From Blautia sp. (GTDB lineage Bacteria > Bacillota > Clostridia > Lachnospirales > Lachnospiraceae): a DNA stretch of 64,000 nucleotides. The notes under the pieces are model-generated. The model did not search any database, was not told the origin of the DNA, and saw only the letters and a list, made by a program, of their open reading frames with translations. Numbering within the stretch: position 1 is the first letter of the stretch; each line of letters starts with the position of its first letter. The translations under genes were made by a program, and so were the position numbers. This document shows, in pieces, positions 1 to 64,000 of the stretch. Where the stretch lies: contig JAETNR010000006.1 of the NCBI GenBank assembly GCA_021772055.1, forward strand, positions 1-64,000, read 5' to 3'.

Positions 1-140
1 GCGATAGACATTATACCCCAAAAGGGAGGTCAATGCTCTTTTTATTTGAAACATCCCATAAATCAAGGTTTTTATTAAGTTTTAGAACAAAAAAATGGGT
101 AGTATTTGACACTACCTATAAGAATAAGGGGGATGAAAGA

Positions 141-542
141 ATGAAAAAATTTTTTGATGAGTTTAAAGCTTTTGCGCTGCGGGGGAATGTGATGGATATG
201 GCTGTCGGTGTTCTGATCGGTGGTGCATTTTCCGGGATCGTGACTTCTCTCACGGATAATTTTATTACGCCTATTTTAAACTTTGTTACCGGGCAGGCAA
301 CCTACGGGTTGAAAGACATTGCGGGATTCGGTTCTAATTTTCTGGCTGCGGTTGTGAATTTTGTGATTATGGCCTTTATTCTGTTTTGCCTGATGAGAGG
401 AATCAATAAGCTGATGTCTGTTGGGAAGAAGGAAGAGATTGTGGATTCGGTGACCAAGGTCTGCCCGTTCTGTAAGTCGGAGATTGCCATTGATGCTACC
501 AGGTGTCCTCATTGCACTTCGGAGCTGGCAGAAGAAAAATAA
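141..542 (+). CDS. mscL: Large-conductance mechanosensitive channel MscL
   Basis: Membrane channel that opens under membrane tension and releases solutes during hypo-osmotic shock. The 133-residue product begins MKKFFDEFKAFALRGNVMD, the conserved MscL N-terminus, followed by the glycine-rich first membrane helix (AVGVLIGGAFSGIV) and a second helix near residues 68-88. The C-terminus ends in two CxxC pairs (CPFC and CPHC, about residues 109-127), a zinc-ribbon-like tail. The start at 141 follows AAGGGGG with 8-nt spacing and gives the family's usual length. An in-frame ATG at 33 also has a good Shine-Dalgarno sequence (GGGAGG) and would add 36 residues, so the start is not fully settled. A clean terminator follows. 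Confidence 0.93.
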   Translation: MKKFFDEFKAFALRGNVMDMAVGVLIGGAFSGIVTSLTDNFITPILNFVTGQATYGLKDIAGFGSNFLAAVVNFVIMAFILFCLMRGINKLMSVGKKEEIVDSVTKVCPFCKSEIAIDATRCPHCTSELAEEK

Positions 543-550
543 GGAAAAAG

Positions 551-576
551 CCTCAAGGGAAACCTTGAGGTTTTTT
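551..576 (+). terminator. Intrinsic terminator of mscL
   Basis: Perfect 8-bp stem CCTCAAGG / CCTTGAGG with a GAAA loop followed by six T. The T-run ends one base before an ATG, and the bioY ribosome binding site begins only three bases beyond it, so termination and bioY initiation are packed together. Confidence 0.92.
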
Positions 577-588
577 ATGGAGGCAGGA

Positions 589-1131
589 ATGAATAGCAGG
601 AATAAAACCTATGATATTGTATATATTGGATTTTTTGCGGTTTTGATGGGAATCTGTTCCTGGATTTCCATTCCTATGGCTGTGCCATTTACGATGCAGA
701 CATTTGGTGTTTTTGTGACAGTTGGAATCCTTGGCGGAAAGAGAGGAATGGCTGCGGTTCTGGTCTATATTTTGCTGGGAATTGCGGGAATTCCTGTGTT
801 TTCGGGGATGCGGGGAGGAATCGGAGTTTTGCTGAATACAACGGGAGGTTATATTGTAGGTTTTCTGTTTTCTGCACTTGCTATGTGGGGAATGGAGAAG
901 ATGCTGGGAAGGAAAGGGGCGATGCTGCTTGTTTCCATGGCTGTGGGACTGGTAATCTGCTATGTATTCGGAACTGCCTGGTTTATGGTGGTGTATATGA
1001 AATCCAATGAGGCTGTGGGAATCGGAACTGTGCTTGGCTGGTGTGTGATTCCGTTTATCGTGCCGGATCTTGCGAAGATCGGCCTGGCTTATATCCTGAC
1101 CAGGAGACTGCGGCAGTATGTGCCGCAGTAG
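589..1131 (+). CDS. bioY: BioY-type biotin transporter substrate-binding component
   Basis: S-component that captures biotin (or a close analogue) in the membrane, working with the ECF energising module or alone. The 180-residue product is almost wholly hydrophobic with about six membrane segments. It shows BioY signatures: the FTMQTFGVF motif near residue 38, glycine-rich loops, and a late NTTGGYIVGF segment. Start 589 is chosen because GGAGG lies 5 nt upstream; the in-frame ATG at 577 abuts the mscL terminator T-run and has no ribosome binding site. No biotin synthesis gene is nearby, consistent with salvage. The gene ends 4 bp from a convergent AraC gene. Confidence 0.9.
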   Translation: MNSRNKTYDIVYIGFFAVLMGICSWISIPMAVPFTMQTFGVFVTVGILGGKRGMAAVLVYILLGIAGIPVFSGMRGGIGVLLNTTGGYIVGFLFSALAMWGMEKMLGRKGAMLLVSMAVGLVICYVFGTAWFMVVYMKSNEAVGIGTVLGWCVIPFIVPDLAKIGLAYILTRRLRQYVPQ

Positions 1132-1135
1132 GGCC

Positions 1136-2002
1136 TCATGGTATGAAACATTCTTTATATTCTTTTGGCGACATTCCGTATTCCTTTTTAAAGGCGCGGA
1201 AAAAACTGGAATAGTCTTTAAAACCGTACATGAGATACGCTTCGCTTATGCTGGCATGACTTAAAATGGCATCCCGGCAGACAGCGAGGCGTTTTTTTAT
1301 GATGTACTGGTGAATGGAAAAACCGATATTTTCTTTAAAGATATGGGCAATGTGGTATTTGCTCACATAAAATTCGGCGGCCAGCTTCTCCAGGGAAAGC
1401 TCTTCGTCCAGGTGCTGCTCAATGTAGGTGCAGAGGTTCTGATAAAGAGATTTTTCTTCGCTGTATTCCATAGGATGATTCTGCTCATAAACGGCACGGT
1501 TCAGATGAAGGATCAGATCATCTACACAGAGGGGAATCTGGGCCTGACGGCCGAAACGATCGGATTTCATTTCGTCAATGAGCCGGATGATTTTGGACTG
1601 TATGACATTAAACGCAATCTTATCATTATGAAAGAGATATTTTTTGGAAGTTTGGACATACTGCATGATATAGACGTAATTGGGGGAAGTATCCAGAAGA
1701 TGACTGCAATATTCCTGGCTGATCCAGAAAACGAATCTGCGGTAAGGAGCACTGATGCTGTGAATGACTGCGTGATGGCGTACCTGGGGCGGAAGAAGCA
1801 AAATGTCCCCGTAAGAAAGGGGATATTCCGTATCTTCGATACAGATGCTCACGTCTCCCTCCAGAAAAAAATAAAATTCATAGTAATTGTGTGTATGGGC
1901 AGCTACCTGAACCATGGTGGGATCACTGTAGTAGAAGATTTCAAAGTCCCGGGACAGCATGTACTGTCTGGTACTGAATTGTGTCTGAAGCCGTTTTTTC
2001 AT
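1136..2002 (-). CDS. AraC-family transcriptional regulator, probably of uxuAB
   Basis: Sugar-responsive transcription factor of 288 residues. The N-terminal half is a cupin-like sensor (HTHNYYEFYFFLEG, then LPPQVRHH). The C-terminal 100 residues hold two helix-turn-helix units typical of AraC (LEKLAAEFYVSKYHIAHIFK and a YGFKDYSSFFRAFKKEYGMSP motif). GGGGGAA lies before the ATG at 2002. It is divergent from uxuA across 180 bp and so is the obvious candidate to control uxuA-uxuB. The inducer cannot be read from sequence; a hexuronate is a guess from the neighbours. Confidence 0.9.
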   Translation of the reverse strand: MKKRLQTQFSTRQYMLSRDFEIFYYSDPTMVQVAAHTHNYYEFYFFLEGDVSICIEDTEYPLSYGDILLLPPQVRHHAVIHSISAPYRRFVFWISQEYCSHLLDTSPNYVYIMQYVQTSKKYLFHNDKIAFNVIQSKIIRLIDEMKSDRFGRQAQIPLCVDDLILHLNRAVYEQNHPMEYSEEKSLYQNLCTYIEQHLDEELSLEKLAAEFYVSKYHIAHIFKENIGFSIHQYIIKKRLAVCRDAILSHASISEAYLMYGFKDYSSFFRAFKKEYGMSPKEYKECFIP

Positions 2003-2037
2003 AAAAAAATTCCCCCTGGTGGTCTTTATCTCCGCTT

Positions 2038-2066
2038 AGTCTATCACAAAAGCGCAACTTTTGCAA
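2038..2066 (-). promoter_or_regulatory. Sigma-A-type promoter of the AraC regulator
   Basis: On the minus strand TTGCAA is followed after 17 nt by TAGACT. It lies 36 nt upstream of the regulator's start codon. The spacer contains a small inverted repeat (AAAAG...CTTTT) that could be an operator. Confidence 0.6.
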
Positions 2067-2182
2067 TGCATACAACAATCCTGCCAATGGTATTTTCTGG
2101 AGGAATGCCATAAAATAGTGTCAACATAAAACAGGAATGAAGGTACAAATAAATAAATTAGGAAAAGGAGAAGCATGAAATT

Positions 2183-3253
2183 ATGGAAATGACATTAAGA
2201 TGGTATGGTTCGAAATTTGATACGGTGACTCTGGAGCAGATCCGCCAGATTCCGGGAGTGACAGGGGTCATTACCACTTTGTACGATACGGCACCGGGAG
2301 AGGTATGGAGCAGGGAGAGAATCCGTGCACTGAAAGAGGAAGTGGAAGCTTCAGGACTTCATATTGCGGGAATTGAGAGTGTCAATATTCATGATGCCAT
2401 TAAAACAGGTGCGCCGGAAAGAGAACAGTATATTGCAAATTATATAGAGACTCTGACGAATCTGGGAAAAGAGGATATCCATCTGGTATGCTACAATTTT
2501 ATGCCTGTATTTGACTGGACCAGAACGGAACTGGCCCGTGTAAGGCCGGATGGTTCCACCGTGCTTGCCTATACCCAGGAAGCAGTGGATGCCCTTGATC
2601 CGGAAAAGATGTTTGCATCCATTGCAGGGGACATGAACGGAACGGTGATGCCCGGTTGGGAACCGGAGCGTATGGAACATGTAAAAGAGCTCTTTGAAAT
2701 GTACAAAGAGATTGACGATGAGAAGCTTTTTGCGAATCTGAAATATTTTCTGGAAATGATCATGCCGGTTTGTGACGAATATGATATCAACATGGCCATT
2801 CATCCAGATGATCCTGCATGGAGCGTATTTGGCCTTCCGAGAATTATCATTAATAAGAAAAATATCCTTCGTATGATGGAGATGGTGGATAATCCACATA
2901 ATGGGGTTACCTTCTGTTCCGGTTCCTACGGCACAAATCTGGAAAACGACCTGCCGGATATGATCCGCGCACTGAAGGGAAGAATTCATTTTGCCCATGT
3001 GCGGAACCTGAAATTCCACACACCGACCAACTTTGAGGAAGCGGCGCACTTGTCTTCTGACGGAACTTTTGATATGTATGAGATCATGAGGGCACTTTAT
3101 GAAACCGGTTTTGACGGTCCTATCCGTCCGGACCACGGGCGTATGATCTGGGGAGAAGTGGCAATGCCGGGCTATGGACTTTATGACAGGGCACTTGGGG
3201 CAGCTTATCTGAACGGACTGTGGGAAGCAATTGAGAAAGGAGCAAAACGATGA
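2183..3253 (+). CDS. uxuA: Mannonate dehydratase
   Basis: Dehydrates D-mannonate to 2-keto-3-deoxygluconate, the last shared step of glucuronate breakdown. The 356-residue product has the UxuA start (MTLRWYGSKFDTVTL) and the metal-site segments HPDDPAW, GVTFCSGSYG, HFAHVRN and RPDHGRMIWGE. Length is standard. The Shine-Dalgarno GGAG sits 12 nt before this ATG but 4 nt before an out-of-frame ATG at 2175 that opens a five-codon ORF, whose TGA (2190-2192) overlaps the uxuA start. ATG 2189 is a second possible start. The stop overlaps uxuB by ATGA, indicating translational coupling. Confidence 0.93.
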   Translation: MEMTLRWYGSKFDTVTLEQIRQIPGVTGVITTLYDTAPGEVWSRERIRALKEEVEASGLHIAGIESVNIHDAIKTGAPEREQYIANYIETLTNLGKEDIHLVCYNFMPVFDWTRTELARVRPDGSTVLAYTQEAVDALDPEKMFASIAGDMNGTVMPGWEPERMEHVKELFEMYKEIDDEKLFANLKYFLEMIMPVCDEYDINMAIHPDDPAWSVFGLPRIIINKKNILRMMEMVDNPHNGVTFCSGSYGTNLENDLPDMIRALKGRIHFAHVRNLKFHTPTNFEEAAHLSSDGTFDMYEIMRALYETGFDGPIRPDHGRMIWGEVAMPGYGLYDRALGAAYLNGLWEAIEKGAKR

Positions 3254-4863
3254 TTTTAAACGCAGAAGGATTAAAAGACAGAGAAGCATGGAAAAAGGCA
3301 GGATACAGCCTGCCGGAATATGACAGAGAAGCCATGATCGCGGCTACAAAGGAAGCTCCTTTCTGGATCCATTTTGGTGCAGGCAATATTTTCCGTGCTT
3401 ATCAGGCCAATGTAGTTCAGAATCTTTTAAATGCAGGGGTTTTGAAGAAAGGCCTTGTGGCAGCAGAAGGCTTTGACTATGAGATCGTAGAGAAAATGAA
3501 CCGTCCTCATGATGATTATTCCATCCTTGTCACATTGAAGGCAGACGGAAATGTGGACAAAACAGTGGTGGGAAGTGTTGCAGAGTCCTGTATTCTGGAT
3601 TCCGAAAACGAAAAGGAATACAGCCGCCTGAAAGAGATTTTCTGTAAGGATTCCCTGCAGATGGCTTCTTTTACCATTACGGAGAAAGGCTACAGCCTGG
3701 TAAATGGAAAAGGGGAACTCCTTCCTGCAGTGGAAGCGGACTTTTCGGCAGGTCCCGGGAAACCTGCAAGCTATATGGGCAAAGTGGCTTCTCTTTTGTA
3801 CTCCCGGTATCAGGCAGGAGAAAAGCCCATCGCAATGGTAAGCATGGATAACTGTTCCCACAATGGAGATAAGCTGTATGCTGCGATTCATACGTTTGCT
3901 CAGAAGTGGACAGAAGGCGGATTGACAGAAGCGGGATTTCTGCGGTATGTGGAAAACCAGGAAAAGGTTACCTTCCCCTGGACGATGATCGATAAGATTA
4001 CCCCCCGTCCGGACGGGTCAGTAGAAAAGATTTTGTTGGGGGATGGCGTGGAAGGCCTTGATCCGGTGATCACCTCAAAAAATACGTATGTTGCGCCTTT
4101 TGTCAATGCGGAGGAATGTGAGTATCTGGTGATTGAGGATGCTTTTCCGAACGGCCGTCCTGCACTGGAAAAGGGCGGATTGATGTTTACGAAGAGGGAG
4201 ACCGTGGACAAAGTGGAGAAGATGAAGGTCTGCACCTGCCTAAACCCGCTTCATACCACACTGGCTGTGTTCGGCTGTCTTCTTGGATATCAGAAGATCT
4301 CGGAAGAAATGAAAGATCCGGAGCTTCAGAAAATGGTAGAGATCATCGGATACCGGGAAGGACTTCCGGTGGTGACAGATCCGGGCGTTCTGGATCCGAA
4401 GGAATTTATTGATACTGTATTAAAGGTGCGGTTCCCCAATCCCTTTATGCCGGATACGCCTCAGCGAATCGCTACGGATACCTCCCAGAAGCTTGCCATC
4501 CGTTTCGGAGAAACGATTAAAGCGTATGATGCTTCCCCAAAACGGGATACCAAAGATCTGAAGCTGATTCCTCTGGTATTTGCAGGCTGGCTGCGTTATC
4601 TCATGGGAATCAATGACAGGGGAGAGGAATTTACCTTAAGTTCGGATCCCCTTCTTGACACCGTACGTCCCTATGTGGCAAATATGTCTCTGGGAAGTGA
4701 CGCAGACGTGGAAGATCTTTTAAAACCGGTACTGGAAAAAACGGAAATATTCGGCGTGGATCTGTACAGGATCGGCATGGCACAGAAGGTCTGCGGCTAC
4801 TTCAGCGAAATGATCAAAGGGCCGGGCGCTGTTCGTGAAACCTTAAAGAAATATACCTGCTGA
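3250..4863 (+). CDS. uxuB: Mannitol dehydrogenase-family protein, probable fructuronate reductase
   Basis: Probable NADH-dependent reduction of D-fructuronate to D-mannonate, which feeds UxuA. The 537-residue protein shows the polyol dehydrogenase fold: an N-terminal nucleotide-binding stretch (WIHFGAGNIFRAYQANV, residues 38-55), a middle GYREG segment, and the catalytic region around KVCTCLNPLHTTLAVFG. Start overlaps the uxuA stop (ATGA). Other mannitol dehydrogenase-family members act on tagaturonate, mannonate or mannitol, but pairing with uxuA favours fructuronate. A bidirectional terminator follows. Confidence 0.85.
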   Translation: MILNAEGLKDREAWKKAGYSLPEYDREAMIAATKEAPFWIHFGAGNIFRAYQANVVQNLLNAGVLKKGLVAAEGFDYEIVEKMNRPHDDYSILVTLKADGNVDKTVVGSVAESCILDSENEKEYSRLKEIFCKDSLQMASFTITEKGYSLVNGKGELLPAVEADFSAGPGKPASYMGKVASLLYSRYQAGEKPIAMVSMDNCSHNGDKLYAAIHTFAQKWTEGGLTEAGFLRYVENQEKVTFPWTMIDKITPRPDGSVEKILLGDGVEGLDPVITSKNTYVAPFVNAEECEYLVIEDAFPNGRPALEKGGLMFTKRETVDKVEKMKVCTCLNPLHTTLAVFGCLLGYQKISEEMKDPELQKMVEIIGYREGLPVVTDPGVLDPKEFIDTVLKVRFPNPFMPDTPQRIATDTSQKLAIRFGETIKAYDASPKRDTKDLKLIPLVFAGWLRYLMGINDRGEEFTLSSDPLLDTVRPYVANMSLGSDADVEDLLKPVLEKTEIFGVDLYRIGMAQKVCGYFSEMIKGPGAVRETLKKYTC

Positions 4864-4883
4864 CAGGAAGGGCGGGAGCATAG

Positions 4884-4940
4884 AAAAAAACGGAATCTTT
4901 CTTCTGGAAATAACAGTAAGAAAGATTCTGTTTTATCCTT
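4884..4940. terminator. Bidirectional terminator between uxuB and an MFS gene
   Basis: A 13-bp stem (4891-4903 with 4918-4930, one G-U pair) has A7 on its left and TTTTATCCTTT on its right, so it can stop transcription from both convergent genes. Confidence 0.85.
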
Positions 4941-6200
4941 TCAGGAAGATTTTCCTGCAATCACGTTCGCATTGAGCTTCACTGCATAACGGAACAAAAT
5001 AGCGCCTATCACAAAGAGAACAGCGATCATACCGACTCCTTTGCTGATGTCCCCTGTGATTTGAGATACCAGGCTCACAATGGTAGTACCAACAAAAGAG
5101 GCTCCTTTTCCGCAGATATCCAGGAAACCGAAATATTCACCGGACTGTTCTGCAGGAATAATCCTGGTAAAATAGGAGCGTGACAGCGCCTGAATACCGC
5201 CCTGAAACATTCCCACCAGAACCGCCATTGCCCAGAACTGGCTCTGAGTGGTAAGGAACATGGCAAAAACAGCAATTCCCAGATAGGCAAAAATACAAAC
5301 GGTAATCAGAAGGTCTGCGGAATATTTGTTTGCCAGCCGCCCGAAAATAATGCAGCAGGGAAAAGCCACAATCTGCGTTACCAGAAGAGCAAGGAGCAGC
5401 CCTGTGCTGTCAAGCCCCAGGGCGGAACCATAGGCAGTAGCCATATCAATGATCGTGTAAACACCATCAATATAGAAGAAAAATGCCAGGAGAAACATAA
5501 AAATGCGTTTTTCCTTACGGATATTCCCGAAAGCCCTGCCGATTCTCCGGAAGCTTTCCGTAACCGCGTGGGGCTGTTTTTCTATATAATATTTCTGACG
5601 ATAGCTTTGAAACAGAGGAACCGTCATCAAAACCCACCAGAGTGCTACAATGACGAAAGAAACAGCCATGGCTGTCTCCATGGAGATTCCCAGTTTTCCG
5701 GACCCCAGAACGATTACAAGACAGACCACAAAAGGAATACAGCTCCCAATGTAGCCCCATGCATATCCCTGGGAGGATACATGGTCCATCCGCTCTTCCG
5801 TGGTAACATCAGAAAGCATGGAATCATAAAAAATCAGACTCCCGGAATAGCCGATCTTGGCAATAAGGAACACGATAAGAAATGCCAGCCACTGTTTGGC
5901 AAATCCCATACAGATACATGCCACGGCTCCTACAAAAAGGGAAAGAGCAAAAATGGGCTTTTTAAACCCTTTTGTATCAGCCAGCGTGCCGAGAATGGGT
6001 CCAAGAAGTGCAACGACAAAGGTAGCGGCAGAAGCAGCATATCCCCAGTATGCCAGATATTCCACAGAAGAAAGCCCGCCGCTTTCGGCAAGGTAATTAA
6101 AATAGATGGGAATAATGGTGGCAATCAACAGAGTAAATGCTGAGTTTCCCACATCATACAGCACCCAGTTGCGTTCGCTCTTCGTTAATTTAAAATTCAT
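4941..6200 (-). CDS. MFS transporter of the UMF1/Atg22-like type
   Basis: Membrane transporter of 419 residues with about 12 membrane segments. The N-terminus (ERNWVLYDVGNSAFTLLI) and the GTLADTKGFKKP loop after segment 2 are typical of the UMF1 family, whose bacterial substrates are mostly unknown. The C-terminal half carries a second MFS-type loop and an SRSYFTRIIPAEQSGEYFG segment. Start 6200 has GAGG 8 nt upstream. It is a single-gene unit bounded by the shared terminator and a divergent promoter region. Export of an amino acid or sugar is possible, but nothing here fixes the substrate. Confidence 0.85.
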   Translation of the reverse strand: MNFKLTKSERNWVLYDVGNSAFTLLIATIIPIYFNYLAESGGLSSVEYLAYWGYAASAATFVVALLGPILGTLADTKGFKKPIFALSLFVGAVACICMGFAKQWLAFLIVFLIAKIGYSGSLIFYDSMLSDVTTEERMDHVSSQGYAWGYIGSCIPFVVCLVIVLGSGKLGISMETAMAVSFVIVALWWVLMTVPLFQSYRQKYYIEKQPHAVTESFRRIGRAFGNIRKEKRIFMFLLAFFFYIDGVYTIIDMATAYGSALGLDSTGLLLALLVTQIVAFPCCIIFGRLANKYSADLLITVCIFAYLGIAVFAMFLTTQSQFWAMAVLVGMFQGGIQALSRSYFTRIIPAEQSGEYFGFLDICGKGASFVGTTIVSLVSQITGDISKGVGMIAVLFVIGAILFRYAVKLNANVIAGKSS

Positions 6201-6240
6201 CCGGATATCCTCACTTTCGTTGATAATGAAAAGCTTTAAA

Positions 6241-6268
6241 AACAGTTTTTACTGTTCCTATTATATCA
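6241..6268 (-). promoter_or_regulatory. Extended -10 promoter with palindromic operator candidate
   Basis: On the minus strand TGATATAAT (TATAAT at 6260-6265) forms an extended -10. Directly downstream, at the expected transcript start, lies AACAGT-N4-ACTGTT (6241-6256), a perfect inverted repeat placed as a repressor site would be. The -35 is weak. Confidence 0.5.
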
Positions 6269-6353
6269 CACTTCCTTTGTTCTTAACATCACTATTGACA
6301 GAGAAAAAATATTTTAGATTTGTTCCTGAACAGGATGGCAAATACGCAGAGAA

Positions 6354-6364
6354 TGTGCTAGAAT
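6354..6364 (+). promoter_or_regulatory. Extended -10 element for the downstream MFS gene
   Basis: TGTGCTAGAAT provides a TG-N-TAGAAT extended -10 about 100 nt before the start of the 6467 gene. The -35 match is poor, so this is a tentative call. Confidence 0.35.
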
Positions 6365-6466
6365 ACGGAATGAAATGAAAAAAGCGGTTCCGCGTTCCCG
6401 GGAAAATCTATGACGGGACAGAAATGGATAGAATGTGATCCAAAGGATACCAGGGAAGGGTTTAGG

Positions 6467-7666
6467 ATGAATATTTCAGGAAAAGAGAAAAATCTGACAG
6501 TGGGTTTTTCATTTATTCAGGGGTTTTATTGGATGAGTTTTGCGGCAATTATGGGATTTTCCAGCCTTTATCTTTTAGATAACGGTTTTTCCAATACAGA
6601 GATCGGAATAATCATAGCCATTGCCGGGATTATTTCGGCAGTTCTGCAGCCGCTGCTTGCAAGCTATGCGGATAAACCGGAAAGCATGTCATTAAAGAAC
6701 ATGATTTTAGGTCTGTCAGGTATTCAGCTGCTATTGGGGATAATGCTTTTTTTGTCTTATCAGAAGCTTCTGGTCTTTACGGGAGTGTTTTATGGTTGCC
6801 TTGTGACGATTTTGCAGCTGATGTTACCATTGATTAATTCCCTTGGGATGGAAAGCCTGAACCAGGGGAAAAAGCTGAATTTTGGCCTGGCACGGGGAAT
6901 GGGTTCCGCGGCCTATGCCATTGCGGCTTATGCGCTTGGTATCTTTGTTGCGGATCTTGGGGCAAGGTTTGTGCCAATTTCCATCCTGGCAGCGTACTCC
7001 GTCTTTTTAGTGAGCCTGCTGTGTTTGTTTCCTTTTGAAAAAGCAGAAAAGAAAAACGGGGAAAGCGTAAAAAAGAGCAGCGGCAGCCCCATTGCCTTTT
7101 TGCACAGATATAAACGATTTGGAATCGTCCTTGTGGGATGCATTCTGGTTTATATCAGCCATGTGCTTTTAAACAACTTTACTTTTCAGATCGTAGAAAG
7201 CAAGGGAGGCGGAAGCCCGGAAATGGGTTTTGCCATGGCATTGGCATCCCTGATCGAACTTCCGACCCTGTTTTTGTTTTCCTTTATGCTGAAAAAAGTC
7301 CGCTGTGATATCTGGTTTCGGATCTCCGGCATTTTCTTCATGCTGAAATCCCTGGGAACACTGCTTGCGCCTACGATCCCTGTATTTTACGGTGTGCAGG
7401 TGTTCCAGCTTATGGGCTGGGCTTTGATCACCGTATCGTCAGTATACTATGTAAATGCGATTATGGACCAGCAGGATGCCATTAAAGGACAGGCTTATAT
7501 GACGATGACCTATACGATCGGAAGCGTGGTCGCTGCATTCCTTGGGGGAGCCCTGATCGATCTTGCAGGGGTGAATGCGATGCTCTTATTTGCAACAGTT
7601 TGTGCGGCACTTGGAATGATGATCATGCTTCTGGCTGCCGAGAAGGCAGAAGAAATCCCGGAATAG
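6467..7666 (+). CDS. MFS transporter (LacY/nucleoside symporter-like)
   Basis: Predicted 12-segment membrane transporter of 399 residues. The start (LTVGFSFIQGFYWMSFAAIMGFSSLYLLDNGFSNTEIGIIIA) is typical of MFS_1-like sugar or nucleoside proton symporters, with a cytoplasmic loop near residues 190-205 dividing two six-helix halves. ATG 6467 is preferred over the upstream in-frame ATG at 6410 because residues before it are hydrophilic and unlike the family, and AGG lies just upstream of 6467. It is monocistronic. The substrate cannot be named; an oligosaccharide is plausible given the neighbourhood. Confidence 0.85.
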   Translation: MNISGKEKNLTVGFSFIQGFYWMSFAAIMGFSSLYLLDNGFSNTEIGIIIAIAGIISAVLQPLLASYADKPESMSLKNMILGLSGIQLLLGIMLFLSYQKLLVFTGVFYGCLVTILQLMLPLINSLGMESLNQGKKLNFGLARGMGSAAYAIAAYALGIFVADLGARFVPISILAAYSVFLVSLLCLFPFEKAEKKNGESVKKSSGSPIAFLHRYKRFGIVLVGCILVYISHVLLNNFTFQIVESKGGGSPEMGFAMALASLIELPTLFLFSFMLKKVRCDIWFRISGIFFMLKSLGTLLAPTIPVFYGVQVFQLMGWALITVSSVYYVNAIMDQQDAIKGQAYMTMTYTIGSVVAAFLGGALIDLAGVNAMLLFATVCAALGMMIMLLAAEKAEEIPE

Positions 7667-7679
7667 TCCTGCGAAAGCG

Positions 7680-7708
7680 TTGATTTTGAAAAAAATCTGT
7701 AGTAGAAT
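7680..7708 (+). promoter_or_regulatory. Sigma-A promoter of the yqeY-like gene
   Basis: TTGATT-N17-TAGAAT, ending 67 nt before the start codon at 7776. Confidence 0.75.
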
Positions 7709-7775
7709 AAGAAAAATCGTAATTGGAAAACAAACAGTCGGTTGCGAAAATGAATAATAGAAAAGAGGAATTCCT

Positions 7776-8213
7776 ATGCAGTTAGCAGTATTGCAAAAAG
7801 ATATGATCGCAGCAATGAAAGCAAAAGATAAACCAAGAAAGGAAGCGATTTCCTCTCTGGTTTCCGCAGTTAAGAAAGCGGGAATCGATGCAGGATGCAG
7901 AGAGGATATCCCGGAATCCATGGTAGATCAGGTGATCCTTAAGGAACAGAAAACAGCGAAAGAACAGGTGGATACCTGCCCTGCAGACAGAACCGATTTG
8001 AAGGCAGAGTACCAGTTTCGCTATGAGGTGATTTCTGAGTACGCTCCGAAGCTGATGTCCCAGGAGGAAGTAAAAGCATTCCTGAAAGAGAAATTCGCAG
8101 AAATTCTTGCAACAAAAAACAAAGGCATGATCATGAAAAACGTAATGCCGGAACTGAAAGGCAAAGCAGACGGCAAAGTCATCAGCCAGGTGGTTGCAGA
8201 ATTTTGTAAATAG
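7776..8213 (+). CDS. GatB/YqeY domain protein
   Basis: Small soluble protein of 145 residues made almost entirely of the YqeY domain, an all-helical module related to the tail of the GatB amidotransferase subunit. Visible hallmarks are MKAKDKPRKEAISSLVSAVKKA near the start, a central EYAPKLMSQEEV segment, and the terminal MKNVMPELKGKADGKVISQVV. GatB tails help bind tRNA, but free-standing YqeY has no firmly assigned reaction. It is preceded by AGAGGAA and its own promoter and followed by its own terminator, so it is a single-gene transcript. Confidence 0.9.
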   Translation: MQLAVLQKDMIAAMKAKDKPRKEAISSLVSAVKKAGIDAGCREDIPESMVDQVILKEQKTAKEQVDTCPADRTDLKAEYQFRYEVISEYAPKLMSQEEVKAFLKEKFAEILATKNKGMIMKNVMPELKGKADGKVISQVVAEFCK

Positions 8214-8234
8214 TCAGGAAAGAAACCAGAAACT

Positions 8235-8277
8235 CTATGGGGGTGGAACGGAAAATCTGTCCCTGTAGAATTTTTTT
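8235..8277 (+). terminator. Intrinsic terminator after the yqeY-like gene
   Basis: CTATGGGG pairs with CCCTGTAG (8 bp with two G-U pairs) and is followed by AA and seven T. Confidence 0.7.
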
Positions 8278-8310
8278 GTCTGAAACGGAAAAAATAGCAT
8301 TATGGAGTGA

Positions 8311-9201
8311 TCAGAGATTTACCAGACGCTGATACTCCCTGGGACTGTAGCCCACCCGGCTATGGAATACTCTGGAGAAATAGGAGGAGCTGGAAAAACC
8401 GCACTGCTCCGCGATTTCCGTAATGTTTCCGTTCCCGCTGGAGAGAAGGGCAAGGCTCTGCTCGATCCGGTAGTTTAAAAGATAATCAAACAGGGATTCC
8501 CGCATATGTTTTTTGAAAAAACGGCAGCACTCGCTGGAACAGATATTGACCTCCGAAGCAATGTCTTCCAAGGTGATCCTTTCTCTGTAATGGCTGTGAA
8601 TATAGGTAAGAATCTGTTTTAACCGTGCCATATTCCTGACCGCAATCCGGTCATCCGCAGTCTTTGGCACATGCCTGCATACGATCCGCCAGATTTCCAT
8701 GAGAAGGAGGTAAATCTGAAAATCATAATCTTCTTCCTGTTTCTGGTCCTGATAGAGTGCTTCTATTTTTTTCAGCTTTTCCAGGATATTGTTTTCCCAG
8801 TCAGCAGAAGAATTCAGGACAACACAGGGAATGGATGGATTTTCCACGATCCTGTTCACATAGCCGGTTTTTAAAAAGCTGTCCTTATATCCTTCCAGAA
8901 GGCGGGGATGAAAGGTGATGGACACATAATGACAATCCTTTTCATCAACAGGACGGCCTGTGTGGAGCATATTTGAATTGCACAGAAGCCCCTGGCCCTC
9001 TTTCAGGCGGTACAGCTCTTCATTTACCTGGTATTGGATTTCTCCTTCCAGTACATAAGTCCATTCCAGCTCCGTATGCCAGTGCCACATGAAAGATTTC
9101 CGCTCGTAATTAGAAAGGCGTTCGTGGCTTACCAGCACAGGAAATTCATAAGTTCCGTGGATTTTAATCTCTTTTTGGTTGCGGTCAGTCTGAATCTGCA
9201 T
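8311..9201 (-). CDS. AraC-family regulator, probably of galK-galE
   Basis: Transcription factor of 297 residues with an N-terminal cupin sensor (MWHWHTELEWTYVLEGEIQY, then LCNSNMLHTGRPV) and a C-terminal double helix-turn-helix (LEDIASEVNICSSECCRFFKKHM; EQCGFSSSSYFSRVFHSRVGYSP). Start 9201 is chosen because GAGGTATTT precedes it; the longer frame to 9264 adds an AT-coded stretch that overlaps the gene's own promoter. It is divergent from galK and likely controls galactose use, though other targets are possible. Confidence 0.9.
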   Translation of the reverse strand: MQIQTDRNQKEIKIHGTYEFPVLVSHERLSNYERKSFMWHWHTELEWTYVLEGEIQYQVNEELYRLKEGQGLLCNSNMLHTGRPVDEKDCHYVSITFHPRLLEGYKDSFLKTGYVNRIVENPSIPCVVLNSSADWENNILEKLKKIEALYQDQKQEEDYDFQIYLLLMEIWRIVCRHVPKTADDRIAVRNMARLKQILTYIHSHYRERITLEDIASEVNICSSECCRFFKKHMRESLFDYLLNYRIEQSLALLSSGNGNITEIAEQCGFSSSSYFSRVFHSRVGYSPREYQRLVNL

Positions 9202-9262
9202 AAATACCTCAATATAGTTCAAAAAATATATAAAATAATCGTAGAAATTATGGCTGATTCTC

Positions 9263-9290
9263 ATTATAATAGCATTAACAGGAAAGTCAA
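9263..9290 (-). promoter_or_regulatory. Promoter of the AraC regulator, overlapping the galK control region
   Basis: Minus strand TTGACT-N16-TATAAT. The core ATTATAAT (9263-9270) also gives TATAAT on the plus strand (9265-9270), so divergent transcription toward galK may start from the same few bases. The plus-strand -35 is weak, as expected if galK needs an activator. Confidence 0.65.
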
Positions 9291-9331
9291 GAACACTTTA
9301 ATACAAAGAAGGAAAAGGAGTACGTCCAACT

Positions 9332-10615
9332 ATGAAGGCAGAGCAGGTAAAAGAGTTATTAAAAAAGGATTCTTCCGTACAGCTTCTGGAACAGATGTAC
9401 GGCAAGGGAAAAGCAGAAGGAAATGCAGCACGCTATGAGATGGCTGCAGAGGGATTTCGGGAAAGATTCGGAGACAGAGAATTTGAATTTTTTACTTCCC
9501 CCGGAAGAACTGAGATCGGCGGAAACCATACAGACCACAACCAGGGGAGGATCCTGGCAGGAAGCATCCAGATGGATTGTGTTGCAGCGGCAGCAGCAAA
9601 TGATACGGAAACTATCCGCATTATCAGCGAAACTTATAAACAGGACCTGGTGATTGATCTCAGTGCCCTTGCTCCTGACGAACAGACAACAGGAACCCTT
9701 CCTCTGGTAAAGGGAGTTCTTGCAGGTTTAAAGAACAGGGGATTCAAAGTCCACGGATTTGATGCTTATGTAACCAGCAATGTAATCGGAGGCTCCGGCG
9801 TAAGCTCTTCCGCATCTTTTGAAATGCTGGTATGCTCTATTGTGGATTATCTTTTTAACGGCTATACACGAGATGTGGTTTCCTATGCAAAAGCAGGGCA
9901 GTATGCAGAGAACAAATACTGGCTGAAAGGCTCCGGGCTTCTGGATCAGATGGCCTGTGCAGTAGGAGGAATCATTACCATTGATTTTGCCAATGCAGAG
10001 GAACCGGCTGTGCGCAGAGTAGACTGCAATTTTGACGATCTTGGGCTGGATCTGGTGATCGTAAATACAGGAAAAGGACATGCGGATTTAAGTGCAGAGT
10101 ATTCCGCAGTGCCAAACGAAATGAAAAGCGTTGCCAAATATTTCCATAAAGAAGTGCTCGCTCAGGCGGAGGAAGAAGATGTGATCGCAAATGCCAGGGA
10201 TATTCGTAAGACTTGCGGCGACCGTGCCCTGCTTCGGGCATTCCATTTCTTTGAAGAAAACAAGCGTGTGGATAAACAGGTTGCTGCGTTGGAGAATGGA
10301 AATAAGGAAGCATTTTTGCGTGAGATCACAGCATCCGGCAATTCCTCCTGGAAATGGCTTCAGAACTGTTATCTCAATGAAACCCCTGATGACCAGGCGA
10401 TTACCTGTGCGCTATCTCTCACAGAATTGTTCCTTTCCGGAATCGGGGACGGAGCCTGCCGTGTACATGGCGGAGGTTTTGCAGGTGTGATTGCAGCTTT
10501 TGTACCAAAGAAGTATACAGAAGAATACAGAAGATATATAAATAAAGCATTGGGCGAGGGGAGCGCATTTGTGATGCATATCCGCAGCCAGGGTGCAGTT
10601 CGCGTAGAATTTTAA
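9332..10615 (+). CDS. galK: Galactokinase
   Basis: Phosphorylates alpha-D-galactose with ATP in the cytoplasm, the entry step of the Leloir pathway. The 427-residue GHMP kinase has the galactokinase signature near residue 56 (PGRTEIGGNHTDHNQG), the ATP-binding GHMP motif GGSGVSSSASFE near residue 151, and the C-terminal motif GDGACRVHGGGFAGVIAAF. It is somewhat longer than the enterobacterial enzyme. GGAG lies 11 nt upstream. galE follows after 57 nt; galT, which would complete the pathway, is not in this window. Confidence 0.95.
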   Translation: MKAEQVKELLKKDSSVQLLEQMYGKGKAEGNAARYEMAAEGFRERFGDREFEFFTSPGRTEIGGNHTDHNQGRILAGSIQMDCVAAAAANDTETIRIISETYKQDLVIDLSALAPDEQTTGTLPLVKGVLAGLKNRGFKVHGFDAYVTSNVIGGSGVSSSASFEMLVCSIVDYLFNGYTRDVVSYAKAGQYAENKYWLKGSGLLDQMACAVGGIITIDFANAEEPAVRRVDCNFDDLGLDLVIVNTGKGHADLSAEYSAVPNEMKSVAKYFHKEVLAQAEEEDVIANARDIRKTCGDRALLRAFHFFEENKRVDKQVAALENGNKEAFLREITASGNSSWKWLQNCYLNETPDDQAITCALSLTELFLSGIGDGACRVHGGGFAGVIAAFVPKKYTEEYRRYINKALGEGSAFVMHIRSQGAVRVEF

Positions 10616-10672
10616 AATACGCAGGATAAAAAGTAATTGCTTTGTCAGGATAAGATTAAGGAGGAAAAGATT

Positions 10673-11689
10673 ATGGCAATTTTAGTAACAGGCGGTGCTG
10701 GATATATTGGAAGCCACACAGTAGTGGAACTTCAGAATGCAGGATATGAGGTAGTGGTTCTTGACAACTTAAGCAATTCCAGTGAAAAATCCCTGGAGCG
10801 TGTGGAGAAGATCACAGGCAAACCGGTGAAATTTTACAAAGCAGATATTCTGGACAGAGAAGCCCTGAACCATATTTTCGAACAGGAGAAGATTGATTCC
10901 TGTATTCACTTCGCAGGGTTAAAGGCAGTAGGCGAATCTGTTGCGAAGCCATGGGAATATTATGAAAACAACATTGCAGGAACCCTGACCTTAGTGGATG
11001 TGATGAGAAAAAACGGCGTAAAGAATATCATTTTCTCTTCCTCCGCAACCGTATACGGGGATCCTGCCATCATCCCTATTACGGAGGAATGTCCGAAAGG
11101 GCAGTGCACAAACCCATACGGCTGGACAAAATCCATGCTGGAGCAGATCCTTTCCGATATCCAGAAAGCAGACAATGAATGGAATGTAGTGCTTCTTCGC
11201 TATTTTAACCCCATCGGTGCTCATAAGAGCGGAACCATTGGCGAGAATCCCAATGGTATTCCAAATAACCTGATGCCTTATATCACCCAGGTTGCCGTGG
11301 GGAAGCTGAAAGAGCTTGGGGTATTCGGTGATGATTACGATACTCCGGACGGCACCGGAGTGAGAGATTATATCCATGTGGTAGACCTTGCCAGAGGCCA
11401 TGTAAAAGCCTTGAAAAAGATCGAAGACAATTCCGGATTAAGCATTTATAACCTGGGCACAGGAAAAGGCTACAGTGTCCTTGACATTGTGAAAAATTTT
11501 GAGGCAGCTACAGACGTAAAGATTCCGTATGTGATCAAAGCTCGCCGCCCCGGTGACATTGCCACCTGCTATTCTGATGCATCCAAAGCAAAAGAAGAGC
11601 TTGGCTGGGAAGCAGAATACGGCATTAAAGAAATGTGCGCGGATTCCTGGAACTGGCAGAGCAAAAATCCAAACGGATACGAAGAATAA
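10673..11689 (+). CDS. galE: UDP-glucose 4-epimerase
   Basis: Interconverts UDP-galactose and UDP-glucose using bound NAD. The 338-residue protein starts [20 protein letters not shown], with the Rossmann GxxGxxG motif. It has the catalytic serine region [10 protein letters not shown], the YxxxK pair in [14 protein letters not shown], and the [13 protein letters not shown] segment. Start 10673 follows GGAGG with 8-nt spacing; the in-frame ATG at 10637 lacks one. It is co-transcribed with galK and ends at a strong terminator. Confidence 0.97.
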
Positions 11690-11696
11690 AAAAGAC

Positions 11697-11726
11697 GAGA
11701 ATCCTCTTTTGAGGGTTCTCTTTTTT
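11697..11726 (+). terminator. Intrinsic terminator of galK-galE
   Basis: Ten-bp stem GAGAATCCTC / GAGGGTTCTC (one G-U pair) with a TTTT loop, then six T. Confidence 0.9.
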
Positions 11727-11774
11727 GAATGTAACGAATAAAAAGAAATATTGTAAGATTTTTTGCAGAAGCTC

Positions 11775-11803
11775 TTTAAAAAGGTTAGAAAATAAAATAT
11801 AAT
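11775..11803 (+). promoter_or_regulatory. Promoter of the Sel1-repeat gene
   Basis: TTTAAA-N17-TATAAT, about 90 nt upstream of the start codon at 11896. Confidence 0.5.
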
Positions 11804-11895
11804 GGGGAAGATGTCTATTGTATAGAAAATTCACGGTGACAGCTTATGGAACCCTGAAAGACTGTTTTGGGGGAATTTGTGAAGGAGAAAACCGG

Positions 11896-12608
11896 ATGAT
11901 ATATATTTGCTCAGATAAAAATTGTTATTATATTGCGGAAAGCGAGATCCCTTTGCTGAAGTGCCCTGACTGTGGAAAGGAGCTTAAAAAGGTTCGGGAG
12001 GAGGTACTGGACCCGGCAAGGCTGAACTCCCTTGGGGTGTGGAGAATGCAGCATCTGACAGAGGAACATCTGGAAGAAGATTTAAAAAGGGCAGCCTCTT
12101 GTTTTGAAAGGGCATATCTTCTGGGAAACCCCATAGCTGCGGAGAATCTCGGACTTTGCTATGAGCGGGGTGACGGTATGGAAAAAAGTATAGACAGGGC
12201 AGTGCAAATGTACCGTTATGCAGCAGAGCACGGGAATATCAGTGCATGCTATCGGTTTGGAAACTGCTGTTATGAAGGCGTGGGGAGAGAAAAGTCCTAT
12301 GAAAATGCATTCACCTGGTATCAGAATGCAGCAGAAAAAAAGCATGCGTCAGCCACCAATATGGTAGGTTACATGTACGAATATGGACAGGGAACAGCGG
12401 CCGCTGTGAGCAGGACGGCGATTTTGAAAAAGCCGTGTACTGGTATGAGCAGGCGATAGCAGAGGGATACCAGAAGGCAAAGGAAAATCTGGTTGTTTTG
12501 TATCGCGAGCACAAAGATTACGAGAAAGCGGAGAAGGTTCTGAAGGAGCCGGAGGCGGAAGACGATCCCCAAACTTCTGTGTCCCGGAAAACAGAGAAAA
12601 ACAGATAG
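11896..12608 (+). pseudogene. Zinc-ribbon plus Sel1-repeat protein, frameshifted
   Basis: The reading frame opened at 11896 (AAGGAG 8 nt upstream) encodes a two-CxxC zinc ribbon (residues 5-25) followed by Sel1/TPR-like repeats of about 36 residues (ASCFERAYLLGNPIAAENLG, QMYRYAAEHGNISACYRFG, TWYQNAAEKKHASATNMVG). Near 12394-12407 the Sel1 pattern stops and the frame runs into unrelated residues, ending at 12459. In the -1 frame the pattern resumes at once (DFEKAVYWYEQAIAEGYQKA) and continues to a stop at 12606. One base appears missing. A 14-bp perfect palindrome containing GCGGCCGC sits exactly at the break, so a sequencing error is as likely as a real mutation. Sel1 proteins usually act as interaction scaffolds. 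Confidence 0.8.
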
Positions 12609-12627
12609 AAACCAGGAGGAATGTGAA

Positions 12628-13455
12628 ATGATACAGGAAATTAAACCGCATACATTCAGGAATGAATACAGGCATATACAGGCGGAAAAAGACGATCTCT
12701 GTCTGGGATATAAAAACGGACAAATTCTTGCAGGTTATACAAACGGCAGGATCGTTTACCCTACATTTGAGGCAATCGGCCTTGCCCCGGAAAAGGGGAT
12801 TTATGCTTTTTCCGTAGACAGGAAACCTGTTTTTCTTACCCTGGAGGAGACAGAAGAAAAGGGAGAATTTACATATCAGCCTTTAAATATCCTCCGCCAG
12901 GCGATGCCAAAGGAACTGGCATATGCAGGAATCGTAGGAAATCACCTGCACACATGGTATTTGGATAATGTTTTCTGCGGAAGATGCGGGGAACGTTTGG
13001 AGCATGATACCAAAGAACGTATGATGCATTGTCCCTGCTGTCAAAATAAGATTTATCCCAAAATCTGTCCTGCGGTCATTGTATGTGTCACACATCAGGG
13101 AAAGGTGATCCTTACCAAATACGCAGGGAGAGACTATACCAAATACGCCCTGATTGCCGGGTTTGCGGAAATCGGTGAAACGATCGAAGAGACCGTCTCC
13201 AGGGAAGTCATGGAAGAGGTCGGCATCAAAGTAAAAAATATTACCTATTACAAAAGCCAGCCCTGGGGATTTTCCGGGGGACTTTTGATGGGCTTTTTCT
13301 GCGAAGCAGATGGGGATACCGCCCTGACCGTAGATACAGACGAGCTTTCCCTTGGGGAATGGGTGGATATCCGGCAGCTGAAGGATATGGACGATGGCGT
13401 AAGCCTTACCAGGGAAATGATGAGGGTGGCTTATGAACGCTCCCTGCGGGAATGA
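12628..13455 (+). CDS. nudC: NAD(+) diphosphatase / RNA deNADding Nudix hydrolase
   Basis: Hydrolyses NAD(H) to NMN and AMP and, in characterised family members, removes NAD caps from RNA 5' ends. The 275-residue protein has the NudC layout: an N-terminal domain, a zinc ribbon (CGRCGERLEHD...CPCCQNK, about residues 117-140), and a catalytic domain with a perfect Nudix box (G-x5-E-x7-RE-V-M-EE-V-G-I, starting near residue 181). The NADH-specificity motif is SQPWGF where the family usually has SQPWPF. AGGAGG precedes the ATG. The last 25 bp overlap the end of the convergent AraC gene. Confidence 0.93.
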   Translation: MIQEIKPHTFRNEYRHIQAEKDDLCLGYKNGQILAGYTNGRIVYPTFEAIGLAPEKGIYAFSVDRKPVFLTLEETEEKGEFTYQPLNILRQAMPKELAYAGIVGNHLHTWYLDNVFCGRCGERLEHDTKERMMHCPCCQNKIYPKICPAVIVCVTHQGKVILTKYAGRDYTKYALIAGFAEIGETIEETVSREVMEEVGIKVKNITYYKSQPWGFSGGLLMGFFCEADGDTALTVDTDELSLGEWVDIRQLKDMDDGVSLTREMMRVAYERSLRE

Positions 13456-14300
13456 AAATGATCCATTTGCAGATCCTTTTTTCGGAGACGCTGGGGCGCT
13501 GCTCCGTAGAGCTTTTTGAAGGTGCGAAGAAAAACTTTATAATTGGTGATTCCGTGTTTTTCCATGAGAAGAGTAATGGAATCATCAGAGCGATTCAGTT
13601 CCTGATAGAGCTTCACCACCCGGATGTCATTAAGGTATTCCAAAAAGGTCTGCCCTGTGTATTTTTTGAAGATGCGGCAGAAATATTCCCGGCTTAAGCC
13701 CAGGAAATCTGCGGCTGCATCCAGGGTCAGGGGTTCCCGGTAATGCTGGTCGATCCAGTTTATCACCCGGATGATCCGCGAAAAATTCTGGTGATCGGAT
13801 ACCGGAACAGCGCTTTTGCGAGAAAAACGGGTGTAAAGGCAGTACAAAAGCTCATAAAGGCGGGCGGTAAAGAGCAGGGAATAGCCGTCTTTTTTTTCTT
13901 TATAGATATGAAGAAGCTCATTTAAGTACTCTCCCGGCTGATGGCCGGATCCTGCAGCAGCTTCCCTGCCGGAAATCAGCGTAGAGAACCGCAGGGATTT
14001 AAAGTCAGGGAAAACACGGGCAAGCTGCCGCGCAGAAATCTGCAGCAGCACGTATTGTGTATTTTCTCCATAAGTCTGTGTCATGTGGATATCCCCGGAG
14101 TTAATGATCAGGATATCTTCCGGGAAAAGTTCATAATATTCTCCCTGGATAATGGCAGTCATTTTTCCGGAAATAAGAAGCAGGATTTCCAGATATTCAT
14201 GCCAGTGGGTTGTAATGGTCAGGGGGGTGGTATTTATAAGTTCAAAACGGGCAGGCAGACCGCGGCTTTCCTGTACGGCCTCATAAGTATAGGAGGGCAT
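13431..14300 (-). CDS. AraC-family regulator, probably of the GH3 operon
   Basis: Transcription factor of 289 residues: N-terminal cupin sensor (THWHEYLEILLLISGKM, then INSGDIHMTQ) and C-terminal AraC helix-turn-helix pair (LDAAADFLGLSREYFCRIFKKYTGQTF; MEKHGITNYKVFLRTFKKLYG). AAAGGAG stands 8 nt before the start. It is divergent from the GH3 beta-glucosidase gene across about 200 bp and is the likely activator of that gene; the effector is unknown. Confidence 0.9.
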   Translation of the reverse strand: MPSYTYEAVQESRGLPARFELINTTPLTITTHWHEYLEILLLISGKMTAIIQGEYYELFPEDILIINSGDIHMTQTYGENTQYVLLQISARQLARVFPDFKSLRFSTLISGREAAAGSGHQPGEYLNELLHIYKEKKDGYSLLFTARLYELLYCLYTRFSRKSAVPVSDHQNFSRIIRVINWIDQHYREPLTLDAAADFLGLSREYFCRIFKKYTGQTFLEYLNDIRVVKLYQELNRSDDSITLLMEKHGITNYKVFLRTFKKLYGAAPQRLRKKDLQMDHFHSRRERS

Positions 14301-14354
14301 GACGGAGGCTCCTTTCTTCTGATAAAGTCAATTCTGACATAGTAATTCCTTTTT

Positions 14355-14383
14355 ATTTTAATAAAAAACCTAAAAAATATCAA
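14355..14383 (-). promoter_or_regulatory. Promoter of the third AraC regulator
   Basis: Minus strand TTGATA-N17-TAAAAT, 54 nt from the start codon. The rest of the 14301-14502 gap is AT-rich, and I could not pick a convincing plus-strand promoter for the GH3 gene. Confidence 0.55.
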
Positions 14384-14502
14384 TATCAACCATAAAATAG
14401 CTAAGAAATGATATAGAAGAATTTTGGGGAACCCTGCATAATAAAGACAACAGATATTCTTACGGAAGCAAATGATCTGAAAAAAACAGGGAGGTATCTA
14501 TC

Positions 14503-17064
14503 ATGAATAAAATGAGAAAACGTGGATTGGTGGGAACCACATCCAATGCAGTGACAGAGAGGGAAATAAAGAACCGCAGGCTGGCAAGGCGTGCCGCTTC
14601 GGAAGGGTTTGTCCTTCTGAAAAACCAGGATCATTTTCTGCCCTTGGAAAAAGGGATAAAATTAGGGCTTTACGGAGCCGGCGCTATTCGGACGATCAAG
14701 GGAGGAACAGGATCAGGAGATGTCAATGAGCGTGACTGTGTAAATATTTATCAGGGGCTTTCCAATGCAGGGTATGAAATTACCAGCAAAGAATGGTTAG
14801 AGTCCTATGACAGTCTGTTTGTACAGGCAAGACTTGACTGGAAAGAAGAAGTCTACAGAAAAATGCCGGAGCTTGACAATAACTTTTTCCGTGCATATTC
14901 CGCAACCCAGTTCCGGATGCCCTGCGGTGAGTCGGTTGATGTGGAAAAGGCAAAGGCTGACGGCGCAGATACGGCAGTTTTTGTTCTGAGTCGTATTGCA
15001 GGAGAAAATGCGGACAGGCATGAGGATGAGGGAGATTACTATATTACAGAGGAAGAAAAAAATCTTCTGAAACAGGTTGCAGAAGCCTACGAAAATGTGG
15101 TGCTGGTGATCAACACAGGCGGCCTTATGGATCTGGCATTTACAGAGGAGTTTTCCAATATCCGTTCTGTCATACAGTTTATGCAGGCAGGACAGGAAGG
15201 AGGAAATGCCTTTGCAGATGTGCTTTGCGGTGAAGTGACCCCGTCCGGAAAAATGACCGATACCTGGGCTATGGCCTACAGCGATTATCCGAATGCAGAT
15301 TTTTTCAGCCACAGGAGCGGAGATGTCTATAAAGAAGAATACAAAGAAGGCATCTATGTAGGATATCGATATTTTGATACCTTTGATGTGCCGGCCCGCT
15401 ACTGCTTCGGCTACGGACTTTCCTATACGGAATTTGAAATGAAGGCAGGGGAGATCAGCCTTGAAGGCATGGGAACGGCAAGTCCTATGGTTTCTGTAAA
15501 TGTGGAAGTAAAGAACACCGGAGATACCTATTCCGGAAAAGAAGTAGCCCAGGTGTATGTTTCCTGCCCTCAGGGAAAGCTTACCAAAGAATTCCGGAGA
15601 CTGGCTGCTTTTGGAAAAACAAATCTTTTAAAGCCCGGCGAAGCCCGGAATATGGAGCTTTCTTTTCCGGTTTATCAGCTTGTATCCTATAGTGAGGAGC
15701 TTGCGGCATGGGTGCTGGAAAAGGGCACTTACGGTATCTGGGTTGGAAATTCCCTTGCGTCTGCAAAGCTTATTGGCAGCCTGAAACTGGATGAGGATAC
15801 GGTCATGGTGCAGTGTGAGCATATTTGTGAAAAGAAACAGGAACTGGAGGAGATCCTTCCGGATCCCGGAAAAATGGCTGCAAAGGAAGCCAAATGGCTT
15901 GAGGAGGCAAAAGGACTTCCCTGTGTGGAATTGAAGGCTTCCGAAATTTTGACGGAAACCATCCGTTATGAAGAATCCTATGGAAAAGGGCAGGAGAGAG
16001 CGAAAGAGATTACAGAGAGCCTGTCTCTGGATCAGCTGGTTGCTTTTGCCACCGGTGATATAAGCAGAGGGCAGAGCGAGCTTGGAAGTGCAGGTCAGAG
16101 CGTTCCGGGAGCGGCAGCAGAAACTGTTTCCGCAGCAGAGGATGATCCGTGGAATGTGGCAAGCATTGTTCTGGCAGACGGTCCTGCAGGCATCCGTCTG
16201 AAACAGTCTTATCAGGTAGTGGATGGCAGGATTGAAGCGGGAGACTTTCTGGAGGCATTGGAAGGGGGATTTTTTGCAGAAAAGAGAGAAATCCTGGGAG
16301 AAGTTTATCATCAGTACTGTACAGCAATTCCTGTGGGAACCCTGCTTGCCCAGACCTGGGATACGGAGCTTCTGAAGGAAGTGGGAGAAATGATCGGACA
16401 TGAGATGGAACTTTTTGAAGTGACTCTCTGGCTGGCTCCTGGCATGAACATCCACAGAAATCCCCTTTGCGGAAGAAACTTTGAATATTATTCCGAGGAT
16501 CCGCTCCTTTCCGGTATGATGGCTTCTGCCATTACACTTGGCGTACAGAAGGTTCCCGGATGCGGCACGACGATCAAGCATTTTGCATGCAATAACCAGG
16601 AGGACAACCGTATGGGCTCCGACAGCGTTCTTTCTGAGAGAACTCTTCGGGAGATTTATCTGAAAGGGTTTGAATTCGCAGTGAAGAACTCCCAGCCTAT
16701 GTCCATCATGACCTCCTATAATCTGATCAATGGTGTTCATACTGCCAACAGCCATGATCTTTGTACCAAGGCTGCAAGAAATGAATGGGGATTTGCAGGA
16801 GCCATTATGACAGACTGGACTACAACGACCGATTCTACTGCTGGTGAATGTACGGCTTCCGGCTGTATGCGTGCAGGAAATGACATGGTAATGCCAGGAG
16901 ACCGCGCAGACCACGAAAATATCCGGAAGGAACTGAAGGAAGGAACCCTGGACATCAGCACCTTGAAGCGGTGTGTGTGCAATACCATACATCTTATTCT
17001 GCAGTCCAACCAGTATGAGGATGCAGTGAGCTATCTGGAGCAGTTTGAGAATCTGAAGGGATGA
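14503..17064 (+). CDS. Glycoside hydrolase family 3 enzyme with permuted domain order
   Basis: Probable cytoplasmic beta-glucosidase; no signal peptide is seen in its 853 residues. The order is reversed relative to most GH3 enzymes: the alpha/beta sandwich domain comes first (residues 25-280, FVLLKN start), then a fibronectin-III-like domain (about 310-430, ending LEKGTYGIWVGNS), then the TIM barrel (about 505-835) with TIKHFACNNQEDNR and the nucleophile Asp771 in GAIMTDWTTT. Such permuted GH3 enzymes are known from Ruminococcus and Butyrivibrio. GAGGT lies 7 nt upstream. A LacI-type regulator follows after 4 bp, so the pair forms an operon under AraC/LacI control. Exact glycoside preference is not readable. 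Confidence 0.9.
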   Translation: MNKMRKRGLVGTTSNAVTEREIKNRRLARRAASEGFVLLKNQDHFLPLEKGIKLGLYGAGAIRTIKGGTGSGDVNERDCVNIYQGLSNAGYEITSKEWLESYDSLFVQARLDWKEEVYRKMPELDNNFFRAYSATQFRMPCGESVDVEKAKADGADTAVFVLSRIAGENADRHEDEGDYYITEEEKNLLKQVAEAYENVVLVINTGGLMDLAFTEEFSNIRSVIQFMQAGQEGGNAFADVLCGEVTPSGKMTDTWAMAYSDYPNADFFSHRSGDVYKEEYKEGIYVGYRYFDTFDVPARYCFGYGLSYTEFEMKAGEISLEGMGTASPMVSVNVEVKNTGDTYSGKEVAQVYVSCPQGKLTKEFRRLAAFGKTNLLKPGEARNMELSFPVYQLVSYSEELAAWVLEKGTYGIWVGNSLASAKLIGSLKLDEDTVMVQCEHICEKKQELEEILPDPGKMAAKEAKWLEEAKGLPCVELKASEILTETIRYEESYGKGQERAKEITESLSLDQLVAFATGDISRGQSELGSAGQSVPGAAAETVSAAEDDPWNVASIVLADGPAGIRLKQSYQVVDGRIEAGDFLEALEGGFFAEKREILGEVYHQYCTAIPVGTLLAQTWDTELLKEVGEMIGHEMELFEVTLWLAPGMNIHRNPLCGRNFEYYSEDPLLSGMMASAITLGVQKVPGCGTTIKHFACNNQEDNRMGSDSVLSERTLREIYLKGFEFAVKNSQPMSIMTSYNLINGVHTANSHDLCTKAARNEWGFAGAIMTDWTTTTDSTAGECTASGCMRAGNDMVMPGDRADHENIRKELKEGTLDISTLKRCVCNTIHLILQSNQYEDAVSYLEQFENLKG

Positions 17065-17068
17065 TTCT

Positions 17069-18091
17069 ATGCGTTACCGTTCAAAAGACATTGCCAGGGA
17101 ACTTGGGATTTCCCCTGCAACGGTTTCCCTTGTCCTGAATAACAAGCCAGGGGTGGGAGAAGAGCGCCGAAGCGAGATTATACGCAAGATTAAGGAGCTG
17201 CACTGTGAGTATCTTTTTAAAGAAGAGACGATATCCAGCGGTGACATTGGTTTTGTTGTGTACCGCTGTGTGGGCAGCATTGTGGATGAATATCCGTTCT
17301 TTAACTACCTGTTGGAAAGTATTAATAAATGTGCTGCAAAGGAAGGGTATAAGCTGAATATTTTTTACCTGGAAAAGGGAATGGGAACGGAGGAACTGGC
17401 CATTTATTTTCGCCAGGCAAAATGTCAGGGATATATTATTTATGCGGTTGAGATGAAAGAGCAGGATTTAAAATTTTTCCAGAAGGTAAAGGAACCCTGT
17501 GTATTTCTGGACAATCTGTTTCCCGGCAGGGAACTGGATGTGGTCTCTGTGGACAACTATCTGGGCGTTTATCAGGGGCTGGAACATCTCTATAAAATGG
17601 GGCACCGGGAAATCGGCTATATGAAAAGCAGGATCCGGATCCCCAGCTTTGAACAGCGCTATGAGGCATTTCTGGATATTGTGAAGAAAAAGGGAATGCA
17701 CTTTCGAAAAGAGTATGAGATGGAGCTGGGCTATGGGGAAGAGGAAACCTACAGGGATGCGGCAGGGTATTTTGAGGAGGAGCGAAAGCTCCCCACTGCC
17801 TTTTTGGCGGACAACGATCTGCTTGCTTGCAGGGCAGTAGGCGTCATGAAGGAAAAGGGCATTCGTGTTCCCGAGGATATTTCCGTGATCGGCTTTGACG
17901 ACAGGACGATCTGTAATTATGTGGAGCCAAAAATGACTACGGTAGCCATTGCAAAAGAGGATATGGGTCTGGCAGCCATCCAGACGCTTCTGTCCCGAAT
18001 CCGCCACGAATACTCCGGAGGAAGACGTACGATGGTAAGCACAAAGCTGGTGCTCCGGGAAAGCGTGAAGCGGGTGGAGCATAGAGGCTGA
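17069..18091 (+). CDS. LacI-family transcriptional regulator
   Basis: Repressor-type regulator of 340 residues. The N-terminal helix-turn-helix is clear (SKDIARELGISPATVSLVLNNKPGVG), followed by a periplasmic-binding-like effector domain ending with the dimer-contact motif ISVIGFDDRTICNYVEPKMTTV. It lies 4 bp after the GH3 stop and is therefore co-transcribed with it, suggesting autoregulation or control of the sugar genes around it. The ligand is unknown. Confidence 0.92.
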   Translation: MRYRSKDIARELGISPATVSLVLNNKPGVGEERRSEIIRKIKELHCEYLFKEETISSGDIGFVVYRCVGSIVDEYPFFNYLLESINKCAAKEGYKLNIFYLEKGMGTEELAIYFRQAKCQGYIIYAVEMKEQDLKFFQKVKEPCVFLDNLFPGRELDVVSVDNYLGVYQGLEHLYKMGHREIGYMKSRIRIPSFEQRYEAFLDIVKKKGMHFRKEYEMELGYGEEETYRDAAGYFEEERKLPTAFLADNDLLACRAVGVMKEKGIRVPEDISVIGFDDRTICNYVEPKMTTVAIAKEDMGLAAIQTLLSRIRHEYSGGRRTMVSTKLVLRESVKRVEHRG

Positions 18092-18161
18092 GAGGATTTC
18101 ATAATAAGTGGTGACTGCGCCGGCAGTTATGTCCGTTTCAAAACGGAAAAAGAAGGGTGGA

Positions 18162-18171
18162 TTGTGCACAA
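18162..18171. promoter_or_regulatory. Perfect palindrome TTGTGCACAA, operator candidate
   Basis: Ten-base perfect palindrome in the 275-bp gap between the LacI gene and the dehydrogenase gene, about 100 nt upstream of the promoter at 18275. It is centred on CG-free GTGCAC rather than the usual LacI-type central CG, so assignment to the adjacent regulator is weak. Confidence 0.25.
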
Positions 18172-18274
18172 AAATCTGGACGGAAGTTTTGCTGATTTGA
18201 ATAATTAACTAAAATAAATTTAACAGATATTTTTGAAAAAACCGGAAAACAAGGAAAAACAGGATTTCTGCTGA

Positions 18275-18303
18275 TTGACGGTACCTTGGCATGATGGTAT
18301 ATA
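18275..18303 (+). promoter_or_regulatory. Promoter of the zinc alcohol dehydrogenase
   Basis: TTGACG-N17-TATATA, 63 nt before the start codon at 18367. Confidence 0.65.
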
Positions 18304-18366
18304 TTATCCATAAGCAACGAAACAGAGGAACTAAATATAATTTAGTAAAACGGAGGTAGGAAACTT

Positions 18367-19410
18367 ATGGAAGGCAAAATGAAAGTTTGTGCAATGATCG
18401 GGAAACGTCAGCTGGAGTGGCAGGAATGGGATATTCCAAAGCCTTTGAAAGGGGAACTGCAGATTAAGCTGGAGTATGTGGGAATCTGCGGTTCTGATCT
18501 GCATTTTTATAGTGACGGCAGACTGGCAAACTGGGTTCCGGACGGTCCTCTGGTACTGGGACATGAACCCGGCGGAATTGTAACGGAGATCGGAGAAGGG
18601 GTAGAAGGCTTTCAGATCGGTGACAGAGTAGCGATTGAACCGGGAGTTCCCTGCGGAGAATGTGAAGACTGCCGAAAAGGTCATTATAATCTTTGTAAAC
18701 ATGTAAGATTTATGGCAATCCCCAAGGAAAAAGACGGTGTTTTTGCAGAATACTGTACCCACTCTGCAAGCATGTGCTATAAGCTGCCGGAAAATGTAGA
18801 TACCATGGAAGGTGCGCTGATGGAGCCTTTAGCAGTGGGAATGCACGCATGTGAGCTTTCCAATGCAAAGATCGGACAGACTGCCATTGTGCTGGGATGC
18901 GGATGCATTGGCCTTGTGACGATCATGAGCCTGAAGGCAAGGGGCGTAAGTGAGATCTATGCTGTGGATGTGCTGGATAAGAGACTGGAGAAGGCAAAAG
19001 AAGTAGGTGCAGTCAGAGTCTTTAACGGAACCAGGGAGGATATTGTGGAATTTGCCAGGACTCTTCCGGGAGGCGGTGCAGATTTGGTGTACGAATGTGC
19101 AGGAAACCGCTATACCACTCTTCAGACATGCCGTCTTATAAAACGCGCCGGAAAGGTGACTCTGGTAGGGGTTTCACCGGAGCCGGTATTGGAGCTGGAT
19201 ATTGCTACTTTAAATGCAATGGAAGGGATGATTTATTCCGTATACCGTTACCGGAATCTCTATCCTACTGCCATTGCAGCTGTTTCAGCAGGCATCATTC
19301 CTTTGAAATCCATTGTATCCCATGTGTTTGACTTTAAGGACTGTATTGACGGAATCAATTATAGCCTGGATCATAAGGAGGATGTAATCAAGGGGGTTAT
19401 TAAATTTTAA
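18367..19410 (+). CDS. Zinc-dependent polyol/alcohol dehydrogenase (sorbitol dehydrogenase-like)
   Basis: Medium-chain dehydrogenase of 347 residues that probably oxidises a sugar alcohol with NAD(P). The catalytic zinc region is GICGSDLHF (about 39-47) and GHEPGG; the structural zinc loop CGECEDCRKGHYNLC has all four cysteines; the Rossmann motif GCGCIGL follows near residue 178. The whole resembles L-iditol/sorbitol or xylitol dehydrogenases. GGAGG lies 10 nt upstream of ATG 18367; an internal ATG at 18379 is possible. The MATE promoter begins 10 bp after the stop. Confidence 0.85.
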   Translation: MEGKMKVCAMIGKRQLEWQEWDIPKPLKGELQIKLEYVGICGSDLHFYSDGRLANWVPDGPLVLGHEPGGIVTEIGEGVEGFQIGDRVAIEPGVPCGECEDCRKGHYNLCKHVRFMAIPKEKDGVFAEYCTHSASMCYKLPENVDTMEGALMEPLAVGMHACELSNAKIGQTAIVLGCGCIGLVTIMSLKARGVSEIYAVDVLDKRLEKAKEVGAVRVFNGTREDIVEFARTLPGGGADLVYECAGNRYTTLQTCRLIKRAGKVTLVGVSPEPVLELDIATLNAMEGMIYSVYRYRNLYPTAIAAVSAGIIPLKSIVSHVFDFKDCIDGINYSLDHKEDVIKGVIKF

Positions 19411-19419
19411 AAGGGCTTC

Positions 19420-19448
19420 TTGCCAGGCATGCAATTGTATAGTATAAT
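19420..19448 (+). promoter_or_regulatory. Promoter of the MATE transporter
   Basis: TTGCCA-N17-TATAAT, immediately after the dehydrogenase gene. Confidence 0.85.
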
Positions 19449-19501
19449 CCGCTGTGGGGAAAACTTTCCAAGTGTTTTACTACAGGGGGATTTTAAGAAA
19501 T

Positions 19502-20842
19502 ATGCAGCAGGACAAACAGAATCTGACCCAGGGACCTCTTGGGAGGAAGATTTTATTTTTTAGTATACCACTGATACTTTCCAACCTTTTGCAGGTGCTG
19601 TTTAATATGGCGGATATTGCGGTTGTGGGGCAGTTTGCCGGGGCCGGGGCTCTCGGGGCAGTTGGTTCCACAACTACTTTGGTAACTTTATTTACGGATT
19701 TTCTCATTGGGCTGTCCGGAGGAATCAATGTCCTGACAGCTCTTCATTTTGGCGCAGGAAACCAGAAGCGGATAAAAGAAACGGTTCATACGGCATTACT
19801 GCTCAGTATTCTCCTGGGAGGAGTGCTGATGCTGGTGGGAATTCTCTTTCCGGGCCCGATTCTTCGTGTTTTACATACAAGGCCGGAATTGCTGGATGGT
19901 GCTGTACTTTATATCCGGATTTACTTTTTGGGAATACCGGCTCTTGCAGTGTATAATTTCGGCAACGGAGTGTTCAGCGCTGTGGGAGAGACGAAACGCC
20001 CGCTGTATTATCTGGCGTTTGCAGGTGTGGTCAATGTGGTATTAAACCTGGTTTTTGTGATCTGCTTCAAAATGAATGTGGCAGGTGTGGCTCTGGCCAG
20101 TGTGATTTCACAGTATATCTCTGCTTTCCTTATCGTAAGGGCTCTGTTCCGGTGCAGGGAAAGCTATGCATTGGAGGCAAAAGAACTCCATATCACCGGG
20201 GACATGGCAAAGGATATTTTAAGGATCGGGATTCCTGCGGGAATGCAGAATGCTATTTTTCAGGTGGCAAACTTGTTTATTCAGGTTGGGGTGAATTCTT
20301 TCAGCGCTACCATGGTTGCCGGAAACTCGGCGGCAGCCAATGCAGATGCCATTGTATACAGTGTGATGATGGCTTTCTATACTGCCTGCGGAAGCTTCAT
20401 GGGACAGAATTACGGAGCCAGAAAAAAGGATCGCATACGGAAAAGCTATCTCATCAGCCTGGGATATGCTTTTGGAACAGGTCTGGTGCTCGGCCTGGTG
20501 CTGGTTGCCTTTGGACCGTTGTTCCTGGGACTTTTTACCAGGGATGGGGAAGTGATCAGGGCCGGCATGTATAGGCTTGTGATCATGGGATTTTCCTATG
20601 GCTTTTCTGCATTTATGGATTGTACCATCGCAGCATCAAGAGCTCTTGGGAAAAGCCTGGTTCCTACATTCATTGTGATCATGGGATCCTGCGTGTTCCG
20701 GATTATTTGGGTATACACGGTTTTTGCCTATTTTCAGACGATCCCCTCATTGTATCTTTTGTATATTTTTTCATGGGGGATTACGGCATTTGCGGAAATT
20801 ATGTATTTTGTCAGGGTATACAAACAAGAAATTACGTTTTGA
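19502..20842 (+). CDS. MATE-family efflux transporter
   Basis: Cation-coupled drug or metabolite exporter of 446 residues with about 12 membrane helices. The start (LTQGPLGRKILFFSIPLILSN) and the NMADIAVVGQFAGAGALGAVG segment are typical of clostridial MATE proteins, and a second homologous half begins near GIPAGMQNAIFQVANLFIQ. ATG 19502 is chosen over the longer frame from 19454 because AGGGGGA lies 11 nt upstream and family members begin near this point. It is monocistronic with its own promoter and terminator. Substrate unknown. Confidence 0.9.
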   Translation: MQQDKQNLTQGPLGRKILFFSIPLILSNLLQVLFNMADIAVVGQFAGAGALGAVGSTTTLVTLFTDFLIGLSGGINVLTALHFGAGNQKRIKETVHTALLLSILLGGVLMLVGILFPGPILRVLHTRPELLDGAVLYIRIYFLGIPALAVYNFGNGVFSAVGETKRPLYYLAFAGVVNVVLNLVFVICFKMNVAGVALASVISQYISAFLIVRALFRCRESYALEAKELHITGDMAKDILRIGIPAGMQNAIFQVANLFIQVGVNSFSATMVAGNSAAANADAIVYSVMMAFYTACGSFMGQNYGARKKDRIRKSYLISLGYAFGTGLVLGLVLVAFGPLFLGLFTRDGEVIRAGMYRLVIMGFSYGFSAFMDCTIAASRALGKSLVPTFIVIMGSCVFRIIWVYTVFAYFQTIPSLYLLYIFSWGITAFAEIMYFVRVYKQEITF

Positions 20843-20859
20843 ACAGGTTTATCATGGAG

Positions 20860-20895
20860 GGCATGGATCTTTTCATAGGATCCATGCCTTATTTA
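20860..20895 (+). terminator. Intrinsic terminator of the MATE gene
   Basis: Perfect 10-bp stem GGCATGGATC / GATCCATGCC followed by TTATTTATTT. Confidence 0.8.
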
Positions 20896-20930
20896 TTTGG
20901 AAATATGCGTATTTTTTGGGAGGAATTTGC

Positions 20931-21026
20931 ATGAGCGTCACAGAATGTTCTCATTATCATCACAGTTTCACCACATTTCAACCTTATAGTAATGGCGTAA
21001 ACCAAAAACAAAGCATTGAGACATAA
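20931..21026 (+). CDS. Possible 31-residue leader peptide or small protein
   Basis: Short ORF starting MSVTECSHYHHSF with a strong Shine-Dalgarno sequence (GGGAGG, 6 nt upstream). It ends 16 nt before the start of the acidic secreted protein gene. It is rich in His, Ser and Thr and has no recognised domain. It lies directly after the MATE terminator and could be the first cistron of the next transcript, but no clear promoter is visible, so it may be fortuitous. Confidence 0.3.
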   Translation: MSVTECSHYHHSFTTFQPYSNGVNQKQSIET

Positions 21027-21042
21027 GAAAGGACATGGTTTT

Positions 21043-21996
21043 ATGAAACGTAAATATGCAGCAATGATGTTAGGACTCGTTTTGACAATTTCGTCTATGA
21101 ATATGGCATATGCTACAGAATCTGCAGATTCTGCAGAAAATGCCGCAGAGAATGTTTCTGAGGATGCGGATTCTTCAGAATCAGCAGATAACGAAACTGC
21201 TGATGCAGAAGAGGAAAAAGAGGCTCAGGAAATTTATGGAGAAGTAAAAGAGATCGGTGACGATGCTGTTATAATATCCCTTGCAGAATCTCCAATCCCT
21301 GCAGAACCGGAAGAGGCAGAGAATGCAGAAGAGGCAGAAGATACAGAGAATGCAGAAGAACAGGATGCTGCAGCTGTGGATGATTCTGAGAAGGTGGAAG
21401 AGAGTATCCAGAATGAAGAGCTTCCAGAGGAAGCGAAAGCTCCGCTGGAATTGAAGCTTACCGGGGAGGAACAGACAATCTCCATTACAGAGAATACACT
21501 TTTTGAAAAAGAGGTAAAGCCGGAAGAGGATAGTGATGCAGCGGATACGGAAGTAAATGTGGAAACGGCTGCAGATACGGAGACCGATGATACTGCAGAT
21601 GCAGAACCGACTGAAGAAGATGCAGCCACAGACGATGCAGCAGGTAGTGCAGCAGATGCCGAAGGAGATGCAGCCACAGACGATGCAGCAGCAGATGATG
21701 CCGCAGAAACAGAAGCGATTCTGGCAGAAGAGGCCTTCGAGTTGGAAACAGAGCCTGTGGATCCTGCAGAAATTAAGGCCGGCGATGTAGTAAAAGTAAT
21801 TCTGGATGCAGACGGAAATGCAGAAAAAATCGTGGTTCTGAATGCAGAAATGAAAAAGACAGAGGAAGAAATTCCTGAGGAAGATGCAGCAGATGCAGAT
21901 ACCGCTTCCGATGCAGCTGCAGACACTGACGCAGATTCCGATACAGCAGATTCCTCCCAGCCCGAGAATACAGAAAATAACGCAGAAGCGGAATAA
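21043..21996 (+). CDS. Secreted, highly acidic Ala/Glu/Asp-rich protein
   Basis: A 317-residue exported protein. Residues 1-24 form a signal peptide (MKRKYAAMMLGLVLTISSMN then a likely cut after AYA). Most of the rest is low-complexity A/E/D sequence with near-repeats (24-base DNA repeats at 21619 and 21667, 48 bp apart). Three conserved beta-strand-like pieces stand out: IYGEVKEIGDDAVIISLAE, LELKLTGEEQTISITENTLF and IKAGDVVKVILDADGNAEKI. Together they resemble a DUF5666-like beta-barrel interrupted by acidic inserts. No cell-wall anchor is visible. Possible roles are cation binding or surface charge; function is unknown. Confidence 0.75.
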   Translation: MKRKYAAMMLGLVLTISSMNMAYATESADSAENAAENVSEDADSSESADNETADAEEEKEAQEIYGEVKEIGDDAVIISLAESPIPAEPEEAENAEEAEDTENAEEQDAAAVDDSEKVEESIQNEELPEEAKAPLELKLTGEEQTISITENTLFEKEVKPEEDSDAADTEVNVETAADTETDDTADAEPTEEDAATDDAAGSAADAEGDAATDDAAADDAAETEAILAEEAFELETEPVDPAEIKAGDVVKVILDADGNAEKIVVLNAEMKKTEEEIPEEDAADADTASDAAADTDADSDTADSSQPENTENNAEAE

Positions 21997-22039
21997 AAGA
22001 TTAAAAGCAGATATAAAATAACCATGACAATCAGCTTAC

Positions 22040-22067
22040 ATACCCCCTGTATCAGTACAGGGGGTAT
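22040..22067 (+). terminator. Hairpin terminator after the acidic protein gene
   Basis: Perfect 12-bp stem ATACCCCCTGTA / TACAGGGGGTAT with TCAG loop. No proper T-run follows, but the stem is strong and sits between two genes. Confidence 0.65.
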
Positions 22068-22068
22068 C

Positions 22069-22097
22069 TTGACGTTTCAAAAAGAAATGTGTATGAT
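22069..22097 (+). promoter_or_regulatory. Promoter of the SRAP gene
   Basis: TTGACG-N17-TATGAT; it begins two bases after the terminator stem and ends 29 nt before the start codon. Confidence 0.8.
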
Positions 22098-22126
22098 GAT
22101 CTGAAAACAACGGCAGGAGAAAAAGT

Positions 22127-22708
22127 ATGTGCGGAAGATATTATGTGGATTTTACAATTGTAGAAGAAGTTAATAAGCTGGCTCCGGAATGGGACAGGAA
22201 GCTGATTGCAGGTGCAAAAAGGGATATCCATCCTTCAGAGAAAGCACTGGTTCTGGTTGGGCAGGGAGACCGCGTGACGGCAGTTTCCATGGCCTGGGGA
22301 TTTACGGGCTACCAGGGAAACGGACTGTTGATCAATGCCCGTGCGGAGGGAGTCATGGAACGTCCAACTTTCCGGGACAGCATTCTTCACCGCAGATGTG
22401 TGATTCCGGCCAGAGGTTTCTATGAATGGAACAAAGCAAAAGAAAAATGTACTTTTTACCGAAAGGACAGCCCCGTAGTGTGGATGGCTGGATGCTACAA
22501 GGAAGTAAAAGGCGAAAACAGGTTTGTGATTGTGACAACCAGTGCCAATGAGTCCGTATCCGGAATTCATGACAGAATGCCTCTGATCCTGGAACAGGAG
22601 GAAGCACAGGCGTGGCTTCTTGAGGACCGGTCCGTGGAATTCCTTTTACAAAAAACTCCTGTCCTTCTGGAGAGAGAGCAGGAGTATGAACAGATGTCAT
22701 TGTTTTGA
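22127..22708 (+). CDS. SRAP (YedK/HMCES) abasic-site crosslinking protein
   Basis: Shields abasic sites in single-stranded DNA by forming a covalent thiazolidine link through its N-terminal cysteine. The 193-residue protein begins MCGRYY, so Cys2 is exposed after Met removal. The other active-site pieces are present: INARAE (Asn), GFYEW (Glu) and IHDRMPLIL (His). The MAWGF strand motif is also typical. Older annotation calls the family SOS response-associated peptidases. I saw no obvious LexA box in the short promoter region. Monocistronic. Confidence 0.93.
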   Translation: MCGRYYVDFTIVEEVNKLAPEWDRKLIAGAKRDIHPSEKALVLVGQGDRVTAVSMAWGFTGYQGNGLLINARAEGVMERPTFRDSILHRRCVIPARGFYEWNKAKEKCTFYRKDSPVVWMAGCYKEVKGENRFVIVTTSANESVSGIHDRMPLILEQEEAQAWLLEDRSVEFLLQKTPVLLEREQEYEQMSLF

Positions 22709-22858
22709 TTCTTTTAGCCTGCGTCTGAAAAAGTTAATATTGTGTTATTTTTATATCAAATGGTGCAAGATAATTTCAAGGAAAGAAGATAGAATAAAAA
22801 TATCAGAAAAGAAAAAACCAAATACAAATATAAAAATGGACACAGGAGGTACCAGAAC

Positions 22859-24535
22859 ATGGCAGATGCATGGTGGAAACAGAGTGTAGTATATCAGATT
22901 TATCCCAGAAGCTTTAAGGACAGCAACGGTGACGGAATCGGTGATTTGAACGGAATTACGGAGAAACTGGATTATCTGAAGGAATTGGGGATTGATGTAA
23001 TCTGGCTTTCCCCTGTTTATGAATCTCCGAATGATGACAATGGTTACGATATCAGCAATTACCGGGGAATTATGAAGGAATTCGGAACCATGGAGGACTA
23101 TGACAGGATGCTCTCTGCAGCTCACGAGCGCGGCATTAAGATTGTGATGGATCTCGTGGTAAATCACACCTCAGACGAACATCCCTGGTTTGTAGAAAGC
23201 CGGAAATCCGAGGACAATCCTTATAGGGATTATTACATCTGGAGAGAAGGAAAGGACGGCAAAGAGCCGAATAACTGGGAATCCTGCTTCAGCGGCCCTG
23301 CATGGGAATATGACAAAGAAACGGATATGTATTATCTCCATCTGTTTTCAAAGAAACAGCCGGATCTTAACTGGGATAACCCGAAGGTACGGGATGAAGT
23401 GTTTGATATGATGGACTGGTGGTGCAAAAAAGGGATTGACGGCTTCCGTATGGATGTGATCAGCATGATTTCCAAGGTTCCGGGACTGCCTGACGGCGAA
23501 TTGAATGAAAAAGGTTATGGAGATTTCGGCCCCTATGTATGTAATGGGCCTCATGTCCATGAATATCTTCAGGAAATGAACAGAAGAGTACTGTCGAAAT
23601 ATGACCTTCTGACAGTGGGAGAATGCTCCGGTGTGACTGTTGAGGAAGCAAAAAAATACGCAAACAATGCAGGCACGGAATTGAGTATGGTTTTCCAGTT
23701 TGAGCATATGGATCTGGATGGCGGAGAAAGCATGAAGTGGTGCGATCGCAAAATAAATCTTGTGGAGCTGAAAGAAACCCTCTCCAAATGGCAGGAAGAA
23801 CTTTATCAGAAAGCATGGAACAGCTTATACTGGTGCAATCATGACCAGCCAAGGATCGTTTCCCGCCTTGGAAATCCTTCAGAGGAATACCGTGAGGTAT
23901 CTGCCAAAATGCTTGGAACCTGCCTTCATATGATGCAGGGAACGCCTTATATTTATCAGGGAGAAGAGCTTGGAATGACCAATGTTCCTTTTGAAAAATT
24001 AGAAGATTTCCGGGATATTGAGAGCATTCATGCGTATGAGGAATTTGTAGGCAAGGGTCTGATTCAGCCGGAAGATATGATGTACTATCTTCGCTACAAA
24101 AGCCGTGATAACGCAAGGACTCCCATGCAGTGGGATGACAGCGAAAATGCGGGATTTACCACAGGAAATCCCTGGATCATGGTAAATCCGAACTACAGGG
24201 AGATCAATGCAAAAGAGCAGCTTTCAAGAGAGGATTCCGTTTTCCATTATTATCAGAAACTGATCCGCCTCAGAAAAGAATATCCGGTGATCGTGCAGGG
24301 CAGATACAGTCTTCTTCTTCCGGAGGATGAACGCCTTTATGTGTACCAGCGTGCGCTGGACGGACAGATACTTCTTGTAATCTGTAACTTCACAGACCGG
24401 GAGGTTTCTTATAAAGTGCCGGAAGAACTGAAAGGCAGGGAGAAAAAAGTGCTGATCTCCAATTATTCCAGGGAAACGGCGGATGATTCAGTAGCCTTGA
24501 AGGCTTATGAAGCGGTTGTACTTTTGTATGAATGA
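22859..24535 (+). CDS. GH13 alpha-glucosidase, oligo-1,6-glucosidase type
   Basis: Cytoplasmic exo-glucosidase of 558 residues acting on short alpha-glucans. GH13 motifs are complete: DLVVNH near 98-103, GFRMDV with nucleophile Asp199, GE with acid/base Glu255, and NHD at 327-329. The residue after the nucleophile is Val200; in the family this position is Val in alpha-1,6-specific enzymes and Thr/Ala in maltases, so isomalto-oligosaccharides are the likely substrate. The C-terminal 80 residues form the usual beta domain. AGGAGGT lies 8 nt upstream. The 150 bp before it are AT-rich with no clear promoter. A terminator follows. Confidence 0.92.
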   Translation: MADAWWKQSVVYQIYPRSFKDSNGDGIGDLNGITEKLDYLKELGIDVIWLSPVYESPNDDNGYDISNYRGIMKEFGTMEDYDRMLSAAHERGIKIVMDLVVNHTSDEHPWFVESRKSEDNPYRDYYIWREGKDGKEPNNWESCFSGPAWEYDKETDMYYLHLFSKKQPDLNWDNPKVRDEVFDMMDWWCKKGIDGFRMDVISMISKVPGLPDGELNEKGYGDFGPYVCNGPHVHEYLQEMNRRVLSKYDLLTVGECSGVTVEEAKKYANNAGTELSMVFQFEHMDLDGGESMKWCDRKINLVELKETLSKWQEELYQKAWNSLYWCNHDQPRIVSRLGNPSEEYREVSAKMLGTCLHMMQGTPYIYQGEELGMTNVPFEKLEDFRDIESIHAYEEFVGKGLIQPEDMMYYLRYKSRDNARTPMQWDDSENAGFTTGNPWIMVNPNYREINAKEQLSREDSVFHYYQKLIRLRKEYPVIVQGRYSLLLPEDERLYVYQRALDGQILLVICNFTDREVSYKVPEELKGREKKVLISNYSRETADDSVALKAYEAVVLLYE

Positions 24536-24573
24536 TAGCAACTTGAAGGTTTGAAAAAGGGCGGGAGATGCCA

Positions 24574-24598
24574 AAGGCGGCGTACCCCGCCTTTTTTT
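24574..24598 (+). terminator. Intrinsic terminator of the GH13 gene
   Basis: AAGGCGG / CCGCCTT stem with a 6-nt loop, followed by five more T. Confidence 0.88.
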
Positions 24599-24614
24599 GC
24601 TATAACTAATCCTC

Positions 24615-24643
24615 TTGCAGCAGGGGGAGTTTTATGGTACGCT
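24615..24643 (+). promoter_or_regulatory. Promoter of the AAA-ATPase gene
   Basis: TTGCAG-N17-TACGCT with TG one base before the -10 (extended -10); 40 nt upstream of the start codon. Confidence 0.6.
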
Positions 24644-24683
24644 AAACACAAGACTCTAAAAGCCGGAAAGGAGCGCGGATAGA

Positions 24684-26354
24684 ATGGGTGTATATTTAAA
24701 TAGCCGAAGCGCATACAGCTTATTCTGTGAAGATTATGCGTCAACCTATTATGTGGATAAAACAGAGATACTTGCTGAGCTTGTGCCAATTGTAGAACTG
24801 AAAGAGAATGAAATTGAAGAATCCGGTCCAAATCAGGGAAAAAATCAGAAGTATGTGGCGATTACAAGACCGCGTCGGTTTGGCAAGACGGTTATGGCGA
24901 ATATGATCGCATCCTATTTTGGAAAAGGTGCGGACAGCAGCAGGCTTTTCCGTAATTTGAAGGTATCAAAGTATGACTGGTATGAGGAGCATCTGAACAA
25001 GCATAATGTGATTCATATCATGTTTAATAAGATGCCAAAAGGATGCAAGTCCTATGACCAGTATATTGCACGGTTTGAGAAAGGGTTATTGACAGATTTG
25101 CGTAAAGCATATCCGGAAGCGGAAATAGAAAAAGATGATGCCGTGTGGGATGCTCTGACGAAGGTTCATGAATACTGTGATGGAGAAAAGTTTATTTTTG
25201 TGCTGGATGAATGGGACTGCATTTTCCACAAGAGCTTTGTAACAGATGCAGATAGGGAAGCATACCTTGATTTTCTCAGCAATTTGTTGAAGGACAATGC
25301 CTATGTGGAAATGGCATACATGACGGGTATCCTGCCAATTGCCAAATACTCCAGCGGTTCGGAATTGAATATGTTCTTTGAGTATTCTATGGCCACCAGG
25401 GTAAAATATAGTGAATATTTCGGTTTTACCGATAGTGAAGTGGACGCATTGTATCGGAGGTATCTGGGGACAGAGACTGATCCGGCTGTAACCCGTGAAG
25501 GGTTGGAACTGTGGTATGATGGATATCAGACGGCAGGCGGACAGAAACTGTATAACCCGAGGTCTGTAGTCGGTGCACTGAGTGATAATCAGCTGGGCAG
25601 CTACTGGACGAGTTCAGGTCCTTATGATGAGATTTTTTATTATATAGGGGCAAATACGGATGAAGTGAAAGATGATATTGCCGCCATGGTAGCAGATAAT
25701 CCGGTTCCGGCCAGAGTACAGGAATATGCAGCCACATCAATGGAACTGAAAACAAAGGATGAAATATTTTCGGCGATGGTAGTGTATGGCTTTTTGAATT
25801 TTAAAGACGGGTATGTTTCCATCCCAAACAAAGAATTGATGGATAAGTTTGCGGAAGTGGTACAGCGGGAACCTTCTCTGGGAAATGTGTATAAGCTGAC
25901 AAAGGAATCTGGTCGGATGCTTGCGGCTACGAAGGCCGGTGATACAAAAACCATGACGGAACTGATGGAGTACGCTCACAATACGCACAGCCCACTGCAA
26001 ACATATAGCAATGAGGCGGAACTTGCATCAATTATCCGATGGGTGTATCTGAAAGCTCTGGATTCCTACCGCATTGAACGCGAGGACAAAGCGGGTGTTG
26101 GTTATGTTGACTTTATCTTCTATCCATTCGTAAAAAACGACGACTGTATTATTATTGAATTGAAGGTGAACCACACAGCGGACGAAGCAATCCGGCAGAT
26201 CAGAAACCGTCAGTATGCGCTGCGTTTTGAAGGAAAGTTCGGGGAGAACCCAGAGTACACGGGACGTATCCTTGCAGTGGGAATTGCCTATAACAAGGAC
26301 GATGAGGATAAACGGCATGAGTGCAAGGTTGAGGTTCTGCGGGAGAGAATTTGA
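24684..26354 (+). CDS. AAA-ATPase-like / PD-(D/E)XK nuclease-fold protein
   Basis: A 556-residue protein of the family common in gut Firmicutes and Bacteroidetes, combining an N-terminal AAA-ATPase_like domain and a C-terminal PDDEXK_9 nuclease-fold domain. The P-loop is the variant ITRPRRFGKTV (about residues 58-68); the Walker B-like strand is FIFVLDEWD; the nuclease core is GYVDFIFYP...CIIIELKV near residues 473-493. Members are often multicopy and sometimes mobile, and the biological role is not established. AAGGAG lies 11 nt upstream. The response regulator gene starts 1 bp after its stop, so the two may be co-transcribed. Confidence 0.88.
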   Translation: MGVYLNSRSAYSLFCEDYASTYYVDKTEILAELVPIVELKENEIEESGPNQGKNQKYVAITRPRRFGKTVMANMIASYFGKGADSSRLFRNLKVSKYDWYEEHLNKHNVIHIMFNKMPKGCKSYDQYIARFEKGLLTDLRKAYPEAEIEKDDAVWDALTKVHEYCDGEKFIFVLDEWDCIFHKSFVTDADREAYLDFLSNLLKDNAYVEMAYMTGILPIAKYSSGSELNMFFEYSMATRVKYSEYFGFTDSEVDALYRRYLGTETDPAVTREGLELWYDGYQTAGGQKLYNPRSVVGALSDNQLGSYWTSSGPYDEIFYYIGANTDEVKDDIAAMVADNPVPARVQEYAATSMELKTKDEIFSAMVVYGFLNFKDGYVSIPNKELMDKFAEVVQREPSLGNVYKLTKESGRMLAATKAGDTKTMTELMEYAHNTHSPLQTYSNEAELASIIRWVYLKALDSYRIEREDKAGVGYVDFIFYPFVKNDDCIIIELKVNHTADEAIRQIRNRQYALRFEGKFGENPEYTGRILAVGIAYNKDDEDKRHECKVEVLRERI

Positions 26355-26355
26355 C

Positions 26356-27060
26356 ATGAGGAAAGAAGAGAAAAACAGGATTTTGGTTGTGGAAGATGAC
26401 ACGGATATCAATCACCTGATCACGGCGGTTTTAGAACGTCATAATTATGAGATTATACAGGCCTTCTCCGGAACGGAGGCTCTTTTGCGTCTGGAAACAG
26501 AGGAATATCAGTTAGTGATCCTGGATCTGATGCTTCCGGGAATGAGCGGAGAAGAACTCTTAAATACCATACGGGAAAAGCTCCATAAAGAAGTTCCCGT
26601 GCTGGTGCTTTCGGCAAAAGCATCCATTTCTGATAAGGTGCAGCTCCTTTTGTGCGGAGCAGACGATTACATGACAAAGCCATTTGAACCGGAGGAACTG
26701 TCTGCCAGGGCTTTTGCCTGCTTAAGAAGGGGAGCCAGGGAAACGGGCTCTGTTACGGAAAGCGAAGCCTTCAGGTATAAAAATCTTTTCATTCATCCGG
26801 AATCCAGAAACGTCACTGTAAAGAATCAGGAGCTCACTCTGACGCCTCATGAATATGAGATTCTTTTTCTCCTGGTACAGTCAAGGGACAAAGTGTTTTC
26901 CAGAGAATCTTTATATGAACAGGTCTGGAAAGGGGGCTATTACGGGGAGGACAATACGGTGAATGTCCATGTAAGTAATCTTAGAAAGAAGATTGATGCC
27001 ATAGATCCGGAAGAGGAGTACATCAAAACGGTTTGGGGAATCGGTTTTAAAATGGCATAG
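26356..27060 (+). CDS. OmpR-family response regulator
   Basis: DNA-binding response regulator of 234 residues. Receiver domain: NRILVVEDD acidic pocket, phospho-acceptor Asp in LVILDLMLPGMSG (about residue 55), conserved Thr/Ser and Lys in LSAKAS and MTKPF. The C-terminal winged helix carries LTPHEYEILFLLVQ and DNTVNVHVSNLRKKID. ATG 26356 gives a normal-length receiver; the open frame continues upstream inside the ATPase gene but without family similarity. It heads a set with an ABC transporter and a sensor kinase, the usual layout of antimicrobial-peptide detoxification modules. Confidence 0.93.
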   Translation: MRKEEKNRILVVEDDTDINHLITAVLERHNYEIIQAFSGTEALLRLETEEYQLVILDLMLPGMSGEELLNTIREKLHKEVPVLVLSAKASISDKVQLLLCGADDYMTKPFEPEELSARAFACLRRGARETGSVTESEAFRYKNLFIHPESRNVTVKNQELTLTPHEYEILFLLVQSRDKVFSRESLYEQVWKGGYYGEDNTVNVHVSNLRKKIDAIDPEEEYIKTVWGIGFKMA

Positions 27061-27072
27061 TATTCTTTATGA

Positions 27073-27120
27073 TTTCTTTAAACTTTCTTGAGGACTTATT
27101 TATAAGGAATCCGGTATACT
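27073..27120 (+). promoter_or_regulatory. Regulated promoter with direct-repeat response-regulator site
   Basis: Two TTTCTT copies (27073-27078 and 27084-27089) are exactly 11 bp apart, the spacing used by OmpR/PhoB-type dimers. They end just before the -35 position of a promoter whose -10 is TATACT (27115-27120) and whose -35 is poor, as at activator-dependent promoters. Confidence 0.5.
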
Positions 27121-27160
27121 GTCACCATGATACAGATGCAGGAACAGCAGAGGTATCATA

Positions 27161-28120
27161 ATGGATAAAGAACAGAATGGAAAGGAAAAAAATATGGAAT
27201 CCTATGTGGCAGAAACCAGAGAACTTACCAAATATTACAACAGCTTCTGTGCATTGAATAAAGTGAATATCTCCGTAAGAAGGGGCGAAATCTACGGTCT
27301 GATAGGAGATAACGGGGCTGGAAAATCTACCTTTTTAAAGCTTCTGGCAGGACAGATTTTTGCAAGCAGCGGGGAAATGGAGCTTTTTGGCAGGCGTGAA
27401 AAAAAGGAATTGGATGCAATGCGTTCCCGTATGGGAGTTATTATTGAAAATCCGGGCTTTTACCCTAATTTGTCCATAGAAGAGAATCTGGAATATTATA
27501 GAATCCAGAAGGGAATTCCGGGAAAAAAGACAGTGGAAGAAGCTCTTGAAATGACCGGATTGACCAACTATAGAAAAAAAACAGGAAAAACACTTTCCCT
27601 TGGACTAAAGCAGCGTCTCGGGCTTGCAATTGCCCTTATGGGAGTGCCGGAGCTGCTGCTTTTGGATGAACCTATCAATGGACTTGATCCAAGCGGGATG
27701 ATCGAAATGAGAAACCTTCTGTTAAAAATAAACAGAGAGAAAAATATTACCATCCTTATTTCCAGCCATATCTTAAGCGAGCTTGATAAGATCGCAACCG
27801 TATACGGATTTCTGAAGGACGGTTCCCTGCTGGAACAGATTTCTGCGCAGGAGCTGCATAAAAAATGTTCAGATTATATCGAAATTCAGGTGTCCGATCC
27901 GGAAAAATATCTGGTTCTTTTGGAGAGCAGACTTCATCACAGGGACTATCAGATGCAGCCGGACGGAAAGATCCACATCTATCATGTAAAAGAAAATCCG
28001 GAAACATTCGGTGCACTGGCCAGTGACGCAGGCATCCGGATCCGGGAACTTGCAAAACGGCAGAAGTCCCTGGAAAACTATTATATGGATCTGAAAAACG
28101 GAGGTGGGAAGAAATGCTGA
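27161..28120 (+). CDS. ABC transporter ATP-binding protein (BcrA-like)
   Basis: Nucleotide-binding subunit of 319 residues. Walker A GDNGAGKST, the signature TLSLGLKQRLGLAIAL and Walker B LLLLDEPINGLDPSG are all intact, followed by a His switch (ISSHILSEL). It resembles the ATPases of bacitracin/lantibiotic resistance exporters. Two starts are possible, 27161 (AGAGG upstream) and 27194 (AAAGGA upstream). The stop overlaps the permease start by 7 bp. Confidence 0.92.
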   Translation: MDKEQNGKEKNMESYVAETRELTKYYNSFCALNKVNISVRRGEIYGLIGDNGAGKSTFLKLLAGQIFASSGEMELFGRREKKELDAMRSRMGVIIENPGFYPNLSIEENLEYYRIQKGIPGKKTVEEALEMTGLTNYRKKTGKTLSLGLKQRLGLAIALMGVPELLLLDEPINGLDPSGMIEMRNLLLKINREKNITILISSHILSELDKIATVYGFLKDGSLLEQISAQELHKKCSDYIEIQVSDPEKYLVLLESRLHHRDYQMQPDGKIHIYHVKENPETFGALASDAGIRIRELAKRQKSLENYYMDLKNGGGKKC

Positions 28121-28887
28121 ATTATATGAAAAGTGAATGCTACAGGATTAGAAAAGATAAGGGCTTTTATAAGGCGGTTGCTATCCTTGGAGGCCTGATT
28201 CTTACGATGAATGTGATCCTGGCGCTGGCAGGAAATCGCCTTCCCGGATTTCGTTATGGGACTGTTCGTTTTTCTTTAAATATGTATACATCAAGTATGT
28301 TTTTTACGGTGATTCTTGGGGCAGTGGTCCCTGCCTGCCTGTTTTGGGAAGACAGGAAAAACGGCGTTTTAAAAAATGCCATATCCTACGGAATCTCAAG
28401 GGAAAAGCTGTTTGTCGGAAAATGCCTGACTGCTTTTTTCGTTACCTTTCTGGTATTGTGTGCAGTACTTGCCATCTACGTTGCAAGTGCCTGGCTCCTT
28501 CTGGAACATCAGGAATGGGAGCCTTTGAAAGAACTGTTGATGGGTGTCGTAGCTTCCCTTCCTTCCGGAATAGGTTCTTTGATATTCAGCATTCTTTTAG
28601 GGTGCATTTTCCAAAAAGAAATGACTTCCGTGATCATATGGATAAGCGTTTACTATGTGATCCCCATGGTATTTTTCCTTGTGGGAATGAAAATAGAACT
28701 TTTGGCCAAAGTGTTTCGGTGGATGCCTTATTGTTTCCTGGGGACAGAAGCAATGGTAAGCATGAACGCTTATCAGTGCCCGTGGGATACGGCTGGCGGA
28801 CTTGGGCGGTGTCTGCTCTCCGGGTTTATAGGAATTGTTATTTTCATCCTGATCGGATGCCGGAAATTCCGGAAACAGGAACTGTAA
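28114..28887 (+). CDS. ABC transporter permease
   Basis: Membrane subunit of 257 residues with six predicted membrane segments (near 20-40, 60-80, 108-130, 145-167, 175-195, 228-248) and the ABC-2-type motif KNAISYGISREKLFVGKCL after segment 2. GGAGGTG in the end of the ATPase gene serves as its ribosome binding site. It forms the exporter with the preceding ATPase, probably removing a membrane-active peptide, though no substrate is shown by sequence. Confidence 0.88.
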   Translation: MLNYMKSECYRIRKDKGFYKAVAILGGLILTMNVILALAGNRLPGFRYGTVRFSLNMYTSSMFFTVILGAVVPACLFWEDRKNGVLKNAISYGISREKLFVGKCLTAFFVTFLVLCAVLAIYVASAWLLLEHQEWEPLKELLMGVVASLPSGIGSLIFSILLGCIFQKEMTSVIIWISVYYVIPMVFFLVGMKIELLAKVFRWMPYCFLGTEAMVSMNAYQCPWDTAGGLGRCLLSGFIGIVIFILIGCRKFRKQEL

Positions 28888-28921
28888 AAGCCTGCTTAAG
28901 GAAAGCGGTGAAGGAGTCAAG

Positions 28922-29851
28922 ATGAGTTTTGTGGTGATCATGTGTTTGCTGATATTAATCTCAGGGCTTGTATTTCGTCTTTACAGCCTTACAAAGTCTA
29001 TGGAAGAAGCAAAAAAAGAGCTTCAGGAAATATCGGAGGATCTGTTCGAAAACAGAATCGTAAAGCTGAAAGTACGGAACAGAAAGCTGGAGGAATTGCT
29101 GGAAGCCGTCAATCATAATCTGTGGGTAATTCGCTCTGAACGCTGTATTTATCAGGAGGATGAACGAAAATTAAAGGAGCAGATCCAAAATATCAGTCAT
29201 GATCTGCGCACGCCCCTGACTGCCATCCTTGGCTATCTGAAAATGCTGGATATGGAAAATATGAGCGAAGAAGACCGGGAATTTTTAAATATTGCCATCA
29301 AAAAGTCTTATACACTGCAGGAGCTGACCGGGCAGTTTTACGAGCTGTCCCGTGTCACCTCAGGTGATTTTTGCCTGAAGCTTGAGAGGATAGATGCTGT
29401 CCGGATTTTAAAGGAAACCTGTCTGGAGCATTATCATCTTTTGGAAAATGCAGGGCTGATGCTTACATTTCCGGCTTTTGAGACTCCTGCCATAATGCTG
29501 GGAAATGCAGAAGCGCTGGCACGTATTTTTGCAAACCTGATTCAAAACAGCATTCGGTATGCAAAGAGCAGATTATCCATTGAAATCCAGGAGGACGAGG
29601 AGCAGAAGTCCTTTGAGATTTCCTTTTCCAATGATATCAGCGAGGAGCAGGAGGTGGAGAATCCGGAGATGCTTTTTGAACGGTTTTATATGCAGGAACA
29701 TTCCAGAAACCACGAGGGAACAGGGCTTGGGCTTACCATCAGTAAAACGCTTGCAGAGCATATGGACGGAACTATAAAGGCAAAATATTCCGGCAGGGAA
29801 GAAGAAAGGATTCTTACGTTTTCCATTTGTTTTCCCTTAAAGCAGATATGA
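28922..29851 (+). CDS. Sensor histidine kinase
   Basis: Membrane kinase of 309 residues with one N-terminal helix (residues 2-20) and almost no extracellular part, then a coiled segment. The H-box is QNISHDLRTPLTAILGYL (phospho-His about residue 92), with N-box ANLIQNSIRYAK and G-box HEGTGLGLTISK. Kinases with this minimal sensor typically read the state of the adjacent ABC transporter. It is the last gene of the operon, closed by a strong terminator. Confidence 0.92.
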   Translation: MSFVVIMCLLILISGLVFRLYSLTKSMEEAKKELQEISEDLFENRIVKLKVRNRKLEELLEAVNHNLWVIRSERCIYQEDERKLKEQIQNISHDLRTPLTAILGYLKMLDMENMSEEDREFLNIAIKKSYTLQELTGQFYELSRVTSGDFCLKLERIDAVRILKETCLEHYHLLENAGLMLTFPAFETPAIMLGNAEALARIFANLIQNSIRYAKSRLSIEIQEDEEQKSFEISFSNDISEEQEVENPEMLFERFYMQEHSRNHEGTGLGLTISKTLAEHMDGTIKAKYSGREEERILTFSICFPLKQI

Positions 29852-29866
29852 TAAATAAAGGACTGA

Positions 29867-29907
29867 AAAGTACATGGAAATTGTTCAATTTTCCATGTAC
29901 TTTTTTT
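29867..29907 (+). terminator. Intrinsic terminator of the two-component/ABC operon
   Basis: A 14-bp perfect stem AAAGTACATGGAAA / TTTCCATGTACTTT that can extend by TTG/CAA with one bulge, ending in seven T. Confidence 0.9.
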
Positions 29908-29956
29908 ATGTTTGCAGATACAATACAATTAAAAATTTATGGTTTGGAGGAATCAT

Positions 29957-32900
29957 ATGTTATACAAAAAAACGGAAACATTGACAACGGATGCATTTCA
30001 AAATCCGGGAAGCGAGTACCGTGCTGCTCCTTTCTGGGCATGGAACTGCAAAATGACAAAGGAAGAGGTTGACAATTCCCTGGAATCCATAAAGAAGATG
30101 GGAATGGGAGGCGGTCATATACACTGCCGTACCGGCATGGACAATCCATATATGGGAGAAGAATTCCTGGAGCTGGTAAAATACAGCAACGAAAAATGCA
30201 AAGAATTAGGGCTGCTTACCTGGCTTTATGATGAAGATCGCTGGCCTTCCGGCGCAGGAGGCGGGCTTGTGACCAAAGATCATCAGTACCGTATGCGTTT
30301 TTTGATCTTTGCGCCTGAGAGACAGGAAGGAAAAGATATCGGAAAAAGTGAATTGAAATCCTCCGGGCAGGCAGTGCGCAGCGAGGAGCGGACCTATCTT
30401 GGAAGATATCAGGTAAAACTGGAAAACGGCTATATGACGGCCTATGAAAAAATGGATGAGGATGCACCGCTGAAGGAGGGCTTCCATGAGTGGTTTGCCT
30501 ATCTGGAGGTATCCGGAGATAATCCCTGGTTTAATAACGAGGCATATTTAAACACCCTGGACAAAAAGGCAGTAGAGCGCTTTATTGAAGTGACCCATGA
30601 AAAATATGAGGAGCTTCTCGGGGAAGAATTTGGGAAAAGTATTCCTGCTATTTTTACAGATGAACCTCAGTTTTCCCATAAGACAACCCTGGGCTTTGCA
30701 GATGAAAAAGCGATCGTGACAATTCCGTATACAGATGATCTGGAGGAAACCTTCCAGGCTGCTTATGGACATAGCCTTCTGGAACACCTTCCGGAATTGT
30801 TCTGGGAACTGGATGGGAATCAGGTATCCAGGATCCGTTATGAATACCATGACCATATTGCAGAGCGTTTTGCCTCTGCTTTTGCAGATACCATCGGAGC
30901 ATGGTGCGAGGAGCATCATATTATGCTGACGGGGCATATGATGGAGGAACCTACCCTGGAGACACAGACGGCTGCCCTTGGAGAGGCAATGCGTTCTTAC
31001 CGTTCTTTTGGAATTCCGGGAGTAGACATGCTCTGTGACAGAAGAGAGCTGTCTACCATGAAGCAGACCCAGAGTGCGGTACACCAGTATGGAAGGCCGG
31101 GCGCCATGAGCGAGCTTTACGGTGTGACAAACTGGGATTTTGATTTCAGAGGACATAAGGTACAGGGAGACTGGCAGGCTGCCCTTGGAGTAACGGTTCG
31201 TGTGCCTCATCTGACCTGGACCAGCATGGCAGGAGAGGCAAAAAGGGATTATCCTGCAGCCATTGGTTATCAGTCCCCCTGGTATGAAGAATATCCGTTG
31301 ATCGAAAATCATTTTGCACGCGTGAATTCTGCTCTTACCCGGGGAATTCCCCATGTTCGTCTGGGCGTGATTCATCCGATTGAATCCTACTGGCTGTTCT
31401 GGGGCCCGAAGGAGCAGACTGCGGCAGTTCGGGAAGAAATGGATGAAAACTTTACCAATCTCATTGACTGGCTTTTGTATGGATGCATTGATTTTGATTT
31501 TATTGCGGAGTCTCTTCTTCCGGAACTGAACAAAGGACAGGAGGATGTGCCCGGGCTTAAGGCAGGGGAAATGAATTACGATGTGATTCTTGTGCCCAAC
31601 TGTATGACCCTTCGGAGCACCACCCTGGAAATCCTGGAAGAATTTAAGAAAAGAGGCGGCCGGGTAATCTTTGCAGGGGATGCGCCTGTATTGGAGGATG
31701 CGTGTCCGTCAGAAAGAGGAAAAGCGCTGGCGCTCCAATGTGAACAGATTCCTTTCTCTAAAAATCAGATTCTGGGCGCGTTAAAGTCTGTACGTGAAAT
31801 TGAAGTGAAAGAAGCAGACGGAAGGGCAAGCAAAAATCTGATCTACCAGATGCGTGAAGAAGGAGAGAACCGCTGGCTGTTCCTTGCACATGTAAACAGA
31901 GTAATCGAGGAAAGCGGGAAGAGTATGGATATCGGAGGCATCGGAAATCTGATGTCCAATGAGGATCTCCCGGTGGAGGAACGTCTGAAAATTACCATTG
32001 CAGGGGAATGGAAAGTGATATTGTATGATACCATGACAGGGAACATTGAAGAACTGGGCTGTGCCTATGAAAACGGAAATACGGTTCTTTCCCGTGTTAT
32101 GTATGATCATGACAGCATGCTGGTTTATCTGGAGCCCGGACGAAGAGAGGGAAATTCCTGCAGCAAAGAGACAGACGGGCCGGAAAGTGAAATCAGGATT
32201 CCATCGGAAACGGAAGTGGTATGCAGTGAGCCAAATGTAAGCATCCTGGATCTTGCAGAATACCGCTTTGATGACGGGGAATGGAATTCGGAAGAAGAAA
32301 TCCTGCGAATCGACAATAAATTCAGAGAGGTGCTGGGATATCCCTTCCGCATGGAAGCTTTTGCCCAGCCCTGGACAAACCATGCCCCGGAGAGTTTTGA
32401 CCATACGCTGTCCCTGCGCTATACTATTTATGCGGATACGGATCTTACAGATATTTCTCTTGCTATGGAAAATGATGAAACAGCCAGAATTTTCCTGGAT
32501 GGCATGGAAGTAGAGAATAAGCAGACCGGATGGTATACGGATCATAAGATCCGAACAACCGCTCTTCCTGAGATAACAAAAGGAACTCATGTCCTGCAGG
32601 TGGAAATTCCTTATAATTCCAAAGTAAACATAGAAGCCATGTTCCTCTTGGGAGAGTTTTCTGTAACCGTAAAAGGCAGAAAGCAGATTCTTGGAAAGAA
32701 AGAATCAACAGCTGCATTTATGGATGCTGCGAGACAGGGATACCCGTTCTACGGCGGTAATCTTACATACCGGATTCCTTTTGTGAGCAAAGGCGGAGAA
32801 GTAAGTGTGCAGGCAAGTATGTTCCGCTCCCCTGTAATAAAGGTTTCTGTGGACGGAAAGGAAAAAGGCTATATTGCATTTTCACCATATAAAGCAGATC

Positions 32901-33112
32901 TTGGCACACTTTCTCCTGGGGAACATCTGTTGGAGCTGACCGTATTCGGAAGCAGAATCAATACCTTTGGAAGTATTCATAACTGTAACCAGAAGGAATT
33001 CTGGTTTGGCCCCAATGCATGGAGAACTACAGGAGATCAGTGGTCCTATGAATATCAGTTAAAACCGGTGGGGCTTCTGAAGGCACCGATATTGACGGAA
33101 AAAGTGGATTAA
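29957..33112 (+). CDS. Large glycoside hydrolase (GH106-like)
   Basis: Predicted cytoplasmic glycosidase of 1051 residues; no signal peptide. The N-terminal catalytic part has YRAAPFWAWN near residue 20, GGGHIHCRTGM, WLYDEDRWPSG and FTDEPQFSH, carrying acidic residues suited to catalysis. The C-terminal third has jelly-roll carbohydrate-binding modules of the GH2 type (DLTDISLAMENDETARIFLDG). The layout recalls alpha-L-rhamnosidase-like GH106 relatives, but I am not sure of the family. Start 29957 has GGAGG 6 nt upstream; the in-frame ATG at 29939 does not. Monocistronic. Confidence 0.7.
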   Translation: MLYKKTETLTTDAFQNPGSEYRAAPFWAWNCKMTKEEVDNSLESIKKMGMGGGHIHCRTGMDNPYMGEEFLELVKYSNEKCKELGLLTWLYDEDRWPSGAGGGLVTKDHQYRMRFLIFAPERQEGKDIGKSELKSSGQAVRSEERTYLGRYQVKLENGYMTAYEKMDEDAPLKEGFHEWFAYLEVSGDNPWFNNEAYLNTLDKKAVERFIEVTHEKYEELLGEEFGKSIPAIFTDEPQFSHKTTLGFADEKAIVTIPYTDDLEETFQAAYGHSLLEHLPELFWELDGNQVSRIRYEYHDHIAERFASAFADTIGAWCEEHHIMLTGHMMEEPTLETQTAALGEAMRSYRSFGIPGVDMLCDRRELSTMKQTQSAVHQYGRPGAMSELYGVTNWDFDFRGHKVQGDWQAALGVTVRVPHLTWTSMAGEAKRDYPAAIGYQSPWYEEYPLIENHFARVNSALTRGIPHVRLGVIHPIESYWLFWGPKEQTAAVREEMDENFTNLIDWLLYGCIDFDFIAESLLPELNKGQEDVPGLKAGEMNYDVILVPNCMTLRSTTLEILEEFKKRGGRVIFAGDAPVLEDACPSERGKALALQCEQIPFSKNQILGALKSVREIEVKEADGRASKNLIYQMREEGENRWLFLAHVNRVIEESGKSMDIGGIGNLMSNEDLPVEERLKITIAGEWKVILYDTMTGNIEELGCAYENGNTVLSRVMYDHDSMLVYLEPGRREGNSCSKETDGPESEIRIPSETEVVCSEPNVSILDLAEYRFDDGEWNSEEEILRIDNKFREVLGYPFRMEAFAQPWTNHAPESFDHTLSLRYTIYADTDLTDISLAMENDETARIFLDGMEVENKQTGWYTDHKIRTTALPEITKGTHVLQVEIPYNSKVNIEAMFLLGEFSVTVKGRKQILGKKESTAAFMDAARQGYPFYGGNLTYRIPFVSKGGEVSVQASMFRSPVIKVSVDGKEKGYIAFSPYKADLGTLSPGEHLLELTVFGSRINTFGSIHNCNQKEFWFGPNAWRTTGDQWSYEYQLKPVGLLKAPILTEKVD

Positions 33113-33137
33113 TATTTTACAGAAATTTTTAAATATG

Positions 33138-33178
33138 AAATACCGGCGCTTTAGCTAATGAAAGCACCGGTATTTTTT
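33138..33178 (+). terminator. Intrinsic terminator of the large glycosidase gene
   Basis: AAATACCGGCGCTTT pairs with AAAGCACCGGTATTT with one mismatch, and the T-run continues to 33178. The A-rich left side could also help end the minus-strand cotJC transcript. Confidence 0.85.
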
Positions 33179-33195
33179 GTGCGGTTTTACACGAT

Positions 33196-33643
33196 TTATT
33201 TACAGTCTTCGCAGGTTTCCATACATGGCATATCAAAACTCGGGTTAAACGCATAGAAGTTTTTTGAATCAAGCTGCTCCTGGACACTTCTCAGGGCTTC
33301 ACCGAAGCGCTGGAAATGTATGACTTCCCGGGCGCGGAGGAACTTGATGGGGTCCGCGATTTCCGGAATATCGCGGACTACGCGGAGGATGTTGTCATAG
33401 GTGGAGCGTGCTTTCTGTTCTGCAGCCAGGTCTTCAAACAGATCGGTGATGGGATCTCCTTTGCTCTGGAATTCGCAGGAATTAAAGGGGATTCCTCCGG
33501 CAGCCTGGGGCCAGATGCCAACAGTGTGATCGATATAGTAGGGGCCAAAACCGGATTTTTCGATTTCCTCCATGGAAAGGTTTCTGGTTAACTGGTGCAC
33601 AATGGTGGAGACCATTTCCAGGTGCGCAAGCTCTTCTGTACCT
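33196..33643 (-). CDS. cotJC: cotJC, C-terminal part (separated from its N-terminus by an inserted element)
   Basis: Encodes the last 148 residues of the manganese-catalase-like spore coat protein CotJC, from GTEELAHLEMVSTIVHQLTR to the stop. Strong family segments include GPYYIDHTVGIWPQAAGGIP and EDLAAEQKARSTYDNILRVV; the metal-ligand Glu/His of a ferritin-like four-helix bundle are expected among them. The frame is open upstream for about 90 bp but has no family similarity and no start codon with a ribosome binding site there. The matching N-terminal part lies 3.8 kb away at 37416-37601. As it stands, this fragment cannot be expressed as CotJC without DNA rearrangement. Confidence 0.88.
33639..33643 (-). 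repeat. Attachment-site core AGGTA, recombinase-proximal end
   Basis: AGGTA on the minus strand at the junction of element DNA (upstream, ...AACAAATC) and cotJC C-terminal codons (CAGAAGAGC...). It is 88 bp from the recombinase stop. Confidence 0.7.
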
Positions 33644-33730
33644 GATTTGTTTCTGAAATTGCGCCTGATGCTTCCGTAAATAAGCTTTGCCGGGTCCGGT
33701 TGTATAAATTCCAGGATGTCTGCAGGCGGG

Positions 33731-35449
33731 TTAGCTGCGCTCAGGGGAAAACAATTCCAGACTTAAGATATCCGTGGTGAAGCTTTGAAGCTTTCCATGT
33801 GTATGAATCTTCAGATGAAAGAAAAAGGGCAGATCATGAAGCCAAATGCTTAAGGATTTATCAGGATAGATGATGACTTTTTCCAGAATTTCCTGAAGAA
33901 AAGTGAAAGGAGCAGGAACATTCCCGGAAGTTTTGCATTGGCAAAAATCAAGAATCTCTGTAAGGTTTTGGCGGATGTTCTCTATAGTTTGCGGAGACTG
34001 TTCCGGTTTTTCCGGATGACATTCCGGCAGGGAGTGTTCCCTCCTGACAGTGACCTGCTCTTTTATCAGAAACCGGCATTTTTTTTCATATTCCAGGCAC
34101 TGGTTTTTGAAATCTTCTTTGGTAATGAGACCGTCCAGATACAGATCAAGAGCTTTTTCTTTTTTGGTCTTGAGAAGCTGTATTTCTTTTTCCTGGTTAT
34201 GTACGCAGGAAGCTTCAGAGGTGGAAGAGGAGCAGGAAAACATAGAGGAAAGTTCTTGCAAAATTTCTGCTTCCAACCCTTTTGAAAAAGAGGGGAAAGC
34301 CTGACAAAGGCAGAATTGTATGCATGTAACCAGGGTGTTTTCGTGGATGGAAGGATTGCTGCACCCCTGACAGGACTGCATTTCATTGCCTTTTCCGGAG
34401 CCATGCAAAGCAGCTTCATAACAGCGCCAGGATCTGGAAATGCTGCCGTCAGCCCGTTTTTTGGTATGGATTACATAGCTTCTTCCGCAGTTTCCGCAGA
34501 ACAGCTTTCCGCTGCACCAGTAACGGGTACTGTACCGGCTTTTGGATCGAATGCCGGAGGAAGAGGAAAGTGAGGATCTGGAAACTTTTGTATTTGCGCT
34601 TCTTCTTTGCAGTTCCTCCTGGGTCCGATTCCACAGATCTCGGTCAATAATGGGCTGGTGGTGATTTTCAAGATAAATCAGTTCTTCATGAGCATGATTT
34701 GCTTTTCTTTCATGGGTGAGATAATTTGGGGTAAAAGATTTTTTCTGGCAAAGATCCCCTGCATATTTTTCATTACGGAGGATGCGCAGAATGGAAGCGC
34801 TTGACCAGTACTGCGCCTGTTTGGGATGGATTCCTTCCAGAAGGAGCTCTTTGGCAATGGCAGGAGTACTCTTTTTTTCATTGGTATATTTGTGGAAGAT
34901 GGCACGAACGATGGGCACTTCGGAATCGTTAAGAAAAAGGATACCGTTTTTTACCGTATATCCCAGAAGGTTCCGGCCAAAAACAATGCCCTGCTCCATA
35001 CGGCGTTTTTGTCCCCATTTGACACGTTCTGAGGTTTTTCGACTTTCTTCCTGGGCAATGCTTGCCATAATGGTAAGCCGAAGTTCTCCGTCTGCCGCCC
35101 TGGTATCAATATTGTCAATGGTAAAAATAACTCCGATTCCGGCTTCTTTCAGTTTTCTGGTGTAGGAGAGGGTATCTACCGTATTTCTGGCAAAACGGCT
35201 TACTTCTTTTGTAAGAATAAGGTCAATTTTTCCTTCACAGGCATCAGAAATCATGCTGTTAAATCCAGTGCGGTTCTTGGTCTGCGTTCCGCTGATCCCT
35301 TCGTCATAATAGATATTTACCAACTGCCAGTCTGCATGATTTTCGATGTACTCTGCAAAGTATTTCTTCTGGCTTGCAAGGGAATTGGACTGGTCTTCCC
35401 GGTCAGTGGATACACGGCAGTATGCGGCTGCTCTTATAGGATCCTGCAT
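33731..35449 (-). CDS. Large serine recombinase
   Basis: Site-specific recombinase of 572 residues, presumed to integrate and excise the cotJC element. Domains: catalytic resolvase domain (residues 5-150) with nucleophile Ser14 in YCRVSTDRED and the Arg-rich LTKEVSRFARN motif; recombinase domain (about 165-290); zinc ribbon (CSGKLFCGNCGRSY...SCQGC, about 315-370); coiled coil (about 425-465); C-terminal tail. Start 35449 is chosen over 35491 because GGGAGG lies 7 nt upstream. That Shine-Dalgarno overlaps the stop of the small ORF before it, so translation is coupled. All key catalytic residues look intact. Confidence 0.93.
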   Translation of the reverse strand: MQDPIRAAAYCRVSTDREDQSNSLASQKKYFAEYIENHADWQLVNIYYDEGISGTQTKNRTGFNSMISDACEGKIDLILTKEVSRFARNTVDTLSYTRKLKEAGIGVIFTIDNIDTRAADGELRLTIMASIAQEESRKTSERVKWGQKRRMEQGIVFGRNLLGYTVKNGILFLNDSEVPIVRAIFHKYTNEKKSTPAIAKELLLEGIHPKQAQYWSSASILRILRNEKYAGDLCQKKSFTPNYLTHERKANHAHEELIYLENHHQPIIDRDLWNRTQEELQRRSANTKVSRSSLSSSSGIRSKSRYSTRYWCSGKLFCGNCGRSYVIHTKKRADGSISRSWRCYEAALHGSGKGNEMQSCQGCSNPSIHENTLVTCIQFCLCQAFPSFSKGLEAEILQELSSMFSCSSSTSEASCVHNQEKEIQLLKTKKEKALDLYLDGLITKEDFKNQCLEYEKKCRFLIKEQVTVRREHSLPECHPEKPEQSPQTIENIRQNLTEILDFCQCKTSGNVPAPFTFLQEILEKVIIYPDKSLSIWLHDLPFFFHLKIHTHGKLQSFTTDILSLELFSPERS

Positions 35450-35453
35450 AGGT

Positions 35454-35597
35454 TTACCTCCCGGGACGAAGAAGGATTTCAAGCTGTGCATCCGTGAGAA
35501 GCCTGCGTTTATGAAGCTCCTGACAGATGGCGGATTTCAGAAGATTCCGGAATTGTTTTTGCTGTGGGGCTGTTAATAATGGAATAGAATGATTCAT
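35454..35597 (-). CDS. Small SHOCT-like protein upstream of the recombinase
   Basis: A 47-residue ORF starting MNHSIPLLTAPQQKQF and ending in CQELHKRRLLTDAQLEILL, which resembles the short SHOCT helical motif found at the ends of many oligomerising proteins. AAAAAGG lies about 9 nt upstream. Its stop codon overlaps the recombinase ribosome binding site. It could be an accessory or directionality partner of the recombinase, but that is inference from position only. Confidence 0.65.
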   Translation of the reverse strand: MNHSIPLLTAPQQKQFRNLLKSAICQELHKRRLLTDAQLEILLRPGR

Positions 35598-35626
35598 AGA
35601 AAAAACCTTTTTAAAAGAGTTATTAA

Positions 35627-35655
35627 AGCATATGAAAAACAATAAAAAGTTATTC
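35627..35655 (-). promoter_or_regulatory. Sigma-E-like promoter of the recombinase operon
   Basis: Minus strand GAATAAC-N14-CATATGCT. The sigma-E consensus is close to KMATATT-N13-15-CATACAnT. The start would fall near 35620, giving a 20-25-nt leader before the small ORF. CATATGCT also occurs upstream of cotJA. No sigma-A promoter of comparable quality is visible here. Confidence 0.6.
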
Positions 35656-35674
35656 CGGAGTGCAGTTTTTGCAC

Positions 35675-35705
35675 CTGCCAGGCACCGCGGCGGGCTGCCC
35701 GGCAG
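35675..35705 (-). terminator. Hairpin after sdaAA
   Basis: CTGCCGGGCA / TGCCTGGCAG stem (one G-U pair). There is no immediate T-run, so termination may be partial. It separates the sda transcript from the recombinase operon. Confidence 0.45.
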
Positions 35706-35721
35706 ATACGGAAATTAAAAA

Positions 35722-36591
35722 TCACATTCCCAGATTTTCCCTTATTGCTTTGGCCGCAGGTGTATTGGCTACACCGCCTTCTCCGGTTTCACGAAGGGAA
35801 ACGTGCATGGATTCTCCGATTTCCTTCATCGCATCAATAACCTGATCCGGCGGGATGCGGCTGGTGATGCCTGCCAGTGCCATGTCCGTGCAGGAGAGCG
35901 CATTGACTGCACCGATCACATTTCGCTTGACACAGGGAACCTCTACCAGCCCTGCAACAGGGTCACACACCAGCCCCAGAAGGTTTTTCAGGGCCATAGC
36001 TGCAGCCTGGCAGATCCTATGGGAATCGCCTCCTCGAAGGTGTACTAAAGCCCCTGCAGCCATGGCAGAAGCGGAGCCAATCTCCGCCTGACATCCTCCT
36101 GCCGCACCCGCGATAAAAGCTCTGCTTGCGATTACCTGTCCGATTCCTGCAGACACATACAGGGCCTCAATTACCTGGTCATCCGTAACTTTTTCCTCCT
36201 GGTATAAGGGAAGAAGGACTGCAGGAAGTACCCCGCATGCACCCGCAGTAGGTGCTGCTACGATCCGCTTCATGCAGGCATTGGATTCGCCCATCTGAAG
36301 CGCCTGGGCGATGACTTTTGCCATAAAATCTCCGCAAAGAGGGGTGCCATTTTTGCGGTAAGTTTCCATCTGCGCGCCTGTTTTTCCCACTAGGCCGCTG
36401 CGGGAAAGCTGGTTGCCGTCATAGGCTTCGCTGGCTTCCACCATGGCCCTCCACATCTTTTCCATTGTCTGCAGGGAATCCTCCATAGTGACGGAACGTT
36501 CATTCATATCATCCAGCAGAATGACTTTCCAGAAGGGGATATTTTCTCTTGCGCCTGCTTCTATGATTTCCTGTAAAGATTGATATGCCAT
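35722..36591 (-). CDS. sdaAA: L-serine dehydratase alpha subunit
   Basis: Catalytic, iron-sulphur-containing half of L-serine ammonia-lyase, which converts serine to pyruvate and ammonia. The 289-residue product shows the iron-sulphur cysteines in TAGACGVLP, AGGCQAEIG and the CDPVAGLVEVPC segment. It begins directly after the sdaAB stop (adjacent, no gap) and ends near a hairpin. It lies inside the cotJC element, an unusual place for a metabolic enzyme. Confidence 0.95.
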   Translation of the reverse strand: MAYQSLQEIIEAGARENIPFWKVILLDDMNERSVTMEDSLQTMEKMWRAMVEASEAYDGNQLSRSGLVGKTGAQMETYRKNGTPLCGDFMAKVIAQALQMGESNACMKRIVAAPTAGACGVLPAVLLPLYQEEKVTDDQVIEALYVSAGIGQVIASRAFIAGAAGGCQAEIGSASAMAAGALVHLRGGDSHRICQAAAMALKNLLGLVCDPVAGLVEVPCVKRNVIGAVNALSCTDMALAGITSRIPPDQVIDAMKEIGESMHVSLRETGEGGVANTPAAKAIRENLGM

Positions 36592-37260
36592 TTATGCTTC
36601 CTCCCTGCTCATAAGATAAGTAACCTTGAAAATGCCATCCATGGCTTCCAGCCTGCGGATGATATCAGAAGGAACCGGCTGGTCGGATTCAATGACCATC
36701 ACTGCCTGGCCGCCCTTCTTTTCACGGTGAAGGTTTAAGGTGGCGATATTCACGGAATACTGGGTTAAAAGAGAAGTGACCTGTGCCACGTATCCCGGTT
36801 TGTCCTGATTGCGGACGATCAGTGTGGGATTTTCGCAGGGACAGTTTACGTCAATGCCGTCCAGTTTGTTCAGCATGATTCTTCCGCCGCCGAGAGAGGA
36901 TGCCTGCACCTCGAGAAGCTTGCCTGTGGAGCCTGTCACTTTTAAATATGCCGTATTAGGATGGGCACCGGAAATCTGGGCATGATAAAAGGAAAAGTCA
37001 AGCCCTTCCTCCTTTGCCGCCTGAAAACTATCCGGAATCCGCATATCATCCGGCAGCATTCCAAGAAGCCCTGCAATCAGCGCCTTGTCTGTTCCGTGCC
37101 CCTGTCCGGTGGCGGAAAATGATCCATGAAGTCCGATCTCCGCCCTGACCGGCCTGCATCCAAGCAGTGTTCTGGTAATATAGCCGATTCTTACGGCGCC
37201 TGCCGTATGAGAACTGGACGGTCCTACCATGATAGGACCGAGGATATCAAATATGTTCAT
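36592..37260 (-). CDS. sdaAB: L-serine dehydratase beta subunit
   Basis: Regulatory half of the two-subunit serine dehydratase, 222 residues. It has the N-terminal GPSSSHTAGAVRIG motif and a C-terminal ACT domain (IVRNQDKPGYVAQVTSLL, about residue 146 onward) that usually binds the amino acid. GGGAGG is just upstream. First gene of the sdaAB-sdaAA pair; promoter candidate at 37296. With SdaAA it feeds pyruvate and ammonia into fermentation. Confidence 0.95.
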   Translation of the reverse strand: MNIFDILGPIMVGPSSSHTAGAVRIGYITRTLLGCRPVRAEIGLHGSFSATGQGHGTDKALIAGLLGMLPDDMRIPDSFQAAKEEGLDFSFYHAQISGAHPNTAYLKVTGSTGKLLEVQASSLGGGRIMLNKLDGIDVNCPCENPTLIVRNQDKPGYVAQVTSLLTQYSVNIATLNLHREKKGGQAVMVIESDQPVPSDIIRRLEAMDGIFKVTYLMSREEA

Positions 37261-37295
37261 ACTCCCATTCCTCCCAGGAAATATACTTTTTCATC

Positions 37296-37304
37296 AGTAT
37301 AACA
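37296..37304 (-). promoter_or_regulatory. Extended -10 promoter of sdaAB-sdaAA
   Basis: Minus strand TGTTATACT, an extended -10 of the vegetative type; -35 weak. It contrasts with the sigma-E-like promoter of the recombinase. Confidence 0.45.
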
Positions 37305-37382
37305 AATATTTCCCGGAAATACCATTTTTATCGGAAAAAACATAAAGAAATTCCAGATTAGCCTATGCAGAAGCGCACTGTT

Positions 37383-37601
37383 TTATACAGAAGGATGCAT
37401 TTTTGTCAATGAGATACCTACATCATTCAATACCGCCGTAGCTGTATGGTTGGGCATGGCAAAACGCTGGGAGAGATATCTCATGGAAGCGCCAATTTCC
37501 CCGTCGGGGCCGCCATATTGACTCATGATGAACTGTGCAAGCTTGGCGTTTGGCGTTTTGATATTTACCGGGTACTGTAATCTTTTTTCATAATTCCACA
37601 T
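37383..37601 (-). CDS. cotJC: cotJC, N-terminal part (truncated by the element)
   Basis: Encodes residues 1-62 of CotJC (MWNYEKRLQYPVNIKTPNAK, then GGPDGEIGASMRYLSQRF) up to AVLNDVG, followed by ten residues from element DNA (ISLTKMHPSV) and a stop. It starts three bases after the cotJB stop codon begins, with AAGGAGG in the end of cotJB. Joined to 33639-33196 at the AGGTA core it would give a continuous 630-bp gene. CotJC is a manganese-catalase-like inner coat protein that needs CotJA for assembly in Bacillus subtilis. Confidence 0.88.
   Translation of the reverse strand: MWNYEKRLQYPVNIKTPNAKLAQFIMSQYGGPDGEIGASMRYLSQRFAMPNHTATAVLNDVGISLTKMHPSV
37415..37419 (-). repeat. Attachment-site core AGGTA, cotJB-proximal end
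   Basis: AGGTA on the minus strand at the junction of cotJC codons (...GATGT) and element DNA (TCTCATTGAC...). It matches the copy at 33639-33643; bases either side differ. Confidence 0.7.
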
Positions 37602-37886
37602 TTATCTGCATCCTCCTTCCTCTTCCCACGGGAATGGCTGCTGGGCCCATTGAAAGGTATCACTGCAGGAATCTACGGCACTGTCAATGGTGAGCGGGCC
37701 GAATTCCCTGGCATACCGGCATAAAAGCTCGTTTCGCCTGGATGCATTTTTTCGATAAAATTCCATTGCTTTTTCGTCACATGGATGGGTGTCCAGATAG
37801 AGCAGGATATCATTTACGGCAAAGCTGGTTTCATTGATTTCCTGCATCATTTTTCTGCGATTGGAAGACTGGCTGGAGGACATCAT
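37602..37886 (-). CDS. cotJB: Spore coat protein CotJB
   Basis: Coat polypeptide of 94 residues, second gene of the cotJ operon. The family core is plain: SFAVNDILLYLDTHPCDEKAMEFY, then REFGPLTIDS and the tryptophan-rich end (WAQQPFPWEEEGGCR). The start at 37886 overlaps the cotJA stop (ATGA). Longer frames to 37961 would run inside cotJA without family similarity. cotJC follows immediately. Confidence 0.9.
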   Translation of the reverse strand: MMSSSQSSNRRKMMQEINETSFAVNDILLYLDTHPCDEKAMEFYRKNASRRNELLCRYAREFGPLTIDSAVDSCSDTFQWAQQPFPWEEEGGCR

Positions 37887-38242
37887 CGGCACATACCTCG
37901 CTTTCCGCAGAATGGTTTGCAAAGTTCCGGAAATACAGTGCCCATCTGCAAAGCCCTGCATAATTCAAAAGTGTGAGTGAAAGTCTGACAGGGGACATAT
38001 CCCATGGCAGGAGGAAGCTCATCTGCCTTGGCAAGGACGGAAGTCCCGGAAGAAACCGCGCCGGGCATCCGGCAGCAGCCTTCTTCTCTTTCACATTCGC
38101 ACGGGCGGGAGTTTCTCTCTGTGCAGTGATTCTGCATTGCTGTGCGCTCCGGCATTGCCATTCGTCCGGCAGGCATTTTATTCATGCCGCAGGTAGTGCG
38201 GTAAGGACGGCCGCAGGAACGGCCCATCTGATAATTTTCCAT
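37883..38242 (-). CDS. cotJA: Spore coat protein CotJA
   Basis: First gene of the cotJ operon, 119 residues. The conserved C-terminal part (PPAMGYVPCQTFTHTFEL, then GTVFPELCKPFCGKRG) identifies CotJA. The first 65 residues form a longer, Cys/Arg-rich N-terminal extension, common in clostridial versions. AAAGGA precedes the ATG by 9 nt but lies inside the right arm of a 14-bp stem (38253-38266), so translation depends on which transcript is made. Confidence 0.88.
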   Translation of the reverse strand: MENYQMGRSCGRPYRTTCGMNKMPAGRMAMPERTAMQNHCTERNSRPCECEREEGCCRMPGAVSSGTSVLAKADELPPAMGYVPCQTFTHTFELCRALQMGTVFPELCKPFCGKRGMCR

Positions 38243-38243
38243 G

Positions 38244-38308
38244 AAAAAAAATCCTTTCTGTTTCTAATTTGCGGTTACACTTTAGCATATGTAATAGAAA
38301 CAGAAAGG
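38244..38308 (-). terminator. Terminator and ribosome-binding-site-masking hairpin before cotJA
   Basis: Perfect 14-bp inverted repeat CCTTTCTGTTTCTA / TAGAAACAGAAAGG, arms 38295-38308 and 38253-38266, loop 28 nt. On the minus strand the right arm is followed by A and eight T, then cotJA ATG. The arm contains the cotJA Shine-Dalgarno. It would end tetR transcripts and mask cotJA translation. Confidence 0.75.
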
Positions 38309-38312
38309 TGTG
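38284..38312 (-). promoter_or_regulatory. Mother-cell-type promoter candidate of cotJABC
   Basis: Minus strand CACA-N17-CATATGCTA matches the sigma-K pattern (mACm-N16/17-CATAnnnTA), and the -10 also fits sigma-E. The -10 sits in the hairpin loop, so the predicted start (near 38277) leaves the left arm out of the transcript. Confidence 0.5.
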
Positions 38313-38316
38313 CATA

Positions 38317-38919
38317 TTATGCTTCACGGAAACTTAAAAGAATACCGTCAATGGATTTGTGGAGATAGGGCCGGTATTCCTTAAGGGGTACAGGCTGCTC
38401 GTACAGGATACAGCTGTAGCAGGTAGACCCAACCAGCTCGATGATGGTAAACAGCATAAGCTCCGGATTTCGGTAGGTATGATCACTCATGGAGAGAAGC
38501 TGCAGGTAGGACTGGTAAAAATGGTAATCCTCGTCCGGAACTTTCTCTTCCATGGCGCCTTTAAAAACTCCCCAGGACAGGTTTTTGGAGATAAAGAGAA
38601 GCAGAGAATGATCCTGCTCCAGGCGGTCCAGGATATAGTCAGCGATAAACGCAATCTGTTCTTCGAATCCTGTAAGCCCTGCTTTCAGAAGTGCTTCATG
38701 GGCATCAAAAAAGAGCAGGCCTGTTTTATGAGAGATAAGTTTGTTGCGAATATCATATTTATCTTTAAAATATAAATAGAAGGTTCCCTTTGCCACCCCG
38801 GCCTTTTCTACAATATCGGAAATCGTGGTTTTGTTCAGCCCTTTGGTGGTAAAAAGCTCAAAGGCAGTATTAAAAAGCGCATCTTTTTTTCTTTTTTTAT
38901 TTAATTCCAGTTTTCCCAA
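38317..38919 (-). CDS. TetR/AcrR-family repressor
   Basis: Repressor of 200 residues with the N-terminal helix-turn-helix (FELFTTKGLNKTTISDIVEKAGVAKGTFYLYFKDK). The ligand-binding part is variable. The TTG at 38917-38919 is chosen because GGAGGAG lies 6 nt upstream and the product starts GKLELNKKRKK as many relatives do; the ATG at 38949 has no ribosome binding site. It is divergent from the MMPL exporter and very likely represses it through the TGAC-N5-GTCA sites. Confidence 0.88.
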   Translation of the reverse strand: MGKLELNKKRKKDALFNTAFELFTTKGLNKTTISDIVEKAGVAKGTFYLYFKDKYDIRNKLISHKTGLLFFDAHEALLKAGLTGFEEQIAFIADYILDRLEQDHSLLLFISKNLSWGVFKGAMEEKVPDEDYHFYQSYLQLLSMSDHTYRNPELMLFTIIELVGSTCYSCILYEQPVPLKEYRPYLHKSIDGILLSFREA

Positions 38920-39002
38920 AAATCTCTCCTCCTGACAGTAGTATCGCATATAATTATTTGTTTACCAGTGCCACGAAATTGGAAATTCGACTATTTTCTA
39001 TC

Positions 39003-39030
39003 ATTATAATAAAAACCCGCCATAAGTCAA
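39003..39030 (-). promoter_or_regulatory. Promoter of the TetR gene
   Basis: Minus strand TTGACT-N16-TATAAT. Confidence 0.75.
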
Positions 39031-39073
39031 TATGGTAACAATTATAAAATTTTTGTAAAATATAGAAAAACTA

Positions 39074-39102
39074 TTGACTATCGGTCAGTTTTATTATATA
39101 AC
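39074..39102 (+). promoter_or_regulatory. Promoter of the MMPL operon
   Basis: TTGACT-N17-TATAAC. The first TetR operator overlaps its -35 and spacer. Confidence 0.8.
39075..39087. promoter_or_regulatory. TetR operator 1 (TGACTATCGGTCA)
   Basis: TGAC-N5-GTCA inverted repeat overlapping the MMPL promoter -35. Confidence 0.6.
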
Positions 39103-39120
39103 ACTTTGTGAAATAAAAAA

Positions 39121-39133
39121 TGACTGTTGGTCA
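39121..39133. promoter_or_regulatory. TetR operator 2 (TGACTGTTGGTCA)
   Basis: Second TGAC-N5-GTCA site, 46 bp from the first and downstream of the start point; same orientation and near-identical sequence. Confidence 0.6.
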
Positions 39134-39191
39134 TAAAATGCAATGCAAGGCGAAATGGAAATTCGGCCTGAAATAGAGAGAGGAGAATATG

Positions 39192-41312
39192 ATGGAAAAA
39201 TTTGGAAAAGGGATTGTGAAGCACAAAACCCTGATACTTCTGCTGGGAATACTGCTTCTGATCCCATCAGCAATGGGGTATTTGAAAACCCGTGTAAATT
39301 ACGACATTCTTTCTTATCTGCCGAAGGATATTGAGACAATGAAGGGACAGGATATCCTGGTAGATGAGTTCGGGACAGGGGCATTCTCCATGGTGGTGCT
39401 GGAAGGAATGGAGTTTAAAGACATTTCCAGTCTGAAGGCAGAAATGGAACAGGTGGATCATGTAAAAAACATTATCTGGTATGATTCCTTTGCAGATATT
39501 ACCATACCGGCAGACCTGCTTCCGGACAAAATAAAAGACGCGTTTATGAAAGATGACTGCACCCTGATGGCAATTATATTTGACACGACCATGTCGGCTG
39601 ATGAGACGATGGATGCCATTGAGGAGCTGAGACGTCTTGCGGGAAAGCAGTGTTTTATCAGTGGAATGTCAGCCGTTGTAACAGATACCAAGAACCTTTC
39701 CAATAAAGAAACCCCCATTTATGTCTGCATTGCCGTGCTTCTTTCTTCTTTGGTTCTGGCGCTTACGATGGATTCTTTTTTGATACCGCTGCTGTTTCTT
39801 TTAAGCATTGGAATGGCCATTGTTTATAATCTGGGAAGCAATGTCTTTCTCGGAGAAATTTCTTACATAACCAAAGCATTGAGCGCGGTACTGCAGCTTG
39901 GGGTAACCATGGATTATTCTATTTTTCTGTGGCACAGCTATCAGGAATGCTTCCGGAAACGGTTACACCGGGAGGAACAGGAAACCGGAGAAAAATTAAA
40001 TAAAGCATCGGAAAGACAGATGCGGAATGACGCTATGGCAGAGGCCATTGCTGCTACCATTACCTCGGTTGTGGGAAGCTCTGTTACTACAGTGGCCGGA
40101 TTTATTGCACTTTGTTTTATGAGCTTTACCCTTGGCATGGACCTGGGAGTGGTTATGGCAAAGGGTGTTGTATTTGGCGTCATTGCATGCGTCACGATTC
40201 TGCCGTCCATGATCCTGATTTTTGATAAAGGAATACAGAAAACCAGGCATAAGCCGCTGCTCCCGAAATTCTCCGGGCTTCCTGGATTTGTATCCAGATA
40301 TTATGGAATCATTCTGCTTCTGTTCGTGATTATCTGGGTCCCTGCTGTATATGGAAATCAGCATGCAGAAGTGTATTATAATCTGGATGAAACACTTCCG
40401 AAGGATTTAGCCAGTATTGAGGCAAACCAGAAGCTGAACGATACCTTTGAGATGAACTCTACGCATATGCTTCTGATCGACAGTGATATGGAGCCAAAAA
40501 AGGTTACAGCCATGACAGATGAGATCAGGGATCTGGACGGCATCAAATCCGTGATCGGCCTGAATGCCATGCTGGGAAGTGAGATTCCGAGAGAACTTCT
40601 TCCTGAAAAAATTACCGATATGCTGATCAATGAAAACTATGAATTAATGCTGGTAAGCAGTGAGTATAAGGTGGCATCCGATGAAGTAAATGCCCAGTGT
40701 GAAGCACTGAATAAAATTATTAAAGAATATGATCCATCCGCTATGTTGGTAGGAGAGGCACCTTGTACAAAGGATCTGATTGAGATCACAGATCAGGATT
40801 TTAAAACCGTAAACTTTGTGTCCATCGGAGTGATTCTGCTGATTATCCTGATCGTTTTCCGCTCCATAAGTCTTCCGGTGATTCTGGTTTTGGTGATTGA
40901 ATTTGCAATCTATATTAACATGGGAATTCCTTATTATACCGGCACGGCAATCCCATTTATTGCGTCCATTGTAATCGGTACAATACAGCTTGGCTCCACT
41001 GTGGATTATGCTATTTTAATGACCACCCGTTATAAGCTGGAACGGCATAACGGCGCAGGAAAAAAGGAAGCAGTGAAGATTGCCCACAGTACCTCCATAC
41101 AGTCTATTGTGGTCAGTGCACTAAGCTTTTTTGCAGCTACTTTTGGGGTTGGCGTTTACTCGGATATTGATATGATCAGTTCCTTATGTACCTTAATGGC
41201 AAGGGGAGCTCTTATCAGTATGGTGGTGGTTCTGCTGGTTCTTCCGGCAATGTATCTGCTTCTTGATAAGGTAATTTGTGCAACATCTATTGGGTTTAAA
41301 TCTAAAAAATAA
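39192..41312 (+). CDS. MMPL/RND-family transporter
   Basis: Inner-membrane exporter of 706 residues with the duplicated RND layout: helix, large extracellular loop (residues 30-170), five helices, repeated once. Each half has the proton-relay-type motif: LQLGVTMDYSIFLWHSY and IQLGSTVDYAILMTTRY. The family exports lipids, siderophores or antimicrobials. ATG 39192 (6 nt from AGGAG) is favoured over ATG 39189. It is transcribed with the repeat protein that follows 15 bp later and probably repressed by the divergent TetR. Confidence 0.9.
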   Translation: MEKFGKGIVKHKTLILLLGILLLIPSAMGYLKTRVNYDILSYLPKDIETMKGQDILVDEFGTGAFSMVVLEGMEFKDISSLKAEMEQVDHVKNIIWYDSFADITIPADLLPDKIKDAFMKDDCTLMAIIFDTTMSADETMDAIEELRRLAGKQCFISGMSAVVTDTKNLSNKETPIYVCIAVLLSSLVLALTMDSFLIPLLFLLSIGMAIVYNLGSNVFLGEISYITKALSAVLQLGVTMDYSIFLWHSYQECFRKRLHREEQETGEKLNKASERQMRNDAMAEAIAATITSVVGSSVTTVAGFIALCFMSFTLGMDLGVVMAKGVVFGVIACVTILPSMILIFDKGIQKTRHKPLLPKFSGLPGFVSRYYGIILLLFVIIWVPAVYGNQHAEVYYNLDETLPKDLASIEANQKLNDTFEMNSTHMLLIDSDMEPKKVTAMTDEIRDLDGIKSVIGLNAMLGSEIPRELLPEKITDMLINENYELMLVSSEYKVASDEVNAQCEALNKIIKEYDPSAMLVGEAPCTKDLIEITDQDFKTVNFVSIGVILLIILIVFRSISLPVILVLVIEFAIYINMGIPYYTGTAIPFIASIVIGTIQLGSTVDYAILMTTRYKLERHNGAGKKEAVKIAHSTSIQSIVVSALSFFAATFGVGVYSDIDMISSLCTLMARGALISMVVVLLVLPAMYLLLDKVICATSIGFKSKK

Positions 41313-41327
41313 ACGGAGGGAATCACT

Positions 41328-44300
41328 ATGAAAGGATTATATAAGGAGATGTATCGAAAGCTTCTGGCTGCTTCTCTTACCATAAGCATGGTATTTACTG
41401 CACCCCTGGCTGCAGCTGCGGATATCGGGATGACCGAGGGAGATGATCCGGAAAATACCAATACAGAAAGCAAAGAAACCGCAGAAAAAGACGAAACAGT
41501 TTATATTTTTACGGATGCATCCGGAAATCCTACGAAAACGATCGTAAACGAACATTTAAGCGGGGAAGGAACGGGAGAAGTGGAAGATACCACCGTTCTG
41601 GAGGATATTGAGAACCTGAAGGGGGATGAAACCTTTACCGATGAGGCGGAGGATGAGATTCGCTGGAATGCAGAAGGAAATGATATTTACTATCAGGGAA
41701 CTACAGACAGAGAGGCTCCTGTAGATATTCAGATTTCCTATTATCTTAATGGAGAAGCTGTTTCTCCGGAAGAACTGGCAGGAAAAAGCGGCGAAGTAAC
41801 CGTTCGTTACGACTATGTGAATAAAGAAAAAAGAATGGTGAAGATTGGCAAAAAGCAGCAGGAGATCTATGTTCCTTTTGCTGTTGTCAGTGCTTTGGTT
41901 CTGGATAAAAATAAGGTATCCAATGTAAGCGTAAGCTCAGGAAGAGTTATTACAGAAGGGGATAGAATTATGGTTCTTGGCCTGGCAATGCCCGGGCTTA
42001 TGGAGAGCATTTCCGGTGTTACGGGGGATATGGATATTGATGTTCCGGGATATGTGGAAGTGACGATGGATGCGTCGGAATTTTCTGTAGATATGGCAAT
42101 GTCTGTTGTTACGAATAACCTTATTTCAGAGCTGGATGTGGACGATAACGGAAGTCTGGATGACTTAAAAGAAGATATGGAGACACTTACGGAGAGCTCC
42201 GAACTTCTGGTAGACGGTACAGGAGAATTGTTGGATGGTATTACGGAATTGGATGAGAAACTGCCTGATCTTTCAGATGGAATCACGGAACTTTCCGATG
42301 GGGTTGCAGAATATACAGATGGGGTTTCCAGGGTAAATGACGGTGCAAGTGAGTTAAAAGACGGAACCTCTGCATTGGCAGAAGGAGCCGGAGAGCTTGC
42401 TGCCGGGGCGTTATCTGCAAAAGAAGGAGCCGGAAAACTTGCAGCGGGATATGCCGGAAGCAATGGAGCCAAAGAAGGTGCAAAAAGCCTGGCATCGGGT
42501 GCAGGAACCCTGGATTCCGGTGTACAGAGCCTGGCATCCGGTGTTTCTACAGCAGTCCAGGGAGCACAGAGCCTTGCTGAGGGAAGCAGTGCTCTTTCTT
42601 CAGGAGCAAGTCAGGTGAATGCCGGTGCAGGACAGCTTTATAATGGCTTAAAGGATTTGAAAAAGGGAACGAAACAGCTGAATGAAGGAGTCAATGAAAT
42701 GGTGACAAAGGCCGCACCTCTGGCTGATGGTACCAAAAAGCTTCAGAGCGGGGCTGCAGCGCTTGCCGATGGTACAGCTCTTTTGGACAGCAAAATACCG
42801 GAACTTCAAAAAGGTGCAGAAACTCTGGAAAACGCAGTAAAAAACCTGCCGGATTCTGCAAAAGCACTTCAGAATGGGGCCGGTGAGCTCCAGGCAGGCA
42901 TGAAGGCGCTTCCGGCAGCAGTGAGCCAGCTTCAGAAGGGAGCACAGGATCTTTCTTCCAATGCAGCCCTTCTAAAGGAGGCGGCAGCTCCTTTGACCGC
43001 AGGGGCAGATACTCTTACGGAAGGCGCACAAGGCCTTCAGAACGGTTTTTCAGAGATGTCTGCAGGAATTCAGGGAATCGGAGAGGGCGCCTCTGCTGTG
43101 ATTGCAGGTACTGATGCAGTGACAGGTGCAGCCGGTCAACTGCAAACTGCAGCTGCCGGATTAGAGGAAGCGGCGAAAGGTCTCAATAGCGGAGCTGCTT
43201 CTATTGGAAGCAGTGCAGACGAACTGGCAGGCAAGGCCGGTACAGTGGCAGAAAAAGCAAGCGCACTGGCAGGAATGAATGCGGATAATGTGAATGTATC
43301 TGTGGAAGCAACTATTGTGGAAATGGGAGTGGATACTTCTGCAATTTCCGGTCTGTCTGTAGATTTAAGCGGACTTGGACTGACAGACGAACAAATCGGG
43401 GCAATCCAAAGCCGGATCAGCGGAGCGGCAGCCTCTGCAGCTTCTGCTGTCAGCAGCACGGTTTATGCTACGCCGGAAGCACATGTGACAGGAGTTGATA
43501 TTTCTGCACTGACAGGGGTCGCAGGAGAGGTGGCAGCCTGTGCATCCGGTTTGCAGGAAAGTGCCGCTGCTGTGGCCGGTTCTGCATCTGGAATACAGTC
43601 CAACGCAGCAGCACTTCAGGAGGGCGCGGAAGAAGCAGGATCTGGTGCGGCAGGTCTCTCAAAGGCAGTTTCTTCTGTAAAAGAGGGTGCCGGAAAGCTA
43701 TCCGGTGCGGCAGGAATGCTGGAAAGCGGCGCACAGTCCGCAGCAGGCGGAGTACAGAGTGTGATTTCCGGAGCACAGCAGGTAGCAAAGGGGGCAGACG
43801 CATATGCAGAGGGAGCAGAACCTTATGCTTTGGGCGCAGTACAGTTTGCAGCAGGTGCAGAGGAACTGACGGGAAAGATGTCTGCTGCTGCACCGGGGAT
43901 AGATGCTCTAAAAGTAGGACTTGATACCCTTGCCGTGCAGGCACCTGAGCTTACAAAGGGAGTATCCCAGCTTAAAGCCGGAATTGATAAGCTTGGAGAG
44001 AGTACGCCCGCACTGAAATCCGGTGCTCTCAGTCTGAAGAGCGGAATAGATTCTCTTGGCAAAAATGTTCCTGTGCTTTTGAACGGAATGACAGACCTGC
44101 AGGCAGGAATCGAAGCAGCAGATCAGGGTGCAGGCAAGCTGGTAACCGGCGCAAAAGAATTGAAAGCCGGAACAAATGAGCTTTCCGGCGGCAGCAGGAC
44201 CCTTGCAGGTGGTGCAGATTCTCTTGCCAAAGGCGCTGCACAGCTCCAGGGAGGCATAGGATTACTGACCTCCGGAACAGGTTCCCTTGCTGCAGGAGCA

Positions 44301-44756
44301 GGAAAGCTGTATTCCGGCATTGGCCAGCTTTCGGACGGAACACTGCAGTTGGAGGCAGGCCTTTCTGAATTATATGCAGGAACCCGGAACCTGAAGGGCG
44401 GGGCTGCCGAACTGGATCATGGTGCCCAGCAGCTAAAAGAAGGAACTTCCACACTGACAGAAAATTCACCGAAGCTGACTGACGGGGTGAAGGAATTGTC
44501 GGATGGTTCAGATGACCTTATCGAAGGAGTAGGCAAATTAAAGGATGGTGCAAAAGAACTGAATGATGGCATGAAGGAATTTGACGAAGAGGGCATTCAG
44601 AAGCTTGCTGATCTCTTTGACGGAGATGTTCAGGATCTGATTGACTGCGTAAAGGCAATCCAGGAAGCAGATAAAGAGTACCGTTCTTTTGCCGGTATTT
44701 CCGATGATATGGACGGAAAAGTGAAATTCATTATAAAAACAGATACGATTGGCTGA
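41328..44756 (+). CDS. Exported giant heptad-repeat protein (YhgE/Pip-like)
   Basis: A 1142-residue protein with a signal peptide (about residues 1-30, ending APLAAAA), an N-terminal globular part (to about 280), then over 750 residues of short repeats of the type L-x-x-G-A/T-x-x (for example LADGTALLDSKIPELQKGAE). This pattern occurs in YhgE/Pip-family proteins and forms long helical rods. A 60-residue insert (VEATIVEMGVDTSAISG) breaks the rod. There is no C-terminal membrane helix or sortase signal. Directly coupled to the MMPL gene, it may be an extracellular partner linking exporter and envelope; this is inference. Confidence 0.8.
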   Translation: MKGLYKEMYRKLLAASLTISMVFTAPLAAAADIGMTEGDDPENTNTESKETAEKDETVYIFTDASGNPTKTIVNEHLSGEGTGEVEDTTVLEDIENLKGDETFTDEAEDEIRWNAEGNDIYYQGTTDREAPVDIQISYYLNGEAVSPEELAGKSGEVTVRYDYVNKEKRMVKIGKKQQEIYVPFAVVSALVLDKNKVSNVSVSSGRVITEGDRIMVLGLAMPGLMESISGVTGDMDIDVPGYVEVTMDASEFSVDMAMSVVTNNLISELDVDDNGSLDDLKEDMETLTESSELLVDGTGELLDGITELDEKLPDLSDGITELSDGVAEYTDGVSRVNDGASELKDGTSALAEGAGELAAGALSAKEGAGKLAAGYAGSNGAKEGAKSLASGAGTLDSGVQSLASGVSTAVQGAQSLAEGSSALSSGASQVNAGAGQLYNGLKDLKKGTKQLNEGVNEMVTKAAPLADGTKKLQSGAAALADGTALLDSKIPELQKGAETLENAVKNLPDSAKALQNGAGELQAGMKALPAAVSQLQKGAQDLSSNAALLKEAAAPLTAGADTLTEGAQGLQNGFSEMSAGIQGIGEGASAVIAGTDAVTGAAGQLQTAAAGLEEAAKGLNSGAASIGSSADELAGKAGTVAEKASALAGMNADNVNVSVEATIVEMGVDTSAISGLSVDLSGLGLTDEQIGAIQSRISGAAASAASAVSSTVYATPEAHVTGVDISALTGVAGEVAACASGLQESAAAVAGSASGIQSNAAALQEGAEEAGSGAAGLSKAVSSVKEGAGKLSGAAGMLESGAQSAAGGVQSVISGAQQVAKGADAYAEGAEPYALGAVQFAAGAEELTGKMSAAAPGIDALKVGLDTLAVQAPELTKGVSQLKAGIDKLGESTPALKSGALSLKSGIDSLGKNVPVLLNGMTDLQAGIEAADQGAGKLVTGAKELKAGTNELSGGSRTLAGGADSLAKGAAQLQGGIGLLTSGTGSLAAGAGKLYSGIGQLSDGTLQLEAGLSELYAGTRNLKGGAAELDHGAQQLKEGTSTLTENSPKLTDGVKELSDGSDDLIEGVGKLKDGAKELNDGMKEFDEEGIQKLADLFDGDVQDLIDCVKAIQEADKEYRSFAGISDDMDGKVKFIIKTDTIG

Positions 44757-44766
44757 TGTCAGAGAC

Positions 44767-44795
44767 TTGCACATCCAAAATCACCATGCTATAAT
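44767..44795 (+). promoter_or_regulatory. Promoter of the ftsW-like gene
   Basis: TTGCAC-N17-TATAAT with an extended TG; begins 10 nt after the repeat-protein stop. Confidence 0.88.
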
Positions 44796-44863
44796 GAGGC
44801 GTAGCAAGCGCATACGCAGTGAGAATTTATGAGAGTATTTATTTTATAAAGTTGGGTGATGCA

Positions 44864-46060
44864 ATGGATAAAGCGAAGCAGCGTCGGCCGTCAGGCTTAG
44901 GAAAATTGAAAGCCATGATAAGTGAAAAAACGGATTATTATGATTACAGTCTGGTTGCGGTGATCATTCTTTTAACATGTTTTGGCTTAATCATGCTTTA
45001 CAGTACCAGTGCTTATATGGCAGAGCTGGACTATAATGATGATATGTTCTATTTTAAAAAACAGGCGATGATCAGTCTGGCATGTCTGGTGTTTGCACTG
45101 ATTATTTCCAGGATTGATTATCATATTTTGAGTTATTTTACTACTGTTTTATATGGGGCAGCGATTCTTTTGATGCTTCTGGTAAAGACCCCTCTGGGGC
45201 ATACATCCCACGGTGCGCGCCGCTGGCTGAAACTGGGACCGCTTCAGTTCCAGCCTGCGGAGGTGGCAAAGATTGCGGTAATCGTATGCTTGTCCTACAT
45301 GATCGTAAAGATGGGAAAACAGGTGCGGACTTTAAAAGCATGCATGGTTCTGGCCAGTATGGGAGGGCTCCTTGGCCTGATCGCTTATGCGGCGACGGAT
45401 AATTTAAGTACCGCCATTATCATCTGCGGGATTACGGCCGGATTGATTTTTATTGCACATCCGGATACCCGTCCCTTTGTACTGATTACTGTGGTGGCTG
45501 CGGTGCTGATTACAATTTTCGTGCTGTTTTTGAGTTCCACGATGGAGACCAGCTCCAACTTCCGTATCAGGCGTGTGCTGGTATGGCTTCATCCTGAAGA
45601 TTACGCTTCCGGGGATGGCTATCAGACGCTGCAGGCACTGTATGCCATTGGTTCCGGGGGATTTCTGGGAAGAGGGCTTGGGAACAGTATCCAGAAGCTG
45701 GGCAGTGTGCCGGAAGCGCAGAATGATATGATCTTTTCCATTATCTGTGAAGAACTGGGAATTTTGGGCGGGGTCATTGTTTTGCTCTTGTTTGCTTATC
45801 TGCTTTACAGATTGTTTTTTATTGCGCAGAATGCGCCGGATATGTTTGGATCGCTTATGGTCAGCGGGATTTTTATCCATATTGCTCTTCAGGTGATCTT
45901 TAACATTGCCGTAGTGTTGAATTTGATGCCGAATACGGGCGTTACCCTGCCATTTATCAGTTACGGAGGAACCTCGGTTCTGTTTTTGATGTCTGAGATG
46001 GGACTGGCGCTGAGTGTGGCGCGCAGGATTAAATTTCACGAATCGGAACTTTTGCTGTAG
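44864..46060 (+). CDS. ftsW: FtsW/RodA/SpoVE-type peptidoglycan polymerase
   Basis: SEDS glycosyltransferase of 398 residues that polymerises lipid II, working with a class B penicillin-binding protein. About ten membrane helices; hallmark segments are GARRWLKLGPLQFQPAEVAK, the loop GDGYQTLQALYAIGSGGFLGRGLG, and FISYGGTSVLFLMSEMGLAL near the end. ATG 44864 is favoured because the frame from 44819 adds an unrelated stretch. It sits alone between its own promoter and acpP; distance from a division cluster means it could equally be a RodA- or SpoVE-type paralogue. Confidence 0.88.
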   Translation: MDKAKQRRPSGLGKLKAMISEKTDYYDYSLVAVIILLTCFGLIMLYSTSAYMAELDYNDDMFYFKKQAMISLACLVFALIISRIDYHILSYFTTVLYGAAILLMLLVKTPLGHTSHGARRWLKLGPLQFQPAEVAKIAVIVCLSYMIVKMGKQVRTLKACMVLASMGGLLGLIAYAATDNLSTAIIICGITAGLIFIAHPDTRPFVLITVVAAVLITIFVLFLSSTMETSSNFRIRRVLVWLHPEDYASGDGYQTLQALYAIGSGGFLGRGLGNSIQKLGSVPEAQNDMIFSIICEELGILGGVIVLLLFAYLLYRLFFIAQNAPDMFGSLMVSGIFIHIALQVIFNIAVVLNLMPNTGVTLPFISYGGTSVLFLMSEMGLALSVARRIKFHESELLL

Positions 46061-46086
46061 GAACTGTGAAATAATGGAAAATGGTA

Positions 46087-46115
46087 TTGACAAAATGTAC
46101 TGCAGCATATATACT
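46087..46115 (+). promoter_or_regulatory. Strong promoter of acpP
   Basis: TTGACA-N17-TATACT, 53 nt before the start codon. Confidence 0.92.
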
Positions 46116-46168
46116 TTGGGCATCAAAATTATCATTAAGCAGGATGTTTGATAAAGGAGAGAAAAGTA

Positions 46169-46402
46169 ATGTTAGAGAAAATGAAAGAGATTATTTCAGA
46201 ACAGTTAAATTTGGATACGGCGGATGTTACTCCGGAGACTTCCTTTAAGGATGATCTTGGTGCGGATTCACTTGATCTTTTTGAACTGGTCATGGCTCTG
46301 GAAGAAGAGTACAATCTGGAGATTCCTACAGATGATCTGACGGATATGGAGACGATCGGGGATGTGATGGAATATCTTAAGGGAAAAGGTGTAGAGGCGT
46401 AA
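46169..46402 (+). CDS. acpP: Acyl carrier protein
   Basis: Carries growing acyl chains on a phosphopantetheine arm. The 77-residue acidic protein has the attachment Ser in the motif LGADSLDLFELVMALE (about residue 37). ATG 46169 follows AAGGAGAG; the in-frame TTG at 46148 lies before the ribosome binding site and is not used. It stands apart from fatty acid genes, flanked by a strong promoter and terminator. An Sfp-type transferase able to load carrier proteins is encoded 4 kb downstream. Confidence 0.95.
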   Translation: MLEKMKEIISEQLNLDTADVTPETSFKDDLGADSLDLFELVMALEEEYNLEIPTDDLTDMETIGDVMEYLKGKGVEA

Positions 46403-46415
46403 GATTGCGTGCGTG

Positions 46416-46456
46416 ACTCCCCCTGCGGCAGGGATGCTGTGGGGGGATTTTTTTTG
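46416..46456 (+). terminator. Intrinsic terminator of acpP
   Basis: CTCCCCCTGCGGCA pairs with TGTGGGGGGA around a short loop and is followed by eight T. Confidence 0.85.
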
Positions 46457-46468
46457 TGGGGATGGGAC

Positions 46469-46782
46469 GCCCAAGGAGCGAGCCGGAGCGCCGGGAGGGA
46501 GATGCGTGGGGGTGAGAAGGGAGGAGCGGACGCCTGTCTATGTGGGCTGCGGTTTCGGAGCGCAAGAAACAGTAAGTTTCCTGTACTTTTGCTAAAAGCG
46601 TTCAGAAAATCCGTGAACTCGCCTGACGGCTCAGACAGCACAGATTTTCTGAACAACGCAAAAGCACAGGAAACCAACTGTTTCTAAGGCTCCTGCAAAT
46701 GCAGCCCACATAGACAGGCGTCCGTTCCTCCCTTCTCACCCCCACGCATCTCCCTCCCGGCGCTCCGGCTCGCTTCTTGGGC
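46469..46782. repeat. Long near-palindrome (314 bp), MITE-like
   Basis: Two arms of roughly 143 bp (46469-46611 and 46643-46782) are inverted copies around a 31-nt centre. The outer 80 bp differ at only two or three positions (from GCCCAAG...); the inner part is less well matched but ends in perfect GTTCAGAAAATC / GATTTTCTGAAC. It encodes no plausible protein. A transcript would fold into one very long hairpin. Likely a dispersed non-autonomous element, but copies elsewhere cannot be seen from here. Confidence 0.8.
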
Positions 46783-46787
46783 TGACG

Positions 46788-46949
46788 GGTGGAGGGCGGT
46801 AGGGGCTTATGAGGGGGAATCCTTTAGGGGTGGAGGGCGGTAGGGGCTTATGAGGGGGAATCCTTTAGGGGTGGAGGTCGGGAGGTTTATGTGGGGAAAA
46901 TATATAGGGGTGGAGGGCGGTATAGGTTATGGAGGGAAGCTTCTTGGGG
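46788..46949 (+). repeat. G-rich tandem repeat, four units of 39-41 bp
   Basis: Units begin GGTGGAGG at 46788, 46829, 46870 and 46909. The first two are identical over 41 bp; the last two are diverged. Each early unit contains GGGG, GGG, GGGG and GGGGG separated by 4, 5 and 7 nt, fitting the canonical G-quadruplex pattern. It lies between the near-palindrome and the gltX promoter. Confidence 0.85.
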
Positions 46950-46966
46950 AAATGTGGGAAAAGTTA

Positions 46967-46996
46967 TGGACATTTGGAGAGGGATGGTGGTATAAT
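46967..46996 (+). promoter_or_regulatory. Promoter of gltX
   Basis: TGGACA-N18-TATAAT with extended TGG; 35 nt before the gltX start codon. Confidence 0.7.
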
Positions 46997-47031
46997 TATG
47001 AATCGAAAAATGGAACAGGAGAATTTGGATT

Positions 47032-48483
47032 ATGGGTAAATTGAGAACGAGATTCGCGCCCAGCCCGACGGGGAGGATGCATGTCGGGAATTTGAGGACT
47101 GCGTTGTATGCATATTTGATCACGAAACATGAGGGCGGAGATTTTATTCTCCGGATTGAGGATACGGATCAGGAGCGTTATATGGAGGGCGCTGTTGATA
47201 TTATTTACCGTACCCTGGAGAAGACGGGGCTGGTTCATGATGAAGGGCCGGATAAGGATGGGGGTGTTGGTCCCTATGTGCAGAGTGAGAGACAGGCATC
47301 CGGGATTTATCTGGAATATGCGAAGAAACTGATCAGCCAGGGAGATGCTTATTACTGCTTTTGTAAGCAGGAAGAGCTGGAAACAATGAAACGCGTGGTT
47401 GCGGGAAAAGAGATCTCTATTTATGACAAAAGGTGTCTGAGCCTGCCGAAAGAGGAAGTGGAGAGAAGACTGGAGGCAGGGGAACCCTATGTGATCCGGT
47501 TTAATATGCCTACGGAGGGGACCACGACCTTTCATGATGTGATCTACGGGGATATTACGGTGAATAATGAGGAACTGGAGGATCTGATCCTGATTAAATC
47601 TGACGGGTATCCGACTTATAATTTTGCCAATGTGGTGGATGACCATCTGATGGGAATCACCCATGTGGTGAGAGGAAATGAGTACCTTTCTTCCGCACCT
47701 AAGTATAACCGGATCTATGAGGCTTTTGGGTGGGAGATTCCTACGTATGTGCATTGTCCGCTGATCACCAATGAGGAGCATCAGAAGCTTTCCAAGCGTT
47801 CCGGGCATTCTTCCTATGAAGACCTTGTGGATCAGGGATTTTTGACAGAGGCTATTGTGAATTTTGTGGCGCTTCTCGGATGGAGCCCTCAGGAGAATCG
47901 GGAGATTTACAGCCTGGAGGAACTGGTGGAGGTATTTGATTACCATCATATGAGCAAGTCTCCGGCAGTTTTTGACATTACCAAGCTTCGCTGGATGAAC
48001 GGCGAATATATTAAGAAAATGGATGGGGATGCTTTTTACGAGAAAGCACTTCCGTATATGAAACAGGTTTTAAAGAAGGAATATGACTTTAAGAAGATCG
48101 CAGCCATGGTTCAGACCAGAATCGAAGTTTTCCCGGATATTCCGGCATTGATCGATTTCTTTGAGGAAGTACCGGAATATGATGTTTCCATGTACAGGCA
48201 TAAGAAGATGAAAACAACAGAAGAGAGTGCTTTGGCAGTTCTTAAGGAAGTTTTGCCTGTTCTGGAAGCACAGGAGGACTACAGCAACGATCCTCTTTAT
48301 GCGGTAATCAGTGATTTTGTGAAAGAAAAGGGCTATAAGAACGGTTATGTGATGTGGCCTATCCGTACTGCTGTATCAGGAAAGCAGATGACTCCTGCAG
48401 GAGCTACGGAAATTATGGAAATTATCGGCAAGGAAGAGACCTTAAGCCGTATCAAAGCAGCAATCGAAAAATTACAGCAGTAG
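47032..48483 (+). CDS. gltX: Glutamyl-tRNA synthetase
   Basis: Charges tRNA-Glu (and probably tRNA-Gln in this group, for later amidation). The 483-residue class I synthetase has the HIGH-equivalent in [18 protein letters not shown], the conserved [10 protein letters not shown], a cysteine-containing CFCKQEEL insert, and the KMSKS-equivalent KLSKRSG. AGGAG lies about 11 nt upstream. No T-box leader is visible; instead the gene is preceded by the G-rich tandem repeat. The helicase gene follows after 16 bp. Confidence 0.96.
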
Positions 48484-48499
48484 ATGAGCAGAAGGAAGC

Positions 48500-50326
48500 A
48501 TGAAACGAAATCCATCTCAGAAACGGGCGATCGCCCACCTGTCAGGGCCTATGATGGTTCTGGCAGGCCCCGGTTCGGGGAAAACTTCCGTAATTGTGGA
48601 ACGAACAGCATATATGATCCATGAGGGTAAGATACCAGCCGGTTCAATCCTGGTGGTGACTTTTTCAAGGGCAGCTGCCAGGGAAATGAAAGAGCGGTTC
48701 CTGAAATTTACAGGGCAGGAGCGGACGGCGGTTACCTTTGGGACTTTTCACGGCGTTTTTTACGGGATTTTAAAGCAGGCCTATGGGCTTTCGGCGGCAA
48801 ATATCCTGTCGGAGGAGGAAAAATTTGATATTTTGAAGGAAATGACCCTTCAGTATGGCGGAGAGCTTGCGGAAGAGGGAGATTTTCCGGAGGAAGTGGC
48901 AAAGGAGATCAGTGTTGTGAAGGGCAGCAGGATTTCTCTGGAGCATTATTATTCTTCCTGCTGCCCGGATGAAGTGTTCCGCCAGATTTACAGCGGTTAT
49001 CAAAGAACCTGTAAGGCAAGGCGGAAACTGGATTTTGACGATATGCTTCTGTATTGTTTTGAATTGTTTGAGAAACGGAAGGATATCCTTGGGGCATGGC
49101 AGAAGAAATTTCAATATATTCTGGTGGATGAGTTTCAGGATATCAATCAGCTTCAGTTTGATATTGTCCGTCTTTTGGCAGAGCCGGAAGAGAATCTGTT
49201 TATTGTAGGGGATGATGACCAGTCAATCTATCATTTCCGGGGTGCCAGGCCGGAGATCATGCTGAATTTTACCAAAAATTATCCAAAGGCGGAGACGGTC
49301 CTTCTGGATGTGAATTACCGGTGCAGTGAAAGTATTCTGAAAACCGCCATGCAGGTCATTGACTGCAATAAAAAGCGTTTCAGGAAAAAACTTTCTACCC
49401 CGAATCCGGTGGGAAGCCCGGTAGTCTGCCTGGAATTTGCCAATCCAAGAGAGGAATATCTGGAAATCGTCCGCACATTGAAAGTCCGTCTTGAGAATGG
49501 AGAAAAGCTGGAGGACACAGCCATTCTCCTTCGGACCAATCAGGAGGCGGAAGGACTTGTGGGGGCCCTGATGGAATATCAGGTGCCATTTACCATGAAG
49601 GAGCAGCTCCCCAATCTCTTTCGCCACTGGATCAGCAGAAATCTTTTGGCGTACTTACATATGGCGCAGGGAGACAGGAGCAGGAAGACCTTCCTGGAAA
49701 TTATGAACAGGCCAAACCGTTATATTTCCAGGGATGCTTTGACAGAGAAGGAGATCTCCTTTCAGGGGCTGAAAGAGTATTATAAGGATAAGGACTGGAT
49801 GTGTGACAGAATTACAACACTGGAAACCCATCTTCGGATCCTTGAGTCGCTTCCTCCTTATGCGGCCCTTAATTTTATCCGAAAGGGAATGAATTACGAA
49901 GAATACTTGCAGGAATATGCGCAGTATCGTAAAATGAAACCGGAAGAGCTTCTGGAGGTCCTGGACCGGATCATGGAAAGTGCCAGAGGAATGAAAACGC
50001 TTAAGGAATGGGAAGATTACATAGACGATTATACAGAAAAATTGTCAGAGCAGGCAAAAAAGCAGGAGACAAAGCATGAAGGAGCAGTGATTTCCACACT
50101 CCATGCTTCCAAAGGCCTGGAATACGAAAAGGTATATATCCTGAATGTAAATGAAGGAAGCATCCCATATAAGAAAGCGGTTCTTGAGGAAGCGCTGGAA
50201 GAGGAGCGGAGGCTTTTCTATGTAGGAATGACCAGGGCAAAGAAGGAGCTTACCCTGTGTTATGTGAAGCGGCAGTATGAAAAGGAACGGGAACCGTCCC
50301 GTTTTCTTGAGGAGGCAGGAGTATGA
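48500..50326 (+). CDS. UvrD/PcrA-type ATP-dependent DNA helicase (short form)
   Basis: Superfamily 1A helicase of 608 residues, shorter than PcrA/UvrD (about 720). Motifs in order: Q-motif NPSQKRA, Walker A AGPGSGKTS, DEFQDIN, VGDDDQSIYHFRGA, LDVNYRCS, STLHASKGLEYEKVYILNVNEGSIP and RRLFYVGMTRAKKEL. The 2B region and C-terminal tail are reduced. It unwinds DNA 3' to 5' and is probably used in repair or replication restart. The stop overlaps the next gene by ATGA. Confidence 0.92.
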   Translation: MKRNPSQKRAIAHLSGPMMVLAGPGSGKTSVIVERTAYMIHEGKIPAGSILVVTFSRAAAREMKERFLKFTGQERTAVTFGTFHGVFYGILKQAYGLSAANILSEEEKFDILKEMTLQYGGELAEEGDFPEEVAKEISVVKGSRISLEHYYSSCCPDEVFRQIYSGYQRTCKARRKLDFDDMLLYCFELFEKRKDILGAWQKKFQYILVDEFQDINQLQFDIVRLLAEPEENLFIVGDDDQSIYHFRGARPEIMLNFTKNYPKAETVLLDVNYRCSESILKTAMQVIDCNKKRFRKKLSTPNPVGSPVVCLEFANPREEYLEIVRTLKVRLENGEKLEDTAILLRTNQEAEGLVGALMEYQVPFTMKEQLPNLFRHWISRNLLAYLHMAQGDRSRKTFLEIMNRPNRYISRDALTEKEISFQGLKEYYKDKDWMCDRITTLETHLRILESLPPYAALNFIRKGMNYEEYLQEYAQYRKMKPEELLEVLDRIMESARGMKTLKEWEDYIDDYTEKLSEQAKKQETKHEGAVISTLHASKGLEYEKVYILNVNEGSIPYKKAVLEEALEEERRLFYVGMTRAKKELTLCYVKRQYEKEREPSRFLEEAGV

Positions 50327-50871
50327 AAGGGGTTATTTATTTTACAGAGATTCCAGAAAAATATCAGAAGAAAAATATGGAGCACATGATTGGAGAAAAA
50401 CTGCTGGAAGAAGGGCTTAAGAAGGAATATGGAAAACAGCTTGCCTTTGAGCCAAGGGCGTTTGGGGAACATGGAAAGCCTTTTTTTACTCTGCAGCCGA
50501 AGATCCATTACAATATCACCCATTCCGGAAAATTTGCTGCGTGTATTTTTGCAGGACAGGAAGTGGGAATTGATATACAGGAACATAGAAATGTGAAATA
50601 TGAGCGGATGCTGGAGCGGATGGTTCCGGGAGAAATGATTTTGGAAATCTTAAACAGCGCCCACATGGAGGAGGAGTTTTTTGCCCAGTGGGTTTTGCGG
50701 GAGGCTTATATTAAATGGACAGGTGAGGGCTTTTCGAAAGACCTGCGGAAAATTCCCATGGACAGCGGAACATCCGTGCTTCTTAAGATAGGAGAGGGGT
50801 ATAGCTGTGCCGTATGGTCAGCAGACCCTATGGAGATACGCTGGGAGCATGTAGAGGTACAGCTTCCCTGA
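50323..50871 (+). CDS. Sfp-type 4'-phosphopantetheinyl transferase
   Basis: Transfers the phosphopantetheine arm of CoA to carrier proteins. The 182-residue protein has the family motifs HYNITHSGKFAAC, VGIDIQEHR (metal Asp) and FFAQWVLREAYIKWTGEG (Glu/Lys). It overlaps the helicase gene by 4 bp and so is co-expressed with it. Candidate substrates are AcpP at 46169 or a secondary-metabolite carrier elsewhere. Confidence 0.9.
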   Translation: MKGVIYFTEIPEKYQKKNMEHMIGEKLLEEGLKKEYGKQLAFEPRAFGEHGKPFFTLQPKIHYNITHSGKFAACIFAGQEVGIDIQEHRNVKYERMLERMVPGEMILEILNSAHMEEEFFAQWVLREAYIKWTGEGFSKDLRKIPMDSGTSVLLKIGEGYSCAVWSADPMEIRWEHVEVQLP

Positions 50872-50909
50872 AGTCAGGCAAAATGAGGGTACTAAATCAG
50901 GATTGTCCA

Positions 50910-50917
50910 CATATATT
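50910..50917 (+). promoter_or_regulatory. Sigma-E-type -10 element before spoIIIAA
   Basis: CATATATT matches the sigma-E -10 (CATACAnT) at all but one position and lies about 20 nt upstream of the predicted spoIIIAA start. The -35 is not clear. Confidence 0.5.
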
Positions 50918-50938
50918 AAGTGTAAAGAGGTGAGATAA

Positions 50939-51859
50939 ATCGAAGCAACGCAGATTCAGAACCTGTTTGCCGGGAATATCCGGCAGCTTCTTGTGGAAGC
51001 AGACCTGGATTACGAAAAACTTTATGAAATACGTCTTCGGGTGGGACGTCCGCTGTTTTTAAGCTATGACGGAGGAGAGTGTTTCCTTCGGGGAAATGGG
51101 GCAGAACAGTATCTGGTGACCAGGGAAGACTTAAAAGAAACACTGGAATATGTAACAGGATACTCTCTCTATGCGTATGAGGATGAAATCCGTCAGGGAT
51201 TTTTAAGCGTGCAGGGAGGACACAGGGTAGGAGTTACGGGAAAGGTGATCCTGGACGGAAACCGTATCAGGGGCATGAAATATATTTCCTGTATCAATGT
51301 GCGTCTGGCTCATCAGGTTCTTGGATGTGCAGACGAGATCCTGCCTTATATACGAAAAAAGGACTGGGTAGCCAATACGCTTATTGTATCGCCTCCCAGA
51401 TGCGGAAAAACCACCATGCTTCGGGATATTATCCGGCAATTGAGCAATGGAACAAAGGAACTGCCTGGAATGACCGTGGGAGTGGTTGACGAACGGTGTG
51501 AGATTGCAGGATGTTATCAGGGCGTGCCTCAGAATGATCTGGGAATGCGTACAGATGTTCTTGACGGATGTCCTAAGTCAGAAGGAATGCAGATGCTTCT
51601 GAGGTCTATGTCCCCGGAAGTGGTTGCAGTGGATGAGCTTGGAAAAGAAGAGGATTATCAGGCAGTGGAGTCTGTGATCCGCTGTGGCTGCAAGCTGATC
51701 GCCACTGCTCATGGAAATTCTATGGAGGATGTGCTGGGACAGCCTCTTTTTCAGAAACTTCTGGAAGCAAAGGTGTTTGAGAGGTATATTGTCCTTGGAA
51801 AAGGAAACCACGCAGGCTCTGTAGAGGCCATCTATGACGGAAGGGGCTTTTTATGCTGA
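50939..51859 (+). CDS. spoIIIAA: Stage III sporulation protein AA (possible AUC start)
   Basis: Secretion-type ATPase of the SpoIIIA-SpoIIQ channel between mother cell and forespore. Walker A is SPPRCGKTTML; VGVVDERCEIAG and VVAVDELGKEEDY follow. The only in-frame standard start codon is GTG 50993, which has no ribosome binding site and would lose the first 18 residues. A strong Shine-Dalgarno (AGAGGTGA, 50926-50933) stands 5 nt before ATC 50939, from which the product is 306 residues, the usual family length, with the expected N-terminal IQNLFAGNIRQLL helix. Initiation at AUC is therefore proposed. Expected to be mother-cell expressed. Confidence 0.85.
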   Translation: MEATQIQNLFAGNIRQLLVEADLDYEKLYEIRLRVGRPLFLSYDGGECFLRGNGAEQYLVTREDLKETLEYVTGYSLYAYEDEIRQGFLSVQGGHRVGVTGKVILDGNRIRGMKYISCINVRLAHQVLGCADEILPYIRKKDWVANTLIVSPPRCGKTTMLRDIIRQLSNGTKELPGMTVGVVDERCEIAGCYQGVPQNDLGMRTDVLDGCPKSEGMQMLLRSMSPEVVAVDELGKEEDYQAVESVIRCGCKLIATAHGNSMEDVLGQPLFQKLLEAKVFERYIVLGKGNHAGSVEAIYDGRGFLC

Positions 51860-52371
51860 AAACAGCGGGAATTCTCATGATCCTTACGGCCGGGGCGGGG
51901 CTTGGATTTGGAAAAAGCTATGAACTGTCCATGAGGGAAAAATCCCTTGGGCAGATCCTGCTTTTGATTCGCTGGCTGAAGGGCGAGATCCTGAGCAAAC
52001 ATGCTTCTCTTCACGATGCATTTCAAAGTGTATCCCGACGTATGCCCGGAGTATACGGAGAATTTCTTTTAAAAACGGCGGAGCATATGGAAACATCGAA
52101 GGGAATGCAGTTTGCGGAATTATACAAAAGGTGTGCGGAGGAAACCGTGGGGAAGCTTCCGCTGTCAGAAAAGGAATGGGAAATGTTTCTTGCACTTGGA
52201 GGAACCCTTGGATATCTGGATCTGGACATGCAGAGGAAGCAGCTGGAATTTTATGAAGAAGAGTTTGGACATTCCATGGAGGACTTACGGGCGGAAATGC
52301 CGGCAAAAAAGAAGGTATATCAAAGCCTGGGTGTGATGGGAGGAATCCTGCTGGCCATTCTGGTCTGGTAG
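51853..52371 (+). CDS. spoIIIAB: Stage III sporulation protein AB
   Basis: Membrane protein of 172 residues related to type II secretion GspF-like subunits, partner of the SpoIIIAA ATPase. One N-terminal helix (MLKTAGILMILTAGAGLGFG), a cytoplasmic helical part and a C-terminal helix (SLGVMGGILLAILVW). Overlaps spoIIIAA by 7 bp. Confidence 0.93.
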   Translation: MLKTAGILMILTAGAGLGFGKSYELSMREKSLGQILLLIRWLKGEILSKHASLHDAFQSVSRRMPGVYGEFLLKTAEHMETSKGMQFAELYKRCAEETVGKLPLSEKEWEMFLALGGTLGYLDLDMQRKQLEFYEEEFGHSMEDLRAEMPAKKKVYQSLGVMGGILLAILVW

Positions 52372-52395
52372 ACCGGGCTTGGAAAGGAGGCCTAT

Positions 52396-52590
52396 TTGGA
52401 GGTCAGTATTATTTTCAAAATAGCGGCAGTGGGAATCCTTGTTTCAATTCTTACCCAGATTCTAAAACACAGCGGAAGAGACGAACAGGCTTTTCTGGTA
52501 AGCCTCTCAGGCCTGCTGATCGTTTTATTCTGGGTTGTCCCGTATATTTATGACCTGTTTGAAAGTATTCAGAAAATGTTTATGTTATAG
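52396..52590 (+). CDS. spoIIIAC: Stage III sporulation protein AC
   Basis: Small 64-residue two-helix membrane protein of the SpoIIIA complex (IIFKIAAVGILVSILTQILK and FLVSLSGLLIVLFWVVPYI). It starts at TTG 52396; AAGGAGG lies 5 nt upstream and no ATG is available in frame. Typical length. Confidence 0.9.
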   Translation: MEVSIIFKIAAVGILVSILTQILKHSGRDEQAFLVSLSGLLIVLFWVVPYIYDLFESIQKMFML

Positions 52591-52653
52591 CGGAAATTCA
52601 TTTTGGAAGATTGGGATTCATGCCGGATCGTTTGCGGCAGAATGGAGATTTCA

Positions 52654-53040
52654 ATGGATATCGTCAGAATTTCACTTTTAGGCCTTGCAGGCGTGATGCT
52701 GGGTTTTATGTTAAAAGGCACCAGGCCGGAATACGCCGGGTTTATCACCATGGGTGTCGGGCTGCTGATCCTTGGCCTTGCAGTTGGAAAGGTTCAGTAT
52801 CTTTTTGAATCGCTGGGACGCTTAAAGGAGAGCCTGACCATGGAGGGCGACTATTTTACCACTCTTGTGAAAATGCTGGGAATTACTTATATCGGACAAT
52901 TTTCTGCAGGAATCTGCAGGGATGCGGGATATCAGGCAACAGGAGCACAGATTGAGCTGTTCTGCAAGCTGTCTATTATGGTATTGAGCATGCCGGTTTT
53001 GCTGGCTCTTTTGGATACCATAGGGGAGTTTTTGTCATGA
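52654..53040 (+). CDS. spoIIIAD: Stage III sporulation protein AD
   Basis: Membrane protein of 128 residues with about four helices, homologous to SpoIIIAC in part (MDIVRISLLGLAGVMLGFML). Start 52654 is chosen because GGAGA lies 5 nt upstream and the product then begins like other SpoIIIAD proteins; the frame extends to 52603. Stop overlaps spoIIIAE (ATGA). Confidence 0.9.
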   Translation: MDIVRISLLGLAGVMLGFMLKGTRPEYAGFITMGVGLLILGLAVGKVQYLFESLGRLKESLTMEGDYFTTLVKMLGITYIGQFSAGICRDAGYQATGAQIELFCKLSIMVLSMPVLLALLDTIGEFLS

Positions 53041-54170
53041 GAGGGCTGGCTGCGGCAGTGTTTGGAATGCTGTTGCTTTTTTTCTGCCCGGCAATCCGGG
53101 TATCTGCTTCAGAACTTCAGGAGGAACTGCTTACGGAAATGAATTTATCGGAAGTACAGAATATGATGGACGAAATGCTGGGGAACGGCAGCTTTTCTCT
53201 CACAGAGGCCGTAAAGGGGCTGCTGTCCGGGGAACAGGTCTTTTCAAAAGAGGCGGTGCAGGAATTTCTGCGCGGCCTTTTTCTTTCCCGTTTTCAGCAG
53301 GAAAAAGGAATGTTTGCAAGACTTCTGGTGCTGATCCTCCTTGCTGCTGTTTTTTCCAATTTTGCGGCAGTGTTTGAGAACGGGCAGATTGGAGAAATCA
53401 GTTTTTATGTGGTGTATCTTTTGCTTTTTATGCTTTTGATGGAATGTTTTTCCGGACTCAGTGTATCCTTAGGAGAAAGCATATCCTGGATGGGGGAATT
53501 TATGAAGGGACTTTCCCCCGCCTACTTCCTGGCTGTGGCTGCATCCTCCGGAGCTGCCACTGCGGCTGTGTTTTATGAGGGTGTGCTGCTTCTTGTGTGG
53601 CTTTTGCAGTGGATCCTGGGGGCAGTGTGCCTGCCCCTTGTGAATCTTTATATTTTGATCCGTATGGTGAATCATCTGTCCAGGGAGGAAATGCTGGGAA
53701 AGCTTTCGGAGCTTTTAAATACCATTATTCAATGGGCTCTTCGAAGCATTTTGGGCCTTGTGGCGGGGCTTCAGGTAGTGCGGGGGCTGATCGCACCTGT
53801 GATGGATACGCTGAAGCGCAGTGCCCTGGGAAAAACGGCAGGCGCACTTCCGGGTATCGGGAATGCGGTAAATACGGTTACAGAGCTTGTGGTAACAAGT
53901 GCGGTTCTGGTGAGAAACTGCCTGGGAGCGGCATTTCTCCTTGTTTTTCTCCTTGTGGGAGCAGGGCCTGTGATCCACTACGGATTACTGTCCCTTTCCT
54001 GCCGTTTTCTGGCTGCAGTTGCCCAGCCTGTATCGGACAAGCGGATGGTAGAGTGCTTAAGCACCATGGGAGAGGGCTGTTCTCTGCTTCTGCGGGTGCT
54101 TTTTACAGCAGAGGTGATGTGTATGCTGACCTTGATTATTTTAATGGCAAGCTTTGGAGGAGGGGCATGA
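53037..54170 (+). CDS. spoIIIAE: Stage III sporulation protein AE
   Basis: Polytopic membrane protein of 377 residues with a cleavable signal peptide (to about residue 23, ending VSASE) and about eight helices; a core channel-complex subunit. Key segments: LSPAYFLAVAASSGAATAAVFY, GKTAGALPGIGNAVNTVTELV. Coupled to spoIIIAD and spoIIIAF by ATGA overlaps. Confidence 0.94.
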   Translation: MRGLAAAVFGMLLLFFCPAIRVSASELQEELLTEMNLSEVQNMMDEMLGNGSFSLTEAVKGLLSGEQVFSKEAVQEFLRGLFLSRFQQEKGMFARLLVLILLAAVFSNFAAVFENGQIGEISFYVVYLLLFMLLMECFSGLSVSLGESISWMGEFMKGLSPAYFLAVAASSGAATAAVFYEGVLLLVWLLQWILGAVCLPLVNLYILIRMVNHLSREEMLGKLSELLNTIIQWALRSILGLVAGLQVVRGLIAPVMDTLKRSALGKTAGALPGIGNAVNTVTELVVTSAVLVRNCLGAAFLLVFLLVGAGPVIHYGLLSLSCRFLAAVAQPVSDKRMVECLSTMGEGCSLLLRVLFTAEVMCMLTLIILMASFGGGA

Positions 54171-54733
54171 AGGCGGAATTATATCAGTGGATGAAAAATC
54201 TGGCAGTGTTCTATATTTTTTTTACAGCGCTCCTTCACCTTGTGCCGGATAAGAAGTATGAAAAATATGTGCGGCTGTTTATGGGACTTCTGCTTATTTT
54301 TATGATGTGTACGCCTGTCTTTTCCCTTCTTGGAAAGGGGGAGGAACTGGCGAACAGTTTTCAGGTCCATTTTGAGGGAGAGGAGCAGCTTCTGGAGGAA
54401 AAGGAAGCGGAGGATCTTCAGATCCTTTATCTGAAAAAAGGGTATGAGCAGGAGCTTAAAGAAAAAATTGCGGCCGCTGCAGAAAATACAGGCATAAAGC
54501 TGATAGATACTGCCGTACATATAGAAGGAGAGCGTGTGTCTGCTGTGCTCTATGTACGGGAGGAGCCAAAGGCGGAACAGGAAAGGAGGATTTTAGATGA
54601 TCTTCGGGAAACCTGGGGAATCGGGGAAGGAGAGCTTGCTCTCCGTATTTCGCTCTATGGGGAAAACGCAGTGGATCGTGCTTCTGCTTCTGGGACTCCT
54701 TCTGGCAGTGGCGGCGATGCCGGTGTCTCATGA
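54167..54733 (+). CDS. spoIIIAF: Stage III sporulation protein AF
   Basis: Membrane-anchored protein of 188 residues: two N-terminal helices (LAVFYIFFTALLHLVP and VRLFMGLLLIFMMCTPVF), then a soluble ring-forming-type domain ending near RISLYGE. The last 28 residues (Ala/Ser/Gly-rich) lie wholly within the spoIIIAG overlap and are probably a by-product of that reading frame. GGAGGAGGGG precedes the ATG. Confidence 0.9.
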   Translation: MKAELYQWMKNLAVFYIFFTALLHLVPDKKYEKYVRLFMGLLLIFMMCTPVFSLLGKGEELANSFQVHFEGEEQLLEEKEAEDLQILYLKKGYEQELKEKIAAAAENTGIKLIDTAVHIEGERVSAVLYVREEPKAEQERRILDDLRETWGIGEGELALRISLYGENAVDRASASGTPSGSGGDAGVS

Positions 54734-55049
54734 AACAGAGAAAGAGACTCCGTCTATTCTTTCCGGGAGCAGCGAGAGTGAAGATACAGTCTTAAAAACA
54801 GAACTGGAGACAAAGCTGGAGTCCATTCTTTCCAAAACGGAAGGGGTGGGAGAGGTTCGTGTGATGCTGATGACAGGAAAAAAGAAAGATACACAGGGCT
54901 TTTCAGGTTCTGATGAAACAGAGGTGACAGGAGTCCTGATCACGGCACAGGGAGCGGAAAATCCTGTGACAGTACAAAATATTCAGCAGGCAGTCATGGC
55001 ATTATTTCAGATAGACGCCCATAAAATAAAAATAATGAAAATGAAATGA
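54597..55049 (+). CDS. spoIIIAG: Stage III sporulation protein AG
   Basis: Ring-forming channel subunit of 150 residues: a membrane helix (WIVLLLLGLLLAVAAM, about 26-41) followed by a periplasmic ring-building domain (LETKLESILSKTEGVGEVRVM). The start follows GGAGG with 7-nt spacing and lies 137 bp inside spoIIIAF, an unusually long overlap. Shorter N-termini are possible (ATG 54657) but have poorer ribosome binding sites. Stop overlaps the next frame. Confidence 0.9.
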   Translation: MIFGKPGESGKESLLSVFRSMGKTQWIVLLLLGLLLAVAAMPVSHETEKETPSILSGSSESEDTVLKTELETKLESILSKTEGVGEVRVMLMTGKKKDTQGFSGSDETEVTGVLITAQGAENPVTVQNIQQAVMALFQIDAHKIKIMKMK

Positions 55050-55060
55050 GGAGAGTAAAA

Positions 55061-55867
55061 GTGAAAAAAATCATGAAAAAGAATCAGGTGATCATCACCT
55101 CGCTGGCGATTCTCATTGCAGTAGCGGGATATTTGAATTTTGCAGATGTGGATCTGGGATTCAAGGATCAGGAAGCCAGCACAGAGAGCAGCAGTATTCT
55201 GGAGGATGTGGATTATGACCTGACCGATGAAACAGCCCTTCTGGATGAGAACGGGGCGAATGGCTTGGATTTGGAATCCGAGGATACCAGCACTCCCGGT
55301 GAAGCCGTACTTACAGGTTCGAAAGGTTTTGCAGCCCAGGCAAGATTAAGCCGTGAACAGATCCGTTCCCAGAATAAAGCGGACCTGCAGGAAATTATCA
55401 ACAACCAGGATATTGGCGATGAGCAGAAGCAGGAAGCCATCAGCACTATGGTAGGCATGACGGAGCTGACGGAAAAGGAGGCTGCGGCAGAGCTTCTTCT
55501 TGAGGCAAAGGGTTTTGAGAACGTTGTGGTGAATCTTACGGGAGAAACTGCGGATGTGGTAGTTCCGGATGTGTATCTGGAGGATGCCAAGAGGGCGCAG
55601 ATCGAAGATATTGTAAAGAGAAAAACAGGAATCGCACCGGAGAGCATTGTGATCACGCCTTTAAGCCAGAATGAAGAGCTTTCGGAAGATGCAGGCTCAG
55701 AGGAAACATCCTCCGAAGATATCGCCTCGGAGGAGACTTCGGCGGATACAGGCCAGCTTTACGAGGATACCGGTTCTTATGAAGATACCGGCTCCTACGA
55801 TGAGACGGAAACCTCTGCGGATATTTATGGCGGATATCCTGTGGACACAGAAGGAATTTATGACTGA
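55061..55867 (+). CDS. spoIIIAH: Stage III sporulation protein AH
   Basis: Mother-cell channel protein that docks with SpoIIQ across the intermembrane space. N-terminal anchor (VIITSLAILIAVAGYLNFAD), acidic linker, YscJ/FliF-like ring domain (about 95-205: LQEIINNQDIGDEQKQEAIS, GIAPESIVITPLSQ), then an acidic tail with repeated E-D-T-G-S-Y units. GTG 55061, 5 nt from AGGAGAG, is preferred; ATG 55046, which overlaps the spoIIIAG stop, is an alternative. Last gene of the operon. Confidence 0.92.
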   Translation: MKKIMKKNQVIITSLAILIAVAGYLNFADVDLGFKDQEASTESSSILEDVDYDLTDETALLDENGANGLDLESEDTSTPGEAVLTGSKGFAAQARLSREQIRSQNKADLQEIINNQDIGDEQKQEAISTMVGMTELTEKEAAAELLLEAKGFENVVVNLTGETADVVVPDVYLEDAKRAQIEDIVKRKTGIAPESIVITPLSQNEELSEDAGSEETSSEDIASEETSADTGQLYEDTGSYEDTGSYDETETSADIYGGYPVDTEGIYD

Positions 55868-55873
55868 AATTCC

Positions 55874-55903
55874 TTGACAGTCAAGCCATTCATATACTAA
55901 AAT
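55874..55903 (+). promoter_or_regulatory. Promoter of prfC
   Basis: TTGACA-N18-TAAAAT starting 7 nt after the spoIIIAH stop. Confidence 0.6.
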
Positions 55904-55921
55904 AAATAAGTTGTAGAATTG

Positions 55922-55954
55922 TCATAAAGTGGCATTGTTTCTATGACTTTATGA
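55922..55954 (+). promoter_or_regulatory. Leader hairpin of prfC
   Basis: Perfect 9-bp inverted repeat TCATAAAGT / ACTTTATGA with a 15-nt loop between promoter and ribosome binding site. No T-run, so a leader structure or operator rather than a terminator. Confidence 0.4.
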
Positions 55955-55985
55955 TTCAGGGAAAGAAATGTATAGGAGGCCAAAC

Positions 55986-57575
55986 GTGTCGAAGTATACG
56001 AAAGAAATAGAAAAAAGAAGAACTTTTGCCATCATATCCCACCCGGATGCAGGCAAAACTACTTTAACAGAAAAATTCCTGCTGTATGGCGGCGCTATCA
56101 ATCTTGCCGGAAGCGTCAAGGGCAAGGCTACGGCGCGCCATGCAGTGTCAGACTGGATGGAGATCGAAAAAGAGAGAGGTATTTCCGTTACCTCTTCTGT
56201 ACTGCAGTTCCATTATGACGGATACTGCATTAATATTCTGGATACCCCGGGCCATCAGGACTTCTCGGAGGACACTTACCGTACGCTGATGGCTGCGGAT
56301 TCTGCGGTCATGGTGATCGACGGTTCCAAGGGTGTGGAGGCACAGACCAGAAAGCTGTTTAAGGTCTGCGTTATGCGCCACATCCCCATTTTTACATTTA
56401 TCAATAAGCTGGATCGGGATGCAAATGATACCTTTGATCTTTTGGATGAAATCGAAAAAGAGCTGGGCATAGCCACCTGCCCTATTAACTGGCCCATCGG
56501 TTCCGGCAAAAAATTCCGTGGTGTCTATGACAGAAATACACGCAAGGTGCTGATCTTCTCCGATACCCAGAAGGGAACGAAGGAGGGAATCATTGAAGAA
56601 ATCGGGATTGACGACCCGAAGCTTGATGAGGTGGTGGATCCGGAGCAGAAGGAACAGCTTCTGGAGGAAATCGAGCTTCTGGATGGGGCGAGCGCAGATT
56701 TTGACCAGGAGCAGGTAAGCAAGGGAAATCTTACGCCTGTATTCTTTGGATCTGCTTTGACAAACTTTGGTGTGGAAACATTTCTGGAGCATTTTCTGAA
56801 AATGACCACCTCACCTCTTCCCAGAAATTCCGATGCAGGAGAAATTGACCCCATGTCAGAGGATTTCTCCGCTTTTGTATTTAAAATTCAGGCAAATATG
56901 AATAAGGCTCACAGAGACAGAATCGCATTCATGCGGATCTGCTCCGGCAAATTTGATGCATCCGAGGAAGTTTATCATGTGCAGGGCGAGAAAAAAATGC
57001 GCCTTCTCCAGCCTCAGCAGATGATGGCAGAATCCCGTCACGTGGTGGAGGAAGCTTATGCGGGAGACATTATCGGCGTTTTTGACCCCGGAATCTTTTC
57101 CATTGGAGATACCATCTGCGCACCCGGAAAGAAATTTGCGTTTGAAGGGATCCCGACCTTTGCACCTGAGCACTTTGCAAGGGTACGCCAGCTGGATACC
57201 ATGAAGCGGAAACAGTTTGTAAAGGGAATCAATCAGATTGCCCAGGAGGGTGCTATCCAGATCTTCCAGGAGTTTCATACAGGTATGGAAGAGATCATCG
57301 TGGGTGTTGTAGGCGTGCTGCAGTTCGATGTGCTGAAATACCGCCTGGAAAATGAATATAATGTGGAAATCCGTCTGGAAAACCTGCCTTACGAGCATAT
57401 CCGCTGGATCGCCAATAAGGATGAAGTGGATGTTGCAAAAATCTCCGGAACTTCGGATATGAAGAAAGTTACGGACCTTAAGGGAAATCCGCTGCTGTTG
57501 TTTGTGAATCCGTGGAGCGTGGGCATGACGGAGGACCGTAATCCGAATCTAATATTGACAGAATTCAGTAAATAA
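55986..57575 (+). CDS. prfC: Peptide chain release factor 3
   Basis: GTPase that removes RF1/RF2 from the ribosome after termination. The 529-residue protein has the G1 motif SHPDAGKTTLTEK, RGISVTSS switch, DTPGHQDF (G3) and NKLDRDANDTFDLLDEIE (G4), followed by EF-like domains II and III. GTG 55986 is chosen because AGGAGG lies 6 nt upstream; the ATG at 55968 precedes that Shine-Dalgarno. Monocistronic. Confidence 0.94.
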   Translation: MSKYTKEIEKRRTFAIISHPDAGKTTLTEKFLLYGGAINLAGSVKGKATARHAVSDWMEIEKERGISVTSSVLQFHYDGYCINILDTPGHQDFSEDTYRTLMAADSAVMVIDGSKGVEAQTRKLFKVCVMRHIPIFTFINKLDRDANDTFDLLDEIEKELGIATCPINWPIGSGKKFRGVYDRNTRKVLIFSDTQKGTKEGIIEEIGIDDPKLDEVVDPEQKEQLLEEIELLDGASADFDQEQVSKGNLTPVFFGSALTNFGVETFLEHFLKMTTSPLPRNSDAGEIDPMSEDFSAFVFKIQANMNKAHRDRIAFMRICSGKFDASEEVYHVQGEKKMRLLQPQQMMAESRHVVEEAYAGDIIGVFDPGIFSIGDTICAPGKKFAFEGIPTFAPEHFARVRQLDTMKRKQFVKGINQIAQEGAIQIFQEFHTGMEEIIVGVVGVLQFDVLKYRLENEYNVEIRLENLPYEHIRWIANKDEVDVAKISGTSDMKKVTDLKGNPLLLFVNPWSVGMTEDRNPNLILTEFSK

Positions 57576-57578
57576 CCC

Positions 57579-57607
57579 TTTTCATTTTTTTTCGGATTTG
57601 ATATAAT
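57579..57607 (+). promoter_or_regulatory. Promoter of the Asp23-family gene
   Basis: Extended -10 TGATATAAT (TATAAT 57602-57607) with a weak -35 TTTTCA at 17 nt. Confidence 0.65.
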
Positions 57608-57660
57608 ATGGGAAAAGCAACGAGAGAATTGGAATTGCAGAACCCGCAGGAGGAGTTAGC

Positions 57661-58047
57661 ATGGCTGAAAAAAGACAAACATATAAAATACAGGATGTAG
57701 GCGGAATCGGAGAAGTGCAGATCGCAGACGAAGTGGTAGCGATCATTGCTGCAATTGCTGCAACAGATGTGGACGGTGTTGCATCCATGGACGGCAATAT
57801 CACCAACGAACTGGTTGGCAAGCTTGGTATGAAAAATCTTTCCAAGGGTGTGAAGGTAACCGTACTGGAAGGTGTTGTCACTGTGGATTTGAAGCTGAAT
57901 ATTGAGTTTGGCAAGAATATTCTGGAGACCAGCAAAAAGGTTCAGGAAAAAGTGAAGACTTCGATCGAGAATATGACAGGGCTTGAGGTGGCTGATGTCA
58001 ATATTCACATTGCCAGCGTAGATATGGAGAACGAAAAAGGAAAGTAA
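57661..58047 (+). CDS. Asp23/Gls24 family envelope stress protein
   Basis: A 128-residue alkaline-shock-type protein (Asp23/DUF322). Typical features are GEVQIADEVVAIIAAIAATDVDGVASM and VTVDLKLNIEFGKNI. Family members sit at the membrane and respond to cell-wall stress; the copy upstream of nusB is conserved across Firmicutes. AGGAGGAG precedes the ATG. It ends in its own terminator, separating it from nusB. Confidence 0.93.
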   Translation: MAEKRQTYKIQDVGGIGEVQIADEVVAIIAAIAATDVDGVASMDGNITNELVGKLGMKNLSKGVKVTVLEGVVTVDLKLNIEFGKNILETSKKVQEKVKTSIENMTGLEVADVNIHIASVDMENEKGK

Positions 58048-58061
58048 CCCTTTCCTTTTTT
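58034..58061 (+). terminator. Terminator overlapping the Asp23-family stop codon
   Basis: Eleven-bp perfect stem AAAAAGGAAAG / CTTTCCTTTTT with a TAACC loop containing the stop codon; the right arm supplies the T-run. Confidence 0.7.
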
Positions 58062-58122
58062 CTATATTTACCACAGAATATGGAAGTACTGCAAAGGCAG
58101 CTTCTATGACTTAGGAGGAACT

Positions 58123-58623
58123 ATGAAAAGACGGGAACAGAGAGAGCATGTTTTTAAGCTGCTGTTTATGACACAGTTTAATTCTGAGGAAGAGATGGCA
58201 GAGCAGGTGACTCTTTATTTTGAAGGTCTTGAGGTACCGGATGAGGGTAGCAGGGAGAGTATCAGGGAACGCTATAAAAACGTCCTTGCTCATCTGGAAG
58301 AGATTGACGGAATTTTAAATGAATATAGCCGCGGCTGGAAGACAGAACGTATGAGCAGGGTGGATTTAAGCGCCCTTCGCCTGGCTGTTTACGAAATGAA
58401 ATATGAAGAGGATGTACCGGTAGGCGTTGCCATCAATGAGGCAGTGGAGATCGCCAAATGCTTTGGAGGAGAGACTTCCGGTTCCTTTGTAAACGGTGTC
58501 CTTGGAAAGATCGCCAGCGGCCGCAAGGAGGATGGCGAAATCCATAAAACACCTGCAAGGCAGGAACACAGAGCAAAGATCATTCTTCGTTCCAAAGCAG
58601 ATAAAGAGAAAAAAGCAGAATGA
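58123..58623 (+). CDS. nusB: Transcription antitermination factor NusB
   Basis: RNA-binding all-helical factor that joins NusE at boxA of rRNA operons. The 166-residue product starts MKRREQREHVFKLLFMTQF and has the conserved DLSALRLAVYEMKYEEDVPVGVAINEAVEIAK and GSFVNGVLGKI segments; the last 25 residues are a basic tail. AGGAGG lies upstream. Overlaps xseA by ATGA, first gene of a tightly packed operon. Confidence 0.96.
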   Translation: MKRREQREHVFKLLFMTQFNSEEEMAEQVTLYFEGLEVPDEGSRESIRERYKNVLAHLEEIDGILNEYSRGWKTERMSRVDLSALRLAVYEMKYEEDVPVGVAINEAVEIAKCFGGETSGSFVNGVLGKIASGRKEDGEIHKTPARQEHRAKIILRSKADKEKKAE

Positions 58624-59831
58624 AAAATGTTTATTCAGTCGGACAAGTCAACCGATATGTAAAAAATATGTTTGTGCAGGATTTTTTTCTGCAGAAGATC
58701 TATGTAAAAGGAGAAGTGTCCAATTGCAAATACCATACAAGCGGACATGTCTATTTTTCCCTGAAAGATGAGACCGGCGTGCTTGGCTGTGTCATGTTTG
58801 CAGGGCACAGGAGAGGGCTTTCTTTCCGGATGAAGGACGGCGACAGGATCGTTGTGGGGGGCACGGTGGATGTCTACGAAAGGGACGGACGCTATCAGCT
58901 CTATGCAAAGGAAATCACCCTGGAGGGAGCCGGGGCACTTTATGAGCGTTTTCTTCAGCTGAAGCAGGAACTGGAGGAAATGGGGATGTTTGCAAAGGAA
59001 TACAAACAGCCCATTCCCAGATTCATCAAGCGTCTTGGAGTGGTAACGGCGCCCACGGGAGCTGCAGTCCAGGATATCCGGAATATTTCCCTTCGCAGAA
59101 ATCCCTATCTTCAGATCATTCTTTATCCTGCCCTGGTGCAGGGAGAAGGGGCGGCGGCTTCTGTGGCAAAGGGAATCCGGATGTTGGATAACCTTGGCGT
59201 GGATGTGATCATTGCAGGAAGAGGCGGCGGCTCCATCGAAGACTTATGGGCATTTAATGAGGAAGAGGTGGCCAGGGCAATCTTTGAATGCAGAACCCCT
59301 GTAATCTCGGCAGTAGGGCATGAGACGGACTTTACCATCGCAGATTTTGTGGCGGATCTTCGGGCTCCCACGCCGTCCGCTGCTGCGGAGCTGGCTGTGG
59401 ATGATTACCGGAGTGTTGTGGAGACGGCAACTGCTTTTGAAGAGCGTTTCCGCCGCGCGATGGAGGGAAAGACGGATCTGATGCGCAGCCGCCTGGAACA
59501 GTATCAGATGAAGCTTAAGTATTTAAGCCCTGAGAGCAGGCTTCGTGATAACCGGCAGAGACTATCGGATCTGGAGGACCGGATCCGGGGCGGGATGGAG
59601 GAGCAGATGCAGAGCTTACGGCACAGTCTCTCTCTTTACCTGGAGCGGTTTTACGGCTTATCGCCCCTTCGGAAGCTGAATCAGGGATATTCTTATGTGG
59701 CTGATGATAAGGGCAGGACTGTGATAAGCGTCTGCCAGGTAAAGCAGGGCGACAGGCTGACCATTTCTGTAACAGACGGAAGCCTGGAGGCTGTTGTTGC
59801 GGACGTGAGAAAGGAAGAACGAGGACAATGA
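58620..59831 (+). CDS. xseA: Exodeoxyribonuclease VII large subunit
   Basis: Catalytic subunit of the single-strand-specific exonuclease VII. The 403-residue protein has the N-terminal OB-fold (YSVGQVNRYVKNMFVQDFFL, VKGEVSNCKYHTSGHVYFSLKD) and the catalytic core with GVVTAPTGAAVQDI, IAGRGGGSIEDLWAFNEE and PVISAVGHETDFTIADFVAD. Overlaps nusB and xseB by 4 bp each. Confidence 0.97.
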   Translation: MKNVYSVGQVNRYVKNMFVQDFFLQKIYVKGEVSNCKYHTSGHVYFSLKDETGVLGCVMFAGHRRGLSFRMKDGDRIVVGGTVDVYERDGRYQLYAKEITLEGAGALYERFLQLKQELEEMGMFAKEYKQPIPRFIKRLGVVTAPTGAAVQDIRNISLRRNPYLQIILYPALVQGEGAAASVAKGIRMLDNLGVDVIIAGRGGGSIEDLWAFNEEEVARAIFECRTPVISAVGHETDFTIADFVADLRAPTPSAAAELAVDDYRSVVETATAFEERFRRAMEGKTDLMRSRLEQYQMKLKYLSPESRLRDNRQRLSDLEDRIRGGMEEQMQSLRHSLSLYLERFYGLSPLRKLNQGYSYVADDKGRTVISVCQVKQGDRLTISVTDGSLEAVVADVRKEERGQ

Positions 59832-60061
59832 CAGAAACACAAGAAACGAAAACAGAAGAGAAGACCCTGGAAGAGGCTTTTGGAAGGCTGGATGAACTGG
59901 CCGGGAAGCTGGAGGACAGAGAAACATCCCTGGAGGAGTCTTTTCGTTTTTATAAAGAAGGAATGGAACTTTTAAAGTACTGCAGTGCTAAGCTTGATAC
60001 AGTAGAAAAGAAGATGCTGCAAATGGATGAGGATGGGACTTTACGTGAATTTTCAAGATGA
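59828..60061 (+). CDS. xseB: Exodeoxyribonuclease VII small subunit
   Basis: Small helical partner of XseA, 77 residues, with the family core LEEAFGRLDELAGKLEDRE and FRFYKEGMELLKYCSAKLDTVEKK. Start overlaps the xseA stop (ATGA); its end overlaps the polyprenyl synthase start by 17 bp. Confidence 0.95.
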   Translation: MTETQETKTEEKTLEEAFGRLDELAGKLEDRETSLEESFRFYKEGMELLKYCSAKLDTVEKKMLQMDEDGTLREFSR

Positions 60062-60932
60062 ACTGAAACAAAAAACAGAGCTAATAGAGAAGGTAATCCG
60101 CAAATATCTTCCAAAGGAAGAGGGATTTGCGAAAACCATGGCAGAGGCCATGAATTACAGTATGTGCAGCGGGGGGAAGCGTCTTCGCCCCCTTCTTTTG
60201 ATGGAAACCTGCCGGATGTTCGGCGGGGATCAGGCTTTGGCAGAACCGTTTATGGCTGCGATAGAAATGATCCACACGCATTCACTGATTCATGATGACC
60301 TGCCATCCATCGATAATGACGATTACCGCAGAGGCCGTCTGACTACCCATAAGGTGTATGGGGAAGCCATGGGCGTCTTAAGCGGAGTTGCCCTGCTCAA
60401 TTATGCTTATGAAACCATGATCAGTGCTTTTGATACTGCGAAAGAGCCTCTTCGCATAAGAAAAGCCCTTGGGATCATGGCAAAGAAAACCGGGCTTTAC
60501 GGAATGCTTGGAGGCCAGAGCGTGGACGTAGAAAACGACGGCAAATCCATGGACAAAGAAATGCTGGATTATATTTACCGCCATAAGACCTCCGCTTTGA
60601 TCGAAGCGCCTATGATGGCAGGGGCTGTTCTGGCAGGGGCAGACGAAGCCCAGACCGCGATCGTGGAAAAGGCAGCCGAGAACATCGGCCTGGCGTTCCA
60701 GATTGAGGATGATATTCTGGATGTCACGAGCACCAGCGAGGAACTGGGCAAACCTGTCCACAGTGACGAGAAGAATCATAAGGTTACGTATGTGACGCTT
60801 TTCGGAATTGAGGAAGCCAAAGCACAGGCAGCGGGCCTTTCTAAGGAGGCAGTATGTCTTCTGGAAAGCCTGAATCAAAAAAATGAATTTCTGATGGAAC
60901 TGATTCGCTTCCTGGTCAGCCGGAGGAATTGA
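60045..60932 (+). CDS. ispA: Polyprenyl (farnesyl) diphosphate synthase
   Basis: Joins isopentenyl and dimethylallyl diphosphates into farnesyl (or geranylgeranyl) diphosphate. The 295-residue protein has the first Asp-rich motif LIHDDLPSIDNDD, the substrate-binding GGKRLRPLL, and the second Asp-rich motif FQIEDDILD. GTG 60045 is chosen because the product then starts MNFQDELKQKTELIE like close relatives; ATG 60027 and 60033 are alternatives. Stands just upstream of dxs, which supplies its precursors. Confidence 0.95.
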   Translation: MNFQDELKQKTELIEKVIRKYLPKEEGFAKTMAEAMNYSMCSGGKRLRPLLLMETCRMFGGDQALAEPFMAAIEMIHTHSLIHDDLPSIDNDDYRRGRLTTHKVYGEAMGVLSGVALLNYAYETMISAFDTAKEPLRIRKALGIMAKKTGLYGMLGGQSVDVENDGKSMDKEMLDYIYRHKTSALIEAPMMAGAVLAGADEAQTAIVEKAAENIGLAFQIEDDILDVTSTSEELGKPVHSDEKNHKVTYVTLFGIEEAKAQAAGLSKEAVCLLESLNQKNEFLMELIRFLVSRRN

Positions 60933-60945
60933 AAGAGGGGTACAA

Positions 60946-62805
60946 ATGATTCTGGAAAAAATCAAAAAACCCAATGATATTCATAAAATCGCATTGTCGG
61001 ATTTTCCGAAGCTTGCGCAGGAAATCCGGGAATTTTTAATTGCATCTGTAAGCAAAACAGGAGGGCATCTGGCGTCCAACCTGGGGGCAGTGGAGCTGAC
61101 CCTTGCCCTTCATAATGTACTGGATCTTCCTGAGGATAAGATCATCTGGGATGTGGGGCATCAGGCATATACCCATAAGATCCTCACAGGACGGAAAGAA
61201 GGATTTGAAAGACTGCGCATGGAAGGCGGCATGAGCGGCTTTCCCAAGAGGAAGGAAAGCGCCTGTGACGCCTATGATGCAGGACACAGCTCCAATTCCA
61301 TTTCTGCCGGGCTTGGATATGTAAGAGCCAGAGATTTGCTTGGACAAAAGCATCATGTGGTGTCCGTGATCGGTGACGGAGCCCTTACGGGAGGGATGGC
61401 CTATGAAGCTTTGAATAATGCTGCTGAACTGGAGACCAACTTTATCATTATCCTGAATGATAATAACATGTCCATTTCCAAGAATGTGGGAGGAATGTCC
61501 AGCTATCTCAATGCTTTGCGTACTTCAGAAGTGTATACAGGCTTTAAGCTAGGTGTAACGAAGAATCTGAAAAAGATTCCAAAAGTGGGGACAAAGATGG
61601 TGGATACTGTCCGGAAAACTAAGAGCAGCATCAAGCAGCTTTTTATCCCCGGAATGCTTTTTGAAAATATGGGACTTACTTATCTGGGACCGGTAGATGG
61701 CCACAATATGCGCCAGATGATGAAGCTTTTTAATGAAGCCAAGCGTGTGGAGGGAGCTGTGGTGGTACATGTGCTCACCGAAAAGGGAAAAGGATATATC
61801 CCCGCAAGCATTCACCCGGACAGATTTCACGGAACAGGTCCTTTCGATATCAAAACAGGCAGGGTCCTTGGGGAAAAGAGCGGGCCATCCTATACAGATG
61901 TTTTTTCCGAAACCATGGTAAGGCTTGGAGAAAAAGAAAAACGCCTTGTAGCCATTACGGCTGCCATGCCGGAAGGAACAGGGCTGAAAAATTTCGGGAA
62001 AAAGTTTCCGGAAAGGTTTTATGATGTAGGAATTGCGGAAGAGCATGCCGTTTCCTTTGCGGCAGGGCTTGCTCTTGGCGGAATGATACCGGTTGTTGCG
62101 GTATATTCTTCTTTCCTGCAAAGATCTGTAGACCAGATCCTGCATGATGTCTGCATGCAGAACCTGCATGTGATCTTTGCCATAGACAGGGCCGGACTGG
62201 TGGGAGCGGATGGAGAAACCCATCATGGATGCTTTGATCTGTCCTATCTCAGTATGATGCCAAATATGACGGTACTGGCGCCGAAAAACCAGTGGGAACT
62301 GGAAGCGATGCTCTCCTTTGCCATGGAGCATCCGGGACCCTGTGCGATCCGCTATCCGAAAGGGGCGGCATATCAGGGACTATCTGAGTTTAAGGCTCCC
62401 ATCGTTTATGGAAAGAGCGAAGTGCTGGAGCGCGGACGGGAGATTGCCGTACTGGCTGCAGGCAGCATGGCAGAAATTTGCGGAAAGGCTGTGAAAACCC
62501 TGAAGCAGCGGGGATATTGCCCGACTTTTATTAATGCAAGATTTGTAAAGCCATTGGATACGGCTCTTCTGGATGAGCTGGCACGGGATCACCGTCTGTT
62601 CGTTACAGTGGAAGAAAATGTGAAGAACGGCGGTTTTGGAGAACATGTGGCTTCTTATCTGGAGGCGTGCCATCCTGATGTCCGGGCACTTCCGATTGCC
62701 ATCTGGGACCGCTTTATAGAACATGGAAGCGTATCCTTTTTAAGGGCAAAAATCGGCCTTACTGCGGAGGACATTGTAAAGGCCATTGAAGAATACGAGG
62801 ATTGA
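60946..62805 (+). CDS. dxs: 1-deoxy-D-xylulose-5-phosphate synthase
   Basis: First step of the MEP isoprenoid pathway: pyruvate plus glyceraldehyde-3-phosphate to DXP, thiamine-dependent. The 619-residue protein has the thiamine-binding motif GDGALTGGMAYEALNNAAEL...NDNNMSISKNVG, the catalytic His in TGGHLASNLG, and the C-terminal transketolase domains (RFYDVGIAEEHAVSFAAG). AGAGGGG lies upstream; 13 bp from ispA. Confidence 0.97.
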   Translation: MILEKIKKPNDIHKIALSDFPKLAQEIREFLIASVSKTGGHLASNLGAVELTLALHNVLDLPEDKIIWDVGHQAYTHKILTGRKEGFERLRMEGGMSGFPKRKESACDAYDAGHSSNSISAGLGYVRARDLLGQKHHVVSVIGDGALTGGMAYEALNNAAELETNFIIILNDNNMSISKNVGGMSSYLNALRTSEVYTGFKLGVTKNLKKIPKVGTKMVDTVRKTKSSIKQLFIPGMLFENMGLTYLGPVDGHNMRQMMKLFNEAKRVEGAVVVHVLTEKGKGYIPASIHPDRFHGTGPFDIKTGRVLGEKSGPSYTDVFSETMVRLGEKEKRLVAITAAMPEGTGLKNFGKKFPERFYDVGIAEEHAVSFAAGLALGGMIPVVAVYSSFLQRSVDQILHDVCMQNLHVIFAIDRAGLVGADGETHHGCFDLSYLSMMPNMTVLAPKNQWELEAMLSFAMEHPGPCAIRYPKGAAYQGLSEFKAPIVYGKSEVLERGREIAVLAAGSMAEICGKAVKTLKQRGYCPTFINARFVKPLDTALLDELARDHRLFVTVEENVKNGGFGEHVASYLEACHPDVRALPIAIWDRFIEHGSVSFLRAKIGLTAEDIVKAIEEYED

Positions 62806-62806
62806 T

Positions 62807-63616
62807 ATGAAGAAACGACTGGATCTTTTGATGGTGGAGCGTGCCCTTGCACCCTCCCGAGAAAAGGCAAAAGCATATATTATGTCCGGAGATGTGTATG
62901 TGGACGGACAGAAGGAAGATAAGGCAGGAACCATGTTTCCTGAAACAGTAAAGATCGAGGTAAGGGGAAATACCCTTCCTTACGTGAGCCGCGGAGGCTT
63001 AAAACTGGAAAAAGCCATGAAGCATTTCGGTGTTTCCTTAAGCGGAAAGGTCTGTATGGATGTAGGGGCGTCCACCGGCGGTTTTACGGACTGCATGCTT
63101 CAGAATGGTGCAGAAAAGGTGTATTCCATTGACGTGGGATACGGACAGCTTGACTGGAAGCTTCGGAATGACCCCAGGGTAATATGCATGGAAAAGACCA
63201 ATATCCGCTATGTGGTTCCTGAGGATATCGAGGAGCCTGCGGCTTTTTCTTCCATTGATGTATCGTTCATTTCCCTTACCAAAGTGCTTCTTCCTGTGAG
63301 AAATCTTCTGACACAGGATGGGGAAATCGTCTGTCTTATTAAGCCTCAGTTTGAAGCCGGAAGGGAAAAGGTTGGAAAAAAAGGCGTGGTTCGTGAACCT
63401 GCCGTACATCTGGAGGTCATTGAAAAGGTTCTGGATTATGCAGCACAGATTGCGCTGGAGCCTCACCATCTGTCCTTTTCGCCGATCAAAGGGCCGGAAG
63501 GCAATATTGAATACCTTCTGCATCTGATCAAAAGGCCGGAAGGGACACAGACTGCTTCCTGCCTTGCGGTACAGGCCAAAGACATTGTAGCAGAGGCACA
63601 CAGCCAGTTGGATTGA
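62807..63616 (+). CDS. tlyA: TlyA-family rRNA 2'-O-methyltransferase
   Basis: Methylates rRNA ribose (16S C1409/23S C1920 in mycobacteria). The 269-residue protein has an N-terminal S4 RNA-binding domain (KKRLDLLMVERALAPSREKAK) and an FtsJ-type methyltransferase domain with VCMDVGASTGGFTDCML and a SIDVSFISL strand. ATG 62807, one base after the dxs stop, has CGAGG 6 nt upstream; the longer frame lies inside dxs. Confidence 0.95.
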   Translation: MKKRLDLLMVERALAPSREKAKAYIMSGDVYVDGQKEDKAGTMFPETVKIEVRGNTLPYVSRGGLKLEKAMKHFGVSLSGKVCMDVGASTGGFTDCMLQNGAEKVYSIDVGYGQLDWKLRNDPRVICMEKTNIRYVVPEDIEEPAAFSSIDVSFISLTKVLLPVRNLLTQDGEIVCLIKPQFEAGREKVGKKGVVREPAVHLEVIEKVLDYAAQIALEPHHLSFSPIKGPEGNIEYLLHLIKRPEGTQTASCLAVQAKDIVAEAHSQLD

Positions 63617-63629
63617 GGAAATACAGGAT

Positions 63630-64000
63630 ATGGATAAGTTTTATATTATAACCAACAGTCTAAAGGATGAAGGACTTACACTTACGGACAGCATAGAACA
63701 TTATCTTACAAAGCATCATAAGCAGTGCAGTGTGCAGCAGGCGGGAAGGCAGCTTTCCGGTCCTTATCACTATACCAACCCGGAACTGATTCCTGAGGGA
63801 ACGGACTGCATTATTGTTCTGGGAGGCGACGGAACCCTCCTTCAGGCGGCCAGAGATGTGGTACATAGAGGGATTCCCCTTCTTGGCATCAACCTGGGAA
63901 ACCTGGGATTTTTGGCGGAGGTGGACAGACAGTCCGTTTATCCGGCTCTTGACCAGCTGATGATGGATGATTATGAGGTGGAAGAGCGGATGATGCTTCG
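63630..64000 (+). CDS. nadK: NAD kinase (cut by the right window edge)
   Basis: First 123 codons of the enzyme that phosphorylates NAD to NADP. The start MDKFYIITNSLKDEGL is followed by the catalytic GGDGTLLQAARDV (about residues 68-80) and INLGNLGFLAEVD. ATG 63630 has an AGG 2-4 nt upstream and begins 13 bp after the tlyA stop. The frame is open to the window end. In this gene order argR and recN usually follow. Confidence 0.93.
   Translation, partial: MDKFYIITNSLKDEGLTLTDSIEHYLTKHHKQCSVQQAGRQLSGPYHYTNPELIPEGTDCIIVLGGDGTLLQAARDVVHRGIPLLGINLGNLGFLAEVDRQSVYPALDQLMMDDYEVEERMML

Follow-up and report, generated by a model that had tools for sequence, protein, structure and literature searches.

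The closest described counterparts of the locus studied here are elements that interrupt sporulation genes. Skin, in the sigK gene of B. subtilis and C. difficile, carries a large serine recombinase and is described as being excised precisely and in the mother cell only, with the C. difficile directionality factor under sigma-E control (PMC5025042). The gin element of Bacillus cereus ATCC10987 splits gerE, which is rebuilt in sporulation, and is reported as a non-phage element of 28.6 kb with three recombinases, 31 genes and an overlap repeat at its junction (PMC5595907). SPbeta in spsM, vfbin in spoVFB, vrin in spoVR and yin in yabG are presented by their sources as prophages or prophage-like, each being one element at one place (PMC4191935, PMC10747680). 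In C. difficile R20291, the attachment site of phage phi027 adjoins a CotJC-like catalase gene; this gene is located on the downstream side of attR, and the relevant part of that report does not present it as interrupted (PMC11222575).

In a stretch of 64,000 nucleotides of Blautia sp. DNA (the window), we describe an intervening element in cotJC that has the traits common to these systems, namely, a frame-restoring position, a site-specific recombinase and a junction repeat, here GGTA. Like skin it has a large serine recombinase, and like gin it is a non-phage element with an overlap repeat in a small mother-cell gene. It differs from skin in that its target is a structural coat gene rather than a sigma factor gene and no phage genes were found in it, and from gin in its size (3.8 kb), its single recombinase, its serine dehydratase operon and, again, its coat gene target. 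In contrast to the prophage-like group, with one place for each element, cotJC is entered at five sites by different recombinase clades. The features are as follows, all on the minus strand and in the order of transcription.

38283..38310, minus: sigma-K-like promoter of cotJABC (CACC ... CATATGCTA)
37883..38242, minus: cotJA (PF11007)
37602..37961, minus: cotJB (PF12652)
37416..37601, minus: cotJC N-terminal part, codons 1-62 (PF05067 positions 1-63; aligned with intact relatives)
37415..37418, minus: left core GGTA (attL)
33642..37417, minus: intervening element of 3,776 bp (G+C 0.47), with ends that are ambiguous to within the core sequence
36592..37260, minus: sdaAB, L-serine dehydratase beta (TIGR00719 over cut-off; PF03315 and ACT)
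35722..36591, minus: sdaAA, L-serine dehydratase alpha (TIGR00718 over cut-off)
35627..35655, minus: sigma-E-like sequence GAATAAC-N14-CATATGCT, preceding the small ORF and the recombinase
35454..35597, minus: 47-aa ORF, immediately 5' of the recombinase
33731..35449, minus: large serine recombinase of the site-B clade (PF00239, PF07508, PF13408; ORF listed from 35491)
33639..33642, minus: right core GGTA (attR)
33196..33639, minus: cotJC C-terminal part, from T63 (PF05067 positions 63-198)

Directly downstream of cotJA and cotJB, cotJC is broken at codon 62, with both halves in frame. The original prediction had placed these halves at 37601-37416 and 33639-33196, 3,776 bp apart on the same strand and in order, which agrees with the sequence and its ORFs; the AGGTA that it had read at both junctions is present, the recombinase that it had recognized inside the element has Resolvase, Recombinase and Zn-ribbon domains, and joining the flanks gives the expected in-frame CotJC of 209 aa, with zero codons lost or gained in the alignment with intact relatives. 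The PF05067 Mn_catalase profile matches both halves in a Pfam scan. CotJC is homologous to PDB entries 1jku and 2v8t, and its alignment has conserved E and H residues, which are candidates for the metal ligands of manganese catalase. At E ≤ 0.001, the only cotJC matches in the genome are the two pieces, so that an intact second copy, which the original prediction had seen as speaking against it, was not found there.

Besides the recombinase, the element contains sdaAB, sdaAA (the sole match in its own genome at E ≤ 0.001) and the 47-aa ORF, which is 66% identical in the sister genome G083, had no match in Pfam, PHROG or NCBIfam, and is perhaps a directionality factor, a candidate that we name as a guess. 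Neither phage structural nor lysis genes were found in the element, and a prophage origin was rejected because no phage gene was found within it; elsewhere, contigs bearing phage genes end in cotJC. From our reading of the sequence, 35449 is the more likely start of the recombinase (572 aa) than 35491. Its scores lie below the curated NCBIfam cut-offs for XisF of the cyanobacterial fdxN element (114 bits versus 375) and for CcrB of the SCC Ccr recombinases (120 versus 900). Rfam and tRNA scans of the 64-kb window gave no match.

G083 carries the same element at the same cotJC site as the window genome (G000) and helps to delimit the att sites. Its left copy of the junction repeat is CGGTA, compared to AGGTA in the window, so that the shared core cannot be longer than GGTA. 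The final 26 bp of the element are identical in G083 at 23 of 26 positions, compared to 6 of 26 for the preceding 26 bp (ungapped), and the initial 26 bp at 18 of 26. Symmetric attP arms are a usual, though not strict, feature of large serine recombinases; in the attP of the window element, no symmetry was detected (9 of 20 arm positions, shuffle p 0.71), against p ≤ 0.003 in 9 of 13 elements. A search of viral contigs for the attP half-site pattern gave 0 matches. The circle junction of the element is absent from its own assembly, and none would be expected if the sequenced DNA came from growing cells.

The window is one case among many, a point that the original prediction had not raised, nor had it noted the serine dehydratase genes. 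Of 64 genus genomes, 44 have a cotJC match, comprising 19 intact genes (the uninterrupted copies that the prediction had suggested looking for), 21 genes in two or three pieces and 4 single-piece matches. Across relatives, the gene is broken at five sites, all within conserved motifs of its 630 bp. At all 24 junctions examined in the 21 genomes, the pieces abut at homologous codons, and the in-frame register corresponds uniquely to the longest shared word at 17 of the 24 and is best or tied at 21; judged by their sequences, such precise junctions in 21 genomes are not a product of chance. Joining was carried out for 18 of the 21 split genomes, G033, G020 and G015 being left out, and all 18 joined genes are open, indel-free and 207 to 215 aa long; the degraded halves that would have spoken against the prediction were thus not seen among them. 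In the joined gene of G029, residue 63 came out as R rather than T with the switch point that was chosen.

These sites are matched by the recombinase phylogeny. In a tree with 23 others, the recombinases at A (9 members), B (6), B' (2) and C (4) form one monophyletic clade per site (support 0.987-1.0), and the fifth site has a single member. All three viral-contig relatives of the window recombinase adjoin a cotJC piece, as do 6 of 17 relatives found order-wide, all six cut at site B, linking one recombinase clade to this site in several families. In G036, cotJC is in three pieces, separated by a site-B and a site-C element. In G073, a relative with the break at site B, the recombinase is truncated but cotJC is conserved.

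The distribution of the breaks also bears on the idea that the two halves are made separately and assemble into a manganese-catalase-like protein without any DNA excision. In its favor, conservation extends to both halves, and an ORF of 139 aa starts at M71 within the C-terminal part. However, five different break points within conserved motifs are hard to reconcile with such a protein, the C-terminal part in the window lacks a start codon at its junction, and the recombinase is itself under constraint (dN/dS of 0.13 between the window genome and G083), which together make this the least probable of the explanations considered, with only a very slight chance of being right.

A second alternative is that the element has inactivated cotJC and that the gene is dispensable and decaying. 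Insertional mutants of cotCB and cotD were counted in favor of this reading, as was a further cotJC-like gene (62-67% identity) in eight genus genomes, including G083 (62%), and the C-terminal part in site-B genomes is slightly less constrained than intact genes (median pN/pS of 0.124 in 15 pairs compared to 0.093 in 190). Against it, overall constraint is equal, with median pN/pS values of 0.098 for split (153 pairs) and 0.099 for intact genes (190 pairs), the 18 joined genes are all open, and the paralogue was not found in the window's own genome. The comparison of G000 with G083 also speaks against decay. Here, pS is 0.51 for sdaAB, 0.49 for sdaAA, 0.57 for the recombinase, 0.51 for the TetR flank and 0.53 for cotJC, and the element was most likely already present in the ancestor; the shared site and the equal divergence of element and flanks argue that cotJC stayed functional while split. 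Its low pN (0.007 for the N-terminal and 0.022 for the C-terminal part) and dN/dS of 0.02 indicate that both halves were constrained during their separation. The selection tests thus strongly disfavor a dead gene, which we consider highly unlikely.

It is harder to dismiss an ordinary mobile element, excised stochastically or in vegetative cells, with restoration of cotJC as a by-product unlinked to sporulation. Such behavior has a described precedent in yin of C. botulinum, whose excised form was reportedly present in a subpopulation of cells throughout (PMC10747680), and sigma-A-like sequences, judged by eye, lie upstream of the recombinases of G009, G036 (site C) and G075. On the other hand, the equal divergence of element and flanks in G000 and G083 argues that the element is not lost quickly, and a crude scan found no sigma-70-type site on its coding strand. 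We regard this reading as improbable, if less so than the other two.

For promoter assignment, we compared upstream regions with the sigma-E and sigma-K consensus sequences. The sigma-E-like box in the window is a weak match to its consensus (shuffle p 0.023, as one of 17 regions scored), and the equivalent position in G083 reads GCATAAC-N14-CATATTCT. Scores of ≥10 against the sigma-E consensus were reached upstream of 11 of 17 recombinases compared to 18 of 90 control ORFs, two more recombinases being left out because their upstream sequence was too short; both recombinases of the G036 site-B element are without the box. The cotJ promoter pattern AC-N15 to 17-CATANNNTA is found in 25 of the 26 genomes examined and is absent in G036. 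Operons of the cotJ type are described as sigK-dependent in C. difficile (PMC3789822).

The explanation that we strongly favor is that the cotJC element is a site-specific, excisable intervening element that is cut out in the mother cell during sporulation. The original prediction that an intervening element of the skin type splits a spore-coat gene is supported by the junctions, the selection on the split gene, the equal divergence of element and flanks and the site-tied recombinase clade. According to this model, the recombinase would have inserted the element within cotJC at codon 62, as the precise junction suggests, and the split would be harmless in growing cells, where cotJC is presumably silent. 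In the sporulating mother cell, the recombinase, probably together with a directionality factor (for which the 47-aa ORF may code), would recombine the two GGTA-containing sites, freeing the element as a circle and restoring a cotJC of 209 codons, which would then be transcribed with cotJA and cotJB from the sigma-K-type promoter. As the mother cell dies, the line through the spore would retain the element together with the serine dehydratase genes on it. Counted against this explanation are that no excised junction or circle was seen, that symmetry was not detected in the attP of the element, that the sigma-E-like box is weak and is missing from the G036 site-B element, that the C-terminal part of site-B genes is slightly less constrained, that the recombinase of G073 is truncated, and that G083 has a second cotJC.

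That cotJC is cut at five places yet kept in working order in relatives suggests that it is rebuilt at each sporulation. We consider it likely, though with less confidence than for the window element, that the gene is assembled in this way in the genus and the order, with five insertion sites near conserved metal-binding motifs, up to two elements at once and at least five recombinase lineages, borne by phages, small metabolic cassettes and an element of the conjugative type; within one mother cell, every element would have to be removed by the recombinase that it encodes. No account of cotJC as an interrupted gene was found in the literature searched, and earlier mention elsewhere is possible. 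Apparently new are cotJC as a target, the presence of five sites within 630 bp of one gene, the three-piece genes, and the convergence on a common target of phages, metabolic cassettes and a conjugative-type element.

These data point to programmed DNA excision with a coat gene, not sigK, as its target in about half of the genus genomes that could be classified (21 in pieces, 19 intact). Site-specific recombinase clades in one conserved gene offer a natural set for studying site choice by large serine recombinases, with att pairs that can be read from genomes, and three-piece genes would show two independent excisions within one developmental program. In spore formers of this kind, presence-based annotation will label cotJC as broken. 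The best sigK match in the window's own genome is a single piece.

The spore-coat gene cotJC, which encodes a manganese-catalase-like protein, is split in the window by an intervening element, as the original prediction had proposed, and the loss of this element would restore the reading frame. On the minus strand the order is cotJA, cotJB, cotJC N-terminal part, element, C-terminal part:

37601-37416, minus strand: cotJC N-terminal part, first 62 codons, downstream of cotJA and cotJB (Mn_catalase profile positions 1-63)
Between the two cotJC parts: intervening element, 3,776 bp
33639-33196, minus strand: cotJC C-terminal part (Mn_catalase profile positions 63-198)

The AGGTA repeat expected at both junctions is present, the large serine recombinase expected inside the element is found there, together with sdaAB, sdaAA (both scoring above NCBIfam cut-offs) and a 47-aa ORF, and joining the flanks computationally gives the anticipated 209-aa CotJC without an indel. 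In the sister genome G083, which has the same element at the same site, the junctions read CGGTA and AGGTA, which reduces the shared core to GGTA. The final 26 bases of the window element, next to attR, are identical in G083 at 23 of 26 positions, and the preceding 26 bases at 6 of 26 (ungapped); this conservation and the GGTA core lend support to the putative element boundary. Symmetric arms were found in 9 of 13 reconstructed attP sites (p<=0.003); the p value was 0.026 for G027, and symmetry was not significant for G083 (0.099), the window's own genome G000 (0.71), and the site-B element of G036 (0.96). Neither a second cotJC nor a further sdaAA match was found in G000 at E<=0.001. The genes flanking the locus encode an alpha-L-rhamnosidase-like protein of GH106 type (window 29939-33112) and a transporter of the MMPL family (39189-41312), the rhamnosidase-like gene being convergent with the cotJC C-terminal part.

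Across the genus, cotJC was matched in 44 of 64 genomes. Classified from these matches, it is intact in 19 and lies in two or three pieces in 21 (G000, G083, G073, G014, G029, G036, G017, G033, G027, G086, G077, G080, G004, G066, G072, G011, G015, G013, G009, G075, and G020), with at least one piece on another contig in 8 of the latter (G029, G017, G033, G072, G011, G015, G020, and G080). Four genomes have a single piece (G010, G008, G081, and G007), of which G081 and G007 are uninformative because the piece sits at a contig end (ending there in G081, starting at base 2 in G007). All 24 junctions in the 21 genomes fall at five sites.

Break sites in cotJC (nucleotides of the gene; number of junctions). 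The window element is at site B, codon 62.
Site A: nt 84-99; 10
Site B: nt 182-193; 6
Site B': nt 199-205; 2
Site C: nt 403-407; 4
Site D: nt 517-530; 2

Homologous codons meet across the N and C sides at 24/24 junctions, and the longest shared word comes uniquely from the in-frame register at 17, this register being best or tied at 21 (exceptions: G036 at site B, G013 and G080 at site C). The breaks fall at QYGGPDGE, DVGTEEL, TEELAH, AAEQKA, and RFGEA, among the most conserved cotJC stretches in the alignment and presumably near the metal-ligand residues of Mn-catalase structures, to which CotJC is homologous. Three genomes have cotJC in three pieces: in G036 it is cut at B and C on one contig, in G080 at A and C, and in G033 at A and B', so that each would require two excisions. 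In viral contigs, too, middle pieces lie between two different recombinases (A and B in L195 and L196; B' and C in L201), and in L212 (G277) a middle piece, residues 28-62, adjoins a site-B recombinase. Judged from its matches, sigK is split in two in 4 of the 64 genomes (G029, G077, G034, and G081), so cotJC is more often interrupted than sigK in this genus; the best sigma-K match in G000 is unsplit (G000:C183:63535-64140, positions 24-224 of 227), at 296.0 bits slightly below the cut-off of 298.65.

That the split genes are simply decaying is the less likely reading: median pN/pS is 0.098 for split-split cotJC pairs (153 pairs) and 0.099 for intact-intact pairs (190 pairs). The site-B C-terminal part has a median of 0.124 (15 pairs) versus 0.093 in intact genes (190 pairs), a slightly weaker constraint and a small result against equal constraint. 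Between G000 and G083, pS is alike in the element (sdaAB 0.51, sdaAA 0.49, recombinase 0.57) and its flanks (TetR 0.51, cotJC 0.53), so the element was most likely already in their common ancestor. Over the same divergence dN/dS is 0.02 for cotJC and 0.13 for the recombinase, and such constraint on a split gene is explained most simply if cotJC is at some time expressed as a whole gene; that the two parts serve as a split protein we regard as less likely. More recent changes of state are seen between split G004 and intact G067 (pS 0.17) and between split G086 and intact G087 (0.37). The best explanation, which we hold with considerable confidence, is programmed excision: the element would be removed from cotJC as a programmed event in the mother cell, making it of the same kind as the known intervening elements skin, gin, SPbeta, vfbin, vrin, and yin.

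In a tree of 22 recombinases of interrupted genes and 23 others from the genus, those of sites A (9), B (6), B' (2), and C (4) form separate clades (support 1.0, 0.987, 1.0, and 1.0) that contain no outsiders, and site D is represented by one recombinase. The test is sharpest for B because the outsiders were found with the site-B protein (25 matched loci, two removed by a length/motif filter). All three relatives of the window recombinase in viral contigs adjoin a cotJC piece, as do the four closest genus loci (L033-L036); no piece was found beside the 11 more distant loci checked of the 25. Order-wide (392 genomes), 17 other loci match at E<=1e-80, and within the stretch examined six have a cotJC piece nearby, always cut at site B, and 11 have none. 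Among eight interrupted cotJC cases examined in other genera, the recombinase is A-type in G409, G344, and G404, C-type in G408, and B-type in G405; the sole recombinase of G173 is distant (22% to a C-type), and no A-, B-, B'-, or C-type recombinase was found in the stretch examined of G205 and G406, nor in the part examined of viral contigs L198 (site A; it carries another integrase) and L200 (near B'). Some cotJC insertions are thus not yet tied to these clades. The window recombinase has 14 matches in G000, a genome therefore rich in serine recombinases. The 12-kb site-B element of G036 (L066) carries a pair of oppositely oriented recombinases, both of site-B type, and thus resembles two tandem elements sharing a single site. 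In G073 (L064), the site-B recombinase is shortened to 309 aa, with one TGA in the match, and cotJC is still conserved; a different recombinase may be required for excision in this genome, or the truncation may be recent.

Excision without developmental timing is also less likely in our judgment. Upstream of cotJA, AC, 15-17 bases, and then CATANNNTA occur in 25 of 26 genomes, G036 being the one lacking the pattern, which is that of the sigma-K consensus. In Clostridioides difficile, sigK is required for cotJ-type operons (PMC3789822). The small ORF and recombinase of G000 and G083 share an upstream KMATAAC-N14-CATATNCT. Scored against the sigma-E consensus, 11/17 recombinases reach at least 10, versus 18/90 control ORFs, with most single shuffle p values >0.05; the site-C recombinases, that of G075, and both G036 site-B recombinases score below 10. 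Sigma-E-like control of the recombinases is thus suggestive only. By eye, a 12-bp inverted repeat (CCTTTCTGTTTC and GAAACAGAAAGG) surrounds the cotJ -10 region (window 38253-38308) and is also present in G083 and G027.

The 13 elements cut out for comparison range from 2.1 kb (G027, hardly more than the recombinase itself) to 29 kb (site C of G036, with a relaxase and, by eye, other conjugation-like proteins); the cotJC pieces lie 39 kb apart in G004 and 55 kb apart in G066. Cargo includes a Na/Pi cotransporter (G009), a corrinoid protein alongside an MttB-type methyltransferase (site B of G036), and, by eye, ABC-transporter-like ORFs (G013). Truncated cotJC also occurs on contigs that carry genes for phage tails, lysis, or terminase (L198, L199, L200, and L202). 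In the literature searched, we did not find cotJC as a target, the five sites, the three-piece genes, or this mix of element types. The sdaAB-sdaAA pair is reversed in orientation in the site-A element of G080 and lies outside the element in G013, upstream of TetR and cotJ. Close to a contig end in L187 (G205:C68), two site-B-cut C-terminal halves (6664-7137 and 10204-10626) lie 3.5 kb apart and are 99.4% identical over 508 bp, reflecting either a tandem duplication or an assembly effect.
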